Assembly (NCBI RefSeq): GCF_030064675.1
Contig: NZ_CP116413.1
Coordinates: 1,583,001-1,647,000, forward strand
DNA length: 64,000 nucleotides
Direction: 5' to 3'
Source of the DNA: Crossiella sp. CA-258035
GTDB lineage: Bacteria > Actinomycetota > Actinomycetes > Mycobacteriales > Pseudonocardiaceae
Part shown: one piece after another, positions 1 to 64,000 of the stretch
Position numbering within the stretch: the stretch's first letter is position 1
How the letters are laid out: each line of letters begins with the position of its first letter
Program-made: the position numbers and the translations under genes
The notes under the pieces: generated by a model
What the model saw: only the letters and a program-made list of their open reading frames with translations
Databases searched by the model: none
What the model was told of the DNA's origin: nothing

Positions 1-1081
1 GCGCGCCCGCGGCCGCGCCGAACAGCGCGGGGTCGGTGTAGACCCCGGACAGGTCCAGGCCCTCGCCGATGGCCGAGGTGAGCCGCCCGGCCAGCGCCGT
101 GCCGTGGTTGGGCCGCCACACCCGCCGCTCGGTGACCACCGCGCTGACCAGCTCGGCCGGGGTGACGTCGAAGGCCGGGTTGAACACCGCGACCCCGGCC
201 GGGGCCACCGGCGTGCCACCGAAGGCGGTGACCTCCTCCGCGGCCCGCTCCTCGACCACGATCTGCGAGCCGTGCGCCAGCGTCTCGTCCACCGTCGACT
301 CCGGCGCGACCACGATGAACGGGATCCGGTGCCGGGCCGCGGAGACCGCCAGCCCGTAGGTGCCGATCTTGTTGGCCACGTCACCGCGCGCGGTGATCCG
401 GTCCGCGCCGACCAGGACCACGTCCACCTGGCCCAGCGACATGGCCGCGGCGGCGGCCGAGTCGACCAGCAGCCGGTGCGGGATGCCCTGCTCGGCCAGC
501 TCCCACGCGGTCAGCCTGGCGCCCTGCAGCAGCGGCCTGGTCTCATCGACCAGCACCTCCTCGACCCGCCCGCGCCCGGCCAGGTCGCTGATCGCGCCCA
601 GCGCGGTGCCCCAGGCCGCGGTGGCCAGCCGACCGGTGTTGCAGTGCGTGAGCACCCGCAGCGGCCGGTCCGGGGTCAGCGAGAGCACCAGGTCAGCGGC
701 CTGCCGGGCGGCGGTCCGGTTGGTCGCCTCGTCCTCGGCGAGCATGGCCAGCGCCTCCGCCAGCACCGCCTGCTTGCCCTCGGGCAGCCGTTCCAGCGCC
801 CGCCGCACGCCCCAGGCCAGGTTCACCGCGGTCGGCCTGGCCTGCGCCAGCCGCTCCGCGTCCGTCCTGACCACCGCGTGGTCGGTGTGCAGGTGCGCGG
901 ACAGCGCCACGCCGAACGCCCCGGCCAGGCCGATCGCGGGCGCCCCGCGCACGGCCAGCGTGGCGATCGCCTCGATCACCTCCTCGACCGTGGCCAGCCG
1001 CAACCACCGCAGCTCATGCGGCAGCACCCGCTGGTCGATGGCCACCACCACGCCGTCGTCCCAGCCGAGTGTGTAGGTCAT
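1..1081 (-). CDS. mtnA: S-methyl-5-thioribose-1-phosphate isomerase (3' end outside window)
   Basis: Cytoplasmic enzyme of the methionine salvage pathway that isomerises 5-methylthioribose-1-phosphate to the ribulose form. The start is the ATG at 1081 with an AAGGGG-type ribosome site just upstream; 360 codons are visible and the stop lies beyond the left edge. Family motifs seen are RGAPAIG near residue 50, LTHCNTG with the catalytic Cys near residue 147, and VLVGADRIT with the catalytic Asp near residue 227. The 80-residue Cys-Asp spacing matches the family. The usual C-terminal NPAFDVTP block is present near residue 325 and is followed by at least 35 further residues, slightly longer than many homologues. 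It is transcribed away from the zinc-related block to its right. Confidence 0.93.
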   Translation of the reverse strand, partial: MTYTLGWDDGVVVAIDQRVLPHELRWLRLATVEEVIEAIATLAVRGAPAIGLAGAFGVALSAHLHTDHAVVRTDAERLAQARPTAVNLAWGVRRALERLPEGKQAVLAEALAMLAEDEATNRTAARQAADLVLSLTPDRPLRVLTHCNTGRLATAAWGTALGAISDLAGRGRVEEVLVDETRPLLQGARLTAWELAEQGIPHRLLVDSAAAAAMSLGQVDVVLVGADRITARGDVANKIGTYGLAVSAARHRIPFIVVAPESTVDETLAHGSQIVVEERAAEEVTAFGGTPVAPAGVAVFNPAFDVTPAELVSAVVTERRVWRPNHGTALAGRLTSAIGEGLDLSGVYTDPALFGAAAGA

Positions 1082-1247
1082 GCGCCACCCCTTCGTCGCC
1101 GTGGTCCAGGCTCGACCCCCCACGGTATTCACCCGCGCCAGGCCCCAGGGAGCCCGTCTCAGCCTCTGGGCCCCGATAGGCGCAGCGGACTAGCCCGATC
1201 GGCCCGCTCTCGGGAACGGTTATCGATTCGCCCAATCGCATGGCAGC

Positions 1248-2276
1248 ATGGCTCCCGTGAGCACCGCTGCGACCGAGACGGCCGAGCCCACCGGGCGCAA
1301 GCCACGGGGCCGGGGGATCACCTCGCTGGAAGTCCTCTGCGTGGTCCTGCTGCTGGCCATCCTCTTCCAGGGGCAGATCGCCTCCATGCTGACCGACGAG
1401 CGGATCCGCACCGCCTCCACGGTCTTCATCTCCGTGTGCATCCAGGCCATGCCGTTCCTGGTGCTCGGCGTGCTGATCAGCGGCGCGATCGCCGCGTTCG
1501 TCTCACCGGAGCGGCTGCGCAAGCTGCTGCCCGGCAACCAGGCGGTCGCGGTGCCGGTGGCCGGGCTGGCCGGGCTGGCGCTGCCGGGCTGCGAGTGCAG
1601 CGCGGTGCCGGTGTCCGGCCGGCTGATGCAGCAGGGCGTGCGGCCCGCGGTCGCGCTGACCTTCCTGCTGGCCGCGCCCGCGGTGAACCCGATCGTGCTC
1701 GGCTCCACCGCGGTCGCCTTCCAGGGCGAGCCGCTGATGGTGGTGGCCCGCTTCGCCGGATCGCTGGCCACCGCGGTGGTGATGGGCTGGCTGTGGGTGC
1801 GCTTCGGCAAGACCGAGTGGATCGCCGAGCGCGCGCTGCGCCGTTACGAGCGCCCGGCCGGGGTCTCCCGCTGGGGCGTCTTCGCCGAGACCGCCCGGCA
1901 CGACCTGGTCGAGGCCGGCGGATTCCTGGTGATCGGTGGCATCATCGCCGCGGTGCTCAAGGTGACCGCGAGCGACTTCTTCAGCTCGCTGTCCGGCCAG
2001 ATCGTGCTGGGCGTGCTGGTGATGGCGGTGGCCGCGGTGGTCATGGCGCTGTGCAGCGAGGCCGACGCGCTGGTCGCGGCCAGCATGTCCGCGCTGCCGC
2101 TGCTGCCCAGGCTGGTGTTCCTGGTGGTCGGGCCCGCGGTGGACGTCAAGCTGATCGCGCTGCAGGCTGGCACCTTCGGGCGCAAGTTCGTGCTGCGGTT
2201 CGCGCCGCTGACCTTCCTGGTGGCGATCCTGTGCGGGGTCGGCGCCTTCCTGCTCGTCTTCGGTGAGGTGCGCTGA
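1248..2276 (+). CDS. YcgR/UPF0718-type membrane permease
   Basis: 342-residue integral membrane protein of the permease family (DUF318/UPF0718) that also contains B. subtilis YcgR and ArsP-like exporters. It has about eight hydrophobic segments. The conserved LPGCECSAVPVSG stretch near residue 115 carries two Cys that could handle a metal or thiol ligand, and a second family block, ALCSEADALVAAS, lies near residue 265. Its stop abuts the start of the next gene, the DUF1980 partner, an arrangement conserved in Gram-positive bacteria. With two metalloregulators nearby, a zinc-linked role is inferred; the substrate is not shown by the sequence. Confidence 0.85.
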   Translation: MAPVSTAATETAEPTGRKPRGRGITSLEVLCVVLLLAILFQGQIASMLTDERIRTASTVFISVCIQAMPFLVLGVLISGAIAAFVSPERLRKLLPGNQAVAVPVAGLAGLALPGCECSAVPVSGRLMQQGVRPAVALTFLLAAPAVNPIVLGSTAVAFQGEPLMVVARFAGSLATAVVMGWLWVRFGKTEWIAERALRRYERPAGVSRWGVFAETARHDLVEAGGFLVIGGIIAAVLKVTASDFFSSLSGQIVLGVLVMAVAAVVMALCSEADALVAASMSALPLLPRLVFLVVGPAVDVKLIALQAGTFGRKFVLRFAPLTFLVAILCGVGAFLLVFGEVR

Positions 2277-3055
2277 TGCGACGTGAGACGCAGAACGTCC
2301 TGCTGGTGCTGCTCGGCGGCGCGCTGCTGAAGATCGCGCTCAACGGCCAGTACCTGCGCTACGTCAAGCCCTCGTTCCTGCCGTTCCTGATCGCCGCCGC
2401 GGTGGTCATGCTCGGCCTGGCCTTCACCGCCATCGCCCAGGACATCGTCCGGATGCGGAACAAGTCCAAGCCGCTGCCCGCCCCGGTCTGCGCTGAAGCG
2501 GCCGCCGCCGAGCCCGGTCATGACCACGACCACGAGCACGGCAAGTCCCGCAGCCCCTGGTTCCTGCTGCTGCCGGTGCTGACCATCTTCCTGATCGCCC
2601 CGCCCGCGCTGGGCGCGGCCTCGGTGAACCCGAACGACTCGCGGACCGTCACCGAACCCAGCAAGCGCAACGGCAGCGCCAACTTCGAGGCCCTGCCCGG
2701 CGGCCAGGTGATCCCGATGAAGATGACCGACTTCCTCACCAGGGTGGTCTGGGACGACTCGGGCACGCTCAACGGCCGCGACGTCCGGCTGACCGGCTTC
2801 ATGTACCGGGACAAGGGCGTGAACTACCTGGTGCGCATGGTGATCGGCTGCTGCGCGGCCGACGCCCAGCCGATGAAGGTCCGGCTGGACGGCCCTCGGG
2901 TGCCGGAGCTGAAGGAGATCCCGGCCGACTCCTGGCTGGAGCTGACCGGCCGGGTGCAGCCGGGCACGGCCACCGAGGCCAACGCTTACACCCCCGCGTT
3001 CGACGTGAGCGAGATCAAGCCGATCTCCGCCCCCGCCGAACAGTACGAATCCTGA
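2276..3055 (+). CDS. TIGR03943/DUF1980 membrane-anchored partner of the permease
   Basis: 259 residues, B. subtilis YcgQ-like. Two N-terminal membrane segments (about residues 8-25 and 35-58) are followed by a His-rich linker (HDHDHEHG near residue 82), a third hydrophobic segment near 95-112 and an external DUF1980 domain. That domain contains the family's GCCAADA motif near residue 190, a likely metal or disulfide site. The start overlaps the upstream permease stop, so the two are translationally coupled. The His linker supports metal binding; the exact function is unknown in the family. Confidence 0.85.
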   Translation: MRRETQNVLLVLLGGALLKIALNGQYLRYVKPSFLPFLIAAAVVMLGLAFTAIAQDIVRMRNKSKPLPAPVCAEAAAAEPGHDHDHEHGKSRSPWFLLLPVLTIFLIAPPALGAASVNPNDSRTVTEPSKRNGSANFEALPGGQVIPMKMTDFLTRVVWDDSGTLNGRDVRLTGFMYRDKGVNYLVRMVIGCCAADAQPMKVRLDGPRVPELKEIPADSWLELTGRVQPGTATEANAYTPAFDVSEIKPISAPAEQYES

Positions 3056-3071
3056 CCTGAGAGGACCCCGC

Positions 3072-4604
3072 ATGCGGGTGAACCCGCGTCGCGCGGTGGC
3101 GATCGCCGCCGTGCTGACCCTGACCGCCATGGCCGCCCCCGCCGCCGCCACGGCCGCTCCCGCCACGGCCGCCGCCGCGCTGCCCGGCGGCGTGCCCGGT
3201 GTGACCGTGCCCAGCCTGGACTGGCGGGACTGCGGCACCGGCGACGGCTTCCAGTGCGCCACCGCCCAGGTGCCGCTGGACTACCGCGACCTGGCCAAGG
3301 GCACCCTCGCCCTCGCCCTGTCCCGCCGCCCGGCTGGCAAGCCGGACCAGCGGATCGGGTCGCTGCTGGTCAACCCCGGCGGGCCGGGTGGCTCCGGCGT
3401 GGGCTTCGCCAGGTCGGTGGTGACCGAGCTGCCCGCCGAGGTGGCCGAGCGCTTCGACGTGGTCGGCTTCGACCCGCGCGGCGTTGGCCAGAGCTCCGCG
3501 CTGGCCTGCCTGGACGCCGAGCAGACCCGCGCGGCCTTCGCCGAGATGCCCGCTACCAGGAGCCGTGGCGACTTCGAGCGCGGCCAGCGCTTCGCCGCCG
3601 AGTTCAACGCGGGCTGCCAGGCGCGCAGCGGGGCGCTGCTGCCGTACGTGGGCACCGAGTACGTGGCCCGCGACATCGACGTGCTGCGCGCCGCGCTGGG
3701 TGACACCAAGCTCAACTACTACGGCGTCTCCTTCGGCACCTACATCGGCACCGTCTACGCCAACCTGTTCCCGAAGAACTTCCGGGTGCTGGCCCTGGAC
3801 GGCGGCTACGACCCGGATGCCTACGCCAACGACCCGTACCGCTACGACCTCGGCCAGTACCTGGCCACCGAGGCCGCCTTCGAACGCTTCCTGAGCTGGT
3901 GCGCCACCAGCGAGAAGTGCCCCTTCGGCAAGGGCAACCCCGGCAAGGCATTCGACCAGCTGGTCGCCGACCTGGACCGCGACCCGGTCACCGACGCCGA
4001 CGGCAAGGTGCTCGCCAACGGCGCCAGCCTGGCCTACCGGATCATCTTCGCGCTCAACGGCGGTCGCCCCAGCTGGCCGACCCTGGCCGCCCAGCTGACC
4101 GAGGCCCAGTCCCGCACCGGCCGCCTGCTCCGCCCGATCAGCACGAACGCCCCGTTCTTCGCCGCCAACACCGCGGTGGAATGCGCCGACCGGGTCTATC
4201 CGAAGAGCAAGGTCCAGCTGCGCGCCCGCCTGGCCGTGGCCGCCGCGCTCACCCCGCGCCTGGGCCCGGTCGCCGCCTACGGCAGCCCCGGCTACGACCA
4301 CTCCCACGCCGCGGCCTGCCAGCAGTGGCCGGCCAAGCAGGCCAGCCGCTACGCGGGTCCCTGGTCAGCGAAGGGCTCGGCCCCGATCCTGGTCATCGGC
4401 ACCACCGGCGACCCGGACACCCCGTACCAGGACTCGGTGGTGCTGGCCAAGACGCTGGACAACGCCCGGCTGCTGACCTTCGTCGGCGAGGGCCACAGCG
4501 GCCTGAGCAACAGCGCCTGCGCCCGCCAGGCGACCGCGGACTACCTGGTGGACAAGGAACTCCCGGCCCGCGGCGCCCGCTGCCAGGACGACCCGCCCGC
4601 GTAA
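3072..4604 (+). CDS. Secreted alpha/beta hydrolase, tripeptidyl aminopeptidase family
   Basis: 510-residue exported serine hydrolase resembling Streptomyces Tap/SlpD/SlpE. A signal peptide is clear: basic start, hydrophobic core, Ala-rich exit by about residue 35. The oxyanion loop NPGGPGGSG lies near residue 100, the nucleophile is in GVSFGTY (Ser about 219), and the C-terminal TAP domain supplies Asp (GDPDTPY, about 446) and His (GEGHSGL, about 475). It presumably trims N-terminal peptides from extracellular proteins. A strong hairpin follows the stop. It is only 16 bp downstream of the DUF1980 gene and may share its transcript, but no functional link is evident. Confidence 0.9.
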   Translation: MRVNPRRAVAIAAVLTLTAMAAPAAATAAPATAAAALPGGVPGVTVPSLDWRDCGTGDGFQCATAQVPLDYRDLAKGTLALALSRRPAGKPDQRIGSLLVNPGGPGGSGVGFARSVVTELPAEVAERFDVVGFDPRGVGQSSALACLDAEQTRAAFAEMPATRSRGDFERGQRFAAEFNAGCQARSGALLPYVGTEYVARDIDVLRAALGDTKLNYYGVSFGTYIGTVYANLFPKNFRVLALDGGYDPDAYANDPYRYDLGQYLATEAAFERFLSWCATSEKCPFGKGNPGKAFDQLVADLDRDPVTDADGKVLANGASLAYRIIFALNGGRPSWPTLAAQLTEAQSRTGRLLRPISTNAPFFAANTAVECADRVYPKSKVQLRARLAVAAALTPRLGPVAAYGSPGYDHSHAAACQQWPAKQASRYAGPWSAKGSAPILVIGTTGDPDTPYQDSVVLAKTLDNARLLTFVGEGHSGLSNSACARQATADYLVDKELPARGARCQDDPPA

Positions 4605-4605
4605 C

Positions 4606-4649
4606 CGCGCTGGTCGTGCCGGGGTGCTCGCGCTCCGGCACGACCGCGC
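4606..4649. terminator. Bidirectional hairpin terminator
   Basis: Perfect 11-bp inverted repeat (4612-4622 with 4635-4645, 12-base loop) between the convergent hydrolase and Fur/Zur genes. There is no T tract, as is common in GC-rich actinomycetes. Confidence 0.65.
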
Positions 4650-4663
4650 CGCTGTCGTGAAGT

Positions 4664-5080
4664 TCAGGCCGCGGTGCAGTCGGCGCAGGTGCCGAAGATC
4701 TCCACGGTGTGGCTGACCTCGGAGAACCCGTGCTCAGCCGCCACCCGCTCGGTCCACTTCTCCACATCCGGCCCCTCCACCTCCACGGTGCGGCCGCAGC
4801 GGCGGCACACCAGGTGGTGATGGTGGTGCTGGGAGCAGCGCCGGTAGATCGCCTCGCCGGAGTCGGTGCGCAGCACGTCCAGCTCGCCGACCTCGGCCAG
4901 GCTCTGCAGGGTGCGGTAGACCGTGGTCAGCCCGATGCCCTCGCCGCGCCGCCGCAGCTCCTCGTGGATCTCCTGGGCGGAGCGGAACTCGTCCACCTGG
5001 TCCAGCAGCTTCGAGACCGCGGTGCGCTGCTTGGTCGAACGCAGTCCTGGCACCGCGGCCGGTCGTTCGCTCACTGTCAC
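4664..5080 (-). CDS. zur: Fur-family regulator, probable zinc sensor Zur
   Basis: 138-residue metal-dependent repressor: an N-terminal winged helix (residues about 10-80, with the family's GLTTVYRTLQSL recognition region) and a C-terminal dimerisation/metal domain. The structural zinc site is visible as CRRCG near residue 93 and CADC near residue 133, and a five-His run at about 86-90 supplies regulatory ligands. Its start overlaps the stop of the upstream ArsR gene by 4 bp, so the two are co-translated. An SmtB-like partner and nearby candidate zinc genes favour Zur over Fur or PerR; this assignment is inferred from context. Confidence 0.85.
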   Translation of the reverse strand: MTVSERPAAVPGLRSTKQRTAVSKLLDQVDEFRSAQEIHEELRRRGEGIGLTTVYRTLQSLAEVGELDVLRTDSGEAIYRRCSQHHHHHLVCRRCGRTVEVEGPDVEKWTERVAAEHGFSEVSHTVEIFGTCADCTAA

Positions 5081-5442
5081 TGGCCCTCCTCCACGTGCGC
5101 GACCGCGTCGACCACGATGTGCGACAGGTGCTCGTCCACCAGCCGGTACACGACCTCCCGGCCGTGCCGCTCCCCGCGCACCACGCCGGCCGACTTGAGC
5201 ACCCGCAGGTGCTGGCTGATCAGCGGCTGGGCCACACCCAGCGCGTCCACCAGCTCGTGCACACAGCGCTCCGAGGCCCGCAGCTGGAGCACGATGGCGA
5301 TCCGCACCGGCGCGGCCAGCGCCCGGAGCAGGTCACCGGCCATGGCCAGCACGTCCCCCGAGCGTTGCGGGGCGGGTGGCACCGGCGCACGGTCGGGAGA
5401 GTGCACGTGGTCATCGGCCAGCGGCGCGATCTCCCTGTTCAC
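5077..5442 (-). CDS. ArsR/SmtB-family metalloregulator
   Basis: 121-residue winged-helix repressor. The GTG at 5442 is chosen because GAGAGGAG lies 7-8 bases upstream; a longer reading frame to 5526 lacks a site. The HTH region (CVHELVDALGVAQPLISQHL) is followed by a wing containing RHGREVVYRL. The C-terminal helix DEHLSHIVVDAVAHVEE holds the Asp/His pattern of the alpha-5 zinc site in SmtB/CzrA-type sensors. The N-terminus carries DDHVH. It is cotranscribed with Zur, giving a two-sensor zinc unit (export-type plus uptake-type sensor) as in mycobacteria. Confidence 0.87.
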   Translation of the reverse strand: MNREIAPLADDHVHSPDRAPVPPAPQRSGDVLAMAGDLLRALAAPVRIAIVLQLRASERCVHELVDALGVAQPLISQHLRVLKSAGVVRGERHGREVVYRLVDEHLSHIVVDAVAHVEEGQ

Positions 5443-5562
5443 GATGTGCGCTCCTCTCACCACCCGGCGCCGGGGCAGGCAGCTGCGTGCCCGTGAACGA
5501 CCGAGGCTACCCGTCATCCTAGGCAACTCGGTTACCGCTCAGTTCGACACACCTCGATGGAC

Positions 5563-5835
5563 CTAACGGAACAGCGAGATGAGCACACCCACCAGGATGC
5601 CCAGCACCACGATCCGCAGCACCCGCTCCGCGGCCGACAACCGCGACCAGGTGCTGACCACCATGGCCAGCACGAACAACGCCAGCCCCCCGACCAGCAC
5701 CGCCCCCACCGACCCACCGACGACAACCCCGGTGGCGAACACGGCCGCCACCACCAGGAACGCCACCGCGGGCGGCACCGACTTCAGCGGCCCGTCACCG
5801 GGCACCCGGCTCGGCTGAGACCCAGACTCGCGCAC
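5563..5835 (-). CDS. Small two-span membrane protein
   Basis: 90 residues from a GTG start at 5835 with AGGAAGG upstream. A polar N-terminus of about 20 residues is followed by two long hydrophobic stretches (about 22-60 and 70-88). No catalytic motif is visible. It lies upstream of the ArsR-Zur pair on the same strand with a 120-bp gap. Function unknown. Confidence 0.6.
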   Translation of the reverse strand: MRESGSQPSRVPGDGPLKSVPPAVAFLVVAAVFATGVVVGGSVGAVLVGGLALFVLAMVVSTWSRLSAAERVLRIVVLGILVGVLISLFR

Positions 5836-5894
5836 CGTCCCTTCCTACACCCAGCCGGGCAGCGACCGGCGCGCGGCATCTAGGGTCCTCATCC

Positions 5895-6278
5895 GTGCTG
5901 CTCGTCTGCCGGTTCGCCGTGCCCGAGGCCGAGGTCGAGGACTTCCTGGCCAGGGCCAAACACGCCCTGGAACTGCTCACCAAGGGCCCGCACTGCCGCC
6001 GCGGCCGCCTGGCCAGGTCCACCGACGAGGCCGACCGCTGGGTCCTGCTCGCCGAGTTCGACTCGGTCCCCGCCTACCGCAAGGCGCTGTCCCCCTTCGA
6101 GGTTCGCGAACACGTCATCCCGTTGTTGTCCCAGGCCCTCGCGGACGAACCCGCGGCCTACGAGGAGCTGTGGGACGCCACCAACGGCACCGCCACCCGC
6201 CGGGACAGCCTGGTGGCCAAGGACGCGGGCACGGTCCGCCTCGGCGAAGCAGGCGGCCCCGCCACTCCCCGCCACTAG
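5895..6278 (+). CDS. Antibiotic biosynthesis monooxygenase (ABM)-fold protein
   Basis: 127 residues starting at GTG 5895. The N-terminal 90 residues have the dimeric ferredoxin-like ABM pattern (CRFAVPEAEVEDFLARAK, then RWVLLAEFDSVPAYRKAL). The tail is polar and Gly/Pro-rich. Actinobacteria carry close relatives as single-copy housekeeping-type genes of unknown substrate, so the family name should not be read as proof of antibiotic synthesis. Confidence 0.75.
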   Translation: MLLVCRFAVPEAEVEDFLARAKHALELLTKGPHCRRGRLARSTDEADRWVLLAEFDSVPAYRKALSPFEVREHVIPLLSQALADEPAAYEELWDATNGTATRRDSLVAKDAGTVRLGEAGGPATPRH

Positions 6279-6347
6279 CGAGCCCCGGGGCGATGCGGCG
6301 GCCACGAGCCGCGGCACCAGCGGGTTTCGGCGGTGCCGCTGGCCCGG

Positions 6348-6460
6348 TCGCGAGGCTGGTTCGGTCGCGCTGCCGGTCCCGGTCGCGAGACTGGCCTTGT
6401 CGCGCTGCTGGGCTCGCTGTGGGGCTGGTTTGGCCGCGGGGCTGACCGTCGCGAGGCTGG
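6348..6460. repeat. Three dispersed 12-bp repeats TCGCGAGRCTGG
   Basis: Copies at 6348-6359, 6383-6394 and 6449-6460 in the gap between the ABM gene and the Cys-rich gene, with shorter TCGCGCTGC echoes between them. No coding signal is evident in this 200-bp gap. Confidence 0.5.
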
Positions 6461-6476
6461 ATCGGCCGGGCTGTTG

Positions 6477-6812
6477 TCAGGCCGCGTGGTCGCAGGTGGC
6501 GCAGGTGCAGTCGGCGCAGGTGCAGTTGGCGCACGCGTCCGAACAGCCCGCGCAGTCGCAGCGGGCGTGGTTGCAGGTCGCGCAGGAGCAGTCGGCGCAC
6601 TGGCACATTGCGCAGGAGTCGGCGCAGTTCGCGCACTCGCACCGGGCGCACTCGTCGTAGTGCACCCCGTCCGCGGTCTGGTGTTCCCGGTGCACGTGCC
6701 CGTCGTGCAGGTAGTCCACGTGGTCGCCGTGCACCACCGCGTCGTGCCCGCAGCCGGGGCCGTGGGTGTGCCGGTGCGTTTCGGCCGGACGGTGCTCAAT
6801 GGTGCTGGTCAT
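6477..6812 (-). CDS. His-rich/Cys-rich metallothionein-like protein
   Basis: 111 residues in two unlike halves. The first 50 residues are His-rich (HRHTHGPGCGHDAVVHGDHV and following), a pattern common in short actinobacterial putative zinc-binding proteins. The last 58 residues contain 19 Cys in CxxC and CxC spacing, for example CANCADSCAMCQCADC, with two His, as in bacterial metallothioneins. No signal peptide or membrane segment is seen, so a cytoplasmic metal store or chaperone is inferred. A zinc-sensor pair is about 1 kb away and a dyad sits 41-56 bp upstream. The tail is built from near-repeats of CADC/CATC units, so its length may vary between strains. Confidence 0.8.
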   Translation of the reverse strand: MTSTIEHRPAETHRHTHGPGCGHDAVVHGDHVDYLHDGHVHREHQTADGVHYDECARCECANCADSCAMCQCADCSCATCNHARCDCAGCSDACANCTCADCTCATCDHAA

Positions 6813-6852
6813 GGTCTGCCTCCCACTGGGTCGTCGAACAACCGATACTCAT

Positions 6853-6868
6853 ATGCGCACCTGTGCAT
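6853..6868. promoter_or_regulatory. Candidate metalloregulator operator upstream of the Cys-rich gene
   Basis: ATGCGCACCTGTGCAT, an imperfect 16-bp dyad (6 of 8 pairs), lies 41-56 bp upstream of the metallothionein-like ORF. ArsR-family sensors bind AT-rich dyads of this size, but binding by the neighbouring regulators is only inferred. Confidence 0.35.
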
Positions 6869-7537
6869 TGCTCGCTCAGCGACCGCCTCTGCCCTGAAAG
6901 GGTGAACTTGCTCCCTTTTCCGCAAGCCCTTCCTCAGTCCTGAACACCTCTGGCACAGTGCTGACCACACCTCTGATGGGTGATTCTCACGGGGAGAGCC
7001 CGCATGCTCGTTCGACCGCCCAGACCAGGGACCCGCCCGGTCGCCCGCCACGCCACGGCCACCGCCGTGCCAGCCACTGCCGTAGCGCTCGGCACTGACC
7101 CAGCGCTCAGCTCCGGCCCGGCGCTCAGCACCGTCGCAGCGCTCGTCACCGGCCCGCTCGCCATCGTTGCCGCGCGGCCGTCCGCCACTCCGGTCCTCGG
7201 CAGAGGCTCCCGCGCCACCGGTGCCCGCGAGGACTGACCCAGACGTGGTCGGGGACGGATCCCGCGCCGGGCTCGTCCCCGACCCATCCCACCGCAGTGC
7301 AGGCGGCCACCCCGGCGCCGGCCACGGACACCGAGCCTGCCGACGGGGAGAAGTCGCGGCCTTCCCGCAGGCGACTCGTGATCGGTGCGGTCGTGCTCAC
7401 GGCACCCGCCGTGGGCACGACCGTCGCCGACGGGTGTCGGCGGCTGCCGCGAGAATCGCATCGTGGTGGCCGGACCCGCGTCGCCACTGGCACACCCCGA
7501 CTGAGCCGGCAGCCACCGGCCGGAAAGCCGAGACGCC
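6869..7537. other. Gap with no confident gene
   Basis: About 670 bp. A 77-codon frame at 7004-7237 (+) has a fair ribosome site (GGGGAGAG) but low-complexity Ala/Pro content and no family resemblance. A frame near 7297-7480 (+) encodes one hydrophobic stretch after an Arg-rich segment. These could be remnants of a secreted or membrane protein; I do not call either as a gene. Confidence 0.4.
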
Positions 7538-9001
7538 ATGAGCGTGGACCAACCCGTGACGGCGGTCCTACCCGATCCGCCCGCGCCCGCGGCCCCGGCC
7601 TGGCTGGCCGAGCTGGCGCAGCGCGCCGCGCGCTGGTCCGGCCAGTTCGTGGTCGACCCGGCCGCGCGCGAGGCCGTGGCCACCGACTCGGGCAACCTCG
7701 ACCACCGCCGCCCGGCCGCGGTGTACCGCGCCAACTCCGCCGAGGACGTGGCGGAACTGTTGCGGCACACCGGTCCGCGGAGCATCCCGGTCGCGGTCCG
7801 CGGCGCAGGCCACTGCCTGTCCGGGCACACCCTGACCGACGGCGTGGTGCTCACCCTCACCGGCGGCCTCGCCCGGGTCGGCGCGGTCGACGCCGAGGGC
7901 CTCATCCAGACCGGCGCCGGGGCCACGCTCGCCGACCTGGACGCCGCGGCCTTCGCCGCGGACCGTCGCCCGGCCTCGGGCCTGCCCGACTACCACGGGC
8001 TGACCGTCGGCGGTGTGCTCGCCGTCGGCGGCATCTCCGCCTGGTGGCGCGAGGGCACCTTGACCGACCGGGTGCGCCGCATCCGGGTGGTCACCGGTCG
8101 CGGCGAGATCCTGCTCGCCTCGGCCACCGAGCACCGCGAGCTGTTCGAGGCCGCGCTGGCCGGGCTCGGCGCCGTGGGCGTGATCACCGAAGCCTGGATC
8201 GAGCTGGCCCCGGCCCAGCCCCGCGTGCAGCTGGACCTGCTGGACTACGCCGACCCCGCGACCGCCTTCGCCGCCATGGACGACCTCATGGACCGCGAGG
8301 CCGCCGACGAGGTCTACCTGTGGGTCCAGCGGCCCGGCACCGGCGGCAGGCCGGAGGCGACCTTCCAGGTGCACGCCTACCAGCACACCGACCGCCGCGA
8401 GCCGCGGCTGCTGCCGGTCGAACCCGAACCCGAGCACCGCCTGACGCAGCTGGTGACCTATCCCGAACGCAGCCGGATGATCACCGAGATGTTCGACAGC
8501 TTCCGCACCTCACTCTCCTGGGACGAGACCACCAAGCTCTGGGACGACGTGCTCCTGCCCGGCCCGCACGCCGAGCACTACCTGACCCGCAGGGTGGCCG
8601 CGTTCACCGCGGCCGACTGGGCCACCGACATTCCGCAGTTCGTGCTCGCCTTCCCGCACCGCAGGGCCGCCTTCACCCGGCCCGCGTTCGCCGTGCCGGC
8701 CGGGGACAGCGACCGGATCGTGCTGGTCGACACCCTCCGCGACCGGGGCAGGCCCGGCGCCGACCCGGCCTGGGCCGCCACCGTGCGGGGCAGCAGGCGG
8801 GCCGCGCACGAGCAGGCCCGCGCCGACGGGGGAGTGGCCTACCCGATCTGGGGCTGCTGGGACGGGGCCTGGCCGCACCCGGTGCGGCTCGGCGCGCACT
8901 GGCGGGAGTTCGCCGAGACGGTCGCCAGGTACAGCCCGCACCTGCACCTCAACCCGGGCACGGGACTGCCCGCGGCGATCCGGGCCGAGCTGAGGCGCTG
9001 A
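7538..9001 (+). CDS. FAD-linked oxidase, cytokinin-dehydrogenase-like
   Basis: 487-residue vanillyl-alcohol-oxidase-superfamily flavoenzyme. The FAD domain holds RGAGHCLSGH near residue 88, whose His matches the position that carries covalent FAD in this family. LPDYHGLTVGGVLAVGGISA near residue 150 closely resembles the corresponding motif of plant and actinobacterial cytokinin dehydrogenases. The substrate domain follows. No signal peptide is seen, so it is probably cytoplasmic. Substrate specificity is inferred only from the motif; berberine-bridge-type carbohydrate or alkaloid oxidation is an alternative. Confidence 0.8.
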   Translation: MSVDQPVTAVLPDPPAPAAPAWLAELAQRAARWSGQFVVDPAAREAVATDSGNLDHRRPAAVYRANSAEDVAELLRHTGPRSIPVAVRGAGHCLSGHTLTDGVVLTLTGGLARVGAVDAEGLIQTGAGATLADLDAAAFAADRRPASGLPDYHGLTVGGVLAVGGISAWWREGTLTDRVRRIRVVTGRGEILLASATEHRELFEAALAGLGAVGVITEAWIELAPAQPRVQLDLLDYADPATAFAAMDDLMDREAADEVYLWVQRPGTGGRPEATFQVHAYQHTDRREPRLLPVEPEPEHRLTQLVTYPERSRMITEMFDSFRTSLSWDETTKLWDDVLLPGPHAEHYLTRRVAAFTAADWATDIPQFVLAFPHRRAAFTRPAFAVPAGDSDRIVLVDTLRDRGRPGADPAWAATVRGSRRAAHEQARADGGVAYPIWGCWDGAWPHPVRLGAHWREFAETVARYSPHLHLNPGTGLPAAIRAELRR

Positions 9002-9169
9002 CCCGGACTCCGCTGTCACGGGCGGACTTCTCGCCCCCGAGGGCGCGGCCGGGCGGGGGCGGTGGTGGGCTCTCCCGGCCGGTGGAGGAACGCGGTTGTG
9101 GCGGGGGTGGGGGCGGTCGCTACCCTTGCAGCCTCCCGCTGAATGCCTATGACCTGCTCTGGAGTGTCC

Positions 9170-10555
<1,386 letters not shown>

Positions 10556-10589
10556 TCCCAGCACCGCGAGAGGAACGGCTGAGCGACTG

Positions 10590-10624
10590 GCCGGGGCTGC
10601 CTGTGGCGGCCCCGGCTTCGTTTT
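10590..10624 (+). terminator. Intrinsic terminator of glyS
   Basis: GCCGGGGC (10590-10597) pairs with GCCCCGGC (10609-10616) and is followed by TTCGTTTT. The TGCC/GGCG flanks can extend the stem. Confidence 0.8.
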
Positions 10625-10780
10625 GGCCGCGGTCACCGCGTTGGACCGGGACCAGCGGCTGTGCTCCGGGTGTGGGAGCACGGTGCGGAAAGGGGCCTGC
10701 CGGGGCGCGGTGATGGCCGGGTGGCGGGTACCTGGCTGGGGGCTGGGGACAGGCGTCGCGGGGTGCTGCCTTGGGGTCCA

Positions 10781-11229
10781 GCCCTTCGCGGTGCGCGGCA
10801 GCTCCTCCAGCCAGCGGGCGATCGCAGGCAGCGCGGTGAGGCCCCCGGCGAGCAGGTAGCGGTCGAAGGTGTGTGGCACGAGCCGGCCGCCGGGCGGACC
10901 GGCCACGTGCACCGGCTCGCCGGGCTGGACGGTGCGTGCCCAGTCCGCGCCGAGGCCGCCCTCGTGCAGGGCGATGTCCAGGTCGAGCTCGCCGGTGGCC
11001 GGGTCGTAGCGGCGCACGGTGTACTCGCGAGAGGTCGGCGCGGCCAGCGGCCAGCGCAGCACGGTGCGGAGGGGAGGTCCGTCGTGCGGGCGGGCCGGAT
11101 CAACGCGGTGCGGGCAGGGGTGGGCCACGCTGAGTTCCGACCGCGTCGCCGCGGCGGCGGGATACCGCCGGGCGGTGCGGACATCAGCGTTGAGCTCGGG
11201 CGCCACGCCACGGACGGTTGAGTCCATTG
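10781..11229 (-). pseudogene. Remnant of a siderophore-interacting (FAD/NADPH ferric reductase) protein
   Basis: On the minus strand, codons between about 11077 and 10781 read REYTVRRYDPATGELDLD, VQPGEPVHVAGPPGG and LAGGLTALPAIARWLEELP, the middle of a ViuB-like siderophore-interacting protein (FAD-binding barrel end and start of the NAD domain). The upstream beta-barrel half is missing, and after the LEELP segment the frame runs into unrelated low-complexity sequence towards glyS. The frame remains open only because of high GC. This is best read as a gene deleted at both ends. Confidence 0.7.
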
Positions 11230-11309
11230 TGGACGTTGGTGTCGGGGGCATGGGCCCGGTTCTCCTTTCGGTGGTGCGATGTGGCGTTCCGGGCTCGCAC
11301 GGCATGTGC

Positions 11310-12209
11310 TCAGCTCGCGATCACGTCGGGGCGGGAGGTGAGGCGGGCCAGCGCGTGGGCCGCGCAGAGTTCCTCGGCGACCAGCTCCGGTTCGGCCACC
11401 AACCGCTCCACCGGTGTGCGCACCACGTGCACGCCAGCGGCGGTCAACGGGTCCGGGCCTTCCGGGCGGGGGTTGTCCAGCCAGCGCCAGGCCAGCGCCA
11501 AGTCATCCCACCAGGCGTCGGCCATGCCCAGCAGCTGGCGGCCGTCCAGGGTGATGCGCCGGTGCCAGGTCGGTGGTGGCAGCGCGCCGAGGGCGATCAC
11601 GCGGCGGGCGCGGGCCTGGCGGATGTCGACCACCTTGACGTCCAGCTTCTCCAAGGCGGCGCGCACCGCGGGACGGCCGCGCTGCGGTGAGTCGTCCAGC
11701 TCGGCCCACAGCTCCGCGGCCGTCACGCCACCGTGCGCGCAGGCCAGGTTGAGCAGCGTGCCCAGCTCGGTCGGGCACCGGGTCCAGCGGGCGGCATCCA
11801 GGGTCGCCCGGGCCACCGAGGTCACCGGGAAGCCCCGGGACATCGTCCACTTCGGCAGCTGGCGCAGCCGTTCCATCCGCAGCGGTTTGGCCGGTCGGGT
11901 CCGGTTGGCGTAGGGCACCACCAGGTGGACGGTGCCGTCCAGGCCGGGGATCGGGATGCCGTGCAGCTGCAACGCGTCGTAGCCGGTGAGCAGCGCGTCC
12001 GGCTCGGCATAGCGCAGCGCCGCGCGCAGGAAACCCGCGCGGGTCGGGCGGGTGCCGGTGAGCAGGACGACGCCGGGCAGCGGCTCGCGCCAGGAGTGCA
12101 CCAGTCTGCCGGGCAGGCCGAGCCGGAACAGCTCGGTGGTCTTGGCCACCTGGTGCGGGAACATCGCGGCCAGTCCGTCCAGGCGGACCGGCACGTGGGT
12201 CGCGGTCAT
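11310..12209 (-). CDS. AbiEi-like / DUF559-type conserved protein
   Basis: 299 residues starting at ATG 12209. It resembles the large actinobacterial family annotated as type IV toxin-antitoxin AbiEi-like proteins. A central segment GFPVTSVARATLDAAR is followed by a C-terminal half (WRWLDNPRPEGPDPLTAAGV) resembling the restriction-endonuclease-like fold of DUF559 proteins. No partner toxin (AbiEii) is adjacent, so a toxin-antitoxin role is not supported here. Confidence 0.7.
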   Translation of the reverse strand: MTATHVPVRLDGLAAMFPHQVAKTTELFRLGLPGRLVHSWREPLPGVVLLTGTRPTRAGFLRAALRYAEPDALLTGYDALQLHGIPIPGLDGTVHLVVPYANRTRPAKPLRMERLRQLPKWTMSRGFPVTSVARATLDAARWTRCPTELGTLLNLACAHGGVTAAELWAELDDSPQRGRPAVRAALEKLDVKVVDIRQARARRVIALGALPPPTWHRRITLDGRQLLGMADAWWDDLALAWRWLDNPRPEGPDPLTAAGVHVVRTPVERLVAEPELVAEELCAAHALARLTSRPDVIAS

Positions 12210-12338
12210 GGGGCCAGCGTGGTCCGGCGCCGGGGGCGGGGCCAGCGGCGCCGGAGCGGGCTGTGGACAGGTGCGTGGTTGTGGACAGGTCGCGATCTTG
12301 GCGGGGTTTTCGGGCGGCGGGGGTGCCGGGGTGTGGTA

Positions 12339-13067
12339 TCAGAGGCGGCGGACGTCCAGGGCGTGTTCCACCGCTTTGCCCTCGTCCTCGCGTTGCACCA
12401 GGTAGACCCCGGCGTTCGGCCGCTCCGAGAGCGCCTCGACCAGCTCCGTGCCGCGGTAGAGCAGACCCGTGCCGTCGTCGGTGCAGTAGGTGTCCGGGAT
12501 CAGCCCACTGGCCACCGCGCCCAGCACCGCGGGCCGCCGCGCCGCCTCGGAGTCGAAGTGCACCCCGTTGCCGTAGGGCAGGAAACCCAGCCCGTCGGTG
12601 ACGATCCGCAGCTCCGGCCCGAAGGAGTCGGTCGGCCCGCCCACGTGCCAGCACAGCGAGCCCGCGCTCACCCCGGTCAGCACCACCCCGCGCCGCCACG
12701 CCTCCCGCAGCACCGGGTCCAGCCCGTGCACCCGCCACACCGCCAGCAGGTTCGCCACCGAACCGCCGCCCACCCACACCACGTCGCAGGAGAGCACGTA
12801 GTCCAGCAGATCCGCCGTCGGCGGCATCGGGAACAGGTTCAGGTGCACCACCTCGACCCCGGCCAGCTCACCGGCCTCGGCGAAGTTCGCGTTGAAACCC
12901 CGCTGGTCGCCAAGCGCGGTGCCGATGTGGCACAGCTTCGGCCGCCGTCCCGACACCCCGGCCAGCTCCACCGCGTGCGTCAGCAGCGGCGCGAACTCGA
13001 GGTCGGTGCGGTGACCACGGCGCAGACCACCCGAGGTGGCCAGGATCGTCGGTTGTTCGGCAGGCAT
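12339..13067 (-). CDS. pepE: Peptidase E (family S51)
   Basis: 242-residue cytoplasmic serine peptidase of the dipeptidase E group, cleaving Asp-X dipeptides in characterised members. The nucleophile elbow GVSAGSLCWH is present (Ser about 134), preceded by the strand VVWVGGGSVANLLA as in the family, with a downstream YGNGVHFD segment. It is divergent from the MarR gene, with about 40 bp between the starts, so the two may share a control region. Confidence 0.88.
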   Translation of the reverse strand: MPAEQPTILATSGGLRRGHRTDLEFAPLLTHAVELAGVSGRRPKLCHIGTALGDQRGFNANFAEAGELAGVEVVHLNLFPMPPTADLLDYVLSCDVVWVGGGSVANLLAVWRVHGLDPVLREAWRRGVVLTGVSAGSLCWHVGGPTDSFGPELRIVTDGLGFLPYGNGVHFDSEAARRPAVLGAVASGLIPDTYCTDDGTGLLYRGTELVEALSERPNAGVYLVQREDEGKAVEHALDVRRL

Positions 13068-13108
13068 AGCCCGATCGTGCCATTTTCCGCGCCGGTTAGG
13101 GTCCGAAC

Positions 13109-13576
13109 ATGAGCGAGCCCCGTTGGCTGTCCGAGGCCGAGTTGCGGACCTGGATCACCTTCGTGGAGGCCACCCACCTGTTGGAGCGCAGGCTGGAACA
13201 CCAGCTCCAGACCGACGGCGGGCTCTCCCACGCCCAGTACGACGTGCTCACCACCCTCTCCGCCGCCCCCGGCCAGCGCATGCGGATGACCGAGCTGGCC
13301 GGTCGCACGGTGGTCTCCAAGAGCGGCCTCACCTACCAGGTCAGCCGCCTGGAACGGGCCGGGCTGGTGCGCCGCGAGTCCTGCGCCACCGACGAGCGCG
13401 GCGTGGTCGCGGTGCTCACCGAGGCCGGGCAGCGGCTGCTGGACAAGATCGCCCCCGGGCACGTCGACACCGTGCGCGACTACCTCATCGACCTGATGAC
13501 CGCGGAGGAGCGGGCCGTGCTGGAACGGGTCATGTCCGCGGTGCGCGAACGCGTCCGCCGCGAGGACTACCCCTGA
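13109..13576 (+). CDS. MarR-family transcriptional regulator
   Basis: 155-residue winged-helix dimer. The DNA-binding core MTELAGRTVVSKSGLTYQV lies near residues 60-80, followed by the wing RRESCATDERGVVAVLT. It is divergent from pepE and upstream of an ABC exporter, either of which could be its target. No ligand can be inferred. Confidence 0.88.
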   Translation: MSEPRWLSEAELRTWITFVEATHLLERRLEHQLQTDGGLSHAQYDVLTTLSAAPGQRMRMTELAGRTVVSKSGLTYQVSRLERAGLVRRESCATDERGVVAVLTEAGQRLLDKIAPGHVDTVRDYLIDLMTAEERAVLERVMSAVRERVRREDYP

Positions 13577-13585
13577 CAAATGTCA
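13574..13585. promoter_or_regulatory. Dyad TGACAAATGTCA ahead of the exporter operon
   Basis: Two 5-bp arms (TGACA/TGTCA) centred about 65 bp upstream of the ABC ATPase start, overlapping the MarR stop. NarL/DesR-type response regulators bind dyads of this form, and such a regulator is encoded at the end of this operon. Binding is inferred. Confidence 0.45.
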
Positions 13586-13644
13586 TGGCGGGGCCGTGAC
13601 GAGCGGCCTGCGTCCCAGCCGCGCGCGGGCGGCACCGTAGGGGC

Positions 13645-14577
13645 ATGCCCACAGCAACCCTGACCGGCGCGGACCGCGAGATCGCGGCCGGCGCCGCGAT
13701 CCACCTCCGTGGCCTGCGCAAACACTTCGGGCCGGTGCGCGCCGTGGACGGCGTCGACCTGACCGTGGCCCCCGGCGAGGTGCTCGCCCTGCTCGGCCCC
13801 AACGGCGCGGGCAAGTCCACCACCGTCGACCTCGTCCTCGGCCTCACCCGCCCCGACGCCGGCGAGGTGCACGTCTTCGGCCACCGCCCCGACGAGGCGG
13901 TCCGCAACGGCGTCATCGGCGCCATGTTGCAGGGCGGCGCGCTCATCGACGACGCCACCGTCGGCGAGCTCGTCCGCATGGTCGCCGCCCTGCACCGCAG
14001 GCCCCAGGCCGCCGCGGCCGCCCTGGCCAAGGCGGGCGTCGCCGAGCTGGCCAAGCGGCGCTGCAAGAAGCTCTCCGGTGGTCAGCGGCAACGCGTCCGC
14101 TTCGCCATCGCCCTGGTCAGCGACCCCGACCTGCTGATCCTGGACGAGCCCACCGCCGCCATGGACGTGGAGACCCGCCGCCACTTCTGGCAGAACATCC
14201 GCGAGCTGACCAGCACCGGCAAGACCGTCGTCTTCGCCACCCACTACCTGGAAGAAGCCGAGAGCTACGCCGACCGCGTGGTGCTGATGCGCGCCGGAAC
14301 GGTCGTCGCGGACGGCACCGTCGCCCAGATCAGGGCCACCGCGGCCGGCCGGACCGTGCGTGCCGTGCTCCCTGGGAGTGCGCACGGCACGCTCGGCGAG
14401 CTGCCCGGGGTCACCCGCGCCGAGCTGCGCGGCGAGCACGCCACGCTGGCCTCCACCGACTCCGACGCCACCCTGCGGGCCCTGCTCGCCCGCTACCCCG
14501 GCGCGCACGACATCGAGATCACCACCGTCGGCCTCGAGGACGCTTTCCTCGCGCTGACCAGCGAGGAGGACAAGTGA
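13645..14577 (+). CDS. ABC exporter ATP-binding subunit
   Basis: 310 residues. Walker A LLGPNGAGKSTT near residue 52, signature LSGGQRQRV near 145, Walker B LLILDEPTAAMD near 165, and switch His in FATHYLEEAE near 197. The C-terminal 80 residues form the accessory domain of the DrrA/CcmA-like drug and lipid exporters. It overlaps the permease gene by 4 bp and is probably cotranscribed with the kinase and regulator behind it. Confidence 0.95.
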   Translation: MPTATLTGADREIAAGAAIHLRGLRKHFGPVRAVDGVDLTVAPGEVLALLGPNGAGKSTTVDLVLGLTRPDAGEVHVFGHRPDEAVRNGVIGAMLQGGALIDDATVGELVRMVAALHRRPQAAAAALAKAGVAELAKRRCKKLSGGQRQRVRFAIALVSDPDLLILDEPTAAMDVETRRHFWQNIRELTSTGKTVVFATHYLEEAESYADRVVLMRAGTVVADGTVAQIRATAAGRTVRAVLPGSAHGTLGELPGVTRAELRGEHATLASTDSDATLRALLARYPGAHDIEITTVGLEDAFLALTSEEDK

Positions 14578-15311
14578 ACCCGACGTACGTGCTCATCGAG
14601 GTCAAGCTGATCGTGCGGCAGTTCGCCTTCCTGTTCTTCACCATCGTGGTGCCCACCGCGATGTTCCTGATCTTCTCCGGCATCTACGGCGGCCCGGCGG
14701 CCACCTTCGGCAACGGCACCCCGGTCACCGCGGCCACCATGGTCAGCATGGCCTCCTTCGCGGCCATGTCCGCCGCCCTGGTCACCGGTGGGCGGATCGC
14801 GCTGGAACGCCAGATCGCCTGGCACCGGCAGTTGCGGCTCACCCCGCTCTCCGGCGGCGGCTACCTCCTGGCCAAGGGCCTGATCGCGGTGCTGGTCGCG
14901 GTGCCCGCGATGCTCGGCGTGCTCGCGGTCGGGCTGCTGGTCAAACAGGTCGACCTCAGCCTGGCGCAGTGGGCGATGCTGATCGGCGGGCTGGTGCTCG
15001 GCTCGGTGCCGTTCGCGCTGCTGGGCATGGCCATCGGGCAGCTGGCCAGCGCGGAGTCCGCCCAGGCTGTCACGCCCGCGGTGATGATGGCGCTGGCCAT
15101 GGTCGGCGGGCTGATGGTGCCGGTGGAGATCATGCCCACCTGGGTGGGCGACATCGCCAGGGCGCTGCCCAGCTTCTGGTTCCGGGAGAACGGGATCAGG
15201 GTGGTCGCCGAGGGCACGGTCAGCCTGACCTCGATCGCGGTGCTCGGCGGGGTGACGTTGGTGCTGGGACTGTTCGTGGCCAGGCGGTACCGGCTCAGCG
15301 CGGCCCGCTGA
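14574..15311 (+). CDS. ABC-2 type exporter permease
   Basis: 245 residues with six hydrophobic segments, GTG start inside the ATPase stop. The layout is that of the ABC2_membrane family that pairs with DrrA-like ATPases. Substrate unknown; control by a DesK/DesR-like pair suggests membrane-stress or antibiotic efflux. Confidence 0.92.
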   Translation: MNPTYVLIEVKLIVRQFAFLFFTIVVPTAMFLIFSGIYGGPAATFGNGTPVTAATMVSMASFAAMSAALVTGGRIALERQIAWHRQLRLTPLSGGGYLLAKGLIAVLVAVPAMLGVLAVGLLVKQVDLSLAQWAMLIGGLVLGSVPFALLGMAIGQLASAESAQAVTPAVMMALAMVGGLMVPVEIMPTWVGDIARALPSFWFRENGIRVVAEGTVSLTSIAVLGGVTLVLGLFVARRYRLSAAR

Positions 15312-15331
15312 CCACGCCTACGGTGTCCGCC

Positions 15332-16417
15332 ATGACCACGAACACCGCGCCCAGGATGCGGTCCTGGGAGCTGTTCGCCGGGTTCTTCCTGCTCTTCCTG
15401 ATGTTCCCGGTCTACTACCTGTTCGAGGCGGACCGGCCGGTGGCGCTCAAGATCGCCGGACTGGCCGGGATCGGGATCGTCGGCGCCACCTACCTGCTGC
15501 TGCCGCCCAGGCTGTTCGAGGCGCGGATGTGGCAGCGGCTGGCGCTGATCCTCGGCCAGGCCGTACTGATCGTGCTCATCGTGCTGGTCTTCGGGGTGCC
15601 GTTCCTGAGCCTGTTCGTCTACGTCGCGGCCAGCGCGGCGGTCCTGCTGCCGGTGTGGCTGGCGGTGCTGGTGCCGATCGGTCCCAGCGTCGCCGCGGTG
15701 CACGCGGTGCTCAACGGCGGGCCGATCTGGCTGGCCTGGATCGTCCTGGCGATGCTGCTGAGCACGTTCAGCGTGCTCGGCCTGGCCGAGCTGATCCGCG
15801 GCAACATCAAGCTCTACCGCGAGCAGCAGCAGGCCGCGCTGCTGGCCGTGGCCGAGGAACGCGCCCGGCTGGCCCGGGACCTGCACGACGTGCTCGGGCA
15901 CAGCCTGACCACCATCACCCTCAAGGCCGGGCTGGCCAGGCGGCTGCTGGAAGCCGGGCGGCCGGAGGCGGCGATCGCCGAGGTCACCGACGTGGAGGCG
16001 CTCTCGCGGGCCGCGCTCACCGATGTCAGGGCCACCGTTTCCGGCTACCGCGAAGCCTCGCTGGTGGCCGAGCTGGCCGGGGCGCGGGTGGCGCTGCAGG
16101 CCGCCGGGATCACCGCCGACCTGCCGCACGCGGTGGACAACGTGGCGCCCCGGCACCAGCAGGTGCTGGCCTACGTGCTGCGCGAGGGCGTGACCAACGT
16201 GCTCCGGCACAGCGGCGCGACCCGCTGCGAGGTGCGCTTCGGGTTGTCCTGGCTGGAGATCCGGGACGACGGCGGCACGCCGGAGCAGACCGGCGGGCCG
16301 GGCACCGGGCTCGCCGGCCTGACCGAACGACTCGCCGCCGTCGGCGGCACCGTGGACGCCGGTCCGCTGCCTGCCGGTGGTTTCCGGCTGCGCGCGGAGA
16401 TCGAGGAGAACGCATGA
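15332..16417 (+). CDS. Sensor histidine kinase, NarX/DesK type
   Basis: 361 residues. Four to six N-terminal membrane spans (about 15-160) form the sensor. HisKA_3 contains LARDLHDVLGHSLTTITLK with phospho-His near residue 185, and the GHKL ATPase has the N-box region LREGVTNVLRHSGA and a C-terminal GTGLAGL G-box. Its stop overlaps the response-regulator start (ATGA). The membrane-embedded sensor with no extracellular domain is typical of kinases that sense the bilayer or a partner transporter. Confidence 0.93.
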   Translation: MTTNTAPRMRSWELFAGFFLLFLMFPVYYLFEADRPVALKIAGLAGIGIVGATYLLLPPRLFEARMWQRLALILGQAVLIVLIVLVFGVPFLSLFVYVAASAAVLLPVWLAVLVPIGPSVAAVHAVLNGGPIWLAWIVLAMLLSTFSVLGLAELIRGNIKLYREQQQAALLAVAEERARLARDLHDVLGHSLTTITLKAGLARRLLEAGRPEAAIAEVTDVEALSRAALTDVRATVSGYREASLVAELAGARVALQAAGITADLPHAVDNVAPRHQQVLAYVLREGVTNVLRHSGATRCEVRFGLSWLEIRDDGGTPEQTGGPGTGLAGLTERLAAVGGTVDAGPLPAGGFRLRAEIEENA

Positions 16418-17019
16418 TCCGGGTCCTGCTCGCCGATGACCAGGCCCTCGTCCGCGGCGCGCTGGCCGCACTGCTCGGGCTGGAGGCCGACATCCAGGTC
16501 GTCGCGCAGGTGGGCTCCGGTGACGAGGTGCTCGCCGCGGCCACTGAGCACCGGCCCGATGTGGCGCTGCTGGACGTGCAGATGCCCGGCAAGGACGGCC
16601 TGGCCGCGGCCGCCGAGCTCCGCGCCGCGCTGCCGGCATGCCGGGTGCTGATCCTGACCACCTTTGGCAGGCCCGGCTACCTGGCCAGGGCGATGAGCGC
16701 GGGCGCGGCCGGGTTCGTGGTCAAGGACGCGCCGCCGGAACAGCTCGTCGACGCGGTCCGGCGGGTGCACGCCGGGCTGCGCGTGGTCGACCCCGGACTG
16801 GCCGCGGAGTCCCTGTCCAGCGGGGCGAGTCCGCTGAGCACGCGGGAACGGGAGGTGCTGGCCTGCGCGCGGGACGGCGGCACCGTCGCCGATGTGGCCA
16901 AGGCGCTGCGCCTGTCCGAGGGCACGGTGCGCAACCACCTGTCCTCGGCGATCGGCAAGACCGGCGCGCGCACCAGGGCCGAGGCCGTGCGCATCGCCGA
17001 CGACCGCGGTTGGCTTTGA
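16414..17019 (+). CDS. LuxR/NarL-family response regulator
   Basis: 201 residues. The receiver has acidic ADDQ near residue 8, phospho-Asp in LLDVQMPG near residue 54 and the family's LTTFGRPGYLARAM segment near 85, as in DesR. The C-terminal HTH is LSTREREVLACARDGGTVAD and following. It likely controls the exporter operon it ends, through the dyad at 13574. Confidence 0.94.
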   Translation: MIRVLLADDQALVRGALAALLGLEADIQVVAQVGSGDEVLAAATEHRPDVALLDVQMPGKDGLAAAAELRAALPACRVLILTTFGRPGYLARAMSAGAAGFVVKDAPPEQLVDAVRRVHAGLRVVDPGLAAESLSSGASPLSTREREVLACARDGGTVADVAKALRLSEGTVRNHLSSAIGKTGARTRAEAVRIADDRGWL

Positions 17020-17189
17020 CCCGACCGGGTATCCCGCACCCCGCCGCACCCCGCGAAATCCGCCCGCCGCACAACACGCGCGCGCGGGGAATCCCCCCGA
17101 TTTCCATTTTACCGGCGGGCGCCGACAAAACCGGGAATCGGCGGCCACCGGAAGCTGATCTTGACCGAGTTCGTGACAGCATTGCGGGC

Positions 17190-17870
17190 ATGACAGGACA
17201 CGCCCCGACCGGCCGGGGAGCGACGGCACGGCTGTTGCGGCGCGTGCTGGCCGGGCTCGTGCTGCTGCCCCTGCTGATCGTCGGCGGCACGGCCTTCCGG
17301 GTGTGGCAGGTCGCCCGGCAGGACGACCGGTCCACCGCGGACATCGCCGTGGTGCTCGGCGCCGCGCAGTACGGCGGGCGGCCCTCCGATGTGCTGGAGG
17401 CCAGGCTCGCGCACGCCCAGCAGCTCTACGAGCGGGGTGTGGCCAAGACCGTGGTGACCGTGGGCGGACGCGGGTTGGGCGACACCTACACCGAGGCCGA
17501 GGCCGGGCAGCGCTGGCTGGTCGGGGACGAGACCAAGGCGGGCACGGCGAAGAAGGCCATTCCCAAGGACAAGGTGGTCGCGGTCAAGGAGGGCGCGGAC
17601 ACCTTGGGCAGTCTGCGGGCGGTGGCGCGGGAGGCGGAGAAACGCGGCTGGCAGAGCGCGGTCATCGTCAGCGATCCGTGGCACTCGCTGCGGGCCCGCA
17701 CGATGGCCGGTGACACCGGGCTCACCGCGTGGGCCTCACCGACCCGGCGCGGGCCGATCGTGCAGACCAGGGAGACCCAGCTGCGCTACATCCTGCGCGA
17801 GACCGCGGGCGTGCTGTTCTACCGGCTCACCCACACCTCCACCAACCTGGTCGACAATGGTCTCGGCTGA
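17190..17870 (+). CDS. YdcF/SanA-like DUF218 membrane protein
   Basis: 226 residues from ATG 17190. One N-terminal anchor (about 15-40) is followed by a DUF218 domain beginning ADIAVVLGAAQYGGRPSDVL and containing TVGGRG and EGADTLGSL. Relatives such as SanA affect envelope barrier function. The last 14 bp overlap dgt, suggesting translational coupling. Confidence 0.85.
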   Translation: MTGHAPTGRGATARLLRRVLAGLVLLPLLIVGGTAFRVWQVARQDDRSTADIAVVLGAAQYGGRPSDVLEARLAHAQQLYERGVAKTVVTVGGRGLGDTYTEAEAGQRWLVGDETKAGTAKKAIPKDKVVAVKEGADTLGSLRAVAREAEKRGWQSAVIVSDPWHSLRARTMAGDTGLTAWASPTRRGPIVQTRETQLRYILRETAGVLFYRLTHTSTNLVDNGLG

Positions 17871-19125
17871 ACCGCACGGCTACTCCGCGCACGACACCGC
17901 GCGGCTGCTGCCCGAACCTGACAAGCACGGCGCGCTCGCCGAAGCCGAGACCGAGGCGCGCACCCCGTTCGCCCGCGACCGGGCCAGGGTGCTGCACTCG
18001 GCGGCGCTGCGCCGCCTGGCCGGCAAGACGCAGGTGGTTGGGCCGGGCGAGGGGGATGTGCCGAGGACCCGGCTCACCCACTCGCTGGAGGTGGCCCAGA
18101 TCGGCCGGGGCATCGGTGGCGAGTTGGGGTGCGATCCGGACGTCGTCGACCTGGCCGGGCTGGCGCACGACATCGGCCACCCGCCGTTCGGGCACAACGG
18201 CGAACGCGCGCTCAACGCGCTGGCCGGGCCCTGCGGCGGGTTCGAGGGCAACGCGCAGACCCTGCGCATCCTGACCCGCCTGGAACCCAAGGCACTCGGC
18301 CCGGACGGCCGCCAGTACGGGCTCAACCTGACCAGGGCGGCCCTGGACGCGGCCACCAAGTACCCGTGGCCGCGCCGGGAGGGCACGGTCAAGTTCGGGG
18401 TCTACGACGACGACCTGCCCGTCTTCGGCTGGCTCCGGCAGGGCGCGCCGGTGGACGCGCAGTGCCTGGAGGCCCAGGTGATGGACTGGGCCGACGACGT
18501 GGCCTACTCGGTGCACGACGTGGAGGACGGGGTGCTCGCCGGGCGCATCTCGCTGCGCGCGCTGGGCAGTCCGGCCGAGCGCCGGGTGATCGCCGCGCTG
18601 GCCGCGGCGCACTTCAGCGCCGAGCCTGCCGAGGCGATCGAGGCCGCCGCTGACGGGCTGCTCCGGTTGCCCGCGGTGGCCGCGCTGGCCCAGCACGACT
18701 ACGACGGCACCCTGGCCGACCAGGTCGCGCTGAAGGCGCTGACCAGCGAGCTCGTCGGCCGCTTCGCCTCCGCCGCGGTCACCGGCACCCGCAAGGCGCA
18801 CGGGGCCGGGCCGCTGCGCCGCTACGAGGCCGACCTGGTGGTGCTGCCGCCGGTGTCCGCGGAGGTGGCCCTGCTCAAGGCGGTCGCGCTGCGGTACGTG
18901 ATGAGCGACCCGGAACGGCTGGCCGTGCAGATCCGGCAGCGGGAGCAGGTCACCGAGCTCACCGAGGCGCTGTGCCGACTTGCCCCGGAGGCCCTGGATC
19001 CGGCGTTCCGGCCGGCCTGGTCGGCGGCGGGAGACGACGCCGAGCGGCTGCGGGTGGTGATCGACCAGGTCGCGCTGCTGACCGACGCCCAGGCGGTGAG
19101 CTGGCACCGGCGGCTGGTCACCTGA
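17857..19125 (+). CDS. dgt: Deoxyguanosinetriphosphate triphosphohydrolase-like protein
   Basis: 422-residue HD-domain enzyme removing triphosphate from dNTPs. The start is ATG 17857 inside the YdcF tail. Metal-binding motifs seen: RLTHSLEVAQIGR near residue 72 and LAHDIGHPPFGHNGE near residue 105. It precedes dnaG by about 1.9 kb, the usual actinobacterial neighbourhood. Confidence 0.94.
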   Translation: MVSAEPHGYSAHDTARLLPEPDKHGALAEAETEARTPFARDRARVLHSAALRRLAGKTQVVGPGEGDVPRTRLTHSLEVAQIGRGIGGELGCDPDVVDLAGLAHDIGHPPFGHNGERALNALAGPCGGFEGNAQTLRILTRLEPKALGPDGRQYGLNLTRAALDAATKYPWPRREGTVKFGVYDDDLPVFGWLRQGAPVDAQCLEAQVMDWADDVAYSVHDVEDGVLAGRISLRALGSPAERRVIAALAAAHFSAEPAEAIEAAADGLLRLPAVAALAQHDYDGTLADQVALKALTSELVGRFASAAVTGTRKAHGAGPLRRYEADLVVLPPVSAEVALLKAVALRYVMSDPERLAVQIRQREQVTELTEALCRLAPEALDPAFRPAWSAAGDDAERLRVVIDQVALLTDAQAVSWHRRLVT

Positions 19126-19182
19126 ACCGCGCCCACCGAACGGCGTCAACCGAAGTTGACGATTTCTGGTTTACTCGGAGCC

Positions 19183-19392
19183 ATGGGACTTCGAGAGGTG
19201 TTGCGGGTGCTGTTCCGGCCGTTGCGGCGCAAGGTGCCGGCCGGTGCTCCACCGAGGCGACGGGAGGACCCCGGTGGCGCAGGGGTGCGCGAACCCAGGC
19301 GGCCGCGTCCGCCCGGTCCGGTCAGCGGTGCCGCCGCGGCCGAGCTGCCGGCTCCGGCGCAGCACGTGAAACTGGCCGACCCACGGCGCTGA
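19183..19392 (+). CDS. Small basic Pro/Arg-rich protein
   Basis: 69 codons from ATG 19183; GGAG is present but only 2 bases away, so the start is uncertain. The N-terminus MGLREVLRVLFRPLRRK could form an amphipathic helix, and the rest is Pro/Arg-rich and probably disordered. Weak coding evidence beyond an uninterrupted frame in the dgt-dnaG interval. Confidence 0.4.
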   Translation: MGLREVLRVLFRPLRRKVPAGAPPRRREDPGGAGVREPRRPRPPGPVSGAAAAELPAPAQHVKLADPRR

Positions 19393-19465
19393 CCAGCGGT
19401 TTGTCACAGTGGGAGCGGGGTGCTCGTCCCTGGGGTGTCCGCGTCACCGACCCAGGGAGGCCGTT

Positions 19466-20065
19466 GTGCCACGTATCCCCGCGCTCACCGTCGACAAGGC
19501 AAGCTGGCTGGTCCGCCGCATGTACGGCTATGCGAAGAAGCGGTTCGGCGCGGTGCCCGAACCGTTCGCGGTCATGGCCCACCACCGCGGCATCATGATC
19601 GCCGCCGCGGTGGCCGAGACCGCGGTCGAACGCGCCGCCAAGCACCTGCCGCACAGCCTCACCGACCTGGTCGTCTACCGGGTCGCCACCGAGCTGGGCT
19701 GCTCCTGGTGCGTGGACTTCGGCACCATGCTGCAGCGGCACAAGGGCCTGGACATCAAGCGGCTCAAGGAGATCCACGCCTACGCCGACTCACCGCTGTT
19801 CACCGAGACCGAGAAGCTCGCCCTGGCCTACGCCGACGCGATCACCGCCTCACCGGTGCGGGTCACCGACGAGCAGGTCGCCCAGCTCCGGGAACGCCTG
19901 GGGGACAAGGGACTCGTCGAGCTCACCTATCTGATCACGGTGGAGAACCAGCGGGCCCGGTTCAACGACGCGCTCGGCATCGTCGACCAGGGCTTCACCT
20001 CCGGCGAGGCCTGCCGGGTACCGCTGCCGGTGGCCGAGGCCGCCGTCACCAGGCCACGTTCGTGA
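19466..20065 (+). CDS. Carboxymuconolactone decarboxylase/AhpD-like protein
   Basis: 199 residues, GTG start with GGGAGG 5 bases upstream. The alkylhydroperoxidase-like core contains ELGCSWCVDFGT (CxxC near residue 76), the redox or proton-relay pair of AhpD relatives. Its 3' end overlaps the convergent sigma gene by 20 bp; such pairs with SigJ-type factors recur in actinobacteria and may be linked to oxidative stress. Confidence 0.87.
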   Translation: MPRIPALTVDKASWLVRRMYGYAKKRFGAVPEPFAVMAHHRGIMIAAAVAETAVERAAKHLPHSLTDLVVYRVATELGCSWCVDFGTMLQRHKGLDIKRLKEIHAYADSPLFTETEKLALAYADAITASPVRVTDEQVAQLRERLGDKGLVELTYLITVENQRARFNDALGIVDQGFTSGEACRVPLPVAEAAVTRPRS

Positions 20066-20972
20066 GCTTCGCCGGGTTCACCACGTCGTAGATCGCCACG
20101 ATCCGCCCGTCCCGGACCGCCAGCGTCGACACGCGGCGGTCCACCGGACGGTGCCCGTCGCCGCCGTCGGTCTGGGCCAGGAAGCCCAGGTCGCCGTTGA
20201 CCAGCACCGGGGTGATCCCGGAGCGCACCGACTCCGGCCCGTACTGCCGCAACAGGCCGAGGGCGAAGCGGGCCACCTTGTCCGCGCCGACCACCGGCCG
20301 CCGCGCGGTGCGCGCCTGGCCGCCGGAGTCGCCGATGACTACCACGTCCGGGTGCAGCACCGCCAGCAGCGCGTTCATGTCCCCGCTGGCCAGTGCCGAG
20401 GTGAACCGCTCCAGCACGGCCCGCTGCTCGGCCAGCTCGACCCGCGGCGGGGTGTCGGCCTCGGTGACCGCGCGCCGCGCGCGGGAGGCCAGCTGCCGGG
20501 CCGCCGCCGGGGTCACGCCCAGCGCGGTCGCGATCTCCGGGAACGGCACCCCGAACGCGTCGTGCAGCACGAACGCCACCCGCTGCTCCGGGCTCAGCTC
20601 GTGCAGCACCACCATGGCCGCCATCCGCACGCCGTCCTCGCGCACCGCGACGTCCAGCGGATCCTCACTCGGCTGGGTGGTCAGCGGGCTCACCACCGGC
20701 TCCGGCAGCCAGGAACCGACGTAGCGCTCACGCTGCGCGCTGGCCGCCTTGAGCCGATCGAGGCAGATCCGGCCCACCACCGTGGTCAGCCAGGCCCGCA
20801 GGTCACGGATCTCCGCCCGTGCGGCCGCGGTCAGCCCGGCCAGCCGCAGCCACGCGTCCTGCACCGCGTCCTCGGCGTCGGCCCTGGTCCCGGTGATGCG
20901 GTAGGCGACCCCGATGAGGTGCCCCCGGTGCTCGCTGAACACCGTGGCCAGGGTCTCGTCGCTGACGGTCAC
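20046..20972 (-). CDS. sigJ: SigJ-like ECF sigma factor with SnoaL-type C-domain
   Basis: 308 residues from GTG 20972. Region 2 includes AYRITGTRADAEDAVQDAWL and region 4 contains LSPEQRVAFVLHDAFGVPF followed by an HTH. About 120 extra C-terminal residues form a SnoaL/NTF2-like domain, the hallmark of the ECF41/SigJ group, where it modulates activity in place of an anti-sigma factor. The partner gene is the convergent AhpD-like protein. Confidence 0.9.
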   Translation of the reverse strand: MTVSDETLATVFSEHRGHLIGVAYRITGTRADAEDAVQDAWLRLAGLTAAARAEIRDLRAWLTTVVGRICLDRLKAASAQRERYVGSWLPEPVVSPLTTQPSEDPLDVAVREDGVRMAAMVVLHELSPEQRVAFVLHDAFGVPFPEIATALGVTPAAARQLASRARRAVTEADTPPRVELAEQRAVLERFTSALASGDMNALLAVLHPDVVVIGDSGGQARTARRPVVGADKVARFALGLLRQYGPESVRSGITPVLVNGDLGFLAQTDGGDGHRPVDRRVSTLAVRDGRIVAIYDVVNPAKLTNVAW

Positions 20973-21006
20973 ACGCCCATCCTGGACTACTCCTAGACTT
21001 GCCCCT

Positions 21007-22905
21007 GTGGCAGGACGAATCCGGGACAGCGACATAGCCGAGGTCCGTGATCGGTGCCGGATCGACATCGTGGTCGGCGAGTACGTCAACCTTGGCCGAG
21101 CCGGCGGCGGCACGTTGAAGGGGCTGTGTCCCTTCCACGACGAGAAGACCGCGTCGTTCAACGTGCGGCCCAGCAAGGGCACCTTCCACTGCTTCGGCTG
21201 CGGCGTCGGCGGCGACGTGATCCAGTTCGTCCAGCAGTACGAGCACATCGGCTTCGTCGAGGCAGTGGAGCGGCTGGCCGACAGCATCGGCTACCGGCTC
21301 ACCTACACCGGCGGCGGCGCGACCGTGCAGCGCGACCGCGGCACCAAGACCCGGATGCTGGAGGCGCACAAGGCCGCCGCCCAGTTCTACGTCGAGCAGC
21401 TGCAGACCCCGGATGCGGTCAAGGCGCGCGAGTTCCTCACCGAGCGCGGGTTTGACCAGGCCGCCGCGGACCGGTTCGGCTGCGGGTTCGCCCCCGCGGG
21501 CTGGGACAAGCTGACCCGCCACCTCATCGGCCGCGGCTTCGAGCTGGACGAGCTGTACAAGTGCGGGCTGGCCAAGGAGGGGCGGCAGGGGCCGATCGAC
21601 CGGTTCCACCGCAGGCTGCTCTGGCCGCTGAAGGACCTCGGCGGCGAGGTGGTCGGCTTCGGCGCGCGCCGGATCTTCCCCGACGACCCGATCGAGGCCA
21701 AGTACGTCAACACCAGCGAGACGCCGATCTTCAAGAAGTCGCACGTGCTCTTCGGCATCGACCTGGCCAAGCGGGAGATCGCCCGCAGGCGCCAGGTGGT
21801 CGTGGTGGAGGGCTACACCGACGTGATGGCCATGCACCTGGCCGAGGTGCCCACCGCGGTCGCCTCCTGCGGCACCGCCTTCGGCGCCGACCACATCTCG
21901 GTGCTGCGGCGGCTGCTGATGGACGACGACGCCTTCCGCGGCGAGGTCATCTTCACCTTCGACGGCGACGCGGCAGGGCAGAAGGCCGCGCTGAAGGCAT
22001 TCGACGACGAGCAGAAGTTCGCCGCCCAGACCTTCATCGCGATCGCCCCGGACGGCATGGACCCCTGCGAGCTCCGCCAGGACAAGGGCGATGTGGCCGT
22101 GCGGGACCTGGTGGCCCGGCGGCAGCCGCTGTTCGCCTTCGCCATCCGCACCCTGCTCGCCGAGCACAACCTGGACACCGCGGAGGGCCGGGTCGAGGCG
22201 CTGCGCCGCACGGTGCCGCTGGTCGCCCAAATCAAGGAGGAGTCCCTCCGCGACGAGTACGGGCGGCAGCTGGCCGGCTGGGTCGGCTGGGACGACACCC
22301 CGGGGGTGCTGCGCCGGATCAGGGAGATCTCCGGCGGCAAGGCCGCCCCGGAGAAGACCCCGCGCCGCCGCCCGGTGGACCCGAACCAGGCCGCGCTGGC
22401 GGTGGAGGTGGACGGGCCGAGCAGGCCGTCCCCGCAGGACCCCCAGCTGCGCTCGCAGCGGGAGGTGCTCAAGGCGGCGATCCAGCTGCCCGGCATCGCG
22501 GGCCCCGCCTACGACTCGATCTCCGAAGAGGCCTTCACCCACCCCGCCTACCTGGAGCTGCACCGGTCGATCCTGGCCGCGGGCGGCACCTCCTGCGGGC
22601 TCTCCGGCGCCTCGTTCGTGGACGCGATCGCGCAGAAGTGCAAGCACTCGGTGGTGCGCTCGCTGGTGACCGAGCTGGCGGTGGAGTCGCTGCGCACCAG
22701 GTCGGCGGAGGACCGCTACGTGCTGGGGCTGATCGCCAACATGCAGGCCAGCCTGGTGGCCAGGCAGATCGCCGACATCAAGTCCAGGCTGCAACGCATC
22801 TCTCCGGTCACCGACGCCGACGAGTACCGCGCGCTCTTCGGCGACCTGGTGGCCATGGAGCAGTACCACAAGGGACTCCGCGAACAGGCGATGGGCGGCG
22901 TGTAG
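21007..22905 (+). CDS. dnaG: DNA primase
   Basis: 632 residues from GTG 21007. Zinc finger CPFHDEK plus FHCFGCG in the first 65 residues, then the RNA polymerase domain with TOPRIM motifs VVVVEGYTDVMAMH (near 262) and FTFDGDAAG (near 317). The C-terminal domain expected to bind the helicase lies after residue 460. The next gene starts immediately after the stop. Confidence 0.97.
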   Translation: MAGRIRDSDIAEVRDRCRIDIVVGEYVNLGRAGGGTLKGLCPFHDEKTASFNVRPSKGTFHCFGCGVGGDVIQFVQQYEHIGFVEAVERLADSIGYRLTYTGGGATVQRDRGTKTRMLEAHKAAAQFYVEQLQTPDAVKAREFLTERGFDQAAADRFGCGFAPAGWDKLTRHLIGRGFELDELYKCGLAKEGRQGPIDRFHRRLLWPLKDLGGEVVGFGARRIFPDDPIEAKYVNTSETPIFKKSHVLFGIDLAKREIARRRQVVVVEGYTDVMAMHLAEVPTAVASCGTAFGADHISVLRRLLMDDDAFRGEVIFTFDGDAAGQKAALKAFDDEQKFAAQTFIAIAPDGMDPCELRQDKGDVAVRDLVARRQPLFAFAIRTLLAEHNLDTAEGRVEALRRTVPLVAQIKEESLRDEYGRQLAGWVGWDDTPGVLRRIREISGGKAAPEKTPRRRPVDPNQAALAVEVDGPSRPSPQDPQLRSQREVLKAAIQLPGIAGPAYDSISEEAFTHPAYLELHRSILAAGGTSCGLSGASFVDAIAQKCKHSVVRSLVTELAVESLRTRSAEDRYVLGLIANMQASLVARQIADIKSRLQRISPVTDADEYRALFGDLVAMEQYHKGLREQAMGGV

Positions 22906-23451
22906 ATGAGCTGGTGGGGACGCTTCACCGACAAGATCACCGGCGGCGTGCGGCTGCCCGAGGGCCTGGACGTGCCGCTGACCGGTGAGGAGCACATCCT
23001 GGCCTTCGCCGAGCTCACCGGCGGCGGCCACCTGGTCGCGACCTCGCACGCCCTGGTGGTGGCCGAGGAGGACGGACAGCGCCGGATTCCCTGGCACCTG
23101 ATCAGCAAGGCGGTCTGGGGCAACGACGTGCTCGCGGTGACCGAGGCGCTCGAACACGGCACCGCGGGGGAGGCGGTGCTGCTGACCGACCAGCCGCCGC
23201 GCCGCTACCCGCTGGCGCAGGCCTACCGGCTGCCCGACGTGGTGCACGCCAGGGTCACCGGTTCCATCCGCTCCACCCACCGGCACGAGCTGCCCGGCGG
23301 CGGGGCGTGGTTCGTGCAGCGCAAGGTGCCCGGCCGCGACGGTGTGGTGCTGCAGGTGCGCGCCGACCCCGGCACCGACGAGGCGGCGGTGACCACGCTG
23401 GCCGCGGACGTGGCCCGCAAGATCCGCGAGGCCCAGGCCAGCGCCTTCTAG
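22906..23451 (+). CDS. Conserved actinobacterial protein downstream of dnaG
   Basis: 181 residues starting directly after the dnaG stop. It opens MSWWGRFTDKITGG and is soluble, with a beta-rich composition (PH-like strands such as EEHILAFAELTGGGHLVAT). No enzymatic motif. The conserved position suggests cotranscription with dnaG but the role is unknown. Confidence 0.8.
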   Translation: MSWWGRFTDKITGGVRLPEGLDVPLTGEEHILAFAELTGGGHLVATSHALVVAEEDGQRRIPWHLISKAVWGNDVLAVTEALEHGTAGEAVLLTDQPPRRYPLAQAYRLPDVVHARVTGSIRSTHRHELPGGGAWFVQRKVPGRDGVVLQVRADPGTDEAAVTTLAADVARKIREAQASAF

Positions 23452-23499
23452 CCCGCGCCTTCGCCGACGGGGTACCGCCCCCGCCGCTCGCGCTATACA

Positions 23500-23511
23500 G
23501 TACGTACGTAC
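23500..23511. promoter_or_regulatory. Palindrome GTACGTACGTAC upstream of tam
   Basis: Perfect 12-bp palindrome 30-41 bp before the methyltransferase start, overlapping a plausible TATACAGT -10 region. TetR-type repressors bind such sites; no adjacent TetR gene is seen. Confidence 0.4.
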
Positions 23512-23540
23512 GGTTTGCTGAGCGAGCTGGAGGTTGCCGC

Positions 23541-24302
23541 ATGTGGGACCCGTCCACCTACCTGGCCTTCGCCGACCACCGGGAACGCCCGTTCTACGAC
23601 CTGCTCGCCCGCGTCGGCGCCACCGACCCCCGGCACGTGGTCGACCTGGGCTGCGGCCCCGGCACCCTCACCCCGGTGCTGACCAGCCGCTGGCCCGCGG
23701 CCAAGATCACCGCGCTGGACTCCTCCGTCGAGATGGTCGAGGCGGCCAGGGCGGCCGGAATCGACGCGGAGCTGCGCGACGTGCGCGACTGGCGGCCGGA
23801 CCGCGACACCGACGTGGTGGTCTGCAACGCCGTGCTGCAGTGGGTCACCGGCCACCTCGACCTGTTGCCCGGCTGGCTGGACCGCCTGCCCAGCGGTGCC
23901 TGGTTCGCCTTCCAGGTACCCGGCAACTTCCGCGAACCCAGCCACACCATCCCGCGCGGCATCGCCGAGAGCCCGGCCTGGCGGGACACCCTGGCCGGCA
24001 CATTCCGCCCGGAGGACGCGGTGCCCCGGCCCGAGGTGTACGCGGGCGTGCTGACCGCGGCCGGGTTCACCGCGGACGTGTGGGAGACCACCTACCTGCA
24101 CGAGCTGCGCGGCGCCGACCCGGTGCTGAACTGGATCAGCGGCACCGCCCTCCGCCCGGTCCGCGCGGCCCTGGACGAGTCCGGCTGGCAGCAGTTCACC
24201 GCCAAACTGGCACCCCAGCTGCGCGCCGCCTACCCCGCGCACGGCCAGGACGTCACCTGGTTCCCGATGCGCCGGATCTTCGCCGTGGGCCGCAAGAAAT
24301 GA
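23541..24302 (+). CDS. tam: Trans-aconitate 2-methyltransferase
   Basis: 253-residue SAM-dependent methyltransferase. ATG 23541 has GGAGG upstream. It opens MWDPSTYLAFADHRERPF, characteristic of Tam. The SAM motif VVDLGCGPGTLT is at about 33-44 and CNAVLQWVTGH at about 95. It methylates trans-aconitate, a spontaneous inhibitor of aconitase, in E. coli. Confidence 0.93.
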   Translation: MWDPSTYLAFADHRERPFYDLLARVGATDPRHVVDLGCGPGTLTPVLTSRWPAAKITALDSSVEMVEAARAAGIDAELRDVRDWRPDRDTDVVVCNAVLQWVTGHLDLLPGWLDRLPSGAWFAFQVPGNFREPSHTIPRGIAESPAWRDTLAGTFRPEDAVPRPEVYAGVLTAAGFTADVWETTYLHELRGADPVLNWISGTALRPVRAALDESGWQQFTAKLAPQLRAAYPAHGQDVTWFPMRRIFAVGRKK

Positions 24303-24316
24303 GCCCAGGGCGCGAC

Positions 24317-24355
24317 AGGGCGCCCGGCGAGCCACCTGCCCGCCGGGCACGCCCT
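24317..24355. terminator. Bidirectional hairpin between tam and the YtxH-like gene
   Basis: GCCCGGCG (24322-24329) pairs with CGCCGGGC (24341-24348); AGGGC/GCCCT extends the stem across a 2-base bulge. No T run. Confidence 0.55.
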
Positions 24356-24366
24356 GACCGCGGTGC

Positions 24367-24711
24367 CTAGGCCCTGGTGGTCGAGGTCGGCGCGGTGGAC
24401 TTGGGCGCCCCGGCGGCCTTGGCGGGCTCGCCAGGCTTGGCCGTGCCGCCACTGGCCCGCTGACGGTCGACCTCGGAGATCAGCTTGTCGCCCTGTCCCG
24501 CCTTAGCGGTCCCCTGGTCGTGCCGCCCGGCCTTCTTCTCCGACCACCCCATCTTCTCGTCGATCTTGGCCCGAACGGTCCCCGCGGTGCCTTGCACGGC
24601 CGGGTGGTCCACCATCCGGTGGTACGTCCGGACCAGATCCTCGTACCGTTCCCGTCCCGCGCGAGTACCAAGCACGTAGCCCACGGCGACCCCGAGCGCG
24701 AACCTGATCAT
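24367..24711 (-). CDS. YtxH-like small protein
   Basis: 114 residues. An N-terminal hydrophobic Gly-containing helix (MIRFALGVAVGYVLGTRAGR) of the YtxH type is followed by a charged helix and a Lys/Ala/Pro-rich disordered tail. Such proteins are membrane-associated and often stress-induced; the exact function is unknown. Confidence 0.75.
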   Translation of the reverse strand: MIRFALGVAVGYVLGTRAGRERYEDLVRTYHRMVDHPAVQGTAGTVRAKIDEKMGWSEKKAGRHDQGTAKAGQGDKLISEVDRQRASGGTAKPGEPAKAAGAPKSTAPTSTTRA

Positions 24712-24844
24712 GGCTCCTCCTCGTCTTGACCTGCGTGAACACCCGTGGTCGCGGAGCGAAGATCCCCAGTGAGGGGGGTGGTGAAAACCGCTCCGCGGAG
24801 TGCGCTAAGGTATTACCCGTCAGGCACCGCCGGACACATGCCAG

Positions 24845-24920
24845 TCCTCCGTAGCTCAACTGGCAGAGCATGCGACTGTTAATCGCAGGGTTGTTGGTTC
24901 GAGTCCAACCGGAGGAGCCA
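24845..24920 (+). tRNA. tRNA-Asn (GTT), CCA encoded
   Basis: The acceptor stem TCCTCCG (24845-24851) pairs with CGGAGGA (24910-24916), G at 24917 is the discriminator and CCA follows. The anticodon arm is TGCGA-CTGTTAA-TCGCA with GTT at 24878-24880, and the T-arm is GTTGG-TTCGAGT-CCAAC. The prophage starts at its 3' end, and the gene remains intact. Confidence 0.97.
24876..24920. other. Probable attL (phage attachment core in tRNA-Asn)
   Basis: A tyrosine integrase gene ends 70 bp from the tRNA, the GC content falls beyond it, and phage genes follow. Integration cores of such phages usually lie between the anticodon loop and the 3' end. The partner attR is outside the window, so the exact core cannot be fixed. 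Confidence 0.6.
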
Positions 24921-24954
24921 AAGGCCCAGGTCACATGACCTGGGCCTTCTTTGC
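24921..24954. terminator. Bidirectional terminator between tRNA-Asn and integrase
   Basis: Perfect 12-bp stem AAGGCCCAGGTC / GACCTGGGCCTT with ACAT loop, followed by CTTTG on the + strand. It can stop both tRNA and integrase transcripts. Confidence 0.8.
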
Positions 24955-24966
24955 GTTCAAGATCAA

Positions 24967-24988
24967 GGCTCCGGAAAGGCTCCGGAAA
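24967..24988. repeat. Tandem 11-bp repeat GGCTCCGGAAA x2
   Basis: Two perfect adjacent copies between the att region and the integrase stop. This position suits arm-type integrase sites or part of the phage att region; function is inferred. Confidence 0.5.
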
Positions 24989-24990
24989 CG

Positions 24991-26193
24991 TCACGCGCCT
25001 TCGACAGCCTCCATGACCTCCGCGCCGCCCGACACCCGCTTCTTCCGCCCGAAGTAGTGATCCTGGGTCGTCGACACCTTCGCGTGCCCCAACTGGTCCG
25101 CCGCCTCCCGCGCCGTCTTGCCCGCCTCATCCATCAGGGTCGCCACCGTCTTCCGCCACACATGCGACGTCACCCACGTCCACTCGGTCGTTGCGACACC
25201 CTTCTCGTCCGGCAGGTCGAATGCCTCCCGGAGGTCGGCCTGCGTGTTGGAGGGATCACGCAGCCCACCCTTGGGGGCGGTGAACACAGGGGCATCAGGT
25301 GCCACTAACGTCAGGTCAACGCGGGCGAGCCGAGTACGCCGCGCCTTCAGCATGGCTACTGTCCATGACGGCAAATCCAGTGTCCGGTACCCGGCCGGCG
25401 TCTTCGGCTCCCACTTGATATAGAGCCCGACGCCCTTCTCTCGGATGACTGTGCCGCGGATCTCTACCGCTTCCGCACCGGGGGTCCAGTCGATCGCATC
25501 CCACACCACTGCGGATGCTTCGCCGATGCGCATACCAGTGGCGAGCATCATGTCTGAGAAGTCCGGCAGGTCGCGGGCTTTAGACTTCTTGTCGCCGTGG
25601 ATCTGCTTGCGAAGTTCGATAGCTTCGCTCAACTCAAGCGAACGGCTTCCTGTCTTCCGCCCCTGCTCGATCCGTTCGAGATCCTTGGTCGGATTCCTGT
25701 TGACCGCATTGTGACGGCCAGCAAATCCCAGGATCTTGCTGAGTACCGACCGGGTGGCCTTCGCCGTAGAGGTGCCGTTTTCCTTGGTGACAGACTTGAT
25801 CATCTTCCCGATCCGTCCGAGTGTGACCTCCCGGACCCGCAGTTCACCAAGCGCTGGGATGATCTGATTGTTCATGCGGTCTTCGTACAGCCTCTTGGTT
25901 GTGGGGGATTTGGTCGAGTCGGCCTCGAACTCTTCCCACCACTTCTCGCAGACAACGCTGAACTTCGTTTCGGCGTTCATGTCGTCTGGGCTTTCTCCGA
26001 ATCGGCGCTCTGCTAACGCCTTCTTGAGCGCGATCTTCGCCTTAGTCGGGGAATCCCCGTATCGCTTCGCCCGGCGGGTCACGCCGTCGTAGTCCCGGTA
26101 GTAGCACTCTGCTAGAGGGCGTCCGTTCTTCCGGGTGACCCAGATTTCCCCGAACGTACCGACCGGGAGCGGGGGGCGGCCAGTCCTCCCCAT
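24991..26193 (-). CDS. int: Tyrosine integrase
   Basis: 400-residue site-specific recombinase that would insert and excise the phage. An N-terminal arm-binding domain is followed by a SAM-like core-binding domain (about 75-175) and the catalytic domain, with Arg222 in GMRIGEAS, His344 and Arg347 in SHVWRK, His370 in LGHAK and Tyr380 in DHYF. All catalytic residues are present, so it should be active. It reads towards the tRNA. Confidence 0.96.
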   Translation of the reverse strand: MGRTGRPPLPVGTFGEIWVTRKNGRPLAECYYRDYDGVTRRAKRYGDSPTKAKIALKKALAERRFGESPDDMNAETKFSVVCEKWWEEFEADSTKSPTTKRLYEDRMNNQIIPALGELRVREVTLGRIGKMIKSVTKENGTSTAKATRSVLSKILGFAGRHNAVNRNPTKDLERIEQGRKTGSRSLELSEAIELRKQIHGDKKSKARDLPDFSDMMLATGMRIGEASAVVWDAIDWTPGAEAVEIRGTVIREKGVGLYIKWEPKTPAGYRTLDLPSWTVAMLKARRTRLARVDLTLVAPDAPVFTAPKGGLRDPSNTQADLREAFDLPDEKGVATTEWTWVTSHVWRKTVATLMDEAGKTAREAADQLGHAKVSTTQDHYFGRKKRVSGGAEVMEAVEGA

Positions 26194-26205
26194 GGCTCCT
26201 CCTTG

Positions 26206-26529
26206 CTAGATCGAACGTAGGCGTCTGCGGCGAGTGCTTCCCGGATTTAGGATCTCGGCGTAGGCCATCGCCTCTCCGCGGGCCTGGCCGCGAAGCTCGG
26301 CGTTGGCTAGGTGGTCATCGATGCTGGAGATGATCCGGTTGGTGACCCAGTAGGCTGCGATGAGGACGATGGTGCCGAATCCCGCGAGCGCGGTAGCCGA
26401 GAAGAGCAACGCGATAGCAATCAGTGACGGCGCTGCGGTGACTGCGAGTGTCAAGGTTGTAAATACAAGTGCGAGGTCCAAGGCCGCCGAGCAGGCTAGT
26501 GAGCGCTTGAATGACCTGGTCCAAACCAT
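26206..26529 (-). CDS. Two-span membrane protein next to integrase
   Basis: 107 residues. Two hydrophobic segments (about 13-33 and 36-63) are followed by a charged C-terminal helix ending in RRRRLRSI. It lies 12 bp upstream of int in the leftward lysogeny unit. Possibly a superinfection-exclusion protein, by position only. Confidence 0.65.
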   Translation of the reverse strand: MVWTRSFKRSLACSAALDLALVFTTLTLAVTAAPSLIAIALLFSATALAGFGTIVLIAAYWVTNRIISSIDDHLANAELRGQARGEAMAYAEILNPGSTRRRRLRSI

Positions 26530-26653
26530 TGTGGCCTCCCCGTGACAACCGCCGTCTGGCGCATCAGTAGTACTCGTGACAGCTACCCTGCGTCATGTGA
26601 TGGCCGTTACCTAGTCACGGATCGGATACTCCGAACGTATTCACCCGGACGGA

Positions 26654-27070
26654 CTAGTTAATCTGGTCTTGACTTTCGTCGAGCGCTGTGCCGTGCACGC
26701 GTGCGTAGAGGGTGCGGTATGTCTCCCAGAACAAGCTGGCGTCACCCAAGTCCGCCAGCGCCGACAAGACCTTCACGACCTGCTGGGGAGACAGATCACC
26801 TGATTCGATGGCCGCCCGCGGCACCGGCTCGTCCATCGTGGTCGGCTGGCCTCCCTCCAGGATCCGCGCCACCGAACCGGCCGCCCAGGACAGACCTAGC
26901 TCGATAGCGCGTCGCGTGGATGACCGCAGGCGAGATGACCCGTTCCTTGCCTGGAGCAGCGTTTCCCGGGTGGTACCGCCTCGGGAGGCGATCTCAGGCC
27001 AGCTCAGGCCCAGCTCTTCCTTGCGGCGCTCCATGAGGTCCGCAAGATTCTGTCTGTTCCTGTCTCGCAT
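26654..27070 (-). CDS. Probable phage repressor (HTH)
   Basis: 138 residues. The N-terminal 60 residues contain a lambda-repressor-like HTH (LSWPEIASRGGTTRETLLQA) and the C-terminal half is helical. It is the first leftward gene of the divergent lysogeny switch facing the Cro-like gene, over an array of CTGTC sites, two of which lie within its own first codons, which fits an autoregulated immunity repressor. Confidence 0.8.
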   Translation of the reverse strand: MRDRNRQNLADLMERRKEELGLSWPEIASRGGTTRETLLQARNGSSRLRSSTRRAIELGLSWAAGSVARILEGGQPTTMDEPVPRAAIESGDLSPQQVVKVLSALADLGDASLFWETYRTLYARVHGTALDESQDQIN

Positions 27071-27236
27071 GGAGCCAGATCCTGTCTCAATCTGACTGTC
27101 AACACAAGGTAGGCCATCCTTATTTAACCTGCATGGCGCACGTTTGGTCGCCGATTGGCCTACTGGCTCAGTAAGTTGTCGACAGAAAACCTAGACAGAT
27201 TCAGCCAGAAACCTTGCAAACCTGTCAGAACCTGTC
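27050..27236. promoter_or_regulatory. Operator array (eight CTGTC/GACAG half-sites) in the lysis-lysogeny switch
   Basis: CTGTC at 27050, 27060, 27082, 27096, 27222 and 27232; GACAG at 27181 and 27194. Several are 10 bp apart (one helical turn), and TTGTCGACAG forms a near-palindrome at 27176. The array lies between and just inside the divergent repressor and Cro-like genes. TATTTA at about 27121 is a possible -10 element. Confidence 0.65.
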
Positions 27237-27248
27237 TAACTTCTTGGC

Positions 27249-27491
27249 ATGGCAGCCCGGACCACCACAAGCAACGGACCCGCGATCCGAGCGATCCGGG
27301 AGCTGAGCGGTCTCTCCATCAAAGAGACAGCCGACCTCCTCGCCTCCGCCGGCATCCCGGTCACCGCAGACCACCTGTCCAACGTCGAACTCGGACGCAA
27401 GGGGGCTAGCCCAGCCCTCGTTCGAGGATTGGCAGACGTTCTGAAGGTCCCGTACGTGGCGCTCGTGACAGCAACCCCGGACGCGGCATGA
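27249..27491 (+). CDS. Cro-like XRE-family HTH protein
   Basis: 80 residues, almost entirely one HTH_XRE domain (ELSGLSIKETADLLASAGIP, then LSNVELGRKGAS). First rightward gene, opposite the repressor. Its stop overlaps the next gene by 4 bp. Confidence 0.8.
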   Translation: MAARTTTSNGPAIRAIRELSGLSIKETADLLASAGIPVTADHLSNVELGRKGASPALVRGLADVLKVPYVALVTATPDAA

Positions 27492-27697
27492 ACACCGCCG
27501 CAGGATGCGGGCACGCGCCGCTGATCGACACCAACGCAGCCGCGGTCTACCTCGACCTGGAGCCGGACACGTTGAAGCACTGGCGATCCGCCCGCAAAGG
27601 GCCGTCCTACGTGCGGATCGGCGGGTCGGTGAAGTACCGGATCGCGGACCTCGACGCCTGGATCGAGGCGCGCAAGGTCGATCCGGCAGCGGCGTAA
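27488..27697 (+). CDS. Excisionase-type HTH protein
   Basis: 69 residues with a MerR-like winged helix (HTH_17): IDTNAAAVYLDLEPDTLKHW then YVRIGGSVKYRIADLDAWIEA. In phages, this fold provides the recombination directionality factor; its position after the Cro-like gene supports that, though a transcriptional role is possible. Confidence 0.78.
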   Translation: MNTAAGCGHAPLIDTNAAAVYLDLEPDTLKHWRSARKGPSYVRIGGSVKYRIADLDAWIEARKVDPAAA

Positions 27698-27769
27698 CAC
27701 CCAGACAGCGCGGGTCAGGACTGCGGCTACAGCCCCGACCCGCTTGGACACCAGGAGAAGGAGCCTCCG

Positions 27770-28033
27770 GTGAACCACCAGCAGACTACCGAAACCCCCA
27801 GACATGCCCACTGCGAAGGCGCGGGCCGTGTCCCGGCCTCGGTGATCGTGGATCGCGAGCGCGGTAGGGCTTTCGCGCTGGGCTGGGTGGCGGCGTTCGC
27901 GCCCCATCCGGTCAACCCGTTCCATGTGTTGTCTCTGTCGACGGCTTGGGAGGCGGGGCGGGAGTTGAAGGCGTTCGCGCCAGTTCTCGCTTCTGGGCGT
28001 CACGAGCCCGCGTACCTGAAGGCGGTGTCGTGA
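27770..28033 (+). CDS. Phage early protein, unknown
   Basis: 87 residues preceded by GGAGAAGGAG. Mixed composition, no motif recognised. 4-bp-type overlap with the next start. Confidence 0.65.
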   Translation: MNHQQTTETPRHAHCEGAGRVPASVIVDRERGRAFALGWVAAFAPHPVNPFHVLSLSTAWEAGRELKAFAPVLASGRHEPAYLKAVS

Positions 28034-28938
28034 TGGGACGCGAGATCAAGCGTGTGGCGCTGGACTTCGAGTGGCCACGCAACAAGGTCTGGGGGGGCTA
28101 CCTGATGCCGGACTGGTTGAGTGGTGAGCAGTGCCCTGATTGCGAAAATGGGTACTCAGCGTATGCCCAGCGACTGCACAGCCTCTGGTACGGCTACGTA
28201 CCATTCAAGCCCGCAGACAACGGGTCCACGCCGCTGACTGCCGACACCCCTGCCGTGCGTGCGTTCGCGACACGCAACGTCAGTAGCTCGCCGGACTTCT
28301 ACGGAACCGATACCTCAGCAGTCATCCGAGAAGCTTGGCGGCTAGCCCGGCTCTGGAACGGCCAGTGGTCTCATCACCTCAACCAAGACGATGTGGATGC
28401 GCTGTTGGCAGCCGACCGCCTTTGGGACCTCACCCGACGGGTTGTCCCTGGCAAGGGTTGGCAGGACATCGATCCAACGCCTCACCCCACCGCAGCCGAG
28501 GTGAATGAGTGGTCGCTGCGCAGCTTCGGCCACGACGCGCTCAACGCAAGCATCGTGATCCGCGCTCGCTGCGAACGTGACGGGATGCCGGTGGAGTGCG
28601 CCCGCTGTGAGGGCTGCGGCTCCCTTGAGGCATACCCGGGGCAGCGAGCCGAGGCCGAGGCGTGGGAACGCACGGAGCCGCCGACTGGCGATGGCTGGCA
28701 GCTTTGGGAGACGGTGAGCGAGGGTTCGCCGATCTCGCCGGTGTTCGTCACCGCTGAGGATTTGGCGCGGTGGTTGACAACCCCAGAGTCGGCCTGGGGC
28801 GTGACGCGTCCGATGTCGATCGATCAGGCGCGGGGCTTCGTCAAGGCTGGGTGGTCACCCACGTTCATCGGCGACGCTGAAGGTATCCACGACGGTGCGT
28901 CGTTCGTCGGTTCTGGACGCATGCTGGACGGTGCGTGA
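28033..28938 (+). CDS. Actinophage conserved protein with CxxC pairs
   Basis: 301 residues from ATG 28033. Opens MGREIKRVALDFEWPRNKVW, a start found in many actinophage proteins of unknown role. CPDC near residue 36 and CARCEGCG near residue 190 suggest zinc binding. A C-terminal segment beginning MSIDQARGFVKAGWSPTF occurs near 265. Not an identified enzyme. Confidence 0.8.
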   Translation: MGREIKRVALDFEWPRNKVWGGYLMPDWLSGEQCPDCENGYSAYAQRLHSLWYGYVPFKPADNGSTPLTADTPAVRAFATRNVSSSPDFYGTDTSAVIREAWRLARLWNGQWSHHLNQDDVDALLAADRLWDLTRRVVPGKGWQDIDPTPHPTAAEVNEWSLRSFGHDALNASIVIRARCERDGMPVECARCEGCGSLEAYPGQRAEAEAWERTEPPTGDGWQLWETVSEGSPISPVFVTAEDLARWLTTPESAWGVTRPMSIDQARGFVKAGWSPTFIGDAEGIHDGASFVGSGRMLDGA

Positions 28939-29129
28939 TGACCTACACCGACCGCGAATCCGCCTCTGTCGACATCTACGACCTGCTGTTCGTGCTCTTC
29001 GTCGGCCTGAAGCTGTCCGACCACATCGCCTGGTCCTGGTTCTGGGTCGCGTTCCCCCTGGTGCTCAAAGTCGCGATCCAGGTCGGTGCTCTCGTTGTCG
29101 TCAAGATCGCGGATCGGAGGGGATGGTGA
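28938..29129 (+). CDS. Small membrane protein
   Basis: 63 residues, ATG overlapping the previous stop. Hydrophobic segments at about 12-25 and 28-55, short basic tail (KIADRRGW). Unknown role. Confidence 0.65.
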   Translation: MTYTDRESASVDIYDLLFVLFVGLKLSDHIAWSWFWVAFPLVLKVAIQVGALVVVKIADRRGW

Positions 29130-29416
29130 TGGCACTCATCCGCTACACCTCCAACCTGCACCAGGCACTGCGACACGTCGCCGAACTCGAAGTGGGACAG
29201 ACCCAAGGCCACGACGGGCACTGGGTGTGGATGGTCGGCGGTGAGATCACCCCGCCTGAGTCAGATGCCCTGGTGCAACTGTTCCACGCTCGTCTGGTCA
29301 CGGTGGAGTCCAGTCGTCGTCTCACCTGGAATCAACCGGCCCGGGTTCTGCTGACCTTCGACGGCTCGGATCGCCTGGCGGATTGGGATCGCGAGCATCG
29401 GGCGGGTGCGGCATGA
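29129..29416 (+). CDS. Phage protein, unknown
   Basis: 95 residues. ATG 29129 is chosen over 29123 because GGAGGGG ends 6 bases upstream. Soluble, with HWVWMVGGEITPPESDALVQ in the middle. No family recognised. Confidence 0.65.
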   Translation: MALIRYTSNLHQALRHVAELEVGQTQGHDGHWVWMVGGEITPPESDALVQLFHARLVTVESSRRLTWNQPARVLLTFDGSDRLADWDREHRAGAA

Positions 29417-29628
29417 GCGAGTTTGAGGCGTACTGTGCCAGCGCTGAAGCCTACGCGCAGCGCCACCCCACCCAGCGTCGCGGACAAGCGTTTTTCAACC
29501 TGCTCAACAGGATCCGCCCCGAACTGGCCCATGTCGTTTGGGGCACCGGCCGAGACCCGTTCGGCGACGACGGGACCCTCCCCGACTTCCTTGCCTTCGT
29601 TCAGTCCCGAATGGACGGTGCGACGTGA
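29413..29628 (+). CDS. Phage protein, unknown
   Basis: 71-residue soluble helical protein; ATGA overlap with the preceding gene. Contains AFFNLLNRIRPELAHVVWGT, which resembles a conserved small actinophage protein of unknown role. Confidence 0.65.
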   Translation: MSEFEAYCASAEAYAQRHPTQRRGQAFFNLLNRIRPELAHVVWGTGRDPFGDDGTLPDFLAFVQSRMDGAT

Positions 29629-30023
29629 GCGTGACCATCCCCTACCTCGGTGAGACCGTGATCCCCCGCCGTGGCACCAAGTGGTGCGGCAAGCGTGTCG
29701 GCGGTGTCAGCTTGTTCGTGGAACGTGTCGCGGATGACGGCCTGACTGAACCGTACGTGTACCTGTCATCCACGGAGTGGCCTGGTCAGTTCATCTACGT
29801 CCAGTTGGGCGAGTTCCATCAGGCGGTGCAGCAGCAGGAAGACGACGACGCCGCTACCCGCGAACTTGGGCTGCACGCGCTGGTTCTCCTTGCCCTGTCT
29901 GGCGCACTGCTGGTGACTGCCGTTCAGGTCGCTCGCAGTTCCACTGTCGGGGCTGCCTTCGTCGCCGCGGCCTCCGCGGTCGGTGTCGGCTACGCCATCT
30001 ACCGGAAGTGGAGCAAGCGATGA
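29625..30023 (+). CDS. Membrane-anchored phage protein
   Basis: 132 residues, GTG start in a 4-bp overlap. The N-terminal 85 residues are soluble (IPRRGTKWCGKRVGGVSLFV), followed by two membrane segments at about 85-105 and 107-127 with a basic end (YRKWSKR). The soluble part probably faces the cytoplasm by the positive-inside rule. Confidence 0.65.
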   Translation: MSVTIPYLGETVIPRRGTKWCGKRVGGVSLFVERVADDGLTEPYVYLSSTEWPGQFIYVQLGEFHQAVQQQEDDDAATRELGLHALVLLALSGALLVTAVQVARSSTVGAAFVAAASAVGVGYAIYRKWSKR

Positions 30024-30310
30024 ACGACACGATCGAGATCAGCCCGGAAGTGCAGCGCGGGGTGGACTGGCTGGACAACCAAACCCCCGGGTGGGACAAG
30101 GACATCGACCTGCTCACCCCCGACATGGGAGACGCCGGATCCTGGGTCCTCGGCCAGGTGTATGGGGACTTCTACGAATGTCTGGTGGGCAAGCCGTTGA
30201 CGTGGGCTGAGACGCACGGCTTCAACGGATCCTGGCTGGATAGTACTGGCAGCTGTCCGCTGATTGCTCAGTGGCGTCAGATGATCGTGTCCCGCAGGGG
30301 ACAGTCATGA
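30020..30310 (+). CDS. Phage protein, unknown
   Basis: 96-residue acidic protein (WLDNQTPGWDKDIDLLTPD) in a run of ATGA-overlapping genes. No motif. Confidence 0.65.
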   Translation: MNDTIEISPEVQRGVDWLDNQTPGWDKDIDLLTPDMGDAGSWVLGQVYGDFYECLVGKPLTWAETHGFNGSWLDSTGSCPLIAQWRQMIVSRRGQS

Positions 30311-30678
30311 CCGGCCACCGCATCGTCGGTGACCGCTCCACCGATACCCCCATGTACATCCCGCTCAGCGACTCGTCGCGAGCCCGGCACATCCTGCTCC
30401 GCTTCCTCAACGGACCAACTCCGGAAGAGCAGGAACAGAACCGCCTGCGAGCCGAGGCGCGGGCACGCGAGGAAGCCGCCGCATACCAACACCTCCTCGA
30501 ACGCCACGTCGAACTCGTCGCAACGGAGACGCATCCCGCTGTCTCGGCGCTCCTCGCCGACCACGCTCCACAGCAAGGCTGGTGTCGGGGATGCCCGTCC
30601 GAGGTCAACGAACATGGCGACGAATGGCTCCGAGAAGCCCCCTGCCCGGTCTGGAAAATGATCGAGGCGAACGCGTGA
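30307..30678 (+). CDS. Phage protein, coiled, with CxxC
   Basis: 123 residues. A charged helix rich in Glu, Arg and Ala (about 38-75) is followed by a C-terminal CRGCPSEVNEHG segment and a further Cys, a possible zinc site. Unknown role. Confidence 0.65.
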   Translation: MTGHRIVGDRSTDTPMYIPLSDSSRARHILLRFLNGPTPEEQEQNRLRAEARAREEAAAYQHLLERHVELVATETHPAVSALLADHAPQQGWCRGCPSEVNEHGDEWLREAPCPVWKMIEANA

Positions 30679-30752
30679 TGCCCGACTGCCGCACCTGCAA
30701 CGACGAAGGCGTCATCGACCTGCACGGCTGGATCAAGTGCCCCGACTGCTGA
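30678..30752 (+). CDS. 24-residue zinc-ribbon microprotein
   Basis: Reads MPDCRTCNDEG then IKCPDC, two CxxC pairs in 24 residues. ATG overlaps the preceding stop. Very short, but the perfect C4 spacing and placement in the overlapping gene train support translation. Confidence 0.55.
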   Translation: MPDCRTCNDEGVIDLHGWIKCPDC

Positions 30753-30763
30753 AGGGATCGGCC

Positions 30764-31210
30764 ATGACTGACAACAACGAACTCGCCCGACAGCAGGCCA
30801 ACGGGCTCCGCGCTCTCGCCAACCTGATCGAGGAAAACCCTGACCTGGCGGATGGCTTCGAGCACAACCTGAACACAGCGGGGATCAACTACATCAAGGG
30901 GACGACGGAGGCGTCTGATCTCACCAGAGTAGCCAGGGCCGCGAAGGCTGCCGGCCACAAGGTCACCAAAAGGGTCGGTGACAAGTTTTACAACCTGGTC
31001 GTTCACCTGCCGGGGATCCAGTTGACAGTCATCGCGTACCGCAGCGATGTGTGCGAGCGGGTCGTCACCGGCACCGAGACCGTCACCAAGCGGGTGAAGG
31101 ACCCGGTGCAGCTGGCCGAGGTCCCCGAGGTCGAGGTTACCGAGGAACGCGAAATCGTCGAGTGGCGCTGTGTTCCACTCCTCGCGACCACTGTGGACGG
31201 TGCGTCGTGA
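30764..31210 (+). CDS. Phage protein, unknown
   Basis: 148 residues, ATG 30764. N-terminal helix (ARQQANGLRALANLIEENPD), central FYNLVVHLPGIQLTVIAYRS strand pair and a C-terminal ERVVTGTETVTKRV segment resembling a sheet-forming repeat. Similar N-termini occur in actinophage proteins of unknown role. Confidence 0.68.
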   Translation: MTDNNELARQQANGLRALANLIEENPDLADGFEHNLNTAGINYIKGTTEASDLTRVARAAKAAGHKVTKRVGDKFYNLVVHLPGIQLTVIAYRSDVCERVVTGTETVTKRVKDPVQLAEVPEVEVTEEREIVEWRCVPLLATTVDGAS

Positions 31211-31398
31211 GCATGGCCTGGATACGCGAGCACTACGGCGTCCCCGCCAAGCGCGGTGGCCGGATCCTGTTCGAGGGCAAGCCCGCCGTGATCACCAGTG
31301 CCCGGCACGGAGGGCTGCGTGTCCGGCTGGACGGCGAGAAGCGCTCGATCCCGATCCATCCGACGTGGGAGGTCGTCTACCTCCCGGACTCCGCGTGA
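31207..31398 (+). CDS. Phage protein, unknown
   Basis: 63 residues from GTG 31207 in a 4-bp overlap. Basic, beta-rich (GRILFEGKPAVITSARHGGL), SH3/KOW-like look; function unknown. Confidence 0.6.
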   Translation: MSMAWIREHYGVPAKRGGRILFEGKPAVITSARHGGLRVRLDGEKRSIPIHPTWEVVYLPDSA

Positions 31399-31511
31399 CG
31401 CCGCGTTGGTCCCGGCTCACCCGCCGGGCCACCACCCCCAAGACCCCTCAGCCGCTCGGCATCTGCCCTGACTGCGGCCACACCCCACGAGCCTGCCTCG
31501 ACTGGAGATGA
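31395..31511 (+). CDS. 38-residue basic microprotein with CxxC
   Basis: GTG 31395 overlaps the preceding stop and ATGA links it to the next gene. Basic N-terminus then ICPDCGHTPRACL, a three-Cys knuckle. Supported mainly by context. Confidence 0.5.
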   Translation: MTPRWSRLTRRATTPKTPQPLGICPDCGHTPRACLDWR

Positions 31512-31723
31512 CCATGAGCAACTTCTTCCACGACGCCCAGGACGGTGTCGACTACGTGCTTCAGACGCAGCTTCGCGGCGGAGTCTTCCTATCCTCCAGC
31601 CCGATCCGACCCGGCACTGACTACAGCCCCGACGAGGACGACCTCGCCTGGGAGTTCACGCAGGAGGCTGCCGAGTGGTTGTACAACGCGCTCGGTGAAG
31701 CACTCGGGGATGATGCGCGATGA
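31508..31723 (+). CDS. Phage protein, unknown
   Basis: 71 residues, acidic (SPDEDDLAWEFTQEAAEWL). A second ATG lies at 31514. No motif. Confidence 0.6.
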   Translation: MTMSNFFHDAQDGVDYVLQTQLRGGVFLSSSPIRPGTDYSPDEDDLAWEFTQEAAEWLYNALGEALGDDAR

Positions 31724-32079
31724 GCGAGAAGACTGAACCCGAGATCATCCCCCACCCGCTGCACGACGCGATCCTCAAGCACGCCAAGCTGCGCCCTCTG
31801 ACCCGTGTCCAGCCTGACTGGTGGATTCGTTCCTACGAGCCCGGCGTCAGCTCGGAAGTTGTTCGAGAGGTCTGGAACCCGGTGCTGAACCGGATGCACG
31901 TCGAGCAGCTCGACACGGGCCGCAAGTTCGTGCGCCTGGTGATGCGCAACCAGGAGTCCCCGCTTGACGGGCTGGAGGTCACGGACAAGCCGGGGCGAGA
32001 GGTGCTGTGCTGCACCGCGGCGGAGGCGAAGCGTGCCGGGCTGGTCGCGGTCGAGGTGCCCGCTGGCGGTGCCCAGTGA
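31720..32079 (+). CDS. Phage protein, unknown
   Basis: 119-residue soluble protein in the overlapping train; mid-region DWWIRSYEPGVSSEVVREVW. No family recognised. Confidence 0.65.
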   Translation: MSEKTEPEIIPHPLHDAILKHAKLRPLTRVQPDWWIRSYEPGVSSEVVREVWNPVLNRMHVEQLDTGRKFVRLVMRNQESPLDGLEVTDKPGREVLCCTAAEAKRAGLVAVEVPAGGAQ

Positions 32080-32426
32080 ACGAGCCCGTGACGATGAACA
32101 CCTACCTGGCTGAGGTGCTGACCATGGCCCGAGTTGCGCTTGACGCGCAGCACGAGGCCATCCGCACCAACAACTTCGAGGCCGCGATGCACGCCGGGCT
32201 GCACCACCAGAACGCCGGTGCCGTCGCTGCGCTGCTGGTCGTGCTGCACCAACTGTCCCCGGCCACCGCCGATCAGATCGCGGCACGTCTCCTCGTGATG
32301 CAGGAGGCTGGCCAGGCGCTGGGTGAGCAGTGGCTGGAGTGGCAGGGGCAGATTGCCGAGGGCCTGCCGCTGACGCCGTTCGCCACCGCGTTGGAGCTGG
32401 CTGTGCTTCGTGGGGGTGCCCGGTGA
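32076..32426 (+). CDS. Helical phage protein, unknown
   Basis: 116 residues from GTG 32076. Long helices (AEVLTMARVALDAQHEAIRT and the C-terminal half). No motif. Confidence 0.65.
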   Translation: MNEPVTMNTYLAEVLTMARVALDAQHEAIRTNNFEAAMHAGLHHQNAGAVAALLVVLHQLSPATADQIAARLLVMQEAGQALGEQWLEWQGQIAEGLPLTPFATALELAVLRGGAR

Positions 32427-33190
32427 ACGCCGAGACCCCTGTCCTGCGCCCAGGTGACCGTGTCCGCGTCACCCCAGCCCCGTACGAGGCCATCGTGATC
32501 AGCGGCAACGCAGTTGGCCGTTGGTCTGCCCGCCGGGTCGACACCACGGACACCGCGCCCGAGTGGTACGGCACCGAATTCCGGGGCGCGGTCGAGGTTA
32601 TCCCTGAGCCCACCGCGGCCGCACCGTCCACACCGGACACCGACCTGCGGGACAAGATCGCCTCGGTGCTGGCTCCGTACCAGGTGCACGACGTTGCGCT
32701 CGACGATGTGCTGTACGTAGTCGAGTTGGCGATGTACCCGATCTCCCACGACCTCGCCGCTGTCCAGGAGGAGCTGGACCGGCGCGACGCCGAGCTGAGC
32801 ATCGCTCGTGACGAGACGACGCTGGTCGCCCGGTCCTACCTGGCCGAGTGTGAGAAGACGGACCGCCTCTCGACCGCGCTGCGGAAGATGGCCCGGAAGG
32901 TCACGCGAAAGCGTCGTGGCATCGCAGAGGCGTACCAGTTCTCCGACGCGCAGATCAGGGACCTACACCACCTGTACGAGACCAAAATCAAGCGCCTCAC
33001 CGCCGAACGAGACCAGTTCCGCGCCGAAAGCGAGAGGCTGCGACAGGCCACCACCGCTGAGGTATGCGGCCACCCATACCAGGTCGGCAAACCCCAGCAC
33101 GGCCACTGCACCCTCACCGCTGGCCACGACGGCTACCACCACGACGGCTCGTGGGAGTGGAGCGGTCCCCCGAACGGAGACACCCCATGA
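32423..33190 (+). CDS. Coiled-coil phage protein with Cys/His C-terminus
   Basis: 255 residues from GTG 32423. A small beta domain at the N-terminus (RPGDRVRVTPAPYEAIV) is followed by a long coiled coil (about 110-215, Arg/Lys/Glu-rich) and a C-terminal Cys/His-rich patch (CGHPYQ and GHCTLTAGHDGYHH), a pattern seen in actinophage proteins. Stop overlaps the VUT gene. Confidence 0.7.
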   Translation: MNAETPVLRPGDRVRVTPAPYEAIVISGNAVGRWSARRVDTTDTAPEWYGTEFRGAVEVIPEPTAAAPSTPDTDLRDKIASVLAPYQVHDVALDDVLYVVELAMYPISHDLAAVQEELDRRDAELSIARDETTLVARSYLAECEKTDRLSTALRKMARKVTRKRRGIAEAYQFSDAQIRDLHHLYETKIKRLTAERDQFRAESERLRQATTAEVCGHPYQVGKPQHGHCTLTAGHDGYHHDGSWEWSGPPNGDTP

Positions 33191-33714
33191 CGCGTTGGGT
33201 CCTGATCGTCGCCTACATCGCGACCATCGTCGCCGCGAACATCGTCACCAGCCACTGGGGCCTGATCCCCGCCGGGTTCGGCCTGCTTGTGCCCGCCGGG
33301 ACCTACGCCGCCGGGCTCGCCCTGGGCCTGCGCGACACGCTTCAGGACGCTGTCGGCATCCGCTGGGTACTGGTCGCGGTCGCGGCCGGCACGGTGGTGT
33401 CAGTGCTCACCGGCGACATGCGGATCGCACTGGCTTCCGGTGCCGCGTTCCTGCTGTCTGAGTTGACTGATCTGGCGGTCTACACTCCGCTGCGCCGCAG
33501 TGGTCGCCGCCGAGCGATCGTGGCGTCCAACGCTGTGGGTGCAGTGGTGGACACGTGGCTGTTCCTGGCTATCGCCGGGTTCCCACTCACCGTCGGCACC
33601 GTGACTGGCCAACTGTTGGTCAAGGCAATCTGGGTGACTCTGGCGTTCCTGCTCGTGCGGGAGGTGGCGGTCCGTGCGGTATCTCGCAAACCCCAGCTCG
33701 CCGAAGGTGCGTGA
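33187..33714 (+). CDS. VUT/YhhQ-family transporter (7-deazaguanine precursor uptake)
   Basis: 175-residue membrane protein with about six segments. Motifs typical of the VUT (YhhQ/queuosine precursor transporter) family are visible: TIVAANIVTSHWGL, PAGTYAAGLALGLRD and ASGAAFLLSELTDLAVYTPL near residue 85. Bacterial YhhQ imports preQ0/preQ1. The last 41 bp overlap the DpdA-like gene, so the two are almost certainly translated together. In phages, this pair indicates supply of preQ0 for DNA modification. Confidence 0.88.
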   Translation: MTRWVLIVAYIATIVAANIVTSHWGLIPAGFGLLVPAGTYAAGLALGLRDTLQDAVGIRWVLVAVAAGTVVSVLTGDMRIALASGAAFLLSELTDLAVYTPLRRSGRRRAIVASNAVGAVVDTWLFLAIAGFPLTVGTVTGQLLVKAIWVTLAFLLVREVAVRAVSRKPQLAEGA

Positions 33715-34324
33715 CGCGATGCGCGCCGGATTGATCGGGCAGATGTGCACCCCTGCAGAGGGTCGCCAGCCTCTCAACGCTGACGACGGTGCAGCCGTGT
33801 GGTTCGCTGCGGACAACGGGTGTTTCTCCAAGAGAGGCTATCCCGGTGAGGAACGTTGGTTCCTCTGGCTCGAACGCCTCGTCAGCGGGCGGGAAAATCG
33901 GTGCCTGTTCGCCGTCGCCCCGGACCGGTTCAATCCGGCGCTCGGCGACGGAATGGGTTTGGTATCGCTGGAGCGGTCCCGCCCGTGGCTGCCGGTGATC
34001 CGCGCACTCGGTGTCCCGGCCGCGCTGGTCGCCCAGAACGGCCTTGCCCCAGAGGATGTGCCGTGGGAGGAGATTGATGCGCTTTTCCTCGGCGGCACTA
34101 CCGACTGGAAAATCGGACCGGCCGCCGCCCGGCTGGCAGCTGCAGCCAAGGAGCGCCGCATGCACGTGCACATGGGCCGGGTGAACTCCGGTCGCCGGTG
34201 GGCAATGGCCGAAGTGTTCGGCTGCGACAGCGTGGACGGCACGTTCATCGCCTTTGGCCCGGACGTCAACCTAGATCGACTTCTGGCCTGGGCCGACCCG
34301 CCGTCTTTGTGGGAGGCGTCGTGA
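33674..34324 (+). CDS. dpdA: DpdA-like DNA 7-deazaguanine transglycosylase
   Basis: 216 residues from GTG 33674. The order of motifs parallels the TGT barrel: AADNGCF (Asp47) in place of DSGGFQ, APD near 84, LVAQNG near 120, LFLGGTTDWKIG near 139, HMGRVN near 167 and FGCDSVDGT with Asp185 in the position of the TGT nucleophile. It is shorter than tRNA-acting TGT and lacks its zinc site, as in phage DpdA proteins that exchange guanine in DNA for preQ0. No preQ0 biosynthesis gene is seen in the window; the overlapping transporter is the probable supplier. Confidence 0.8.
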   Translation: MRYLANPSSPKVRDAMRAGLIGQMCTPAEGRQPLNADDGAAVWFAADNGCFSKRGYPGEERWFLWLERLVSGRENRCLFAVAPDRFNPALGDGMGLVSLERSRPWLPVIRALGVPAALVAQNGLAPEDVPWEEIDALFLGGTTDWKIGPAAARLAAAAKERRMHVHMGRVNSGRRWAMAEVFGCDSVDGTFIAFGPDVNLDRLLAWADPPSLWEAS

Positions 34325-34953
34325 GCCGCGCCGCGTACACCCGCCACCGCACACGCCAAATCGCCTACGGCCGCTGGCAGCCCTACGTCGACGCCGAACC
34401 CGCCCGCCGACACCTCCGCGCGCTGCAAGCCGTCGGCATCGGCACACCCCGAGCCGCCGAACTGTCTGGCATCTCCGCCTCCGTGCTCGTTGCCATCCTG
34501 GTCGGGCAGCCCTGCCTCGGCCGCGGTCCCCGCCAGAAGATCCGCCCGGCTACCGCAGCCAAGATCCTCGCTATCCCCGTCACCCCTGAGGTGGCCGCGC
34601 CCTGTGCGCTGATCGACTCCACCGGCACAATCCGCCGCTTGCAGGCCCTCGTCGCCATCGGGTGGTCACAGGTCCGGCTGGCCCGTGAACTTGGGGTCAA
34701 CCGCGGCAACTTCGTGGGCCTCATGAACCGCGGTCAGGTGACCGTGGCGACCGCGGCCGCGGTCCGCAGCCTCTACTCGCGGTTGTGGGATGCCCCGCCG
34801 CCGGCTGAGACCGGGTTCGAGCGCAACGGCCGCCGGATCGCGCTCAAGCACGCGGCGGACCGTGGGTGGGTGCCTCCGGCCGCGTGGGACGACGACGAGA
34901 TTGACGACCCGAAAGCGTGCCCGCGAGGCGTTCGCCGGGACGGTGTGGCATGA
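34321..34953 (+). CDS. HTH DNA-binding phage protein (paralogue 1)
   Basis: 210 residues from GTG 34321. Two helix-turn-helix-like stretches: RHLRALQAVGIGTPRAAELS and RRLQALVAIGWSQVRLAREL. The second resembles the protein at 42505. Ends with an acidic segment AWDDDEIDDP. Likely a transcription or packaging-related DNA binder common in actinophages. Confidence 0.75.
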   Translation: MSRAAYTRHRTRQIAYGRWQPYVDAEPARRHLRALQAVGIGTPRAAELSGISASVLVAILVGQPCLGRGPRQKIRPATAAKILAIPVTPEVAAPCALIDSTGTIRRLQALVAIGWSQVRLARELGVNRGNFVGLMNRGQVTVATAAAVRSLYSRLWDAPPPAETGFERNGRRIALKHAADRGWVPPAAWDDDEIDDPKACPRGVRRDGVA

Positions 34954-35072
34954 CCCGCCGGCCGGGCCTCGCCGAGTGGCTGGTGCTGTCGGTGTGGGCC
35001 GCTATCACCAACGTGTACGCCGCGTTCGCGCGGTGCTGGACCCCAAACCCCCGCCGCAGGAGGCGATCATGA
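34950..35072 (+). CDS. 40-residue membrane microprotein
   Basis: ATG overlaps the preceding stop and ATGA leads into the next gene. One hydrophobic helix (EWLVLSVWAAITNVYAAFA) ending in PRRRRRS. Candidate single-span toxin, lysis modulator or assembly peptide; context-based. Confidence 0.5.
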   Translation: MTRRPGLAEWLVLSVWAAITNVYAAFARCWTPNPRRRRRS

Positions 35073-35443
35073 AGCGCTACCGCAACACCGTCACCGGCGA
35101 GATCGTTGACGCCGTGTTCTGGTCGCCGGACGACCCGGCCGCCGCCGTCGTGCCGGTGGCTACCCAGCCGACGACCCCGGACGGCCCGGAGTGGACGAGC
35201 TACGACCGCTCCGTCCGGGGCCATGGGGTGCGTACGTGCCAGGGGTGCCGCCGACTGGTGACCGTGCACCGGTTCCTTGGCGACACGGAGTTGTGCGTTG
35301 GTACGTGGGTGGTCCGCCACGCGGACGGCCGGTGGTCGGTTCCGGTGCTGTTCAACCAGTTCTACAAGGAGGCCGAGACCCGGCGGGGTGGTGGCGAGTT
35401 GTCGGACGGCATGCGGGACACCTGGCCGGAGGTGGACCGATGA
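35069..35443 (+). CDS. Phage protein, unknown, with zinc knuckle
   Basis: 124 residues. N-terminal MKRYRNTVTGEIVDAVFW with the DUF-like opening of actinophage small proteins; CQGC near residue 58 and a third Cys near 75. No enzymatic motif. Confidence 0.65.
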   Translation: MKRYRNTVTGEIVDAVFWSPDDPAAAVVPVATQPTTPDGPEWTSYDRSVRGHGVRTCQGCRRLVTVHRFLGDTELCVGTWVVRHADGRWSVPVLFNQFYKEAETRRGGGELSDGMRDTWPEVDR

Positions 35444-35754
35444 CCGCCGAGACCCCGGCCACGCCGGACCTCCGCTTGTCCCCGGACGGGAAGCGGTTGG
35501 CGACGAAGACCTTCCCCACCTCTCCGTGGTGCTGGATGTGGCGGACGGTCGCTGGCCCGCTGTACTTCGGCGCGGCCACCAACGACGAGGTGGCGGACTG
35601 GACGCCGTTGGTGCCTGCTCCGGCCACTGTGGACCGCGAGTTCCTGCTGTGCCTTCACCGCCAGGCGCAGGACAACCAGCGTGCGGTCGCTGCTCAGAAC
35701 CGCGAGGACGCTTTCCAGTTCTGGTCGGGGTGTCCGGGTGGATCAATAGCATGA
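35440..35754 (+). CDS. Phage protein, unknown
   Basis: 104 residues; SPWCWMWRTVAGPLYFGAAT resembles a beta-hairpin core. Part of the overlapping train. Confidence 0.62.
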   Translation: MTAETPATPDLRLSPDGKRLATKTFPTSPWCWMWRTVAGPLYFGAATNDEVADWTPLVPAPATVDREFLLCLHRQAQDNQRAVAAQNREDAFQFWSGCPGGSIA

Positions 35755-36047
35755 TCCGCAAGCTGCCTGCTGATTCCGCCCCGTCTCCGGTGTCCGAGGA
35801 CCAGGAGTTGCGTGATGGCGACTGGCAGATCCTGGCCCAAGCCGCCCAAGCCGCCCAAGCCGCCACCCAGCAGCCGACCAGCGAGGACCCGGTGCAGCGC
35901 GTCGCCCAGATGTTGAAGGCAGTGTTCGGCACGCCTGACGAAGGTCTAGCCACGAAGGATCGGCACACGGACTGCTGGACCGATGAGGACTGGCATGTGG
36001 TGGCCCGCGTCGCGGTCACCGCCATGCAGGAGGTGTCCCGTGGCTGA
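35751..36047 (+). CDS. Phage protein with SPVSEDE-type C-terminal module (paralogue A)
   Basis: 98 residues. Contains APSPVSEDQ, a low-complexity Gln/Ala run (QAAQAAQAATQQ) and DPVQRVAQMLKAV ... WHVVARVAVTAMQ, closely matching the module at the end of the 46709 protein. Helical, unknown role. Confidence 0.65.
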   Translation: MIRKLPADSAPSPVSEDQELRDGDWQILAQAAQAAQAATQQPTSEDPVQRVAQMLKAVFGTPDEGLATKDRHTDCWTDEDWHVVARVAVTAMQEVSRG

Positions 36048-36321
36048 GCACCAGCACCGTGTCGCCGTAATCGTGTTCTGCACCGCGGAAGGCGTGGACG
36101 AGCGCGACGCCCGGAGTATCGCCGAGGACGCCGTTCGTGAAGCCGTGCGGTGGGCCTGCACCAATGGCGGCGTGCTCTCCACCCCGTTGCGGCACAAGGA
36201 CGACGAACAGCGCTTCGTCACCGTCCACAAGGTCGGCGACGCCATCACGGCCGCGCTATCCGGCGAGCTTGCGCTCCGGGTCACCAACCGGGCGTACCCG
36301 CGAGAGGAGACCAGTGGCTGA
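36040..36321 (+). CDS. Phage protein, unknown
   Basis: 93 residues from GTG 36040. Ferredoxin-like alternation (HRVAVIVFCTAEGVDERDAR then AVREAVRWACTN). Function unknown. Confidence 0.62.
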   Translation: MAEHQHRVAVIVFCTAEGVDERDARSIAEDAVREAVRWACTNGGVLSTPLRHKDDEQRFVTVHKVGDAITAALSGELALRVTNRAYPREETSG

Positions 36322-36583
36322 GATCGGACACGTTGTCATCAACTGCCCCAGGTGCGGCCAGCCCCGCCACATCGCCGTCACCGCCGAAACCAGGCCGTTC
36401 GAGGAACGTCAAGCTGGGAAGCGCCGCACCTACGCCTTCAACGCCGTCCTGCGCGGAGAGCGAGTCGGCCAGATCCACATCCTCATCGACACCCTCCTGG
36501 ATAACCACCGCTGCGGGAGCACCAAGCCCGCGTTCGGGCTGTCGCTTGCGCCCGACGTCGCCGAGGAGACCGACCATGGCTGA
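36314..36583 (+). CDS. Phage zinc-ribbon protein
   Basis: 89 residues from GTG 36314. CPRCGQPRHI near residue 12 and a further Cys in NHRCGS near 66 give a possible zinc site. Unknown role. Confidence 0.62.
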   Translation: MAEIGHVVINCPRCGQPRHIAVTAETRPFEERQAGKRRTYAFNAVLRGERVGQIHILIDTLLDNHRCGSTKPAFGLSLAPDVAEETDHG

Positions 36584-36800
36584 CCACAACCACTACCACG
36601 GGGCTGCCAAGCCTCGACCCCGCGTGTGGGTGCGGTTCTGGCGCTGGCTCACCAAGTCCAGGATGTTCCGTCCTGACCCCATTGACCCGCGCGAGGCCGC
36701 GGCTGGTTGGGCCGCATTGCTGAGCGGTATTGCCGACCAGGCTGCCAACCTCGACACCCGCCGCCGCGCCGACCAGGGAGGTGATCCTGGTGCCGAGTGA
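36576..36800 (+). CDS. Phage protein, basic N-terminal half
   Basis: 74 residues. PRPRVWVRFWRWLTKSRMF is Arg/Trp-rich and could be an amphipathic membrane-binding helix. The rest is helical. Confidence 0.6.
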   Translation: MADHNHYHGAAKPRPRVWVRFWRWLTKSRMFRPDPIDPREAAAGWAALLSGIADQAANLDTRRRADQGGDPGAE

Positions 36801-37173
36801 CTACGTGATCCCGCAGTGCGTCCAGGACGAGATCAACAAGATCGTCGGCCTGACCGGAGCCCGGTACTACAACCGCCGCGGTAAGCAGATCACCTACACC
36901 CAGCACCTGATGCGATCCGAAGAGGACGTCGCGGTGGGACGGACCGCGATCGGCGGCCACACCGCAGTCCTGACGTCCTGCACCGGGCGGGACCTCGACG
37001 ACCACAACCCGCCCCTGATCTTCGAGACGTTGGTGCGCTCCACCAACCCGCTCTTCGACGGCACGACCGAGCGCTACGCCACCGAGCAAGAAGCCGCCGC
37101 CGGACACCAGGCGCGAGTGAACATCCTCCGCGACCTGCTCGGCGACCAGCAGCAGGAGGCCACCGATGCCTGA
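36790..37173 (+). CDS. Phage protein, unknown
   Basis: 127 residues. GTG 36790 is preferred (AGGGAG 9 bases upstream). Opens PSDYVIPQCVQDEINKIVGL. No family recognised. Confidence 0.62.
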   Translation: MPSDYVIPQCVQDEINKIVGLTGARYYNRRGKQITYTQHLMRSEEDVAVGRTAIGGHTAVLTSCTGRDLDDHNPPLIFETLVRSTNPLFDGTTERYATEQEAAAGHQARVNILRDLLGDQQQEATDA

Positions 37174-37627
37174 CCGGATTGACGAGATCACCACCCGCGT
37201 CACCGCCGCCAGCAACCGCTGCCCGTGGGAGCACGTCGGCTCCGTCCAGGACTTCGGCTACTACGTGGTCGGCCCGGCCGGAGGCGTCGAGACTGAGAAC
37301 AGCGAGCAGGGCCGGGCCGACGCCGAGTTCATCGCACACGCCCGCGCCGACGTGCCGTGGCTTCTTGCTGAGGTCGGGCGGCTCCGTGAACTGGTCGAGC
37401 ACCACCCGGAACCGATCTTCGACGAGCCCGAGTATCCCGGCGGCCCGACTACCTACCTGTGGACCGCGTGCTCCCGGTGCTGCATCGACGAAGACGGAGA
37501 GCTGAACGAGGAGTGCGGCCAGCACCACCAGCGACGCGCCCCGAACGGCCCGGACGACCAGACGTGCTGGCCCTGCCGCACGGTGCACGCGACCGTGACC
37601 GCCCTCGGGATCGAGGTGCCGTCGTGA
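37166..37627 (+). CDS. Actinophage conserved protein, Cys-rich C-terminus
   Basis: 153 residues. The N-terminal half has IDEITTRVTAASNRCPWEHV and ADAEFIAHARADVPWLLAEV, a pattern shared by many actinobacterial and actinophage ORFs. The C-terminal half contains CSRCC and CWPCRTVH, possible metal sites. Confidence 0.72.
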   Translation: MPDRIDEITTRVTAASNRCPWEHVGSVQDFGYYVVGPAGGVETENSEQGRADAEFIAHARADVPWLLAEVGRLRELVEHHPEPIFDEPEYPGGPTTYLWTACSRCCIDEDGELNEECGQHHQRRAPNGPDDQTCWPCRTVHATVTALGIEVPS

Positions 37628-37794
37628 CCGGCTACTACAAGTTTCCTCTGTTCGGAACGCCGTGTGTCTGGTGTGGACAGTCGGCGCGTTCAGTTCTGGT
37701 CGGCAGACCAGTCAACGTCACCATGCACACCGACCGCCGCGTGTCGGATTGCCCGCCGAAGAGTGGAAGGACACGCGCCGCAAGGGCCGCGTAG
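37624..37794 (+). CDS. Small phage protein with CxxC
   Basis: 56 residues from GTG 37624; TPCVWCGQ near residue 13 and a basic Ala/Arg tail. Unknown. Confidence 0.5.
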   Translation: MTGYYKFPLFGTPCVWCGQSARSVLVGRPVNVTMHTDRRVSDCPPKSGRTRAARAA

Positions 37795-37820
37795 CCGCTA
37801 GAGGAAGTGGAGGAGGCGAC

Positions 37821-38117
37821 ATGTCTGAACTACAGGTCCCTATCCCTGAGGCCGCGTATCAGGCGGCGTATCTGATGTCGTCTCCGGGCGGGATGACGGA
37901 GGCCGAGGCGAGGCGCATGATTGATGCAGCAGCGCGGCACATTCAGGCAGCGACGTTGCAGTGGTACGCGAAGAGCGCTGGGGCGATGGCGGACATCGCG
38001 AACTTGGAGGGCCGGCTGCCGGATGCCCGTCGCTGGCGGGACGTTCAGGGGCACGTGACGGATCAGGCCCGTCGGGTGGTTCGTACATCGCAGGGTGGTG
38101 GTTCTCGTGTCAGTTGA
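37821..38117 (+). CDS. Phage protein, unknown
   Basis: 98 residues with GGAGGAGG before the ATG. Mostly helical (EAEARRMIDAAARHIQAATL). No motif. Confidence 0.65.
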   Translation: MSELQVPIPEAAYQAAYLMSSPGGMTEAEARRMIDAAARHIQAATLQWYAKSAGAMADIANLEGRLPDARRWRDVQGHVTDQARRVVRTSQGGGSRVS

Positions 38118-38151
38118 GACCTACAGTTTGATCGAACTGGAGGAGTTGCAG

Positions 38152-38460
38152 ATGTCCTCTGGTGAAGAGGTTTCGCTTCCTGTATCGGTGATGGGTTCCG
38201 GTTGGATGGCGTTGGCCAGGTGCACCGGCGCGGATGTTGCTGACTTCTTCCCGAGGGATGGTGAGCAGACGAAAGACGCTCTGGCTAGAGCGCAGCCGGT
38301 TGCTCGCCGACTTTGTGTCGGGTGTCCGGTTCGGACTGAGTGTGCCGCGGTTGCAGACGAGAACCGCGACGAGGGGCTTTGGGGCGGGGAGTGGCGGTAC
38401 CCCGACAACTCCCGTCGGGACAAGCGATACACGAAGCGGAACCTGTTGGAGGGGTTGTGA
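38152..38460 (+). CDS. WhiB-family iron-sulfur transcription factor
   Basis: 102 residues; ATG 38152 is chosen for its GGAGGAG 6 bases upstream (an in-frame GTG at 38107 is weaker). Four cluster Cys: Cys24 in ARCTG, then Cys55, Cys58 and Cys64 in LCVGCPVRTEC, plus the GLWGG turn near 75 and a basic tail. Phage WhiB proteins can downregulate host whiB genes or control phage promoters. Confidence 0.92.
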   Translation: MSSGEEVSLPVSVMGSGWMALARCTGADVADFFPRDGEQTKDALARAQPVARRLCVGCPVRTECAAVADENRDEGLWGGEWRYPDNSRRDKRYTKRNLLEGL

Positions 38461-39035
38461 GCCAGAAGGACATCGCGTTGGCGATGGTGGTGCTGAAGCA
38501 CCTCATGGACGTGGCGTCCAAGTCGCAGACCTCGTTGCGTCAGCACGCGTCCGATGAACTGGACGTGTCGGATCGGGTGTCGGCGAAGTCTCCGGTGGAC
38601 GGCACCCTGTTGGGAACGATCACCAAGTCGAAGCCGAAGCCGAAGGTTGTGGTGTCGAACCGGTTCGCGTTGATCGTGTGGCTTGAGGACAACTACCCGG
38701 ACAGAGTCGTGGTGACCAAGACTGTCAACCCCGCGAACCTCGCTGAGCTTGTCCCGCAGCTGGAAGCGTTGGGGTTGGGTGACTACGTCGACACCGAGTA
38801 CGAGGTTTCGTCGTACACGTTGGCTGAGATCACGAAGCTGTCGGAGAAGGCGGGCCGTCCGGTTGGTCCTGGCGGGGAGCTGGACATCCCGGGGGTTCGC
38901 GTGGACTTCCCGGACGGCACGGTGTCGGTTCGCCTCGAACCGGATGTGCACCATGCAATCGTTGACGTGATCAAGTCCGGGCATGTCGCCCTGGACGGCA
39001 CTGTCCGACCCGAACTGCCCGGAGGTGGGGAGTGA
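38457..39035 (+). CDS. Phage protein paired with the Sak4-like ATPase
   Basis: 192 residues from GTG 38457. N-terminal KDIALAMVVLKHLMDVASKS helix, central beta region with FALIVWLEDNYPDRVVV, acidic end. Its stop overlaps the ATPase start, a pairing suggesting a recombination or ssDNA-handling partner. No recognised family. Confidence 0.68.
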   Translation: MSQKDIALAMVVLKHLMDVASKSQTSLRQHASDELDVSDRVSAKSPVDGTLLGTITKSKPKPKVVVSNRFALIVWLEDNYPDRVVVTKTVNPANLAELVPQLEALGLGDYVDTEYEVSSYTLAEITKLSEKAGRPVGPGGELDIPGVRVDFPDGTVSVRLEPDVHHAIVDVIKSGHVALDGTVRPELPGGGE

Positions 39036-40024
39036 CGCTCAAGACCCGCAAACCAACCGGGCAAGTCCCATGGCCGCTGATCCTCGTTGAAGGACCAGAG
39101 AAGTCCGGGAAGAGCTGGGCGTGCGCCGAGCTTTCTGCCTCGGAGCAGGTCGGCCAGACTTACTGGATTGACCTTGGCGAGGGCGCTGCCGACGAGTACG
39201 GCGCTATCCCTGGGTCTCGCTACCTAGTGGTAGAACACGATGGCTCCTGGGGCGACATCATCACCCAGGCCCAGGCGGTGAAGGAAGAAGCCCAGAAGGC
39301 TGCCGCTGCGGGCGAACCGCCGGCGGTGTTGGTGATCGACTCGATGACCGCGGAGTGGGACCTGCTGAAGGAGTGGGCCACCGACCGCGCGAAGAAATCA
39401 GCTCACAACCGGAAGCTGTTGCAGCAGGACCCGCACGCTGAGGTGAGCGTGTCGATGAACCTGTGGAACGACGCCACAGCTCGACACCGCCGGCTGATGA
39501 CACTGCTGCTGACGTTCCCTGGGATCGTCGCCATGACTGCCCGCGGCAAGGACGTCGCCGAGTTGGACGACAAGGGCAAGCCGGTTCAGGGCGGTCGTGA
39601 CTACAAAGTGGAGGGTCACAAGACGCTGGCGTTTGATGCGTCGGTGTGGGTGCGGATGTCGCGCGAACACGCGCCGCTGGTGATTGGGGCTCGGTCTGTC
39701 CAAGCTGGACTCCGACCGGGGGTGGACAGGCCGAAGCCGATCCCGGACTTCACGCTGGAGAAGGTTGTGTTCGACGTCTTGGGGTGTGAGCCGAAGACGG
39801 CGCAGGTTCGGGATGTTCGGGAGTTGAACGGCAAGGACCAGCCGGATCCGCTGAAGGCGGTGAAGGCCGAAGTGTGGGCACTGGCCCAGGCTCGCGGGTG
39901 GGACGCGGAGGCGCTGTCCGAGGACTACGCCCAGACGTACGAGGGAAAGTTGCTCGGTCAGGCGACAGTGGACGACCTGACGGAATACCGGGACATCCTG
40001 GCTCACGCGAAGGAGGCGGCATGA
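39032..40024 (+). CDS. Sak4-like RecA-fold ATPase
   Basis: 330 residues from GTG 39032. Walker A GPEKSGKS at 21-28, Walker B AVLVIDSM at about 98-105, followed by LMTLLLTFPGIVAMTARGK. The truncated RecA core without other RecA domains is that of phage AAA_24/Sak4 single-strand annealing ATPases, which act with SSB in recombination. C-terminal helical extension after 260. Confidence 0.82.
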   Translation: MTLKTRKPTGQVPWPLILVEGPEKSGKSWACAELSASEQVGQTYWIDLGEGAADEYGAIPGSRYLVVEHDGSWGDIITQAQAVKEEAQKAAAAGEPPAVLVIDSMTAEWDLLKEWATDRAKKSAHNRKLLQQDPHAEVSVSMNLWNDATARHRRLMTLLLTFPGIVAMTARGKDVAELDDKGKPVQGGRDYKVEGHKTLAFDASVWVRMSREHAPLVIGARSVQAGLRPGVDRPKPIPDFTLEKVVFDVLGCEPKTAQVRDVRELNGKDQPDPLKAVKAEVWALAQARGWDAEALSEDYAQTYEGKLLGQATVDDLTEYRDILAHAKEAA

Positions 40025-40743
40025 CCTTCCGATCTTCGCTGCGCCGCACCGGCCGCCATCTTCTCGGCCGACACAGCCTGACCTGCGGGGTCGGCCAGAC
40101 CATGTCTGGCTACTGGGTGTGGTCCGCCCAGTGTGACTGCGATCTGCGTTGGCGTGGCGCGGAGTTCTCCGCGACTGCCGCCTACTCGGCGATGCGGGGC
40201 CTCGCTTCGGATCGGGACTCGACGTACACGTACCGGCCGGGCGAGTGTGATGCAGAGTCGTTGTGGCCGGGCGTTCCGGTGCTGCGTAAGCCCGTTCGTC
40301 GCATCGAGATCCCCCGCGGGCTTCGTGGCACGGGGCGCGTGGTGGCGTGTGACGGGTCCCTGCGATCGACAGATGGGCATGCGGGATGGGCGTTCGTCAC
40401 AAACGCCGGCTGGTCCCGCTCGAAGTACTTGCCGTTTGAAGGCGCGAACATCAACGGCTTGGAGTTGATGGCGATTGCTCAGGCGGTGCGGGTGTTTCCG
40501 GGTGGTGTGGATGTGTGGGTGTTGTCGGATAGTGCGGAGGCGCGGGCTATGACGGCCGGGATCCTCAGGAGTCAGCGGAACTTCCGGAACCGGCCGTCGT
40601 GGGTGTTGCCGGGGTCGTTGCAGATGATCGTTGCTGCGGCTGTGCGGGGTGTTCGGATCCATGTGGTTGAGGTTCGGTCGAAGACGCATCCGCTGCACAA
40701 CTTGGCGGATCGCGCGGCCCGGAATCTGGAGGTGGCGGCGTGA
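40021..40743 (+). CDS. RNase H-fold protein
   Basis: 240 residues. A Cys-containing N-terminal 85 residues (SAQCDCDLRW) is followed by an RNase H domain: VVACDGSLRSTDGHAGWAFV with Asp111, INGLELMAIAQAV with Glu148, VWVLSDSAEA with Asp170, and a final LADRAARN. All four acidic positions seem kept, so it may remove RNA primers. Confidence 0.82.
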   Translation: MTFRSSLRRTGRHLLGRHSLTCGVGQTMSGYWVWSAQCDCDLRWRGAEFSATAAYSAMRGLASDRDSTYTYRPGECDAESLWPGVPVLRKPVRRIEIPRGLRGTGRVVACDGSLRSTDGHAGWAFVTNAGWSRSKYLPFEGANINGLELMAIAQAVRVFPGGVDVWVLSDSAEARAMTAGILRSQRNFRNRPSWVLPGSLQMIVAAAVRGVRIHVVEVRSKTHPLHNLADRAARNLEVAA

Positions 40744-40844
40744 AGGCGGCCTCAGAGTTTGAGTTTGGCGCGCCGGTAGGTACACCGAACTACATCGAAG
40801 TTGAAGTTCGGTGTGGCTCATCGGGATCCGGCGGTGCGGCATGA
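40740..40844 (+). CDS. 34-residue micro-ORF
   Basis: GTG overlaps the RNase H stop, ATGA joins it to the next gene. Ends in Gly/Ser/Ala. The GAAGTTGAAGTTCGGTG stretch contains small direct repeats. Weak evidence. Confidence 0.35.
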   Translation: MKAASEFEFGAPVGTPNYIEVEVRCGSSGSGGAA

Positions 40845-41191
40845 CCACGCCGACGACTCACCAGGTGATCGCCCGGCTGTCGTCCTTGTCTCGGATGCTC
40901 GATGTCGCCACCGAAGAGTACGCCCGACTCGATGAGGAATGGGTACGGGCGAAGCAGGCGCACCAGGTTGGCTACGCAAGGGCGTTCCTGCGGGCTGACG
41001 GCGCGATGGAGGCACGCAAACAGATCGCTGTGCTCGCGGTCGAGGGCCAGTGGTTCGCGATGGAGATCGCGGAACAGAAGGTCCGTGCGGTGAGGGAACG
41101 GATCCGCACGATCCGAGACCAGATCGAGGTAGGCCGGTCGCTGAACTCGGCGGTGCGTGCCGAGTGGACAGCAGGGGCGGTGGGCCAGTGA
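40841..41191 (+). CDS. Coiled-coil phage protein
   Basis: 116 residues, nearly all helical with heptads (RLSSLSRMLDVATEEYARLD and later KVRAVRERIRTIRDQIEV). Unknown role. Confidence 0.66.
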   Translation: MTTPTTHQVIARLSSLSRMLDVATEEYARLDEEWVRAKQAHQVGYARAFLRADGAMEARKQIAVLAVEGQWFAMEIAEQKVRAVRERIRTIRDQIEVGRSLNSAVRAEWTAGAVGQ

Positions 41192-41613
41192 AACGTATCC
41201 TCATCACCGGATCCCGCACTTGGCGCGACTGGGACCGGATCGAACGCGCCATCTTGGATCACTCTCCCGGCTACCCAGCGGGCGAGGACACCCTGATCGT
41301 TCACGGCGGCTGCCCCGATGGAGCGGACGAGATCGCAGCCACGATCGCGGCGACGCTCGGGCTGCCAACCGAGGTGCACCGAGCCGACTGGGATATCTGC
41401 GTGGAGACCTGCAAGCCGGGACACCGCCGGCTGCGCTACGGCAAGTCCTACTGTCCGACGGCAGGCCCGCGGCGCAACGCGGCGATGGTTGAGGCGGGCG
41501 CGGATGTGTGCCTTGCCTTCATCCGAAAAGGTTCCTCTGGCGCATCCATGACTGCGTTGATGGCGGAACTGTCAGGGATTAAGACGATCCGCTACACCGA
41601 GGAGGGGCCGTGA
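41188..41613 (+). CDS. DUF2493 / SLOG (YspA) nucleotide-binding protein
   Basis: 141 residues from GTG 41188. Begins KRILITGSRTWRDWDRI, with HGGCPDGADEIAA and CPTAGPRRNAAMVEAGADVC, the Rossmann-like SLOG signature of cpYpsA-related proteins. Such proteins bind nucleotide derivatives; phage copies are common with unknown targets. Confidence 0.88.
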   Translation: MKRILITGSRTWRDWDRIERAILDHSPGYPAGEDTLIVHGGCPDGADEIAATIAATLGLPTEVHRADWDICVETCKPGHRRLRYGKSYCPTAGPRRNAAMVEAGADVCLAFIRKGSSGASMTALMAELSGIKTIRYTEEGP

Positions 41614-41948
41614 ACGAGAAGCGTGCCCGCGAACTCGTCTACAACCGCAGCGACCACGTGTGCGAAGTGTGCGGTGCTGTACGGGCAACCAACTGGCACC
41701 ACCGGATGGCGCGGTCGCAGCGCGGCACCTGGACGCCCTCCAACGGCTTGCACGTGTGTGGGAGTGGGACTACTGGATGCCACGGGAAGCTGACCAACAC
41801 CAACGGCAGGCGTGCCGAGTACGAAGCCCGCGGCTGGATCGTCCGATCCTGGCAAGTCCCCGCGGACATCCCCGTCATGCACTCCCGATACGGGCTGGTC
41901 TACCTCGATGACACCGGGGGGTTCCGATACGCGGGAGGCGACTCATGA
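41610..41948 (+). CDS. HNH nuclease-like protein
   Basis: 112 residues, GTG start. Zinc pair CEVCG near residue 18, then WHHRMARSQRG, SNGLHVCG and GCHGKL, giving the HH-N-H pattern and second Cys set of HNH endonucleases. Could be a homing or early nuclease. Confidence 0.82.
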   Translation: MNEKRARELVYNRSDHVCEVCGAVRATNWHHRMARSQRGTWTPSNGLHVCGSGTTGCHGKLTNTNGRRAEYEARGWIVRSWQVPADIPVMHSRYGLVYLDDTGGFRYAGGDS

Positions 41949-42508
41949 TCGACCGATCCGGGTGTGCCGCCAAGAAGCACGGCACGGTCAACGCCTACTC
42001 CAACTTTGACTGCCGTTGCCCAGATGCCCGCGAGGACTACAACCTGTACGAGCGGCTCCGTCGACGTGGACAGTCCCACATTCAGAGGGTCGATGGCGAC
42101 GAAGTGCAGATGCGACTGCGCGCCCTTGGGGTCATGGGCCACTCGTTGGAGGATATCGCCGAAGAGATCGGTTGGTTCCCTACGAACCTGTACACCATGC
42201 GCCACGGCAAGCACCCCCAGGTTCTCTTCCGCACCTACCAGACCATCTACGACGTGTACCTCCGACGTCAGCACGTCTTCGGCGGGTCGACACGGACGCA
42301 GCGTTTCTCGGTTCGGAAGGGCTGGCTGCCTCCGGCCGCAGTGAATTCGATCTACCGGTTCCTGTCTGGCGCTGATGTTCGGCTGTGCTCGCCGGAACAG
42401 CAGATGGTGCTGTCCATCGCGAAGGCCCGAGGCGTGGACCTCAGCCCTCTGATCAAGCGCATGTACCCCAACGCAGTCAACTTGGGAAAGCTTAGGGGGG
42501 CAGCATGA
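41945..42508 (+). CDS. HTH DNA-binding phage protein (paralogue 2)
   Basis: 187 residues. An N-terminal CAAKKHGTVNAYSNFDCRCP element, possibly zinc-binding, is followed by an HTH-like LRALGVMGHSLEDIAEEIGW and a C-terminal second HTH. Related in layout to the proteins at 34321 and 42505. Confidence 0.72.
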   Translation: MIDRSGCAAKKHGTVNAYSNFDCRCPDAREDYNLYERLRRRGQSHIQRVDGDEVQMRLRALGVMGHSLEDIAEEIGWFPTNLYTMRHGKHPQVLFRTYQTIYDVYLRRQHVFGGSTRTQRFSVRKGWLPPAAVNSIYRFLSGADVRLCSPEQQMVLSIAKARGVDLSPLIKRMYPNAVNLGKLRGAA

Positions 42509-43008
42509 CTCCTTCAGAGCACGCCCGGATCGATGCGCTCGGTACTCGCCGTCGGCTGCAAGCCCTGGCCGCGATCGGATGGCCAGCCCCAGACCTTGCG
42601 TCACGAGTCCAGTCATCGGCCGCCATATTGAGCGCTATCCGGGCCGGTACAGCACAAACCGTTGAGTCGTGGCTAGCGGCTCGGATCGGTGAGGTCTACA
42701 CCGAGCTGTGCGAGACGGCCGGCCCGGACCGTCGGGTAGCTGCCTCGTGTCGGGTGCGGTGGGCACCCCCGCAGGATTGGGCGGACATCGACGACCCGGT
42801 AGAGGAACCGGAGGTGCTGCCGCCCGATCCTCTGCCGGACGAGGTCGCGGTGGCCCGGTTCCTCCAGGGCCACGATGTGCCGCTAACCCGTCCGGACAAG
42901 GCGTTGGCCATCCAGCTAGCCATTCGGCGCGGCATGCATCTGGACGCGCTCGTTGCCCGGCTGGGGATCTCGTGGGCGACGTTGAAGGGAATGAGGGGTG
43001 CGGCATGA
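42505..43008 (+). CDS. HTH DNA-binding phage protein (paralogue 3)
   Basis: 167 residues. GTRRRLQALAAIGWPAPDLA matches GTIRRLQALVAIGWSQVRLA of the 34321 protein; a C-terminal HTH (GMHLDALVARLGISWATL) follows. Acidic linker VEEPEVLPPDPLPDE. Confidence 0.74.
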   Translation: MTPSEHARIDALGTRRRLQALAAIGWPAPDLASRVQSSAAILSAIRAGTAQTVESWLAARIGEVYTELCETAGPDRRVAASCRVRWAPPQDWADIDDPVEEPEVLPPDPLPDEVAVARFLQGHDVPLTRPDKALAIQLAIRRGMHLDALVARLGISWATLKGMRGAA

Positions 43009-43175
43009 GCGACGTGATCCCGATCAACCTGCCTTCTCGTGTCGAGTTGTGGCGTCGTAATCAGTTGGCACTGTCGATTCTCGGACATCGAGAGTTTACG
43101 TTGGAAACAGTGGAGATTTTGGGTCGCGTGCTGCGCGGCGAAGAATCGGTCGAATTGCCGGGCGGTGCCGCTTGA
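43005..43175 (+). CDS. Small helical phage protein
   Basis: 56 residues, ATGA overlap. RVELWRRNQLALSILGHREF helix; unknown. Confidence 0.6.
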   Translation: MSDVIPINLPSRVELWRRNQLALSILGHREFTLETVEILGRVLRGEESVELPGGAA

Positions 43176-43939
43176 GTGAGACTGATAGTCGAGGCTGGAT
43201 CAAGATCGCCGTGGACCTTCCCGACAGCCCGAAGCTCGCCCTGTTCGACGGTCCCGAGCATGGCTGGGCGTACGTCACGGCGCTGTGTCACGCAGGTCGC
43301 ACGGAGTCGGACGGGGTGTTCCCGGTCGCCCGGGTCCTGCGCCTGGCTGGGGTGAGCCAGGGGGTGGCTGATGACCTTGCGGAGGTGGGGCTGTGGCATC
43401 TGCCGGGACATGACTGTCCGCGGTGTCCTCAGCCGCCATCTGGGTGTGCCTATGTGCACGACTACCTGCGGCATCAGCGTTCTGCGGATGCCGCGAGGAG
43501 GGCTCGCGAGGCAGGTCGGAAGGCTGCTGCGACCAGATGGTCACATGCGGATCGCAATGCGAATCCTATGCGAACCGCATTGCCCGCCGCATGCGATCCG
43601 CAATGCGAACCGCAATGCGATTTCCATGCGAACCGCAATGCAGAGGTAGAGGTAGAGGAAGAGAAGAAGAAGACTTCGTCTTCTTCTGGGCGCGGGCGCA
43701 AGCGCCCAGCCGCACCCCTCCCCGAAGCCTGGATGCCAAACCCGGGTCATGTGAGCTATGCTCAGGAGCACCAGATCGACATGGAAAACGAAGCAGCAAA
43801 GTTTCAAGACCACGCAAAGTCGAAAGATCTGCGATACGTCGACTGGGACGCAGCGTTTCGAACGTGGCTTCGAAATCAAGTCACCTGGGCCAAACAGCGA
43901 TCCCCCACTCGTCAAGAGCCTCGCCTTTGGGAGCAGTGA
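43172..43939 (+). CDS. Replication initiator-like protein containing the phage origin
   Basis: 255 residues with a TTG start in a 4-bp overlap; no better start is seen upstream. The first 110 residues are winged-helix-like (RGWIKIAVDLPDSPKLALFD, then RVLRLAGVSQGVADDLAEVG) with Cys pairs CPRCPQPPSGC, and the last 75 form a helical domain as in phage replisome organisers. The 60-residue linker is encoded by the iterons and purine tract at 43545-43687 and is low complexity (CEPQC, EVEVEEEKKKTSSSS). It probably binds those repeats and recruits the helicase encoded directly downstream. Confidence 0.8.
   Translation: MSETDSRGWIKIAVDLPDSPKLALFDGPEHGWAYVTALCHAGRTESDGVFPVARVLRLAGVSQGVADDLAEVGLWHLPGHDCPRCPQPPSGCAYVHDYLRHQRSADAARRAREAGRKAAATRWSHADRNANPMRTALPAACDPQCEPQCDFHANRNAEVEVEEEKKKTSSSSGRGRKRPAAPLPEAWMPNPGHVSYAQEHQIDMENEAAKFQDHAKSKDLRYVDWDAAFRTWLRNQVTWAKQRSPTRQEPRLWEQ
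43545..43708. other. Candidate phage replication origin (iterons, purine tract, hairpins)
   Basis: Copies of ATGCGAnCCGCA start at 43545, 43557, 43568, (43579 degenerate), 43591, 43603, 43615, 43626 and 43638, i.e. every 11-12 bp and so on one DNA face. A purine tract of GAGGTA/GAAGAA repeats follows at 43642-43673, then a palindrome with 10-bp arms (43665-43674/43678-43687, TTC loop) and a second hairpin TGGGCGC/GCGCCCA (43687-43693/43702-43708). Lambda ori has the same order inside gene O. Confidence 0.75.
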
Positions 43940-45235
43940 ATGCCAGCCTACGACGTCGCCGCAGAAATGGCCCTTCTGGGTGCGGTGATGGCTAAAGGTG
44001 AGGAGGTGGGTCCGGTCCTCCTGTCCGTGCCCATTCAGGCATGGTGGGTTCCAAAACACCAAATGCTCGCTGGAGTTATCGGCGACATGCTGAACCGGGG
44101 TCAGGCGGTGGATCCCACGACGGTGACGAGCCAGCTCCAGGCAGACGGCAAGCTCACGTCAGAGCTGGGCGTATACGTGATCACCCTGTACCAAGCGATC
44201 TACATGATCCACCACGTCGAGTCCTATGCCGAGCGGCTGTGCTCCCTGTGGGCGCACCGGTCGATCCAGACCGGTGCGGTGAAGCTGCGGCAGCGGCTGG
44301 ACTCTGGCTGGGAGGATGGCGATGAGGCGGACTGGCGGCAGGCTCTCGCCGAGTTCCGCACGACCGTGGAGGACGCTGAGGCGATCGCGCGGGTGCCGAA
44401 CGCTGAGCCTCCGATGTCGATCGCCGAACTGCTGGAAGGCGAAGACCGGCATGACTGGCTGATCCCTGGTCTGCTGGAGCGGGGGGAGCGGTTCGTGCTC
44501 ACCGGCGGTGAGGGGATCGGCAAGAGCGTGCTTGCGTCGCAGATCGCGGCCTGCATGGCTGGTGGGTTGCACCCGTTCACGGGGAACCCTCTGGGGTCCC
44601 GGGGTTGGTCGTTGCGGGTGTTGATCGCGGACGCGGAGAACAACGAACGTCAGACCCGCAGGCGGTATCGGCGGATCATCCGGGTGGTGGATTCGGTGCG
44701 CGAGCAGCACGCCGTGTCCCGTGTGGACTGGCGGGATGTGATGCGGGTAGCTCTCCGCCCGGAAGGACTGGATCTGTTGTCCAACAGGGATGTTGCGTGG
44801 TTGGAGCATGCGGTGCAGGCGTCGTCACCGGATCTGCTGGTGCTGGGTCCGTTGTACCGGCTGCATCACGTCAGCGAGAACGACGCCGAGGCGGCCCGGA
44901 AGTTGCAGCATGTGATCGACGGGATCCGTGCCCGGCATGGGTGTGCGGTGTTGACGGAGGCGCACGCTGGGCATGCGACGAACCAGACGACCGGGGATCG
45001 GCTGATGCGGCCGGCGGGAACGTCGGCGTGGTTGCGGTGGCCAGAGTTCGGTTATGGGTTGCGGCGTAACAAGCACGATGACGGTCGGGAGCATCCGAAT
45101 CTGGTGGATGTGGTGGCGTGGCGTGGTTCGCGTGAGGAGCGGGCGTGGCCACAGAGTCTGGTTCGTGGCCATGACGGGTTGTTGCCGTGGCGTCCTGGTC
45201 CTGAGTACTACACGAATCTGGAGGTGGCGGCCTGA
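43940..45235 (+). CDS. Replicative helicase-like ATPase (DnaB N-domain plus RepA-type AAA)
   Basis: 431 residues. The N-terminal 100 residues match the DnaB primase-interacting domain ([16 protein letters not shown], then [11 protein letters not shown]). The RecA-like motor has Walker [11 protein letters not shown] (about 188-197), RVLIADAEN, and [10 protein letters not shown] as Walker B, of the RepA/AAA_25 type. Starts 1 bp after the initiator stop. Confidence 0.87.
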
Positions 45236-45696
45236 TGGCTGGCGAAACTGTGATCACGGTGGTCGGGAACCTGGCCGCCGATCCGGAGCTGCGTTTCACC
45301 CAGTCCGGCACGGCCGTGGCGAGTTTCACCATCGCCTCCACGCCCCGCACGCTCGACCGCGCCAGCGGCGAGTGGAAGGACGGGGAGGCGCTGTTCTTGC
45401 GTTGTTCGATCTGGCGTCAGGCCGCTGAGAGCGTCGCTGAGTCGTTGACGAAGGGCACGAGGGTGATTGCCCAGGGGCGTCTGCGTCAACGCTCCTTCGA
45501 CACGAAGGAAGGCGAGAAGCGCACCGTCATCGAGTTGGAGGTCGACGAGATCGGCCCCTCGCTGCGCTACGCCACCGCGAAGGTGAACCGGGCTCAGCGT
45601 GATGGTGATGGGGCGAGGCAGTCCCAGTCGGCGGAGGACCCGTGGGGCGCAGCCCCGTCCGGTGGCGGCGGGTTCGTCGACGAGCCCCCGTTTTAA
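45235..45696 (+). CDS. ssb: Single-stranded DNA-binding protein
   Basis: 153 residues. OB fold beginning [18 protein letters not shown] with [18 protein letters not shown], a Gly/Ser/Gln linker and acidic tip VDEPPF, the partner-binding tail. Overlaps the helicase stop by 1 bp. Confidence 0.95.
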
Positions 45697-45706
45697 GGAG
45701 CGCGTT

Positions 45707-45904
45707 ATTGCTTCTCGCCTTCTGGTGGTGGTGACGGCAACGATCGCGTGGTTCGTGGCCTTCTGGTACTTCGCTGCCCGATCCACGTTGCTCCTGTGGG
45801 TCTCTCTTGTCGGCTATGCGTTTCTGGTGGCCCTTGTCGTGGTTCTGGTCTATCCGCCGCGCGCTGCGCGACGTGAAGTGAAGAGAGGAGCATCTGGTGG
45901 CTGA
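45707..45904 (+). CDS. Two-span membrane protein with uncertain start
   Basis: 65 codons if initiated at ATT 45707, which is the only codon at proper distance (6 bases) from a strong AAGGAG at 45695; GTG at 45725 is the alternative but has no site. Two hydrophobic helices (about 8-22 and 26-48) then basic YPPRAARREVKRG. Overlaps the next gene. Confidence 0.5.
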   Translation: MASRLLVVVTATIAWFVAFWYFAARSTLLLWVSLVGYAFLVALVVVLVYPPRAARREVKRGASGG

Positions 45905-46163
45905 GAACTCCTGTAGCGGCTGCGAATCGCGGTGGGGTGGTCTAGGCCGTGCTCACTGCTCAGCGTGCCATCGCACGTTCTCCTCGGTCGCCCTCTTCGA
46001 CCGGCACCGGTCCTCAGTTGGTGAACACGGGGAGTGTCTGAACCCGGAGGAGATCGTGCACACGAGGACGGGTGATGTGGTCATGTTCCTCCGCAACGGG
46101 ATCTGGTCTGGACCGGAGCAGTCGGAGGAGTTGAAGGCACGACTCTGGGGGAAGGCCGCGTGA
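45897..46163 (+). CDS. FDxHR-type zinc-binding phage protein
   Basis: 88 residues from GTG 45897. CSGCESRW, CSACHRTF then FDRHRS, the spacing of the FDXHR putative zinc-binding family common in actinophages. Likely a C2H2-like finger. Confidence 0.8.
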   Translation: MAENSCSGCESRWGGLGRAHCSACHRTFSSVALFDRHRSSVGEHGECLNPEEIVHTRTGDVVMFLRNGIWSGPEQSEELKARLWGKAA

Positions 46164-46381
46164 TCACCAACCGGGACGTTGAAGACCATTGGGCGCATCC
46201 TCCGCGGCAACGGGTGTTCGACGGGGAGCGGGCTCTCGGTGTCCGGGCGGGTGACGGGAAGGTGCTGGTGTCTGTTGAGGACGGTGACGCTCTGGTGGCG
46301 TTCCTGCGGTTCACGCCGCGACAGGCGGATTTTCTGATGACTGCGTTGGGGATGGCGATCTGCGAGACGGAGAAGACATGA
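46160..46381 (+). CDS. Phage protein, unknown
   Basis: 73 residues, GTG start in a 4-bp overlap. Acidic beta-rich core DGKVLVSVEDGDALVAFLRF. No family. Confidence 0.6.
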   Translation: MITNRDVEDHWAHPPRQRVFDGERALGVRAGDGKVLVSVEDGDALVAFLRFTPRQADFLMTALGMAICETEKT

Positions 46382-46716
46382 GCGAGTACGGCGCTTCGGC
46401 GTACCTGGCGATGGCAGAGAACCTGCTTGATCACCCAGCTGAGGGCCGAGACCCAGCGCTTGCGTTGGTGAACATGGTGCGCGGCGTGGGGTACGCCCTG
46501 ATGGCTCAGCACAAGCAGCGGGACGAATGGGCACAGGAAGCCCTCGCGGTCCTGCGGGGCTCTGTGCGGGACGTCGGTCCGTGTGGGGCGGTCACTCCAG
46601 TTCTGTTCGACAAGCAGATGGTGGATTTCTGCAAGCTGCGCGCTGGGCACACGGGTATGCACGAGTCGGAGGCTGGTTCGGTGTGGCCGCCTGTGGAGGA
46701 GGAGACCGATGGCTGA
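46378..46716 (+). CDS. Phage protein, unknown
   Basis: 112 residues; helical N-half, C-half with CKLRAGHTGMHESEAGSVWP, a pattern shared with actinophage proteins containing CxL..GH..H motifs, possibly metal-binding. Confidence 0.63.
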   Translation: MSEYGASAYLAMAENLLDHPAEGRDPALALVNMVRGVGYALMAQHKQRDEWAQEALAVLRGSVRDVGPCGAVTPVLFDKQMVDFCKLRAGHTGMHESEAGSVWPPVEEETDG

Positions 46717-47032
46717 CGAAACTCCGGCTACCGTGGACCGAGCCACTGCGCTTCGGGCACTGCCGCAGAAGTGGCGTGAGGTTGGTGACCGCGAGGCCGG
46801 GTTCGGTGAAGGCGGGGCGGGCTACTGCAACGGTCTGTTTGACGCGGCCAACCAGCTTGAGGTGGTGCTCACCGCGCCTGCCCCGTCTCCGGTGTCCGAG
46901 GACGAGGTGCAGCGCGTCGCCGAGGCAATCCGGAGCACCTACCAGGCACTCGTCCTGGCGGGTGAATGGCATGGCGGGGAGTGGCGCGAGGTGGCCCGCA
47001 CCGCGATCACCGCCATGCGGAGCGCGCAGTGA
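46709..47032 (+). CDS. Phage protein with SPVSEDE-type module (paralogue B)
   Basis: 107 residues. The C-half APSPVSEDEVQRVAEAI ... WREVARTAITAM mirrors the 35751 protein, showing an intragenomic duplication 11 kb apart. N-half unrelated. Confidence 0.66.
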   Translation: MADETPATVDRATALRALPQKWREVGDREAGFGEGGAGYCNGLFDAANQLEVVLTAPAPSPVSEDEVQRVAEAIRSTYQALVLAGEWHGGEWREVARTAITAMRSAQ

Positions 47033-47583
47033 CTACCCGCATCGTCGGCCTGGACGTTTCGTTCACCTCGACCGGTGTCGCTCGCCTCGATCAAACCGGC
47101 AGCGGCTGGCGGCATCAGCTGTACCCGATCCGGACGGGCCCGCATCGCAAGGGAGATCCGTGGGCGCTGCTGGATCGCATGGAGTACATCCGCAGCGAAT
47201 GCGCGATCGCTACTGAGCACGCGGACCTGGTCGTCATCGAGGGGCCGTCGTTCTCGTCGGTGGGGGCGGCGTCGAAGGACCTGATGGGGTTGTGGTGGCT
47301 AGTGATTCACCGGCTGCGGCAGGCCCGGTTGGATGTGGCGGTGGTCCCGCCAGCGTCGTTGAAACGTTGGGCAACGGGGAAAGGTAACGCGGACAAGGCC
47401 GCGGTGGGGGTCGCGATCGGCCGGATCTGGCCCAATGTGGAACTGAGCGGTAACGACGTGGTGGACGCGTTGGGGCTGGCGTCGATGGGTGCCCAGTTGC
47501 TCGGGTTGGATGTGCCGTGGCAGGTCACGAAGTACCGCGATCTGGCAGGGGTGTGCCGTCCGGAGCAGGCTGATGCAGCGTGA
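47029..47583 (+). CDS. RuvC-like Holliday junction resolvase
   Basis: 184 residues from GTG 47029. RNase H fold with Asp9 in IVGLDVSFTSTGVA, Glu about 69 in LVVIEGPSF, and GNADKAAVGVAIGR plus GNDVVDALGLA near the end holding the last acidic pair. Expected to cut branched DNA during replication or packaging. Confidence 0.86.
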   Translation: MTTRIVGLDVSFTSTGVARLDQTGSGWRHQLYPIRTGPHRKGDPWALLDRMEYIRSECAIATEHADLVVIEGPSFSSVGAASKDLMGLWWLVIHRLRQARLDVAVVPPASLKRWATGKGNADKAAVGVAIGRIWPNVELSGNDVVDALGLASMGAQLLGLDVPWQVTKYRDLAGVCRPEQADAA

Positions 47584-47772
47584 TCAGTCGGGTTTCGGCG
47601 CTGGGGGACGTTTGGGCATGGTGGCTCCAGTTTCGCGGGTGAGCCAGGCGAGGAAGTCGTTGATGAGCTTGGCGCGGTCGGTGTGGAGTTCGGCTGCTAC
47701 ATGGGCGGCTTTGTCCCAGCGTTCGTCGGGTACGCGGACGCTGCGATGTTGGGTTTTGGGTGCGTCGGGCAT
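47584..47772 (-). CDS. Ribbon-helix-helix (CopG/Arc-like) regulator
   Basis: 62 residues from ATG 47772; longer upstream reading is not supported. Strand RSVRVPDERWDKAAHVAAEL followed by RAKLINDFLAWLTRET fits an RHH DNA binder; Lys/Pro tail. The only leftward gene inside the early module. The divergent intergenic region holds three copies of its likely operator. Confidence 0.8.
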   Translation of the reverse strand: MPDAPKTQHRSVRVPDERWDKAAHVAAELHTDRAKLINDFLAWLTRETGATMPKRPPAPKPD

Positions 47773-47787
47773 GTGATCAGCATACCT

Positions 47788-47858
47788 GGTGTACGTACAA
47801 GAAGTCGATGCGAGCAGTTGCGGTGTACGTACACCGGATGCTACGGTGTACGTACACC
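47788..47858. promoter_or_regulatory. Three palindromic operators in the RHH divergent region
   Basis: GGTGTACGTACAAG at 47788-47801 and GGTGTACGTACACC at 47822-47835 and 47845-47858. The 14-bp palindromes are separated by 34 and 23 bp and flank both divergent starts. They probably bind the RHH protein. Confidence 0.75.
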
Positions 47859-47875
47859 AATCGTAAGGAGTTGCT

Positions 47876-48154
47876 GTGACTAAGGCAGGCCAGCACGTGG
47901 AGGTTCTCTTTGCTGCGGCGCGAGCACATCTGGACCCGCACAACACCTGGGGGACCAAGATGGTCGACCACATCCGCACCGTGATCGCGGCCACGCTGAC
48001 CGATGGCGAACCGGTCGATGCTCGTGTGGTTGCCAAGGCAGTGTTCCGTGCGCTGGGTGCCCCGACAGAGCGCCCCGCCGGTCGGCAGACGGTCTATTTC
48101 GGCCGGATGGTCAGGGCCATCCAGCGTGCTCTGCCGGAGGCCGATCGCGGGTAG
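47876..48154 (+). CDS. Phage protein divergent from the RHH regulator
   Basis: 92 residues, GTG with AAGGAG 6 bases upstream. Soluble and basic (DARVVAKAVFRALGAPTERP). It is the first gene behind the triple operator, so it or genes after it are likely controlled by the RHH protein. Confidence 0.68.
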   Translation: MTKAGQHVEVLFAAARAHLDPHNTWGTKMVDHIRTVIAATLTDGEPVDARVVAKAVFRALGAPTERPAGRQTVYFGRMVRAIQRALPEADRG

Positions 48155-48236
48155 CGCAGCTGACCCGTTGGTGTCCTGTCGTGCACCCCGTCGGGGTGGG
48201 CGGCGGAATCTCAACGGATCAACGTGGGGAGTGTCG

Positions 48237-48413
48237 ATGTTCATCGCCGATGAGTTGAACAACATGGCCCGCCGATGCTCGCTGTCCGGTGACGAACTTC
48301 CGCGCCAGTGGGAGGTTCTCGCCCCGGCGCTGGGTGGCGGCTACATGCTGCGTCACGTGGTGACGAGCGAGGTTCGTCCGACGCTGCTGTCGGAGATGCG
48401 GAACCTGTACTGA
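48237..48413 (+). CDS. Small phage protein
   Basis: 58 residues; GGGGAG 5 bases before ATG. MFIADELNNMARRCSLSGDE. Unknown. Confidence 0.6.
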   Translation: MFIADELNNMARRCSLSGDELPRQWEVLAPALGGGYMLRHVVTSEVRPTLLSEMRNLY

Positions 48414-48454
48414 CTGGCATGAGTGTAGGCACCAACGCTACGGAGGAGACAGCA

Positions 48455-48652
48455 GTGAACGAGGATGTTCTGACGCAGTTCCGGATGTACCTGACCAATG
48501 AGATCCAGCACAACGAGGAGCTGCGCTCGTCGGAGGTCTCTCCGCTGCTGCGTGCAGCGACTCGGGGGCGCATCGTGGCCCTGCGTGAGGCACTGGAGGA
48601 GTTCGACAGCCTGATGGCTGCTCTGGCCTCGTCGGAGGTGACTGCATCGTGA
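48455..48652 (+). CDS. Helical phage protein
   Basis: 65 residues from GTG 48455, chosen for GGAGGAG 6 bases upstream over ATG 48419. Predicted helical hairpin (MYLTNEIQHNEELRSSEVSP and ALREALEEFDSLMAAL). Confidence 0.63.
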   Translation: MNEDVLTQFRMYLTNEIQHNEELRSSEVSPLLRAATRGRIVALREALEEFDSLMAALASSEVTAS

Positions 48653-48951
48653 GCGGTGGGAGCTACAACTACTTGTTCCTGCGGGACGTCGAGCCGTCCC
48701 CGACCGACCGTAACTTGCTGGCGATGGCTGCACGCTTGGAAGGTCTGACACCTGGAGGTTTCGCTGCTAGCAGGACTCGCCTGTTGTCTCAGAAGCTCCG
48801 CGAGGCCCAGGACCTGATCAAAGAGTTGGGCGTGGTGTGGCGTGCGGTCGAGTGGTGCGACTCGGGTGACTCGGATGAGGAAACCGCTCTGCGGAAGATC
48901 ACCGAGTATGAGCAGATGCATACCCGTGCTGCGATGGGTTCAGAGGAGTGA
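48649..48951 (+). CDS. Phage protein, unknown
   Basis: 100 residues. Opens VSGGSYNYLFLRDVEPSPTD, a start shared by small bacterial and phage proteins of unknown function; helical afterwards. Confidence 0.66.
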   Translation: MSGGSYNYLFLRDVEPSPTDRNLLAMAARLEGLTPGGFAASRTRLLSQKLREAQDLIKELGVVWRAVEWCDSGDSDEETALRKITEYEQMHTRAAMGSEE

Positions 48952-48953
48952 CT

Positions 48954-49070
48954 GTGTCGGATCGCAAGTGCTCGAAGTGCGGGAAGAACGAACCGGGTCC
49001 GGGCGGGATCCTCTGCCCGGGGTGCGCCGAGAAGATCCGCTGTGGCCTGCCTGGGCAGGTGTCCCAGTGA
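48954..49070 (+). CDS. 38-residue zinc-ribbon microprotein
   Basis: GTG 48954, stop overlapping the next GTG. KCSKCGKN and LCPGCAEKIRC form a four-Cys ribbon plus one extra Cys. Highly patterned despite its size. Confidence 0.58.
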   Translation: MSDRKCSKCGKNEPGPGGILCPGCAEKIRCGLPGQVSQ

Positions 49071-49447
49071 GCGAGGAGCCGTGGACGGTGCTGTTGCGGG
49101 CAGCGGATCTGGTCAACGAGCGTGACACCTGCCTCCCCGCAGGTCCGTGGTTCGCCAAGCACCAGCGTGTCTGGGCTGAAGATCTGGCAGGCCAGGAAGA
49201 GACCGTGGTGGAAGCGGACGCAGTCTCGTACGACGTCGCTCGGTGGATTGCGTTGCTGTCCCCGTCCGTTGCTCCCCACTTGGAGGCCCTGTTGCGGGAG
49301 ACGGCAGATGGCTGGGCGTCTGAAGCAGCCCGGCCCTTCTACTCGCAGGGCGGCGAGTTCCGCCGAGAGCACTGGTTTTCCCAGACGCTCCGACAAAGCC
49401 CGGAGTACCGGCTTGCCTTGGCGCTACTGGGAGAGGAGCAGGGATGA
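49067..49447 (+). CDS. Actinophage conserved protein
   Basis: 126 residues from GTG 49067. Middle region YDVARWIALLSPSVAPHLEA is typical of a family frequent in actinobacterial prophages; role unknown. Confidence 0.7.
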   Translation: MSEEPWTVLLRAADLVNERDTCLPAGPWFAKHQRVWAEDLAGQEETVVEADAVSYDVARWIALLSPSVAPHLEALLRETADGWASEAARPFYSQGGEFRREHWFSQTLRQSPEYRLALALLGEEQG

Positions 49448-50061
49448 CCGGGTTCATGGTTCGGGTGACGTCGTACGCCAAGACGGACACGAAGGAACCT
49501 CTGTGGCACCTGGAGCGCGCCACGGGTGTCGCAGAAGAAGACGGCGAGAAGCTGGGCCGCATGCCACTCGACGCAGCCGAGGTTGAGGCTGACCGGAGAC
49601 TGTCTGCCGAAGGTTTCTACCGGCTTGGCGGGTGGGAGCGAGTGGAGTACCCGTCGGGCGTGCCGCTGTCCAGGGCTTGGTATGCCCCTACTTCCGAGGA
49701 AGAGGCTTCTGCCCCGGAAGCAGCGTCCGGACTGTCCACGTGGGACAAGTACCAGGAGTGGTCGGCTGGTACGGCGATCTACAGCCATGGCACCGAGTCG
49801 GAGCAGTCGATGTACGAGGCCGGGAAGTTGGCCGCGGAGGCGGCTGAGGTGTTCCAGGTGGTCGCGAAGGCGTTCCGGGATGGCACTGACCCGGTGGAGG
49901 TTCGTCGTCGTCTGGTGGACGAACTGGGCGACTGCGCGTGGTACCTGGCGCAGATCCTCCGCCGTCACGGCATCCCGTTCGATGAGGTGCTGGACATGAA
50001 CCAGAAGAAGCTGGAACGCCGGCAGGCGAACGGAACCATCGGGGGAAGTGGTGAGCGGTGA
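49444..50061 (+). CDS. MazG-like nucleotide pyrophosphohydrolase
   Basis: 205 residues. A 95-residue N-terminal region of unknown fold precedes a MazG-like helical domain: EAGKLAAEAAEVFQVVAKAF, then DELGDCAWYLAQILRRHGIP and NQKKLERRQANG, containing the ExxE and DELxD metal sites. May hydrolyse non-standard or regulatory nucleotides, of interest with a DNA-modifying gene present. Confidence 0.84.
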   Translation: MTGFMVRVTSYAKTDTKEPLWHLERATGVAEEDGEKLGRMPLDAAEVEADRRLSAEGFYRLGGWERVEYPSGVPLSRAWYAPTSEEEASAPEAASGLSTWDKYQEWSAGTAIYSHGTESEQSMYEAGKLAAEAAEVFQVVAKAFRDGTDPVEVRRRLVDELGDCAWYLAQILRRHGIPFDEVLDMNQKKLERRQANGTIGGSGER

Positions 50062-50240
50062 ACACTACGCAGCCATGCGGATACCGGGCAAGCGGGCTCG
50101 TCTGTGTCGAAGACCAAGGCCACGAGGGTAGGCACTACACGGTCGACGGCGACATGAACGAGTACTCGTGGGATGACAACGAGATCACGATGACGATGAA
50201 CCCATTCGTTCGTGAGCGGGACGAGAGGAGGTCTCGGTGA
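50058..50240 (+). CDS. Small phage protein with CGYRxxGLVC motif
   Basis: 60 residues, GTG start. PCGYRASGLVCVEDQGHEGR with HYTVDGD resembles the Cys/His element at the end of the 32423 protein. Possible zinc binding. Confidence 0.6.
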   Translation: MNTTQPCGYRASGLVCVEDQGHEGRHYTVDGDMNEYSWDDNEITMTMNPFVRERDERRSR

Positions 50241-50437
50241 GCACAACGAACCGGTCGATCGGGAAGCATCTGGCTGGTGAGGCCGAGACGCGATGGCGGT
50301 CGATGCCTCCGGTGACTCCGGGGATGGAGTCTCGGGCTCGTCTGGCGGTGGCTGGTGCTGCTCGGGATGCGGCGGATTGCCGTCTGCTGCTAGACATGCT
50401 GGGGCTGTTGAACGAGGCCGTGAGGGACGCGGCGTGA
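50237..50437 (+). CDS. Small helical phage protein
   Basis: 66 residues, Ala-rich helix in the C-half; AGGAGGTCTCGGTG provides the ribosome site. Unknown. Confidence 0.58.
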   Translation: MSTTNRSIGKHLAGEAETRWRSMPPVTPGMESRARLAVAGAARDAADCRLLLDMLGLLNEAVRDAA

Positions 50438-50646
50438 CGATCGACGAGTTCGAGCCGTGGCTGATGCAGCTCCTCATCGCGAGTGGGGATGAGCGGATCG
50501 GCGAGGTGCGCCAGTTTGTGGGGTCGGGTGAGAGTTCCCGCCGCGGGGTTCGGGTCGACTGCAAGGACGGCGCGACCCTGTATCTGATGATTGTGCGTAC
50601 GTCTCCTCCGGAGCGGGGCGCACCCGGCGCGAGGAGCGCAGCATGA
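50434..50646 (+). CDS. Small phage protein
   Basis: 70 residues from GTG 50434; GVRVDCKDGATLYLMIVRTS strand pair. Unknown. Confidence 0.58.
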   Translation: MTIDEFEPWLMQLLIASGDERIGEVRQFVGSGESSRRGVRVDCKDGATLYLMIVRTSPPERGAPGARSAA

Positions 50647-50942
50647 CCAGTCTCAGCCGGACAGATCTTCGACACCGGATGCTCTGCGCCATCAAGGATG
50701 GCCAGGTATGGCGCTTTCGTACCTGGGATACCGCACGCCCGTTCGAGTACTGGTGGGGCGAGCGTCAGAAGCTAACCGCAGCGGAGGCTCGGTGCGTCGC
50801 CGATCTCTTCGCGAGTCGATTGATCGCCGATGGGCAACCAACAGGTCCTAGCGTCTATTCGGGTCAACCCATGCACCTCACGGGTGTCGGGGTAGAAACT
50901 CTGGGCAGCTGGCGTGGTACCGGTGACGAGGTGACCCCGTGA
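50643..50942 (+). CDS. Phage protein, unknown
   Basis: 99 residues; LTAAEARCVADLFASRLIAD helix in the centre. Adjacent to dNMP kinase with 4-bp overlap. Confidence 0.62.
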   Translation: MTSLSRTDLRHRMLCAIKDGQVWRFRTWDTARPFEYWWGERQKLTAAEARCVADLFASRLIADGQPTGPSVYSGQPMHLTGVGVETLGSWRGTGDEVTP

Positions 50943-51499
50943 TTGTCGGTATCTCTGGCTATGCTCAGTCCGGTAAGGACACTGCCGCGGTGGTGCTCGC
51001 CCCGTACGGTTGGCGCAGGGTTGCGTTCGCGGACGCCTTGAAGTCAGTTGCGTTCGAGTGCAACCCGTGGCTGATGTACGGGCGTACGGGCCGCGATCCA
51101 TTCCAGTTCAGGTTGGCTGGTGTGGTGGGTGGCTGCGGGTGGGATGAGGCGAAGACCCGCTACCCGGAGGTTCGTGAGTTCCTGCAACGGCTAGGTGTCG
51201 CGGCCCGTGAGTACATCCACCCGGATGTGTGGGTGAACGCGGCACTCGACAAGGCCAGCGAAGCGGACAACGTGATCGTCACGGATGTGCGGTTCATCAA
51301 CGAGTTTGATGCGATCAAAGCTAGGGGCGGGCGGGTCATCCGCGTTCACCGTCCGGGGGTTGGGCCAGCGAATGCCCACGTGTCGGAGACCGGCCTGGAT
51401 GGGGCGGTGTTCGACGCACACGTGCTCAACGACGGCGACTTGGGCTTGTACCGGTCGCGTCTACTCGATGTGATCGGCGAGGTACGCCATGCAGCTTGA
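50939..51499 (+). CDS. Deoxynucleoside monophosphate kinase
   Basis: 186 residues from GTG 50939. P-loop MIVGISGYAQSGKDTAA, then LQRLGVAAREYIHPDVWV and VIVTDVRFINEFDAIKARGG, the phage T5/actinophage dNMP kinase pattern. Supplies dNDPs for phage DNA synthesis. Confidence 0.87.
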   Translation: MIVGISGYAQSGKDTAAVVLAPYGWRRVAFADALKSVAFECNPWLMYGRTGRDPFQFRLAGVVGGCGWDEAKTRYPEVREFLQRLGVAAREYIHPDVWVNAALDKASEADNVIVTDVRFINEFDAIKARGGRVIRVHRPGVGPANAHVSETGLDGAVFDAHVLNDGDLGLYRSRLLDVIGEVRHAA

Positions 51500-51863
51500 C
51501 GACGGCTTCACCGTCCCCCCGCGCTCTAACCTGCTGTGGCTGGCGATCGACTTGGACGGCACACTCGCGGAGCCCCTGTGGACGCCGGCTAACCCGACTT
51601 CGGCGATCGGTGCACCTATCGTCCGGAACGTCGCGAAGCTCCGCGAGGCGGTCGCTCACGGCTACAAGGTCGTGATCCACACAGCGCGGCCGTGGACCGA
51701 CTACGAACCCATCGAAGCGTGGCTGAACCACCACGACATCCCGTGGCACAAGATCCAGCCCGGGAAGATCCTCGCCGCTTTGTACGTGGACGATCGAGGA
51801 AGGCACGCGGAGGCAGCGAGCTGGCTGCCTGAGGTCACCGACGAGATCGGAGAAGCAGCGTGA
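51489..51863 (+). CDS. HAD-like phosphatase
   Basis: 124 residues. Motif I AIDLDGTLAEP near residue 20, motif II Thr/Ser in VVIHTARPW near 62, motif III Lys about 92, and YVDDRGRH as motif IV. Resembles small phage polynucleotide kinase-phosphatase-like HAD proteins. Confidence 0.8.
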   Translation: MQLDDGFTVPPRSNLLWLAIDLDGTLAEPLWTPANPTSAIGAPIVRNVAKLREAVAHGYKVVIHTARPWTDYEPIEAWLNHHDIPWHKIQPGKILAALYVDDRGRHAEAASWLPEVTDEIGEAA

Positions 51864-52597
51864 TCGTTCAGGTTCTGGCGTACACGAAGACGAAGCCGTA
51901 CCCGCTGCACACGATCATGCCTGCGCGGGAAGTGCTCCACGAGGACGGGTATATCGATCACCTCGACTACCCGACCGATCCGGACACGCTGTCGGAGTTC
52001 GCGGGCCGCGCTTGCTACCAGTCGTTCAACCGGCCCCGCCCGGAGACTGCATCCAATGTGGGCTATCTGGCGAACATCCTCCGCCAGGGCCACGAGTCGG
52101 TTCTTGAGCACGCATCAGTCACCTTCTACATCGAGAGCGTGTCTCGGTCGCTGTCGCATGAGCTGGTGCGGCACCGGCATTTGTCGTTCTCTCAGCTGTC
52201 GCAGCGGTACGTGGACGAGTCTGAAGCTGACTTCGTGATGCCGCCTGCTGTGGCGCACGGGATGGCTTGGGAGGCGGAGAAGTCGTTCAGTCAGGCGACC
52301 CGTACTGCCCAGATCGCGTATCAGGCCATCGTCGATGTGCTTGTTGGGCAGGGGCTTCCGCGGAAGCAGGCTCGTGAGGCTGCTCGCTCGGTCCTGCCGA
52401 ACGCCACTGAGACCAAGCTGGTGGTGACGGGGAACTTGCGGGCGTGGCGGGATGTGCTGCGGAAGCGGTGGCATGTGGCCGCGGATGCGGAGATCCGTGC
52501 TCTGGCTGGGGAGATCCTGCGGCACTTGCGGGAGATCGCACCCGCCTCGGTCCAGGACATCCCGGACATGCCATACGGCACTAAGGAGGCAGCGTGA
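51860..52597 (+). CDS. thyX: Flavin-dependent thymidylate synthase
   Basis: 245 residues from GTG 51860. The ThyX signature RHRHLSFSQLSQRY is present near residue 105, HESVLEHASVTFYI before it, and NLRAWRDVLRKRW after it. Makes dTMP from dUMP with FADH2 and methylene-THF. Confidence 0.96.
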   Translation: MIVQVLAYTKTKPYPLHTIMPAREVLHEDGYIDHLDYPTDPDTLSEFAGRACYQSFNRPRPETASNVGYLANILRQGHESVLEHASVTFYIESVSRSLSHELVRHRHLSFSQLSQRYVDESEADFVMPPAVAHGMAWEAEKSFSQATRTAQIAYQAIVDVLVGQGLPRKQAREAARSVLPNATETKLVVTGNLRAWRDVLRKRWHVAADAEIRALAGEILRHLREIAPASVQDIPDMPYGTKEAA

Positions 52598-52785
52598 GAC
52601 CGGACTTGGCTACACGGGAAGAGGTCCTTCGCTTCCTGATGGGTCTCGATGTCGTCGTTGTGGAACCGGCAACTTCTTCGCCTGACCAGTCGTCTCCGGA
52701 TACGAGTCAGCCGTATTTCCTGGACCTGATCAACCGTATCGACGAGGTGGTGTCCGATGTCCAGCCTGGGAGGGGTGGCTGTTGA
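52594..52785 (+). CDS. Small acidic phage protein
   Basis: 63 residues, GTG start. Ends with SQPYFLDLINRIDEVVSD, echoed in the micro-ORF that follows. Confidence 0.6.
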   Translation: MRPDLATREEVLRFLMGLDVVVVEPATSSPDQSSPDTSQPYFLDLINRIDEVVSDVQPGRGGC

Positions 52786-52849
52786 TACATCCCAGCCGTA
52801 CCCATTTGATCTGATCAACTCTGTGCAGGAGGTGGACGATGGCGAGTGA
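52757..52849 (+). CDS. 30-residue micro-ORF repeating the previous C-terminal motif
   Basis: ATG 52757 to TGA 52849, overlapping both neighbours. Contains SQPYPFDLINSVQEVDDGE, similar to the end of the preceding protein. Either a translated partial duplicate or a remnant. Confidence 0.4.
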   Translation: MSSLGGVAVDTSQPYPFDLINSVQEVDDGE

Positions 52850-53243
52850 TCTGGTGGCGTTCGTGCGTGTCCGCCTCGACGAAGACGAGCAGATCGCGAC
52901 TGATGCTTCAGGGGCGAGCTGGGCAGAACCTTGGCGTGGCGCAACCTGGCATGCTGGTGAGACGAACCGTATCGGTGTTCTGCGGGATGACGGTATCCCG
53001 GTGTGTGGCCATTCCTGGCCATCCCAGATGGATCACATCGCCCGCCACGACCCTGCCCGGGCGCTCCGCGAAGTCGCGGCCAAGCGGCGCATCGTTGATG
53101 CTGTCGTAGCTACTTGGAATGCATCATGCGACCCAACTGACGACTTCTGGGTTGGGCTCGCGCCGACTCAGACAGCGACGCTGCGACTGCTCGCCTCATG
53201 CTGGTCTGATCACCCCGACTTCCGACAGGAGTGGTCGACATGA
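52839..53243 (+). CDS. DUF6221-like protein
   Basis: 134 residues. SDLVAFVRVRLDEDEQIA at the start and HIARHDPARALREVAAKRRI in the centre are hallmarks of a small family shared by actinobacteria and their phages. Function unknown. Confidence 0.82.
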   Translation: MASDLVAFVRVRLDEDEQIATDASGASWAEPWRGATWHAGETNRIGVLRDDGIPVCGHSWPSQMDHIARHDPARALREVAAKRRIVDAVVATWNASCDPTDDFWVGLAPTQTATLRLLASCWSDHPDFRQEWST

Positions 53244-53593
53244 GCGAGGAAGTTCTTCAAAGTATCGACGCATTAGCTGGTGATCTCGAAGACTGGCCGG
53301 GCAACGACCCAGTTCAGGCGCTGAGGCATCTACTTGCACTGTCTTGGCATGATCTGAGTTATGCCCGGCACTCGGCGACCAACGGCGAGTGGTCCATCCA
53401 GTGTGAAGACATCGTCAGGCGCATCATGGGAATCACCAGGCTCGTAGGGCCGACTCCCTGGGACGAGATCCCTGCGAGTGTGCTGCTGAACGGGTGGTAC
53501 CAGCGGATCCACAAGGCGATTGGTGTGGATTCCCCGGTGACTGAAGACGACATGCGTCGCGCCCGCGAGCTTGCCCACGGGCATGGAGCATGA
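53240..53593 (+). CDS. Phage protein, unknown
   Basis: 117 residues; ATG 53240 with AGGAG 9 bases upstream. Helical; WDEIPASVLLNGWYQRI near residue 76. Followed by 108 bp without a gene, containing a GGAGG/CCTCC hairpin. Confidence 0.65.
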   Translation: MSEEVLQSIDALAGDLEDWPGNDPVQALRHLLALSWHDLSYARHSATNGEWSIQCEDIVRRIMGITRLVGPTPWDEIPASVLLNGWYQRIHKAIGVDSPVTEDDMRRARELAHGHGA

Positions 53594-53701
53594 GCGACCA
53601 GTTTTGTCCGCACTCTTCGGGATGAGTCCACGATGGACTTCGTCTAAACTGGAGGTGTCCCTCCTCCTCTTGTCCCGTCGGCGTTTCGAAGGCGAGTCGG
53701 C

Positions 53702-54019
53702 ATGGACCACCCACCCCCAGACGGCTTCTGCGGACAGTGCGCCAAGCCGATCGGCACTTCCGTGTCCCGCTACTTCTGTAGCGACTCATGCCAGCATGCC
53801 TGGTACATGAGGTACGCGATCCACAAGGCCGAGAAGATCGCTGGATCGGACAGTCGGGTCCTGGCCCCAGAGGATCACCCCAACTGGCTCCGTGTGCCGG
53901 GCGCTGTCCAGCCTGAGCGAACCATCCCGGTACCTACTTTGCCGACTTGGGCGTACCGGGGAACGGTGTCGATGCCGTTGCGCCGGGCTGCTACCCCTAC
54001 CCGAGACGAGGCGGCATGA
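53702..54019 (+). CDS. Phage zinc-finger-like protein
   Basis: 105 residues. CGQCAKPIGTSVSRYFCSDSC in effect gives a C4 finger (CGQC and CSDSC) of the type found in rRNA/DNA-binding small proteins; Pro-rich C-half. Confidence 0.68.
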   Translation: MDHPPPDGFCGQCAKPIGTSVSRYFCSDSCQHAWYMRYAIHKAEKIAGSDSRVLAPEDHPNWLRVPGAVQPERTIPVPTLPTWAYRGTVSMPLRRAATPTRDEAA

Positions 54020-54222
54020 CTAGACCAGAGATCTGGATCCGAGGCCGGGTCACGAAGCATGAAGGAGTGTGGGCTAGCCGTCGTCCTAACGAGATCAGCT
54101 GGTACTCGTGTGAGACCTGGGGTTTGGCCGTCAGGTGGGCATTCACCAATGGATCACCAGCTCCGCAGAAAGATGACCGCGGGCTTGTCGTCGATGTAGT
54201 CACTAGCTGGAGTACGGCGTGA
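54016..54222 (+). CDS. Small phage protein
   Basis: 68 residues, ATGA overlap. Trp-rich (WYSCETWGLAVRW). Unknown. Confidence 0.6.
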   Translation: MTRPEIWIRGRVTKHEGVWASRRPNEISWYSCETWGLAVRWAFTNGSPAPQKDDRGLVVDVVTSWSTA

Positions 54223-55031
54223 GCGAGTGTATGGTGTGCAGTGCCCCCATGGATCTCCGCCTGTGCGCCATGTGCACAGGCGAGTTGTGCCGCTGCCTCC
54301 GCGACCTCGCGGTTGGCCCCGAGGACGCCACAGGGACCCCGATGCCGGGGCTCCTGGCGGACCTGGAGGACACCATCACCCGCCAGGACGCTGTAGCCCC
54401 GGTGAGTGTCGGCGCGGGCAAGAGCACCGAGACGCCCCTGGTGTTCAACAACGCCGCCAGTGACCTCGCGTGGGAAGCCCGAGACACCATCACTGCATGG
54501 GCGAAGGACTTCATCCGAGCCAACCAGCACCTTCGCTTCGACGGCACTAACCACATCGAAGCCGCCCAGTGGCTCTCCCGGTTCCCCAGCTTGCTCGCCC
54601 AACTCGATGACGCCGACGCCATGCACAGCGAGATCCGCGACCTGCATGGACGCGTACAGCGCATGGTCGACATCCCCGAAGACACTCGGGCCTACCTCGG
54701 CCGCTGTGGGAGCCGCATCAATGAAGTCCTCTGCACGGAGGAGCTGTACGCCCGCCGCAAGGACAGCACCGTCTACTGCCGCACCTGCGCCTCGGAGTGG
54801 GATGTAGATGGACGCCGGCGTTGGCTTCTGTCTCAGGTGGACAGTCAGGTGTGTACCGCTCCGCAGGCGTCTGCGTTGCTGTCTCGGCTGGGTGTGCCCG
54901 TGTCGGAGAAGGACATCCAGGACATGGGCAAGCGGGGGGAGATCGCCGCTACGGGGCAGAATCCGAGGCGTCAGCGCCTGTATCGGGTTGGGGATGTGAT
55001 GGATGCGGTGCTGCGTGTCGAGGCGGCGTAG
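54219..55031 (+). CDS. Phage protein: N-terminal zinc element plus C-terminal HTH
   Basis: 270 residues from GTG 54219. CMVCSAPMDLRLCAMC at the start, helical middle with WAKDFIRANQHLRFDGT, Cys pairs CRTCASEW near 187, and a C-terminal winged-helix-like part (LSRLGVPVSEKDIQDMGKRG, RLYRVGDVMDAVL). Last gene before the hairpin-rich gap. Confidence 0.74.
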   Translation: MSECMVCSAPMDLRLCAMCTGELCRCLRDLAVGPEDATGTPMPGLLADLEDTITRQDAVAPVSVGAGKSTETPLVFNNAASDLAWEARDTITAWAKDFIRANQHLRFDGTNHIEAAQWLSRFPSLLAQLDDADAMHSEIRDLHGRVQRMVDIPEDTRAYLGRCGSRINEVLCTEELYARRKDSTVYCRTCASEWDVDGRRRWLLSQVDSQVCTAPQASALLSRLGVPVSEKDIQDMGKRGEIAATGQNPRRQRLYRVGDVMDAVLRVEAA

Positions 55032-55038
55032 AGCCGAC

Positions 55039-55067
55039 TTGCACAGAGCAGGGTGGCGACGTAATGT
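55039..55067 (+). promoter_or_regulatory. Sigma-70-type promoter heading the hairpin-rich gap
   Basis: TTGCAC at 55039-55044, 17-base spacer, TAATGT at 55062-55067. Good match to the vegetative consensus; it would start RNA near 55074, into the non-coding interval. Confidence 0.55.
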
Positions 55068-55073
55068 TGAGTA

Positions 55074-55540
55074 TGGTTGAGGTTCAATACGCAGTCCTCA
55101 GCCTTCGCTGTGGTTCACAGCAAATCCCACGCCTAGCGTGGCTGACCCCTTTCAAGGGGGCGTTGCGGTGTGGCTCCTCAACCCTTGAGGCAAGGCACCC
55201 GGCCAAGTTCGAGACGGGCCAACGCACGCGGGCCAGCTTTGCTGGTACCAGCCTGCATGGGGCAAGGAATACCGTGCACCCGTCGCGACCCCTTGTGGAC
55301 CTGAACCCTTGGGGTGGCGGCGGATTTATCTTCCGGCTCATCGCCGGGTGCGCCCAGTCAGTGGCCACTGCTGACCGGTAACGCGTGATCTCAGTGGTGT
55401 TCCGCCAGTGTTCCGCGCAGTGCGGAACACGCGGGTACACGGAACAGCCAATCCACGTCTTGGCCCGAGCGTGGATGCGTTCCACGTGCGCTTCACGTGG
55501 CTCAAGCACCATGGTGCACGGTGTCACGCGGACACCGATC
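55074..55540 (+). ncRNA. Candidate structured non-coding transcript with many short hairpins
   Basis: No convincing gene is seen. Perfect or near-perfect inverted repeats occur one after another: 55107-55121 (GCTGTG/CACAGC), 55127-55141 (CCACGC/GCGTGG), 55146-55159, 55176-55190 (CCTCAA/TTGAGG), 55233-55245, 55333-55347, 55359-55370 (CAGTGGCCACTG), 55408-55430 (9-bp arms), 55452-55475, 55482-55500, 55506-55517 (GCACCATGGTGC) and 55519-55537. A promoter lies upstream and a tRNA downstream. Alternatives: an operator cluster or a decayed tRNA array. Confidence 0.4.
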
Positions 55541-55622
55541 GGGCTGCCAAAGCTTGTTCCCCACCGTCCTCCGGGACTGGTGGTCTTTTGCCTGACCGTC
55601 GGTACGTGACGGCCAGGTCTCG

Positions 55623-55695
55623 ATGGCCGTGGTGTAAGGGAGCACCCCAGTTCTCTGGCTGGGTGGAGCGCGTTCAAACCGCGTCGGCCATACCA
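55623..55695 (+). tRNA. Phage tRNA gene with irregular anticodon loop (possibly Gln CTG), CCA encoded
   Basis: The acceptor ATGGCCG (55623-55629) pairs with CGGCCAT (55685-55691), A discriminator, then CCA 55693-55695. D-arm GTGT/GCAC with AAGGGA loop. T-arm GCGCG-TTCAAAC-CGCGT is canonical. The anticodon arm CCAG/CTGG leaves an 8-base loop TTCTCTGG (6 if a T-G pair forms) instead of 7. CTG at 55655-55657 preceded by T and followed by G is the best anticodon guess. Confidence 0.75.
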
Positions 55696-55707
55696 AGAGG
55701 AGGCGTT

Positions 55708-55944
55708 ATGTCTCTCGCTGACCGACTTGCTAACCCGAGAGTGCGCGGCAAGGACAGGTGCGTGGTCGAGTCCATCCTGGACGACCTGGCTGATGCTGAC
55801 GCTGCTGCGGTCCGGGCTGCCCTGGCCGATCGCTCATACACCGCGGGCTTCATCGCGGAGTCGCTGACCTCCGAGGGCTACAAAATTTCGGACACAGCCA
55901 TCATCCGGCACCGCACCTCCAGGTGTTGTTGTGTCTCTCGCTGA
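55708..55944 (+). CDS. Small HTH-like phage protein
   Basis: 78 residues, GAGGAGG before the ATG. Starts MSLADRLANP, like the next gene. AAAVRAALADRSYTAGFIAE and SEGYKISDTAIIRHRTSRC suggest a helix-turn-helix such as that in small-terminase-like or regulatory actinophage proteins. Cys-rich end. Confidence 0.68.
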   Translation: MSLADRLANPRVRGKDRCVVESILDDLADADAAAVRAALADRSYTAGFIAESLTSEGYKISDTAIIRHRTSRCCCVSR

Positions 55945-57124
55945 TCGGCTGAGTCAGCCGCAGCAGCCCGACGCTCGCCGACCGAGGGTGCAACACCCGA
56001 AGGGCTGGATGCCCGGGGCCAGGCTGGATGATGGCCAGATCGCTGAAGCCATCGTTCAGTTCAACCCAGGTGAGATGTCGGACGACGAGAAGGCGTGGCG
56101 CGCAGAGATCCAGCGAGTCACCGGGTTCACCATCCCTGAGCACCGCCAGGTTGAACTCAAGGACACCCGCTACTGGGGAGACCCACAGACCCCGTACATC
56201 TACTGCCGCTTCACCATCACCGACCGCGATACCTCAGCCGAGAGGCTGGACGTCGAGGATCTCGTGAAGGCTGTGAAGGCAGTTCGTCGCAAGGCAGCTC
56301 CGAAGGCAGCAGGTACCGGCAGGGCGCTGATTGTGGCGTGGGCCGACCTACAGTTCGGGAAGGCCGGTTCCCGCGGGGACAGTGAAGACCTAGTTAACCG
56401 GGTGTTGTCCAAACTGGATGCACTCGACGGCTACGCGAAGGAAACCTGCTGTGACTCGGCGTACCTAGTGGACGTGGGCGACTGTGTCGAGTCGTTCGAG
56501 AACGTCCCTTCGCAGGCGTTCACCAACGACCTGTCGTTCCCGGAGCAGCTGCGCCTTGCGCGCCGCATGTTCACCGAAGCGGCGATGCGTCTCGCCCGGT
56601 CCCACGCGCAGGTGACTTGCGTCGGTGTGCCGTCCAACCACGGCCGGTGGCGCAAAGGCAAGGACCAGCTCGGTCGACCTGGCGACGACTACGGCATCGA
56701 AACCCTCGTTGCAGTGTCGGACGCGTTCGCGTTAAACCCCGACGCGTTCGGGCATGTGCAGTTCGTCGTTCCGGACGTGTGGGAAGAGACGGTCGCGCTC
56801 GATGTGAACGGCACGATCCTCGCTGTGACACATGGGCATCAGGTGGGTCGGCCGGAGCAGATCCCGAACTGGTGGGCACAGCAGGTCCACGGCGGTCAGC
56901 CCGCCGCGGACGCAGACATCTTGCTAACCGGCCATTTCCACTCGGTGCGTGTTCAGCCGTCAGGTCGCTCGGCGCACACCGGCCGGGCGAAGTGGTTCAT
57001 CCAGGCACCCACTCTCGACAACGGATCGGACTGGTACCGCCTGAAGTACGGGGCGGACTCAGACCCGGCGTTGATGGTGTTCACGGTGGACGCGAACGGC
57101 TGGGACAACCTGAGGTTGCTCTAG
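55931..57124 (+). CDS. Calcineurin-like metallophosphoesterase
   Basis: 397 residues from GTG 55931. The first 120 residues are unrelated to the enzyme domain and begin MSLADRL. Phosphoesterase motifs: VAWADLQFGK (motif I, with Gln in the usual His position), LVDVGDCVESF (II), VPSNHGR (III), ILAVTHGHQ (IV) and LLTGHFHSV (V). Probably a DNA nuclease or phosphatase of the SbcD/Mre11 superfamily. Confidence 0.85.
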   Translation: MSLADRLSQPQQPDARRPRVQHPKGWMPGARLDDGQIAEAIVQFNPGEMSDDEKAWRAEIQRVTGFTIPEHRQVELKDTRYWGDPQTPYIYCRFTITDRDTSAERLDVEDLVKAVKAVRRKAAPKAAGTGRALIVAWADLQFGKAGSRGDSEDLVNRVLSKLDALDGYAKETCCDSAYLVDVGDCVESFENVPSQAFTNDLSFPEQLRLARRMFTEAAMRLARSHAQVTCVGVPSNHGRWRKGKDQLGRPGDDYGIETLVAVSDAFALNPDAFGHVQFVVPDVWEETVALDVNGTILAVTHGHQVGRPEQIPNWWAQQVHGGQPAADADILLTGHFHSVRVQPSGRSAHTGRAKWFIQAPTLDNGSDWYRLKYGADSDPALMVFTVDANGWDNLRLL

Positions 57125-57135
57125 GAGGCGACGCC

Positions 57136-57267
57136 GTGGCTGAGCAGTGGCGGTACGACGCGCGAGATCGGGCTACCAACCCCGGCCTGGTAGCGGTGTT
57201 CGAGGAACCACCTCGGCGGTGCGACTGCGATCCCAGCGACGGCTACGTGTGCGTCTGGCACGACTAG
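57136..57267 (+). CDS. Small phage protein with CDCD motif
   Basis: 43 residues from GTG 57136 with GGAGG upstream. RRCDCDPSDGYVCVWHD end; possible metal-binding. Unknown. Confidence 0.5.
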   Translation: MAEQWRYDARDRATNPGLVAVFEEPPRRCDCDPSDGYVCVWHD

Positions 57268-57331
57268 GCGGGTTCAGTGCCCGCTGCACTACTTGATGTT
57301 CTGGTGTCGGGGCTTCCGCTGAGGAGTCGCC

Positions 57332-57556
57332 ATGTGGGATCGCCTATGGCGTGTATGGATCGTGTCCGCGGTCACGTCATTCTTGGGGCTTGAGGTTGCT
57401 GCACTACGGGCCCGCAAACGGGGCACGCAGGGTGCGACCCTCTCGGCTGCACTACGCCGCTGGCTGGGCATCGAACCCCGCACAGCACGCCGACTCGCCC
57501 TCTCGGCCGCGTTCGCCGGATTCTGGGCATGGTTCCTCACGCACATCCTCTTCTGA
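57332..57556 (+). CDS. Small membrane protein
   Basis: 74 residues; hydrophobic N-helix (about 5-25), basic middle RARKRGTQG, and C-terminal hydrophobic FAGFWAWFLTHILF. Located before the glycosidase gene, so a holin-like role is conceivable but unproven. Confidence 0.6.
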   Translation: MWDRLWRVWIVSAVTSFLGLEVAALRARKRGTQGATLSAALRRWLGIEPRTARRLALSAAFAGFWAWFLTHILF

Positions 57557-57571
57557 CCTTGGGAGGCTGCG

Positions 57572-57790
57572 ATGAGGTTCGTAGGCCGACTACGATCCGA
57601 AGTAGAGGATCCACAGCTACTGCGCATGACAAACGTCGAGCTGGTCAACTACCGCTCCTTCCAGGAGCGGGCGATGAACGTCGCCCTGGACCGCGGCGAC
57701 TTCCCCTCGGCATACGCCGCCCGCGTCATCCACCGCATGTGCGTCGAGGAGCTGGACGCCCGCGAACTGGCGAGCCTGGAGGCGGTGTGA
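57572..57790 (+). CDS. Small helical phage protein
   Basis: 72 residues, GGGAGG upstream. MTNVELVNYRSFQERAMNVA helix; acidic end. Overlaps the GH6 start. Confidence 0.62.
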   Translation: MRFVGRLRSEVEDPQLLRMTNVELVNYRSFQERAMNVALDRGDFPSAYAARVIHRMCVEELDARELASLEAV

Positions 57791-58671
57791 ACCCCTACGA
57801 CATGGCCCCCGGCCTGTACGTGGACCCAGACTCTCGGGCGTGGCGGTGGGTGAACTCTCAACCTGTCACACCGGACCGGTGGCTGATCAAGTCCCAGATC
57901 GCCATGAAGCCGATGGCGAAGTGGATCGGCCCCGGTGACCCCAGTTGGGTCGGCGGGTACCTCAGCGACGCAGCCAGACAGCAACTCCTACCGGTCCTGG
58001 TGGCCTATGCGATTCCGTTCCGGGACGTTGGCCAGCACTCCGCCGGGGGGTTGGGCAGTGTTGAGGCGTACATGCAGTGGGCTACCAAGCTCGCCAAGGT
58101 CATCGGCCCGAAACCCTGCGTGGTGATTCTAGAGCCGGACACGCTGATCCACATGCCCGCGTTAACGGAGGCGCGGCGGGCGGACCGGTGCGCGATGCTC
58201 TCCCATGCGGTACACACGCTCACCCGGCACGCACCGAACACCTACGTCTACCTGGACGGCGGGGATGGGGGTTGGACTTCGCCTGTCGTGCTAGCTCCAT
58301 GGCTGGCGCGTTCCGGTGTGGCAGGTGCCCGCGGGGTCGCGGTCAACGTGTCCAACTTCAACACCACCGACACCTGCGTCCGGCATGCAGAGGGCATCAA
58401 GGCCGAACTGAAGCGCTTCGGTCTTGACGATGTCGGCTACGTGATCGACACGAGCCGCAACGGCAACGGCCCGGATGCGGCGGGAACGTGGTGCAACCCG
58501 CCCAGGCGGAAACTCGGCCAGACACCGCTGATCCGACCAGGTTCAGGCGCGGACGCACACCTGTGGATCAAACACCCCGGGGAGTCCGACGGGAACTGTG
58601 GTGTCGGCGTCGGTACCCAATCAGGGCAGTTCGTTCCCGATCTCGCTCTTCGACTGATCGCCGGCCGCTGA
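57787..58671 (+). CDS. Glycoside hydrolase family 6 (cellulase-type) enzyme
   Basis: 294 residues from GTG 57787. GH6 motifs in order: YAIPFRDVGQHSAGG with catalytic Asp80, VVILEPDTL with Asp118, YVYLDGGDGGWTSP, ARGVAVNVSNF, VIDTSRNGNGP and WCNPPRRKLG. Size fits a bare catalytic domain with no signal peptide or binding module. GH6 enzymes cleave beta-1,4-glucan. In a phage, it could act in lysis or on a glucan or capsule. Confidence 0.9.
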   Translation: MNPYDMAPGLYVDPDSRAWRWVNSQPVTPDRWLIKSQIAMKPMAKWIGPGDPSWVGGYLSDAARQQLLPVLVAYAIPFRDVGQHSAGGLGSVEAYMQWATKLAKVIGPKPCVVILEPDTLIHMPALTEARRADRCAMLSHAVHTLTRHAPNTYVYLDGGDGGWTSPVVLAPWLARSGVAGARGVAVNVSNFNTTDTCVRHAEGIKAELKRFGLDDVGYVIDTSRNGNGPDAAGTWCNPPRRKLGQTPLIRPGSGADAHLWIKHPGESDGNCGVGVGTQSGQFVPDLALRLIAGR

Positions 58672-58974
58672 CTGGTGACGGACTACCGCGGCAGCAGCCA
58701 AGCCGATGCCACCCAGAATCGTGATCATGATTGCGACGGAACTGCGCGAACCAAACGCATCCCGGCACTCGGCCCGATAGTCGCTTGCGCCCTGTACCCC
58801 GTTGGTCAGGCGGTCGACGATAGCTTCGTCGTCCGCCGCGGCGTAGCTCGGGTTCCACGGAGTGCCACACGGGATCGCAGTTCCGCTGCCGGGGATCGAC
58901 TCGGGCAGCATGATCCCGAGGAACAGCCCCAGAACTAACAGGGCCAGGCCGCCGCCAACCAGTGCTCGGTACAT
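58621..58974 (-). CDS. Antisense membrane protein, possible moron gene
   Basis: 117 residues with AGGAGG 5 bases before the ATG on the minus strand. Two membrane segments (about 6-24 and 78-96) flank an external loop containing two Cys (IPCGTPWN and AECRDAFG). Opposite to all surrounding late genes and overlapping the GH6 3' end by 51 bp, as expected for a lysogen-expressed cargo gene. Confidence 0.7.
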   Translation of the reverse strand: MYRALVGGGLALLVLGLFLGIMLPESIPGSGTAIPCGTPWNPSYAAADDEAIVDRLTNGVQGASDYRAECRDAFGSRSSVAIMITILGGIGLAAAAVVRHQSAAGDQSKSEIGNELP

Positions 58975-59041
58975 GGTGCCTCCTAGGCTCTTCCCTCAAT
59001 CATCGCGCCTGATCAAGGCAGCGTTACATACGGAGCGTGTC

Positions 59042-59386
59042 ATGCCCGCTACTGCCCTTCCAGTCACCAACCTCGGTCACAAGACCGGCCTGAACGTCAC
59101 TGCTGCTGACACCGGTGTCGCTGCTGACAACACCAACGGCAACTCTGTGGCCAACGGCGGGCGCACGTTCATCATCGCCCAGAACACCGCTGGCACGTCG
59201 GCCACGGTATCTGTAGCGGTCGAGAGGAACGTGGACCAGCAGACGGTTACCCCGGTGACCCACACCATCCCCGCCAACAAGGTCCACGTGATCGTCCTGG
59301 GCCCGCCCGCTATCTACGGGCAGAACACGATCGTCACCGCGTCCGCCTCGACCGTGAAGCTAGCTGCCTACTCCATGCCATCCTGA
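59042..59386 (+). CDS. Virion-type protein (beta-rich)
   Basis: 114 residues of Thr/Val/Ala-rich beta structure (TFIIAQNTAGTSATVSVAVE). Such proteins in actinophages are head-decoration or tail-associated Ig-like modules. First gene of the virion-type block. Confidence 0.7.
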   Translation: MPATALPVTNLGHKTGLNVTAADTGVAADNTNGNSVANGGRTFIIAQNTAGTSATVSVAVERNVDQQTVTPVTHTIPANKVHVIVLGPPAIYGQNTIVTASASTVKLAAYSMPS

Positions 59387-59721
59387 TGGCCGGCGTGTGC
59401 GCCGAACCGGGCTGTCCGGAGTGGACGGTCCGAAACGGGCGCTGCCTCGCCCATGAACGGGCCCGCAGCCGACAACAGCACCGCACCGTGCCGACGAAAA
59501 TGTCTCGTACCCACGCGGAGAGGAAACGTCGCGCGGCTGTCGTCGCGGAACATCGACGCCGACATGGCGATTGGTGTCCCGGCTACGAGGTCGAGCCACA
59601 TGCAGCAGCAGACCTGACCGCGGACCACATCATCCCCGTGGCCCTCGGAGGTCACCCCGCAGGGCCACTCCAAGTTCTGTGCCGGTCCTGCAACTCGAGG
59701 AAAGCGGCGAGGGGGTGCTGA
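59386..59721 (+). CDS. HNH endonuclease
   Basis: 111 residues, ATG in TGATG overlap. CAEPGCPEW zinc pair, basic middle, then LTADHIIPVALGG and LCRSCNSRKAARG, the complete HNH fold. HNH nucleases near terminase genes assist cos or headful packaging; this one is 3.7 kb upstream of the terminase small subunit. Confidence 0.9.
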   Translation: MAGVCAEPGCPEWTVRNGRCLAHERARSRQQHRTVPTKMSRTHAERKRRAAVVAEHRRRHGDWCPGYEVEPHAAADLTADHIIPVALGGHPAGPLQVLCRSCNSRKAARGC

Positions 59722-60041
59722 TGCGCTACGACATCACCATCCCCCAGGGCACAACGTGGACAGTGTCGATCCCTGTCCTGGCCCCGAACGGCACACCGCA
59801 GAACCTCACGGGGTGGAACGCAGCTGGCCAAGTCAGGGCTTTCCACGAGTCCCCCGAGGTGCTGCACAACATCAGCATCAATCTTGAGGGATCCAACGTC
59901 GTTCTCACCGTCCTCCCCACCACATCATCGGCGTGGGCGTGGCGTAACGGTGTCTACGACGTTGAACTCACTTCACCTGATTCCAAGGTGATCCGCCTCG
60001 TCGAGGGCCACGTCACCGTCACACCTGAAGTCACACGCTAG
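59721..60041 (+). CDS. Beta-rich virion-associated protein
   Basis: 106 residues; IPQGTTWTVSIPVLAPNGTP and YDVELTSPDSKVIRLVEGHV as in BppU-like N-terminal or upper-baseplate beta domains. Likely minor tail or fibre attachment protein. Confidence 0.72.
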   Translation: MRYDITIPQGTTWTVSIPVLAPNGTPQNLTGWNAAGQVRAFHESPEVLHNISINLEGSNVVLTVLPTTSSAWAWRNGVYDVELTSPDSKVIRLVEGHVTVTPEVTR

Positions 60042-60049
60042 GAGTCGTC

Positions 60050-60391
60050 ATGCCCTTCACTGATACCGCGAAAAACGCCGCGGTCAACGGGGTCGCTGGC
60101 GGCGCGACCTGGATTTCGCTGCACACCGCAGACCCTGGCACCACGGGCACCGCTGAGGTCACGGGCGGTTCCTACGCAAGAGTGCAGACCACGTGGGGGG
60201 CAGCCGCATCCGGCTCACGGGTGGGTTCGCAGGCAGTCATCAACGTTCCCGCCGGAACCACCATCACTCACTGGGGCATCTGGTCGGCATCCACGTCCGG
60301 CACGTTCTACTACAGCGGCACGCTGCCTGCCTCTGAGACGTTCGGTTCCGCCGGCACCTACGGTCTCACGCCCACGCTGACCGCCTCCTGA
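60050..60391 (+). CDS. Conserved tail-fibre-associated protein
   Basis: 113 residues. TWISLHTADPGTTGTAEVTG followed by YARVQTTWGAAASG is a very widespread actinophage and prophage minor-tail pattern. Beta-rich, no transmembrane segment. Confidence 0.82.
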   Translation: MPFTDTAKNAAVNGVAGGATWISLHTADPGTTGTAEVTGGSYARVQTTWGAAASGSRVGSQAVINVPAGTTITHWGIWSASTSGTFYYSGTLPASETFGSAGTYGLTPTLTAS

Positions 60392-60404
60392 TCGGAGGTT
60401 CTCG

Positions 60405-62417
60405 GTGGCAGTCACAGTCCGATCCCACACGGTCGTCACCGGGGACGCAGTCACCTCAGTCTCCGCCACCAAACCTACCGGCACAGCGTCCGGTGATCTC
60501 TTGGTGGCTATGGTGTTCTGTGACGGTGACGCCACCGCATCTAACCTGACCGCCCCCGCGGGATGGACCCAGTCAGGCACTACCAGTTCAGTCACCAACG
60601 TCGGCCGCGCCAAGGTCTTCACCAAGACCGCTGGTGGTTCAGAAGGCTCGAGCTACACGTTCGGCGCTGGAACCAACACCTCAGCGGTCGTCATCCTGGT
60701 GTGCGTCACCGGGCAGGCTACCTCGACCCCGATCAACGTCACTCCCACGTGGGCTAGCTCAACCACCGCAGGCCAAACGGCACAGGTCGCCGCCTCGATC
60801 AGTCCCACGGTTGCCAATACTCTGCTGCTGTGCGGTTGGTCATGCGGCGCTGGGGCCACTGCGAGCTATACCCCACCGGCCGGGATGACCGAGCTGCGCG
60901 ATGCCTGGTCGGGCTGGCAGTTCGCTTCCGTTGCGGCTCAGGATTTGGCTGCCTCGGGAGCGACCGGGACCCGAACGGCCACGGCCACCTCAGGCGGGAA
61001 CGGCTGGCAAGCCGTCTCGCTCGCGATCGCACCTGCAGCGTCCCCGACTGGGTCGGCTACCGGGACCACAACCCTGGTCGCGACTCGGGCAGGCACGAAA
61101 CGTGTCAACGGAACCCGAACTGCGGCTGCGACCCTGGGTGCTTCACGCACCACGACCCGGGCAACGACGGTCACCCGCACTGCTGGCTTGACGGTCACAG
61201 CTTCCGCTGTGGGCACCAGGACAACCATGGTCAACGTGAGTGCGCCGGTCAGCCTCTCTGTGTCACGGTCAACGGTCAAAGCTGTGGCGGTGGCGCGGAC
61301 TGCGGCCGTGTCCTTGGATACTGCGAGGTCTTCCTCACGATCCACGGCGGCTGCGGTCACTGCCGACCTCGGCCTGGACAGCAACGAGGCAGCCGCTAAA
61401 GCTACGAGCGGGGGCAGCATTGCTCCCGTTACGCTGGGAACAGCCCGCACGGTTGCCCGTAGCTCCACAGGTGGAGCAGTCGGAAACCTGAGCCTGACCA
61501 CCGAGGAAGACTCAGCTCGCGCTTCCGCGGCCGCGGCTCTCGCCGTGCTTGGTCTCTTGGCGGCGCGCTTGGGAGTCAGGGCAACTACCAGCGCGCGGAC
61601 CGCTGCGCTTGTGCTGCTTGCCGACGAGGTGACGGAGAAGAGCGCCACCGGGCCTGTGCTGGCAGCACTAGAACTCACTACAAACCGGACTGGTGTCCAC
61701 TCAGCTGCCAGTGACGCGGCAGCAGTGGTCAACGTGGCTGCGAGCCGCACCGGTCTTCGGCATGTCTCTGCCGCGGCTACAGCAGCTTTAGTGGTGGCTG
61801 GATTGGCTCACGCTGAGGGTGCTGCCCAAGGCGCTGCATCGGCACTGCTGAGCCTCGGGGCATCCGCGATTGGTGTCCGACACACTGCGGGTCTGACGTT
61901 AGCCCCGCTGTTCGTGGCTGCCGGTGCGACCGGGGTCAAGACGTCAGCGGGTTCTGTCCCGGCCGTGGTGTCCCTGTCGGCTCTCGCGGAGTCTGGCGCT
62001 GTGGTGGGTGGCGACGCTGTAGCCATGCTGACACTGGGAGCCTCTGCGACCGGGGTTCGCCATGTCGCGGGTTCTGCGGTAGCAGCGGGGGGGATCACTG
62101 CTCCTCTTGCGGGTTCAGGGTGGAGAGCACAGACCACGGTGGCGTCGTTGGGGTTGGCTGCCTACTCGGTTGGTCAACCAGCCCGCAGCAGTTCCCGCCC
62201 CGGGATCTTGTTGCTCAGCGCCGCCGGCACTGGGCTCCGGTTCGTCACATGGCCTCCGAACACGGGTGAAACAACCCTGGTGGCCGGGGTGAGCGCGGGT
62301 ACCCCTGTTGCCTTGCTGATCGCAACGCCCGGCCACCCAACCGCTTCAGTCGTTGAAGCAGGCGTCCCCGCTGTTGAAGGCACCGCACGTGCCGGTGTCC
62401 CTGTCGAAGATCCGTGA
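60405..62417 (+). CDS. Ala-rich repetitive tail-fibre-like protein
   Basis: 670 residues from GTG 60405 (CGGAGGTT upstream). A beta-sandwich N-domain (about 1-215, GWTQSGTTSSV, LLLCGWSCGAGATA) precedes about 430 residues of degenerate repeats with a period near 20-22, typified by LGASATGVRHVAGSA and VVSLSALAESGAVV. The repeats alternate Ala/Val/Leu strands with a charged or polar turn, suggesting a beta-solenoid shaft; the last 35 residues differ. Likely receptor-facing fibre. Confidence 0.78.
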   Translation: MAVTVRSHTVVTGDAVTSVSATKPTGTASGDLLVAMVFCDGDATASNLTAPAGWTQSGTTSSVTNVGRAKVFTKTAGGSEGSSYTFGAGTNTSAVVILVCVTGQATSTPINVTPTWASSTTAGQTAQVAASISPTVANTLLLCGWSCGAGATASYTPPAGMTELRDAWSGWQFASVAAQDLAASGATGTRTATATSGGNGWQAVSLAIAPAASPTGSATGTTTLVATRAGTKRVNGTRTAAATLGASRTTTRATTVTRTAGLTVTASAVGTRTTMVNVSAPVSLSVSRSTVKAVAVARTAAVSLDTARSSSRSTAAAVTADLGLDSNEAAAKATSGGSIAPVTLGTARTVARSSTGGAVGNLSLTTEEDSARASAAAALAVLGLLAARLGVRATTSARTAALVLLADEVTEKSATGPVLAALELTTNRTGVHSAASDAAAVVNVAASRTGLRHVSAAATAALVVAGLAHAEGAAQGAASALLSLGASAIGVRHTAGLTLAPLFVAAGATGVKTSAGSVPAVVSLSALAESGAVVGGDAVAMLTLGASATGVRHVAGSAVAAGGITAPLAGSGWRAQTTVASLGLAAYSVGQPARSSSRPGILLLSAAGTGLRFVTWPPNTGETTLVAGVSAGTPVALLIATPGHPTASVVEAGVPAVEGTARAGVPVEDP

Positions 62418-62424
62418 GGTGAGC

Positions 62425-62859
62425 ATGGGGCACATCAGCAGCAAAGAGCAGGACAGGATCTTGGCGTTCTGTGTCGAGGTGCTGCAGCGTTTGGGGATGC
62501 CGTCCTACGAGTTGGTGTTGAGTGACGAACCTAGCGATGAGGGCACCGACGCGTCGATTGCCTCCGTCCCGGGCCGATATGCCGCAACGTTGCGCGTGTG
62601 CAAAAGGTGGGACAGTCTGCCGAAATCAGAGAAGGTCAACACTCTGGTGCACGAGATGCTGCACCTCACCCACGCCGACCTAGTCCAGGATGCGATGCTC
62701 CCACTGGAGTTTTCTCCCTCGGTGTCCAGCGACCTGCGTCAGGCGGTTCGCGGGATTCTCGACATGGGCACTGAGCGGTGGGTTGACCGTATGTCCTACG
62801 TCATCGCAGAAGGTATGACCTACCCGAAGAAGGTTAAGGGCAAGGCAGGCCAGGGATGA
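62425..62859 (+). CDS. Metalloprotease-like protein (HExxH)
   Basis: 144 residues. ATG 62425 preferred, GTG 62419 possible. LVHEMLHLTHADL near residue 78 is a zinc HExxH motif with a further His. The layout resembles small phage SprT/ImmA-type or Zn-peptidase proteins encoded beside packaging genes. Confidence 0.75.
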   Translation: MGHISSKEQDRILAFCVEVLQRLGMPSYELVLSDEPSDEGTDASIASVPGRYAATLRVCKRWDSLPKSEKVNTLVHEMLHLTHADLVQDAMLPLEFSPSVSSDLRQAVRGILDMGTERWVDRMSYVIAEGMTYPKKVKGKAGQG

Positions 62860-63029
62860 CCTACCACGTGGTACCCCGAGGGGATCTAGTGGAGCACACG
62901 GTCACTGAGGTTGGTGAGTGTGTGTGCGGGCCACGTGACCAGAGCGTGGTAGGTGATGACGGCAGCACTGTCTGGGTGACTGTGCACCACAGTCTGGACG
63001 GCAGGGAACAGAAGGAGACGCAGGCATGA
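62856..63029 (+). CDS. Small actinophage protein
   Basis: 57 residues, 4-bp overlap on both sides. YHVVPRGDLVEHTVTEVGEC then CVCGP and VTVHHSLDGRE, a pattern common in actinophages immediately upstream of terminase genes. Unknown role. Confidence 0.68.
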   Translation: MTYHVVPRGDLVEHTVTEVGECVCGPRDQSVVGDDGSTVWVTVHHSLDGREQKETQA

Positions 63030-63223
63030 GGTGGTTTCACCGAGCGTACGCCTTCCTGTTCGGATACTTCTGGCTGCCGTGCCACCTGTGCGGTGTTGCC
63101 TACGGCGGTCATCAGTGGCGTACATACGACGGTCAGCCTTGTGTCCTCAAGGACGGGCGAGGCATATGCCCCACCTGCACTAAGGCTGGCCTCGGCTCAC
63201 ACTGGCGGGTCTTCACCTCGTAG
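63026..63223 (+). CDS. Small Cys-rich phage protein
   Basis: 65 residues. CHLCG, YDGQPCVL and ICPTCTKAG give a probable zinc site; frequent partner of the preceding gene in actinophages. Confidence 0.66.
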   Translation: MRWFHRAYAFLFGYFWLPCHLCGVAYGGHQWRTYDGQPCVLKDGRGICPTCTKAGLGSHWRVFTS

Positions 63224-63427
63224 GTGTAGCTGATCAAGTGACTGGATGATTCAGTCGCCAACCCGCTTGATCAACATCAGACTTGATCAACTCTTTACAA
63301 GATCCACCCAGGGGGGTACCCCTCCCCCCGGATCACGTTCCCCGCCGCGGGCAAAGGCGCTGCAGCTGCGTACGGGTTCTGGAGTTCCTAGTTCACAAAC
63401 TTGATCTTTGGTTGGTGGTGAAGTGCC
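63224..63427. promoter_or_regulatory. Intergenic control region before terminase with TTGATCA repeats
   Basis: TGATCAAG at 63231, CTTGATCA at 63266 and CTTGATCAA at 63282, with a looser copy near 63398; the first and second form a long inverted pair. GGGGTACCCC then C-run near 63315. No gene seen. Presumed promoter/operator of the packaging-head operon. Confidence 0.45.
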
Positions 63428-64000
63428 ATGCCGATCAACTCGGGTCCTCCACCAAACCCCAACGCGCGCCGGCGCAATGCTCGAACAGCGCGGGAACGCT
63501 TGCCCGCCGAAGGCCGTAAGGGTCCCGCGCCGGACTGGCCTCTTCCGAAGAACCTGACCCTGATGACTCAGCTCCAGATCGCCCAGTCGACTGTGGACGA
63601 CTTGAAGGAGCAGGAGCCCCTTGAAGCGGCGGATCGACGGAAGCTGAACAAGGCTCTCGAGCAGTTGGTCTTCTTGGACACGAAGGCCCAGACCGTTGAG
63701 CAGGCTGAGCTGACGCTGTGGCTCGAGTTGTGGCGTACTCCGCAGGCGGTTGCTTGGGAGCGGCTTCGGTGGACCCGCGAGGTTGCCCAGTACGTGAGGT
63801 GGAAGGTGCTCGCCGAGTGGGGCGACATCGATGCCGCCAAGGAAGCTCGTCAACTCTCGGACCGGCTTGGCCTGACTCCGATGTCGTTGCTGCGGTTGCA
63901 GTGGGACATCGTCTCTGACGAGGTCGCCGAGAAGCGCCAGGAGGTTCGTTCGCAGTCCTCGAGTAAGGCTCGTTCTCGCCTGAAGGTGGTGGCGGACGAT
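63428..64000 (+). CDS. Phage terminase small subunit (3' end outside window)
   Basis: 191 codons visible, no stop. Opens PINSGPPPNPNARRRNARTA then RLPAEGRKGPAPDWPLPKNL, the standard actinophage small terminase start; helical domain VAWERLRWTREVAQYVRWKV and LSDRLGLTPMSLLRLQWDIV. Recognises phage DNA for packaging; the large subunit should lie just beyond the right edge. Confidence 0.87.
   Translation, partial: MPINSGPPPNPNARRRNARTARERLPAEGRKGPAPDWPLPKNLTLMTQLQIAQSTVDDLKEQEPLEAADRRKLNKALEQLVFLDTKAQTVEQAELTLWLELWRTPQAVAWERLRWTREVAQYVRWKVLAEWGDIDAAKEARQLSDRLGLTPMSLLRLQWDIVSDEVAEKRQEVRSQSSSKARSRLKVVADD

Follow-up and report, generated by a model that had tools for sequence, protein, structure and literature searches.

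The prophage in Crossiella sp. CA-258035 very probably carries a theta origin of replication within its own initiator gene, embedded in the part that encodes the disordered linker of the initiator; we estimate the probability of this reading at about 0.87. The window, which is the whole stretch of DNA that was analysed, is 64,000 nucleotides long. An iteron array, a strand-asymmetric purine tract and two hairpins follow one another inside the gene (Table 1). A theta origin in its own initiator gene is the simplest account of this arrangement and, given the precedents of lambda, SPP1 oriL and pSK41, one of a known kind. The layout of repeats in the initiator gene, an asymmetric tract, an inverted repeat and a helicase gene next to it recurs in many relatives, in which the repeated words change and their spacing is kept.

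Table 1. Features of the window around the candidate origin (positions are those of the window).
Feature	Position	Strand	Remarks
Integrase gene	24991-26193	-	phrog_1
SLOG-family protein gene (YAcAr)	41050-41613		PF10686, E = 2.3e-15
Replication initiator gene	43172-43939	+	255 aa, TTG start; phrog_3926, phrog_1408; AlphaFold2 model
Iteron array	43545-43641	+	7 exact ATGCG and 2 degenerate units; consensus ATGCGAACCGCA
Strand-asymmetric purine tract	43642-43673	+	AGAGGT-type hexamers; 30/32 purines; candidate unwinding element
Hairpin 1	43665-43687	-	Perfect 10-bp stem; top-strand loop TTC, d(cGAAg) on the bottom strand
Hairpin 2, CTGGGCGC / GCGCCCAG	43686-43709		8-bp stem, 8-nt loop
Replicative helicase gene	43940-45235	+	DnaB N-terminal domain PF00772, E = 2.2e-12; AAA_25 motor PF13481, E = 1.3e-34
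SSB gene	45235-45696	+	PF00436, E = 2.7e-29; phrog_44, E = 2.5e-48
Genes for RuvC-like resolvase, deoxynucleoside monophosphate kinase, thymidylate synthase and exonuclease	46966-47583, 50939-51499, 51860-52597, 55931-57124

Prophage setting and the initiator protein

GC content falls near 25 kb of the window, from mostly 0.70–0.77 to mostly 0.61–0.69, and the integrase gene lies at this place, with the lower GC to its right. The integrase and the fall in GC suggest a prophage, of which the integrase region is likely the left end. The same region holds the resolvase, kinase, synthase and exonuclease genes listed in Table 1. The SLOG-family gene lies just 5′ of the replication genes, and its product has a sub-threshold match to RepB_primase_C (E = 0.022, 15.1 bits against a cut-off of 26.1); no primase was found above the cut-off among the 18 window proteins scanned. 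Cumulative GC skew shows no turn at 43.6 kb and has its minimum near 38 kb. As an origin map, GC skew was rejected as uninformative; skew here may reflect transcription.

The gene next to the initiator gene had been called a helicase from the letters alone, and this was confirmed by the matches to a DnaB N-terminal domain and a RecA-like motor. Searched against the PDB, its product matched 2r5u (“Replicative DNA helicase”, E = 4.2e-5) and 1g8y (“Regulatory protein RepA”, E = 0.0098), the latter of which we take to be RepA of RSF1010. The helicase looks chimeric, with a DnaB N-terminal domain fused to a RepA-like motor. A similar gene order, HNH – initiator – helicase – SSB, was observed in Gordonia phages of the Ruthgordonvirinae.

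The initiator matched two families annotated as “replication initiation protein”, phrog_3926 over residues 6–157, the N-terminal half (E = 3.1e-14), and phrog_1408 (E = 7.3e-8). An AlphaFold2 model built from 35 sequences (mean pLDDT 83.5, pTM 0.51) gave block means of pLDDT of 89–98 for residues 11–120, 80 for residues 121–130, 43–65 for residues 131–180 and 96–97 for residues 181–240. The model supports a predicted protein with a winged-helix-like N-terminal domain, a disordered linker and a helical C-terminal domain. The repeats, the tract and the hairpins (43545-43709) map to residues 125–180, which is essentially the linker. The earlier note had described a winged-helix-like part joined to a helical part; the two domains are present in the model, and the winged-helix label is drawn from the secondary-structure pattern and from weak matches.

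Foldseek returned 0 hits for the model at E ≤ 0.001, and the match ranked first, 4pt7_B “initiator”, is weak (probability 0.85, E = 0.18, TM 0.23/0.41); 4pt7 is presumably RepA of staphylococcal plasmids. Profiles of both domains gave no meaningful hit against the sequences of solved structures. Neither the lambda O model nor the RepA_N model was among the 4 Pfam matches of the initiator up to E = 1, a search in which the HMMER filters discard most matches above about 0.1. The DnaT domain PF17948 was matched by three of the six members of the C-terminal alignment and not by the window's own domain. By tblastn, residues 181–244 align with phage genes annotated as “primosomal protein I” or replication protein.

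Iterons and tandem tracts in the window and its relatives

Exact copies of ATGCG start at 43545, 43557, 43568, 43591, 43603, 43615 and 43626, in steps of 12, 11, 23, 12, 12 and 11 bp. A degenerate unit, ATTGCCCGCCGC, sits within the 23-bp gap, and ATGCA at 43638 is the second degenerate unit. The nine ATGCG-based repeats of 11–12 bp that the earlier note had counted are thus seven exact and two degenerate units with one 23-bp gap between exact copies. These spacings also bear out its remark that such a period shifts the reading frame. The repeats are not exactly in helical phase as it had supposed: the mean step is 11.6 bp and not the 10.5 bp needed, so that the units drift around the helix. 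In none of 2000 dinucleotide shuffles of the gene did any 5-mer attain seven copies in 95 bp (the highest count was 5), nor did it in any of 2000 protein-preserving synonymous-codon shuffles (maximum 6, once). Among 83 fixed tiles of 765 bp across the window, which include the initiator gene and one border of which splits the array, none reached seven copies (maximum 6).

Relatives were gathered mostly by similarity of the N-terminal domain (loci L004, L007 and L070 through other parts of the protein), and one search contributed its best 30 loci. The 127 genes, including that of the window, were reduced to 101 after 7 that were too short and 19 near-duplicates had been dropped; the set was chosen by homology, and some members may not be initiators. 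Loci from a separate search with the C-terminal domain stand outside the 101. Distances between exact 7-mer pairs were enriched in these genes at 5, 10, 11, 12, 22, 23, 34 and 35 bp, by 3.5–15.5 times relative to the flanks of the related loci, each gene contributing at most 6 counts to any one distance and the flanks not being separately de-duplicated.

An array was defined as a chain of 7-mers with one mismatch allowed and steps of 10–13 or 21–25 bp. By this measure, arrays of at least 4 copies were found in 45 of the 101 genes, compared to 65 of 2020 shuffles and to 30 of the 350 tiles taken from the flanks, and arrays of at least 5 copies in 23 genes, compared to 2 of 2020 shuffles and 8 of 350 tiles; the other 56 genes stay below 4 copies. 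The words vary by lineage and include AATGCGA (the window), GATCGCA, ATGGCA, GGAGTCC, GATCAAG, GAAGCAA, TAACGCC and others, with CGAATCG in several Streptomyces-type genes. The 11-bp step is the commonest within arrays (67/169 steps). Outside the initiator frames, scanning the loci in full yielded 12 arrays of at least 5 copies, 8 of which keep one frame.

The array codes for the protein linker, which is predicted to be disordered, and the repeats could accordingly be a feature of the protein, a low-complexity linker expanded by slippage that has no function as DNA. The reading frame, however, shifts between the units in the window, and 41 of the 45 arrays use more than one frame, which argues that they are not protein repeats. 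Together with the codon shuffles and the prevalence of the 11-bp step, this makes a pure protein feature extremely improbable.

Relatives with a conserved initiator and no repeats, which the earlier note had named as evidence against an origin, occur in one branch: 8 of 10 genes of the SF3/VWB type have no array of at least 4 copies, which indicates that an N-terminal domain of this kind does not require an array in its gene. Many other relatives keep the layout. Similarity of array words was correlated with N-terminal similarity (partial Mantel 0.185, p = 0.004, n = 41) and also significantly with C-terminal similarity (0.13, p = 0.01, n = 41); for the longest arrays (at least 5 copies, n = 21), neither the N-terminal nor the C-terminal term was significant (p = 0.059 and 0.06). 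Shared array 6-mers averaged 0.29 in the 17 pairs with N-terminal similarity of 0.45–0.60 and unrelated C-terminal parts, and 0.05 at low N-terminal similarity. Such tracking of the words with the N-terminal part would be expected if the N-terminal domain reads them, and is consistent with that role rather than proof of it.

The purine tract that had been reported after the repeats is real, being the most purine-rich 32-mer on the + strand of the window, and its GC content is 0.44 compared to 0.68 for the window. The low-GC asymmetric tract beside the iterons of the window has counterparts in relatives, where perfect tandem runs of 4–7-bp units and at least 18 nt were found in 22 of the 101 genes and in 0 of 358 flank tiles; purine tracts and CCCGA, GGAAG and CAGAGA repeats are the usual forms. 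A sample picked by position, as the gene upstream of a window-like helicase, was available from 8 of 65 phage records, and several of the eight genes are interrelated. At least four iterons were present in four of them, three in another three (a level that is common in shuffles) and two in the last (L194), and six of the eight carry a tandem run of at least 18 nt.

The array might also serve as an operator, bound by the initiator or by another repressor to block transcription of its own gene, with the origin located elsewhere. Repeated sites within a gene can act as roadblocks, but a simple operator has no role for the tract and the hairpin beside the array, and the layout fits known in-gene origins. 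An operator is therefore considered very unlikely, and the array is treated below as part of a theta origin.

A hairpin of the cGN(N)Ag class

Both hairpins described by the earlier note are real, and they overlap by 2 nt. Hairpin 1 belongs to the cGNAg class on the bottom strand, with a C-G closing pair, a GAA loop and a perfect stem. The loops cGNAg and cGNNAg are exceptionally stable classes of DNA loop. When the bottom strand was folded with DNA parameters, both hairpins formed (z = -3.6, with 0 of 200 shuffles as good).

A perfect d(cGNAg) or d(cGNNAg) hairpin with a stem of at least 7 bp was found in 36 of the 101 genes, including that of the window, and was absent from 65 under a perfect-stem criterion that overlooks hairpins with mismatches. 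The GN(N)A loop lies on the bottom strand in 33 of the 36 genes and on the top strand in three (L069, L113 and L160). With stems of at least 8 bp, such hairpins number 34 in 88 kb of genes, compared to a single one in 425 kb of flanks. The class with a C-G closing pair and a GNA loop accounts for 27 of the 35 triloop hairpins of this stem length in genes and for 0 of 26 in flanks; in 25 of the 27 the top-strand loop is TNC, which puts d(cGNAg) on the bottom strand, and 2 are flipped. Tetraloops of the form d(cGNNAg) number 7 in genes and 1 in flanks, likewise with stems of at least 8 bp. Both a hairpin and an array of at least 4 copies are present in 15 genes, and in 14 of these the array ends 28–124 nt 5′ of the hairpin. 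By C-terminal type, which is a rough motif class, the hairpin was found in 11/11, 5/5, 3/4 and 17/55 genes, and in 0/16 of the HNH type and 0/10 of the SF3/VWB type. It was also found in 0 of the 5 position-picked Gordonia genes examined. Among the 17 hairpins listed near the C-terminal domain in 28 loci, most of which were found through that domain, 3 are of the loop class (L012, L026 and L035), each with one stem mismatch.

A GTGAC...GTCAC dyad occurs in 20 genes, 17 of which have the hairpin. Covariation was analysed in 18 type-B relatives, namely these 17 and L178, which has no hairpin; L121 and L177 were left out because their sequence there did not look related. In the alignment, 92.9% of the stem cells pair, 7 of 11 pairs change on both sides, and double-sided changes outnumber single-sided ones by 34 to 3; all these values were lowered by sliding the partner, and they lean towards the stem, as the aligned sequences are related to one another and also served to define it. 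Compared with 500 shuffles, four covariation measures were in excess (0, 11, 0 and 0 shuffles as high), and a fifth, further pair types, showed no excess (464 of 500 as high). On this alignment, the hairpin seems to be conserved for its structure and loop class, with the stem sequence free to vary.

Two other roles were considered for the hairpin. The first is that it acts as RNA, as an attenuator, a pause site or a stability element. The top strand as RNA does fold better than shuffles (z = -2.9, with 2 of 200 as good), and UNAC tetraloops are known RNA motifs. The fold, however, has a 7-nt loop and not the triloop, the bias to a C-G closing pair and a GNA loop concerns one strand, the loops of this class mostly read UNC on the transcript, and in L069, L113 and L160 it is the top strand that has the GNA or GNNA loop. 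G-U or U-G pairs are seen in only 3 of 197 cells, against 34 cells with changes on both sides, and no T run was found 3′ of the window hairpins. A function as RNA is therefore considered unlikely.

The second is that the hairpin is a recombination joint for the exchange of C-terminal modules of the initiator. Recombination joints have been proposed for module boundaries in lambdoid phages; the hairpin precedes the C-terminal domain, and several C-terminal types stand behind related N-terminal domains. A homologous joint should nevertheless conserve sequence, whereas here the stem varies with pairing kept and it is the structure and the loop class that stay constant, which makes a joint distinctly less probable than an RNA element.

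Known origins and the proposed mechanism

The earlier note had called the origin lambda-like, and this holds for the architecture. In lambda and Stx phages, the iterons lie in the middle of gene O and are followed by an AT-rich tract (PMC7466680), as the array and the low-GC tract do here. The likeness does not extend to homology, with no Pfam match to lambda O, nor to the next gene, which encodes a helicase here and not the loader P. Lambda also has four annotated 18-bp iterons at a spacing of 20–24 bp, and a 1-kb stretch of its origin contains no small-loop cGNAg hairpin with a stem of at least 6 bp.

In SPP1, oriL lies in gene 38 (G38P), with direct repeats and an AT-rich unwinding element within the initiator gene and a helicase in the module (PMC6316719); SPP1 differs in its separate loader, gp39. 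The rep gene of TP901-1 has no cGNAg hairpin with a stem of at least 6 bp. In pSK41, the origin boxes lie centrally in rep, where the encoded stretch of protein is dispensable, and initiators of this type have an N-terminal DNA-binding domain and DnaD-like folds (PMC5703833). The central in-gene origin is shared with these RepA_N initiators, to which the weak structural match 4pt7 also points, but the host, the C-terminal domain and the helicase differ, and no RepA_N match was found here in Pfam.

A further parallel is RSF1010, in which the primase RepB′ recognises ssiA, a hairpin in single-stranded DNA (PMC4434180). The motor of the window helicase resembles RepA (1g8y), and the hairpin of the window differs in lying inside the initiator gene. 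Because of this parallel, a related helicase motor and ssi hairpins, it is plausible that the hairpin would be a single-strand landmark for the loading of helicase or primase.

The first 3.5 kb of phage N4 contain two cGNAg triloop hairpins (stems of at least 5 bp) at 90-102 and 557-573, which we take to be the early promoters of the vRNAP. With stems of 5 and 7 bp, they stand in the same orientation ahead of genes 1 and 2. The promoter hairpins of N4 drive transcription by the phage polymerase; no polymerase of the N4 type was found among the window proteins scanned. The F–G intergenic stretch of phiX174 contains no cGNAg hairpin with a stem of at least 5 bp.

For the theta origin proposed here, the winged-helix-like N-terminal domain would bind the iterons, about 11.6 bp apart, in a cooperative manner, and the strain of binding would open the adjoining low-GC purine tract. 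Hairpin 1 would then extrude from the bottom strand to form a compact mini-hairpin, d(cGAAg), and, judging from the conservation of its structure in relatives, may keep the bubble open and mark the strand. The C-terminal domain, possibly DnaT-like, would load the product of the next gene, the phage helicase, onto the strand that is exposed, to be followed by SSB and then by host primase and polymerase. A wider and more tentative proposal, to which we give somewhat less than an even chance, is that some phage origins, in actinobacterial phages and perhaps others, combine iterons and an unwinding tract with a d(cGN(N)Ag) mini-hairpin on one strand that owes its conservation solely to its single-strand shape. 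On melting it would extrude and direct the loading of helicase or primase, as an in-built initiation site for single strands that the linker part of the initiator gene encodes. The hairpin makes a testable claim, that of strand-specific loading at a double-strand origin.

In the open-licence literature (titles, starts of abstracts and passages), no description was found of actinobacterial-phage origins of this kind, either as arrays or as hairpins. Nor did we meet there, within incomplete coverage, the family rule of 11–12-bp iterons with changing words together with a shape-conserved cGN(N)Ag hairpin. The rule offers a way to pick candidate origins, in which 11–12-bp iterons and a short, asymmetric run of tandem repeats share an initiator linker, joined in some lineages by a cGNAg hairpin. 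It points to candidates in cultured phages that infect Streptomyces, Arthrobacter and Gordonia, and arrays of at least 4 copies were found in phages Darolandstone, Popper, Whitney, TinaLin, Dardanus, Gsput1 and Huffy. Since a single gene contains both the site and its presumed reader, and the words turn over at a constant spacing, these genes form a natural series in which the co-change of initiator and binding word can be followed.

Repeats were also observed beyond the linker. Locus L004 has a second array, of 12-bp period, about 70 bp upstream of position 6001, and its word, of the GTACTAC/GTATTAC type, is similar to that of the linker array when the latter is reverse-complemented; the N-terminal coding region of L004 appears to carry iterons itself. 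In L007, GTGACG arrays are present in both the linker and the N-terminal coding region, the upstream part of the initiator gene. L010 (Scrofimicrobium canadense) carries six copies of ATTTGCG, with one mismatch allowed, at an exact spacing of 21 bp about 1260 bp upstream of the initiator match.
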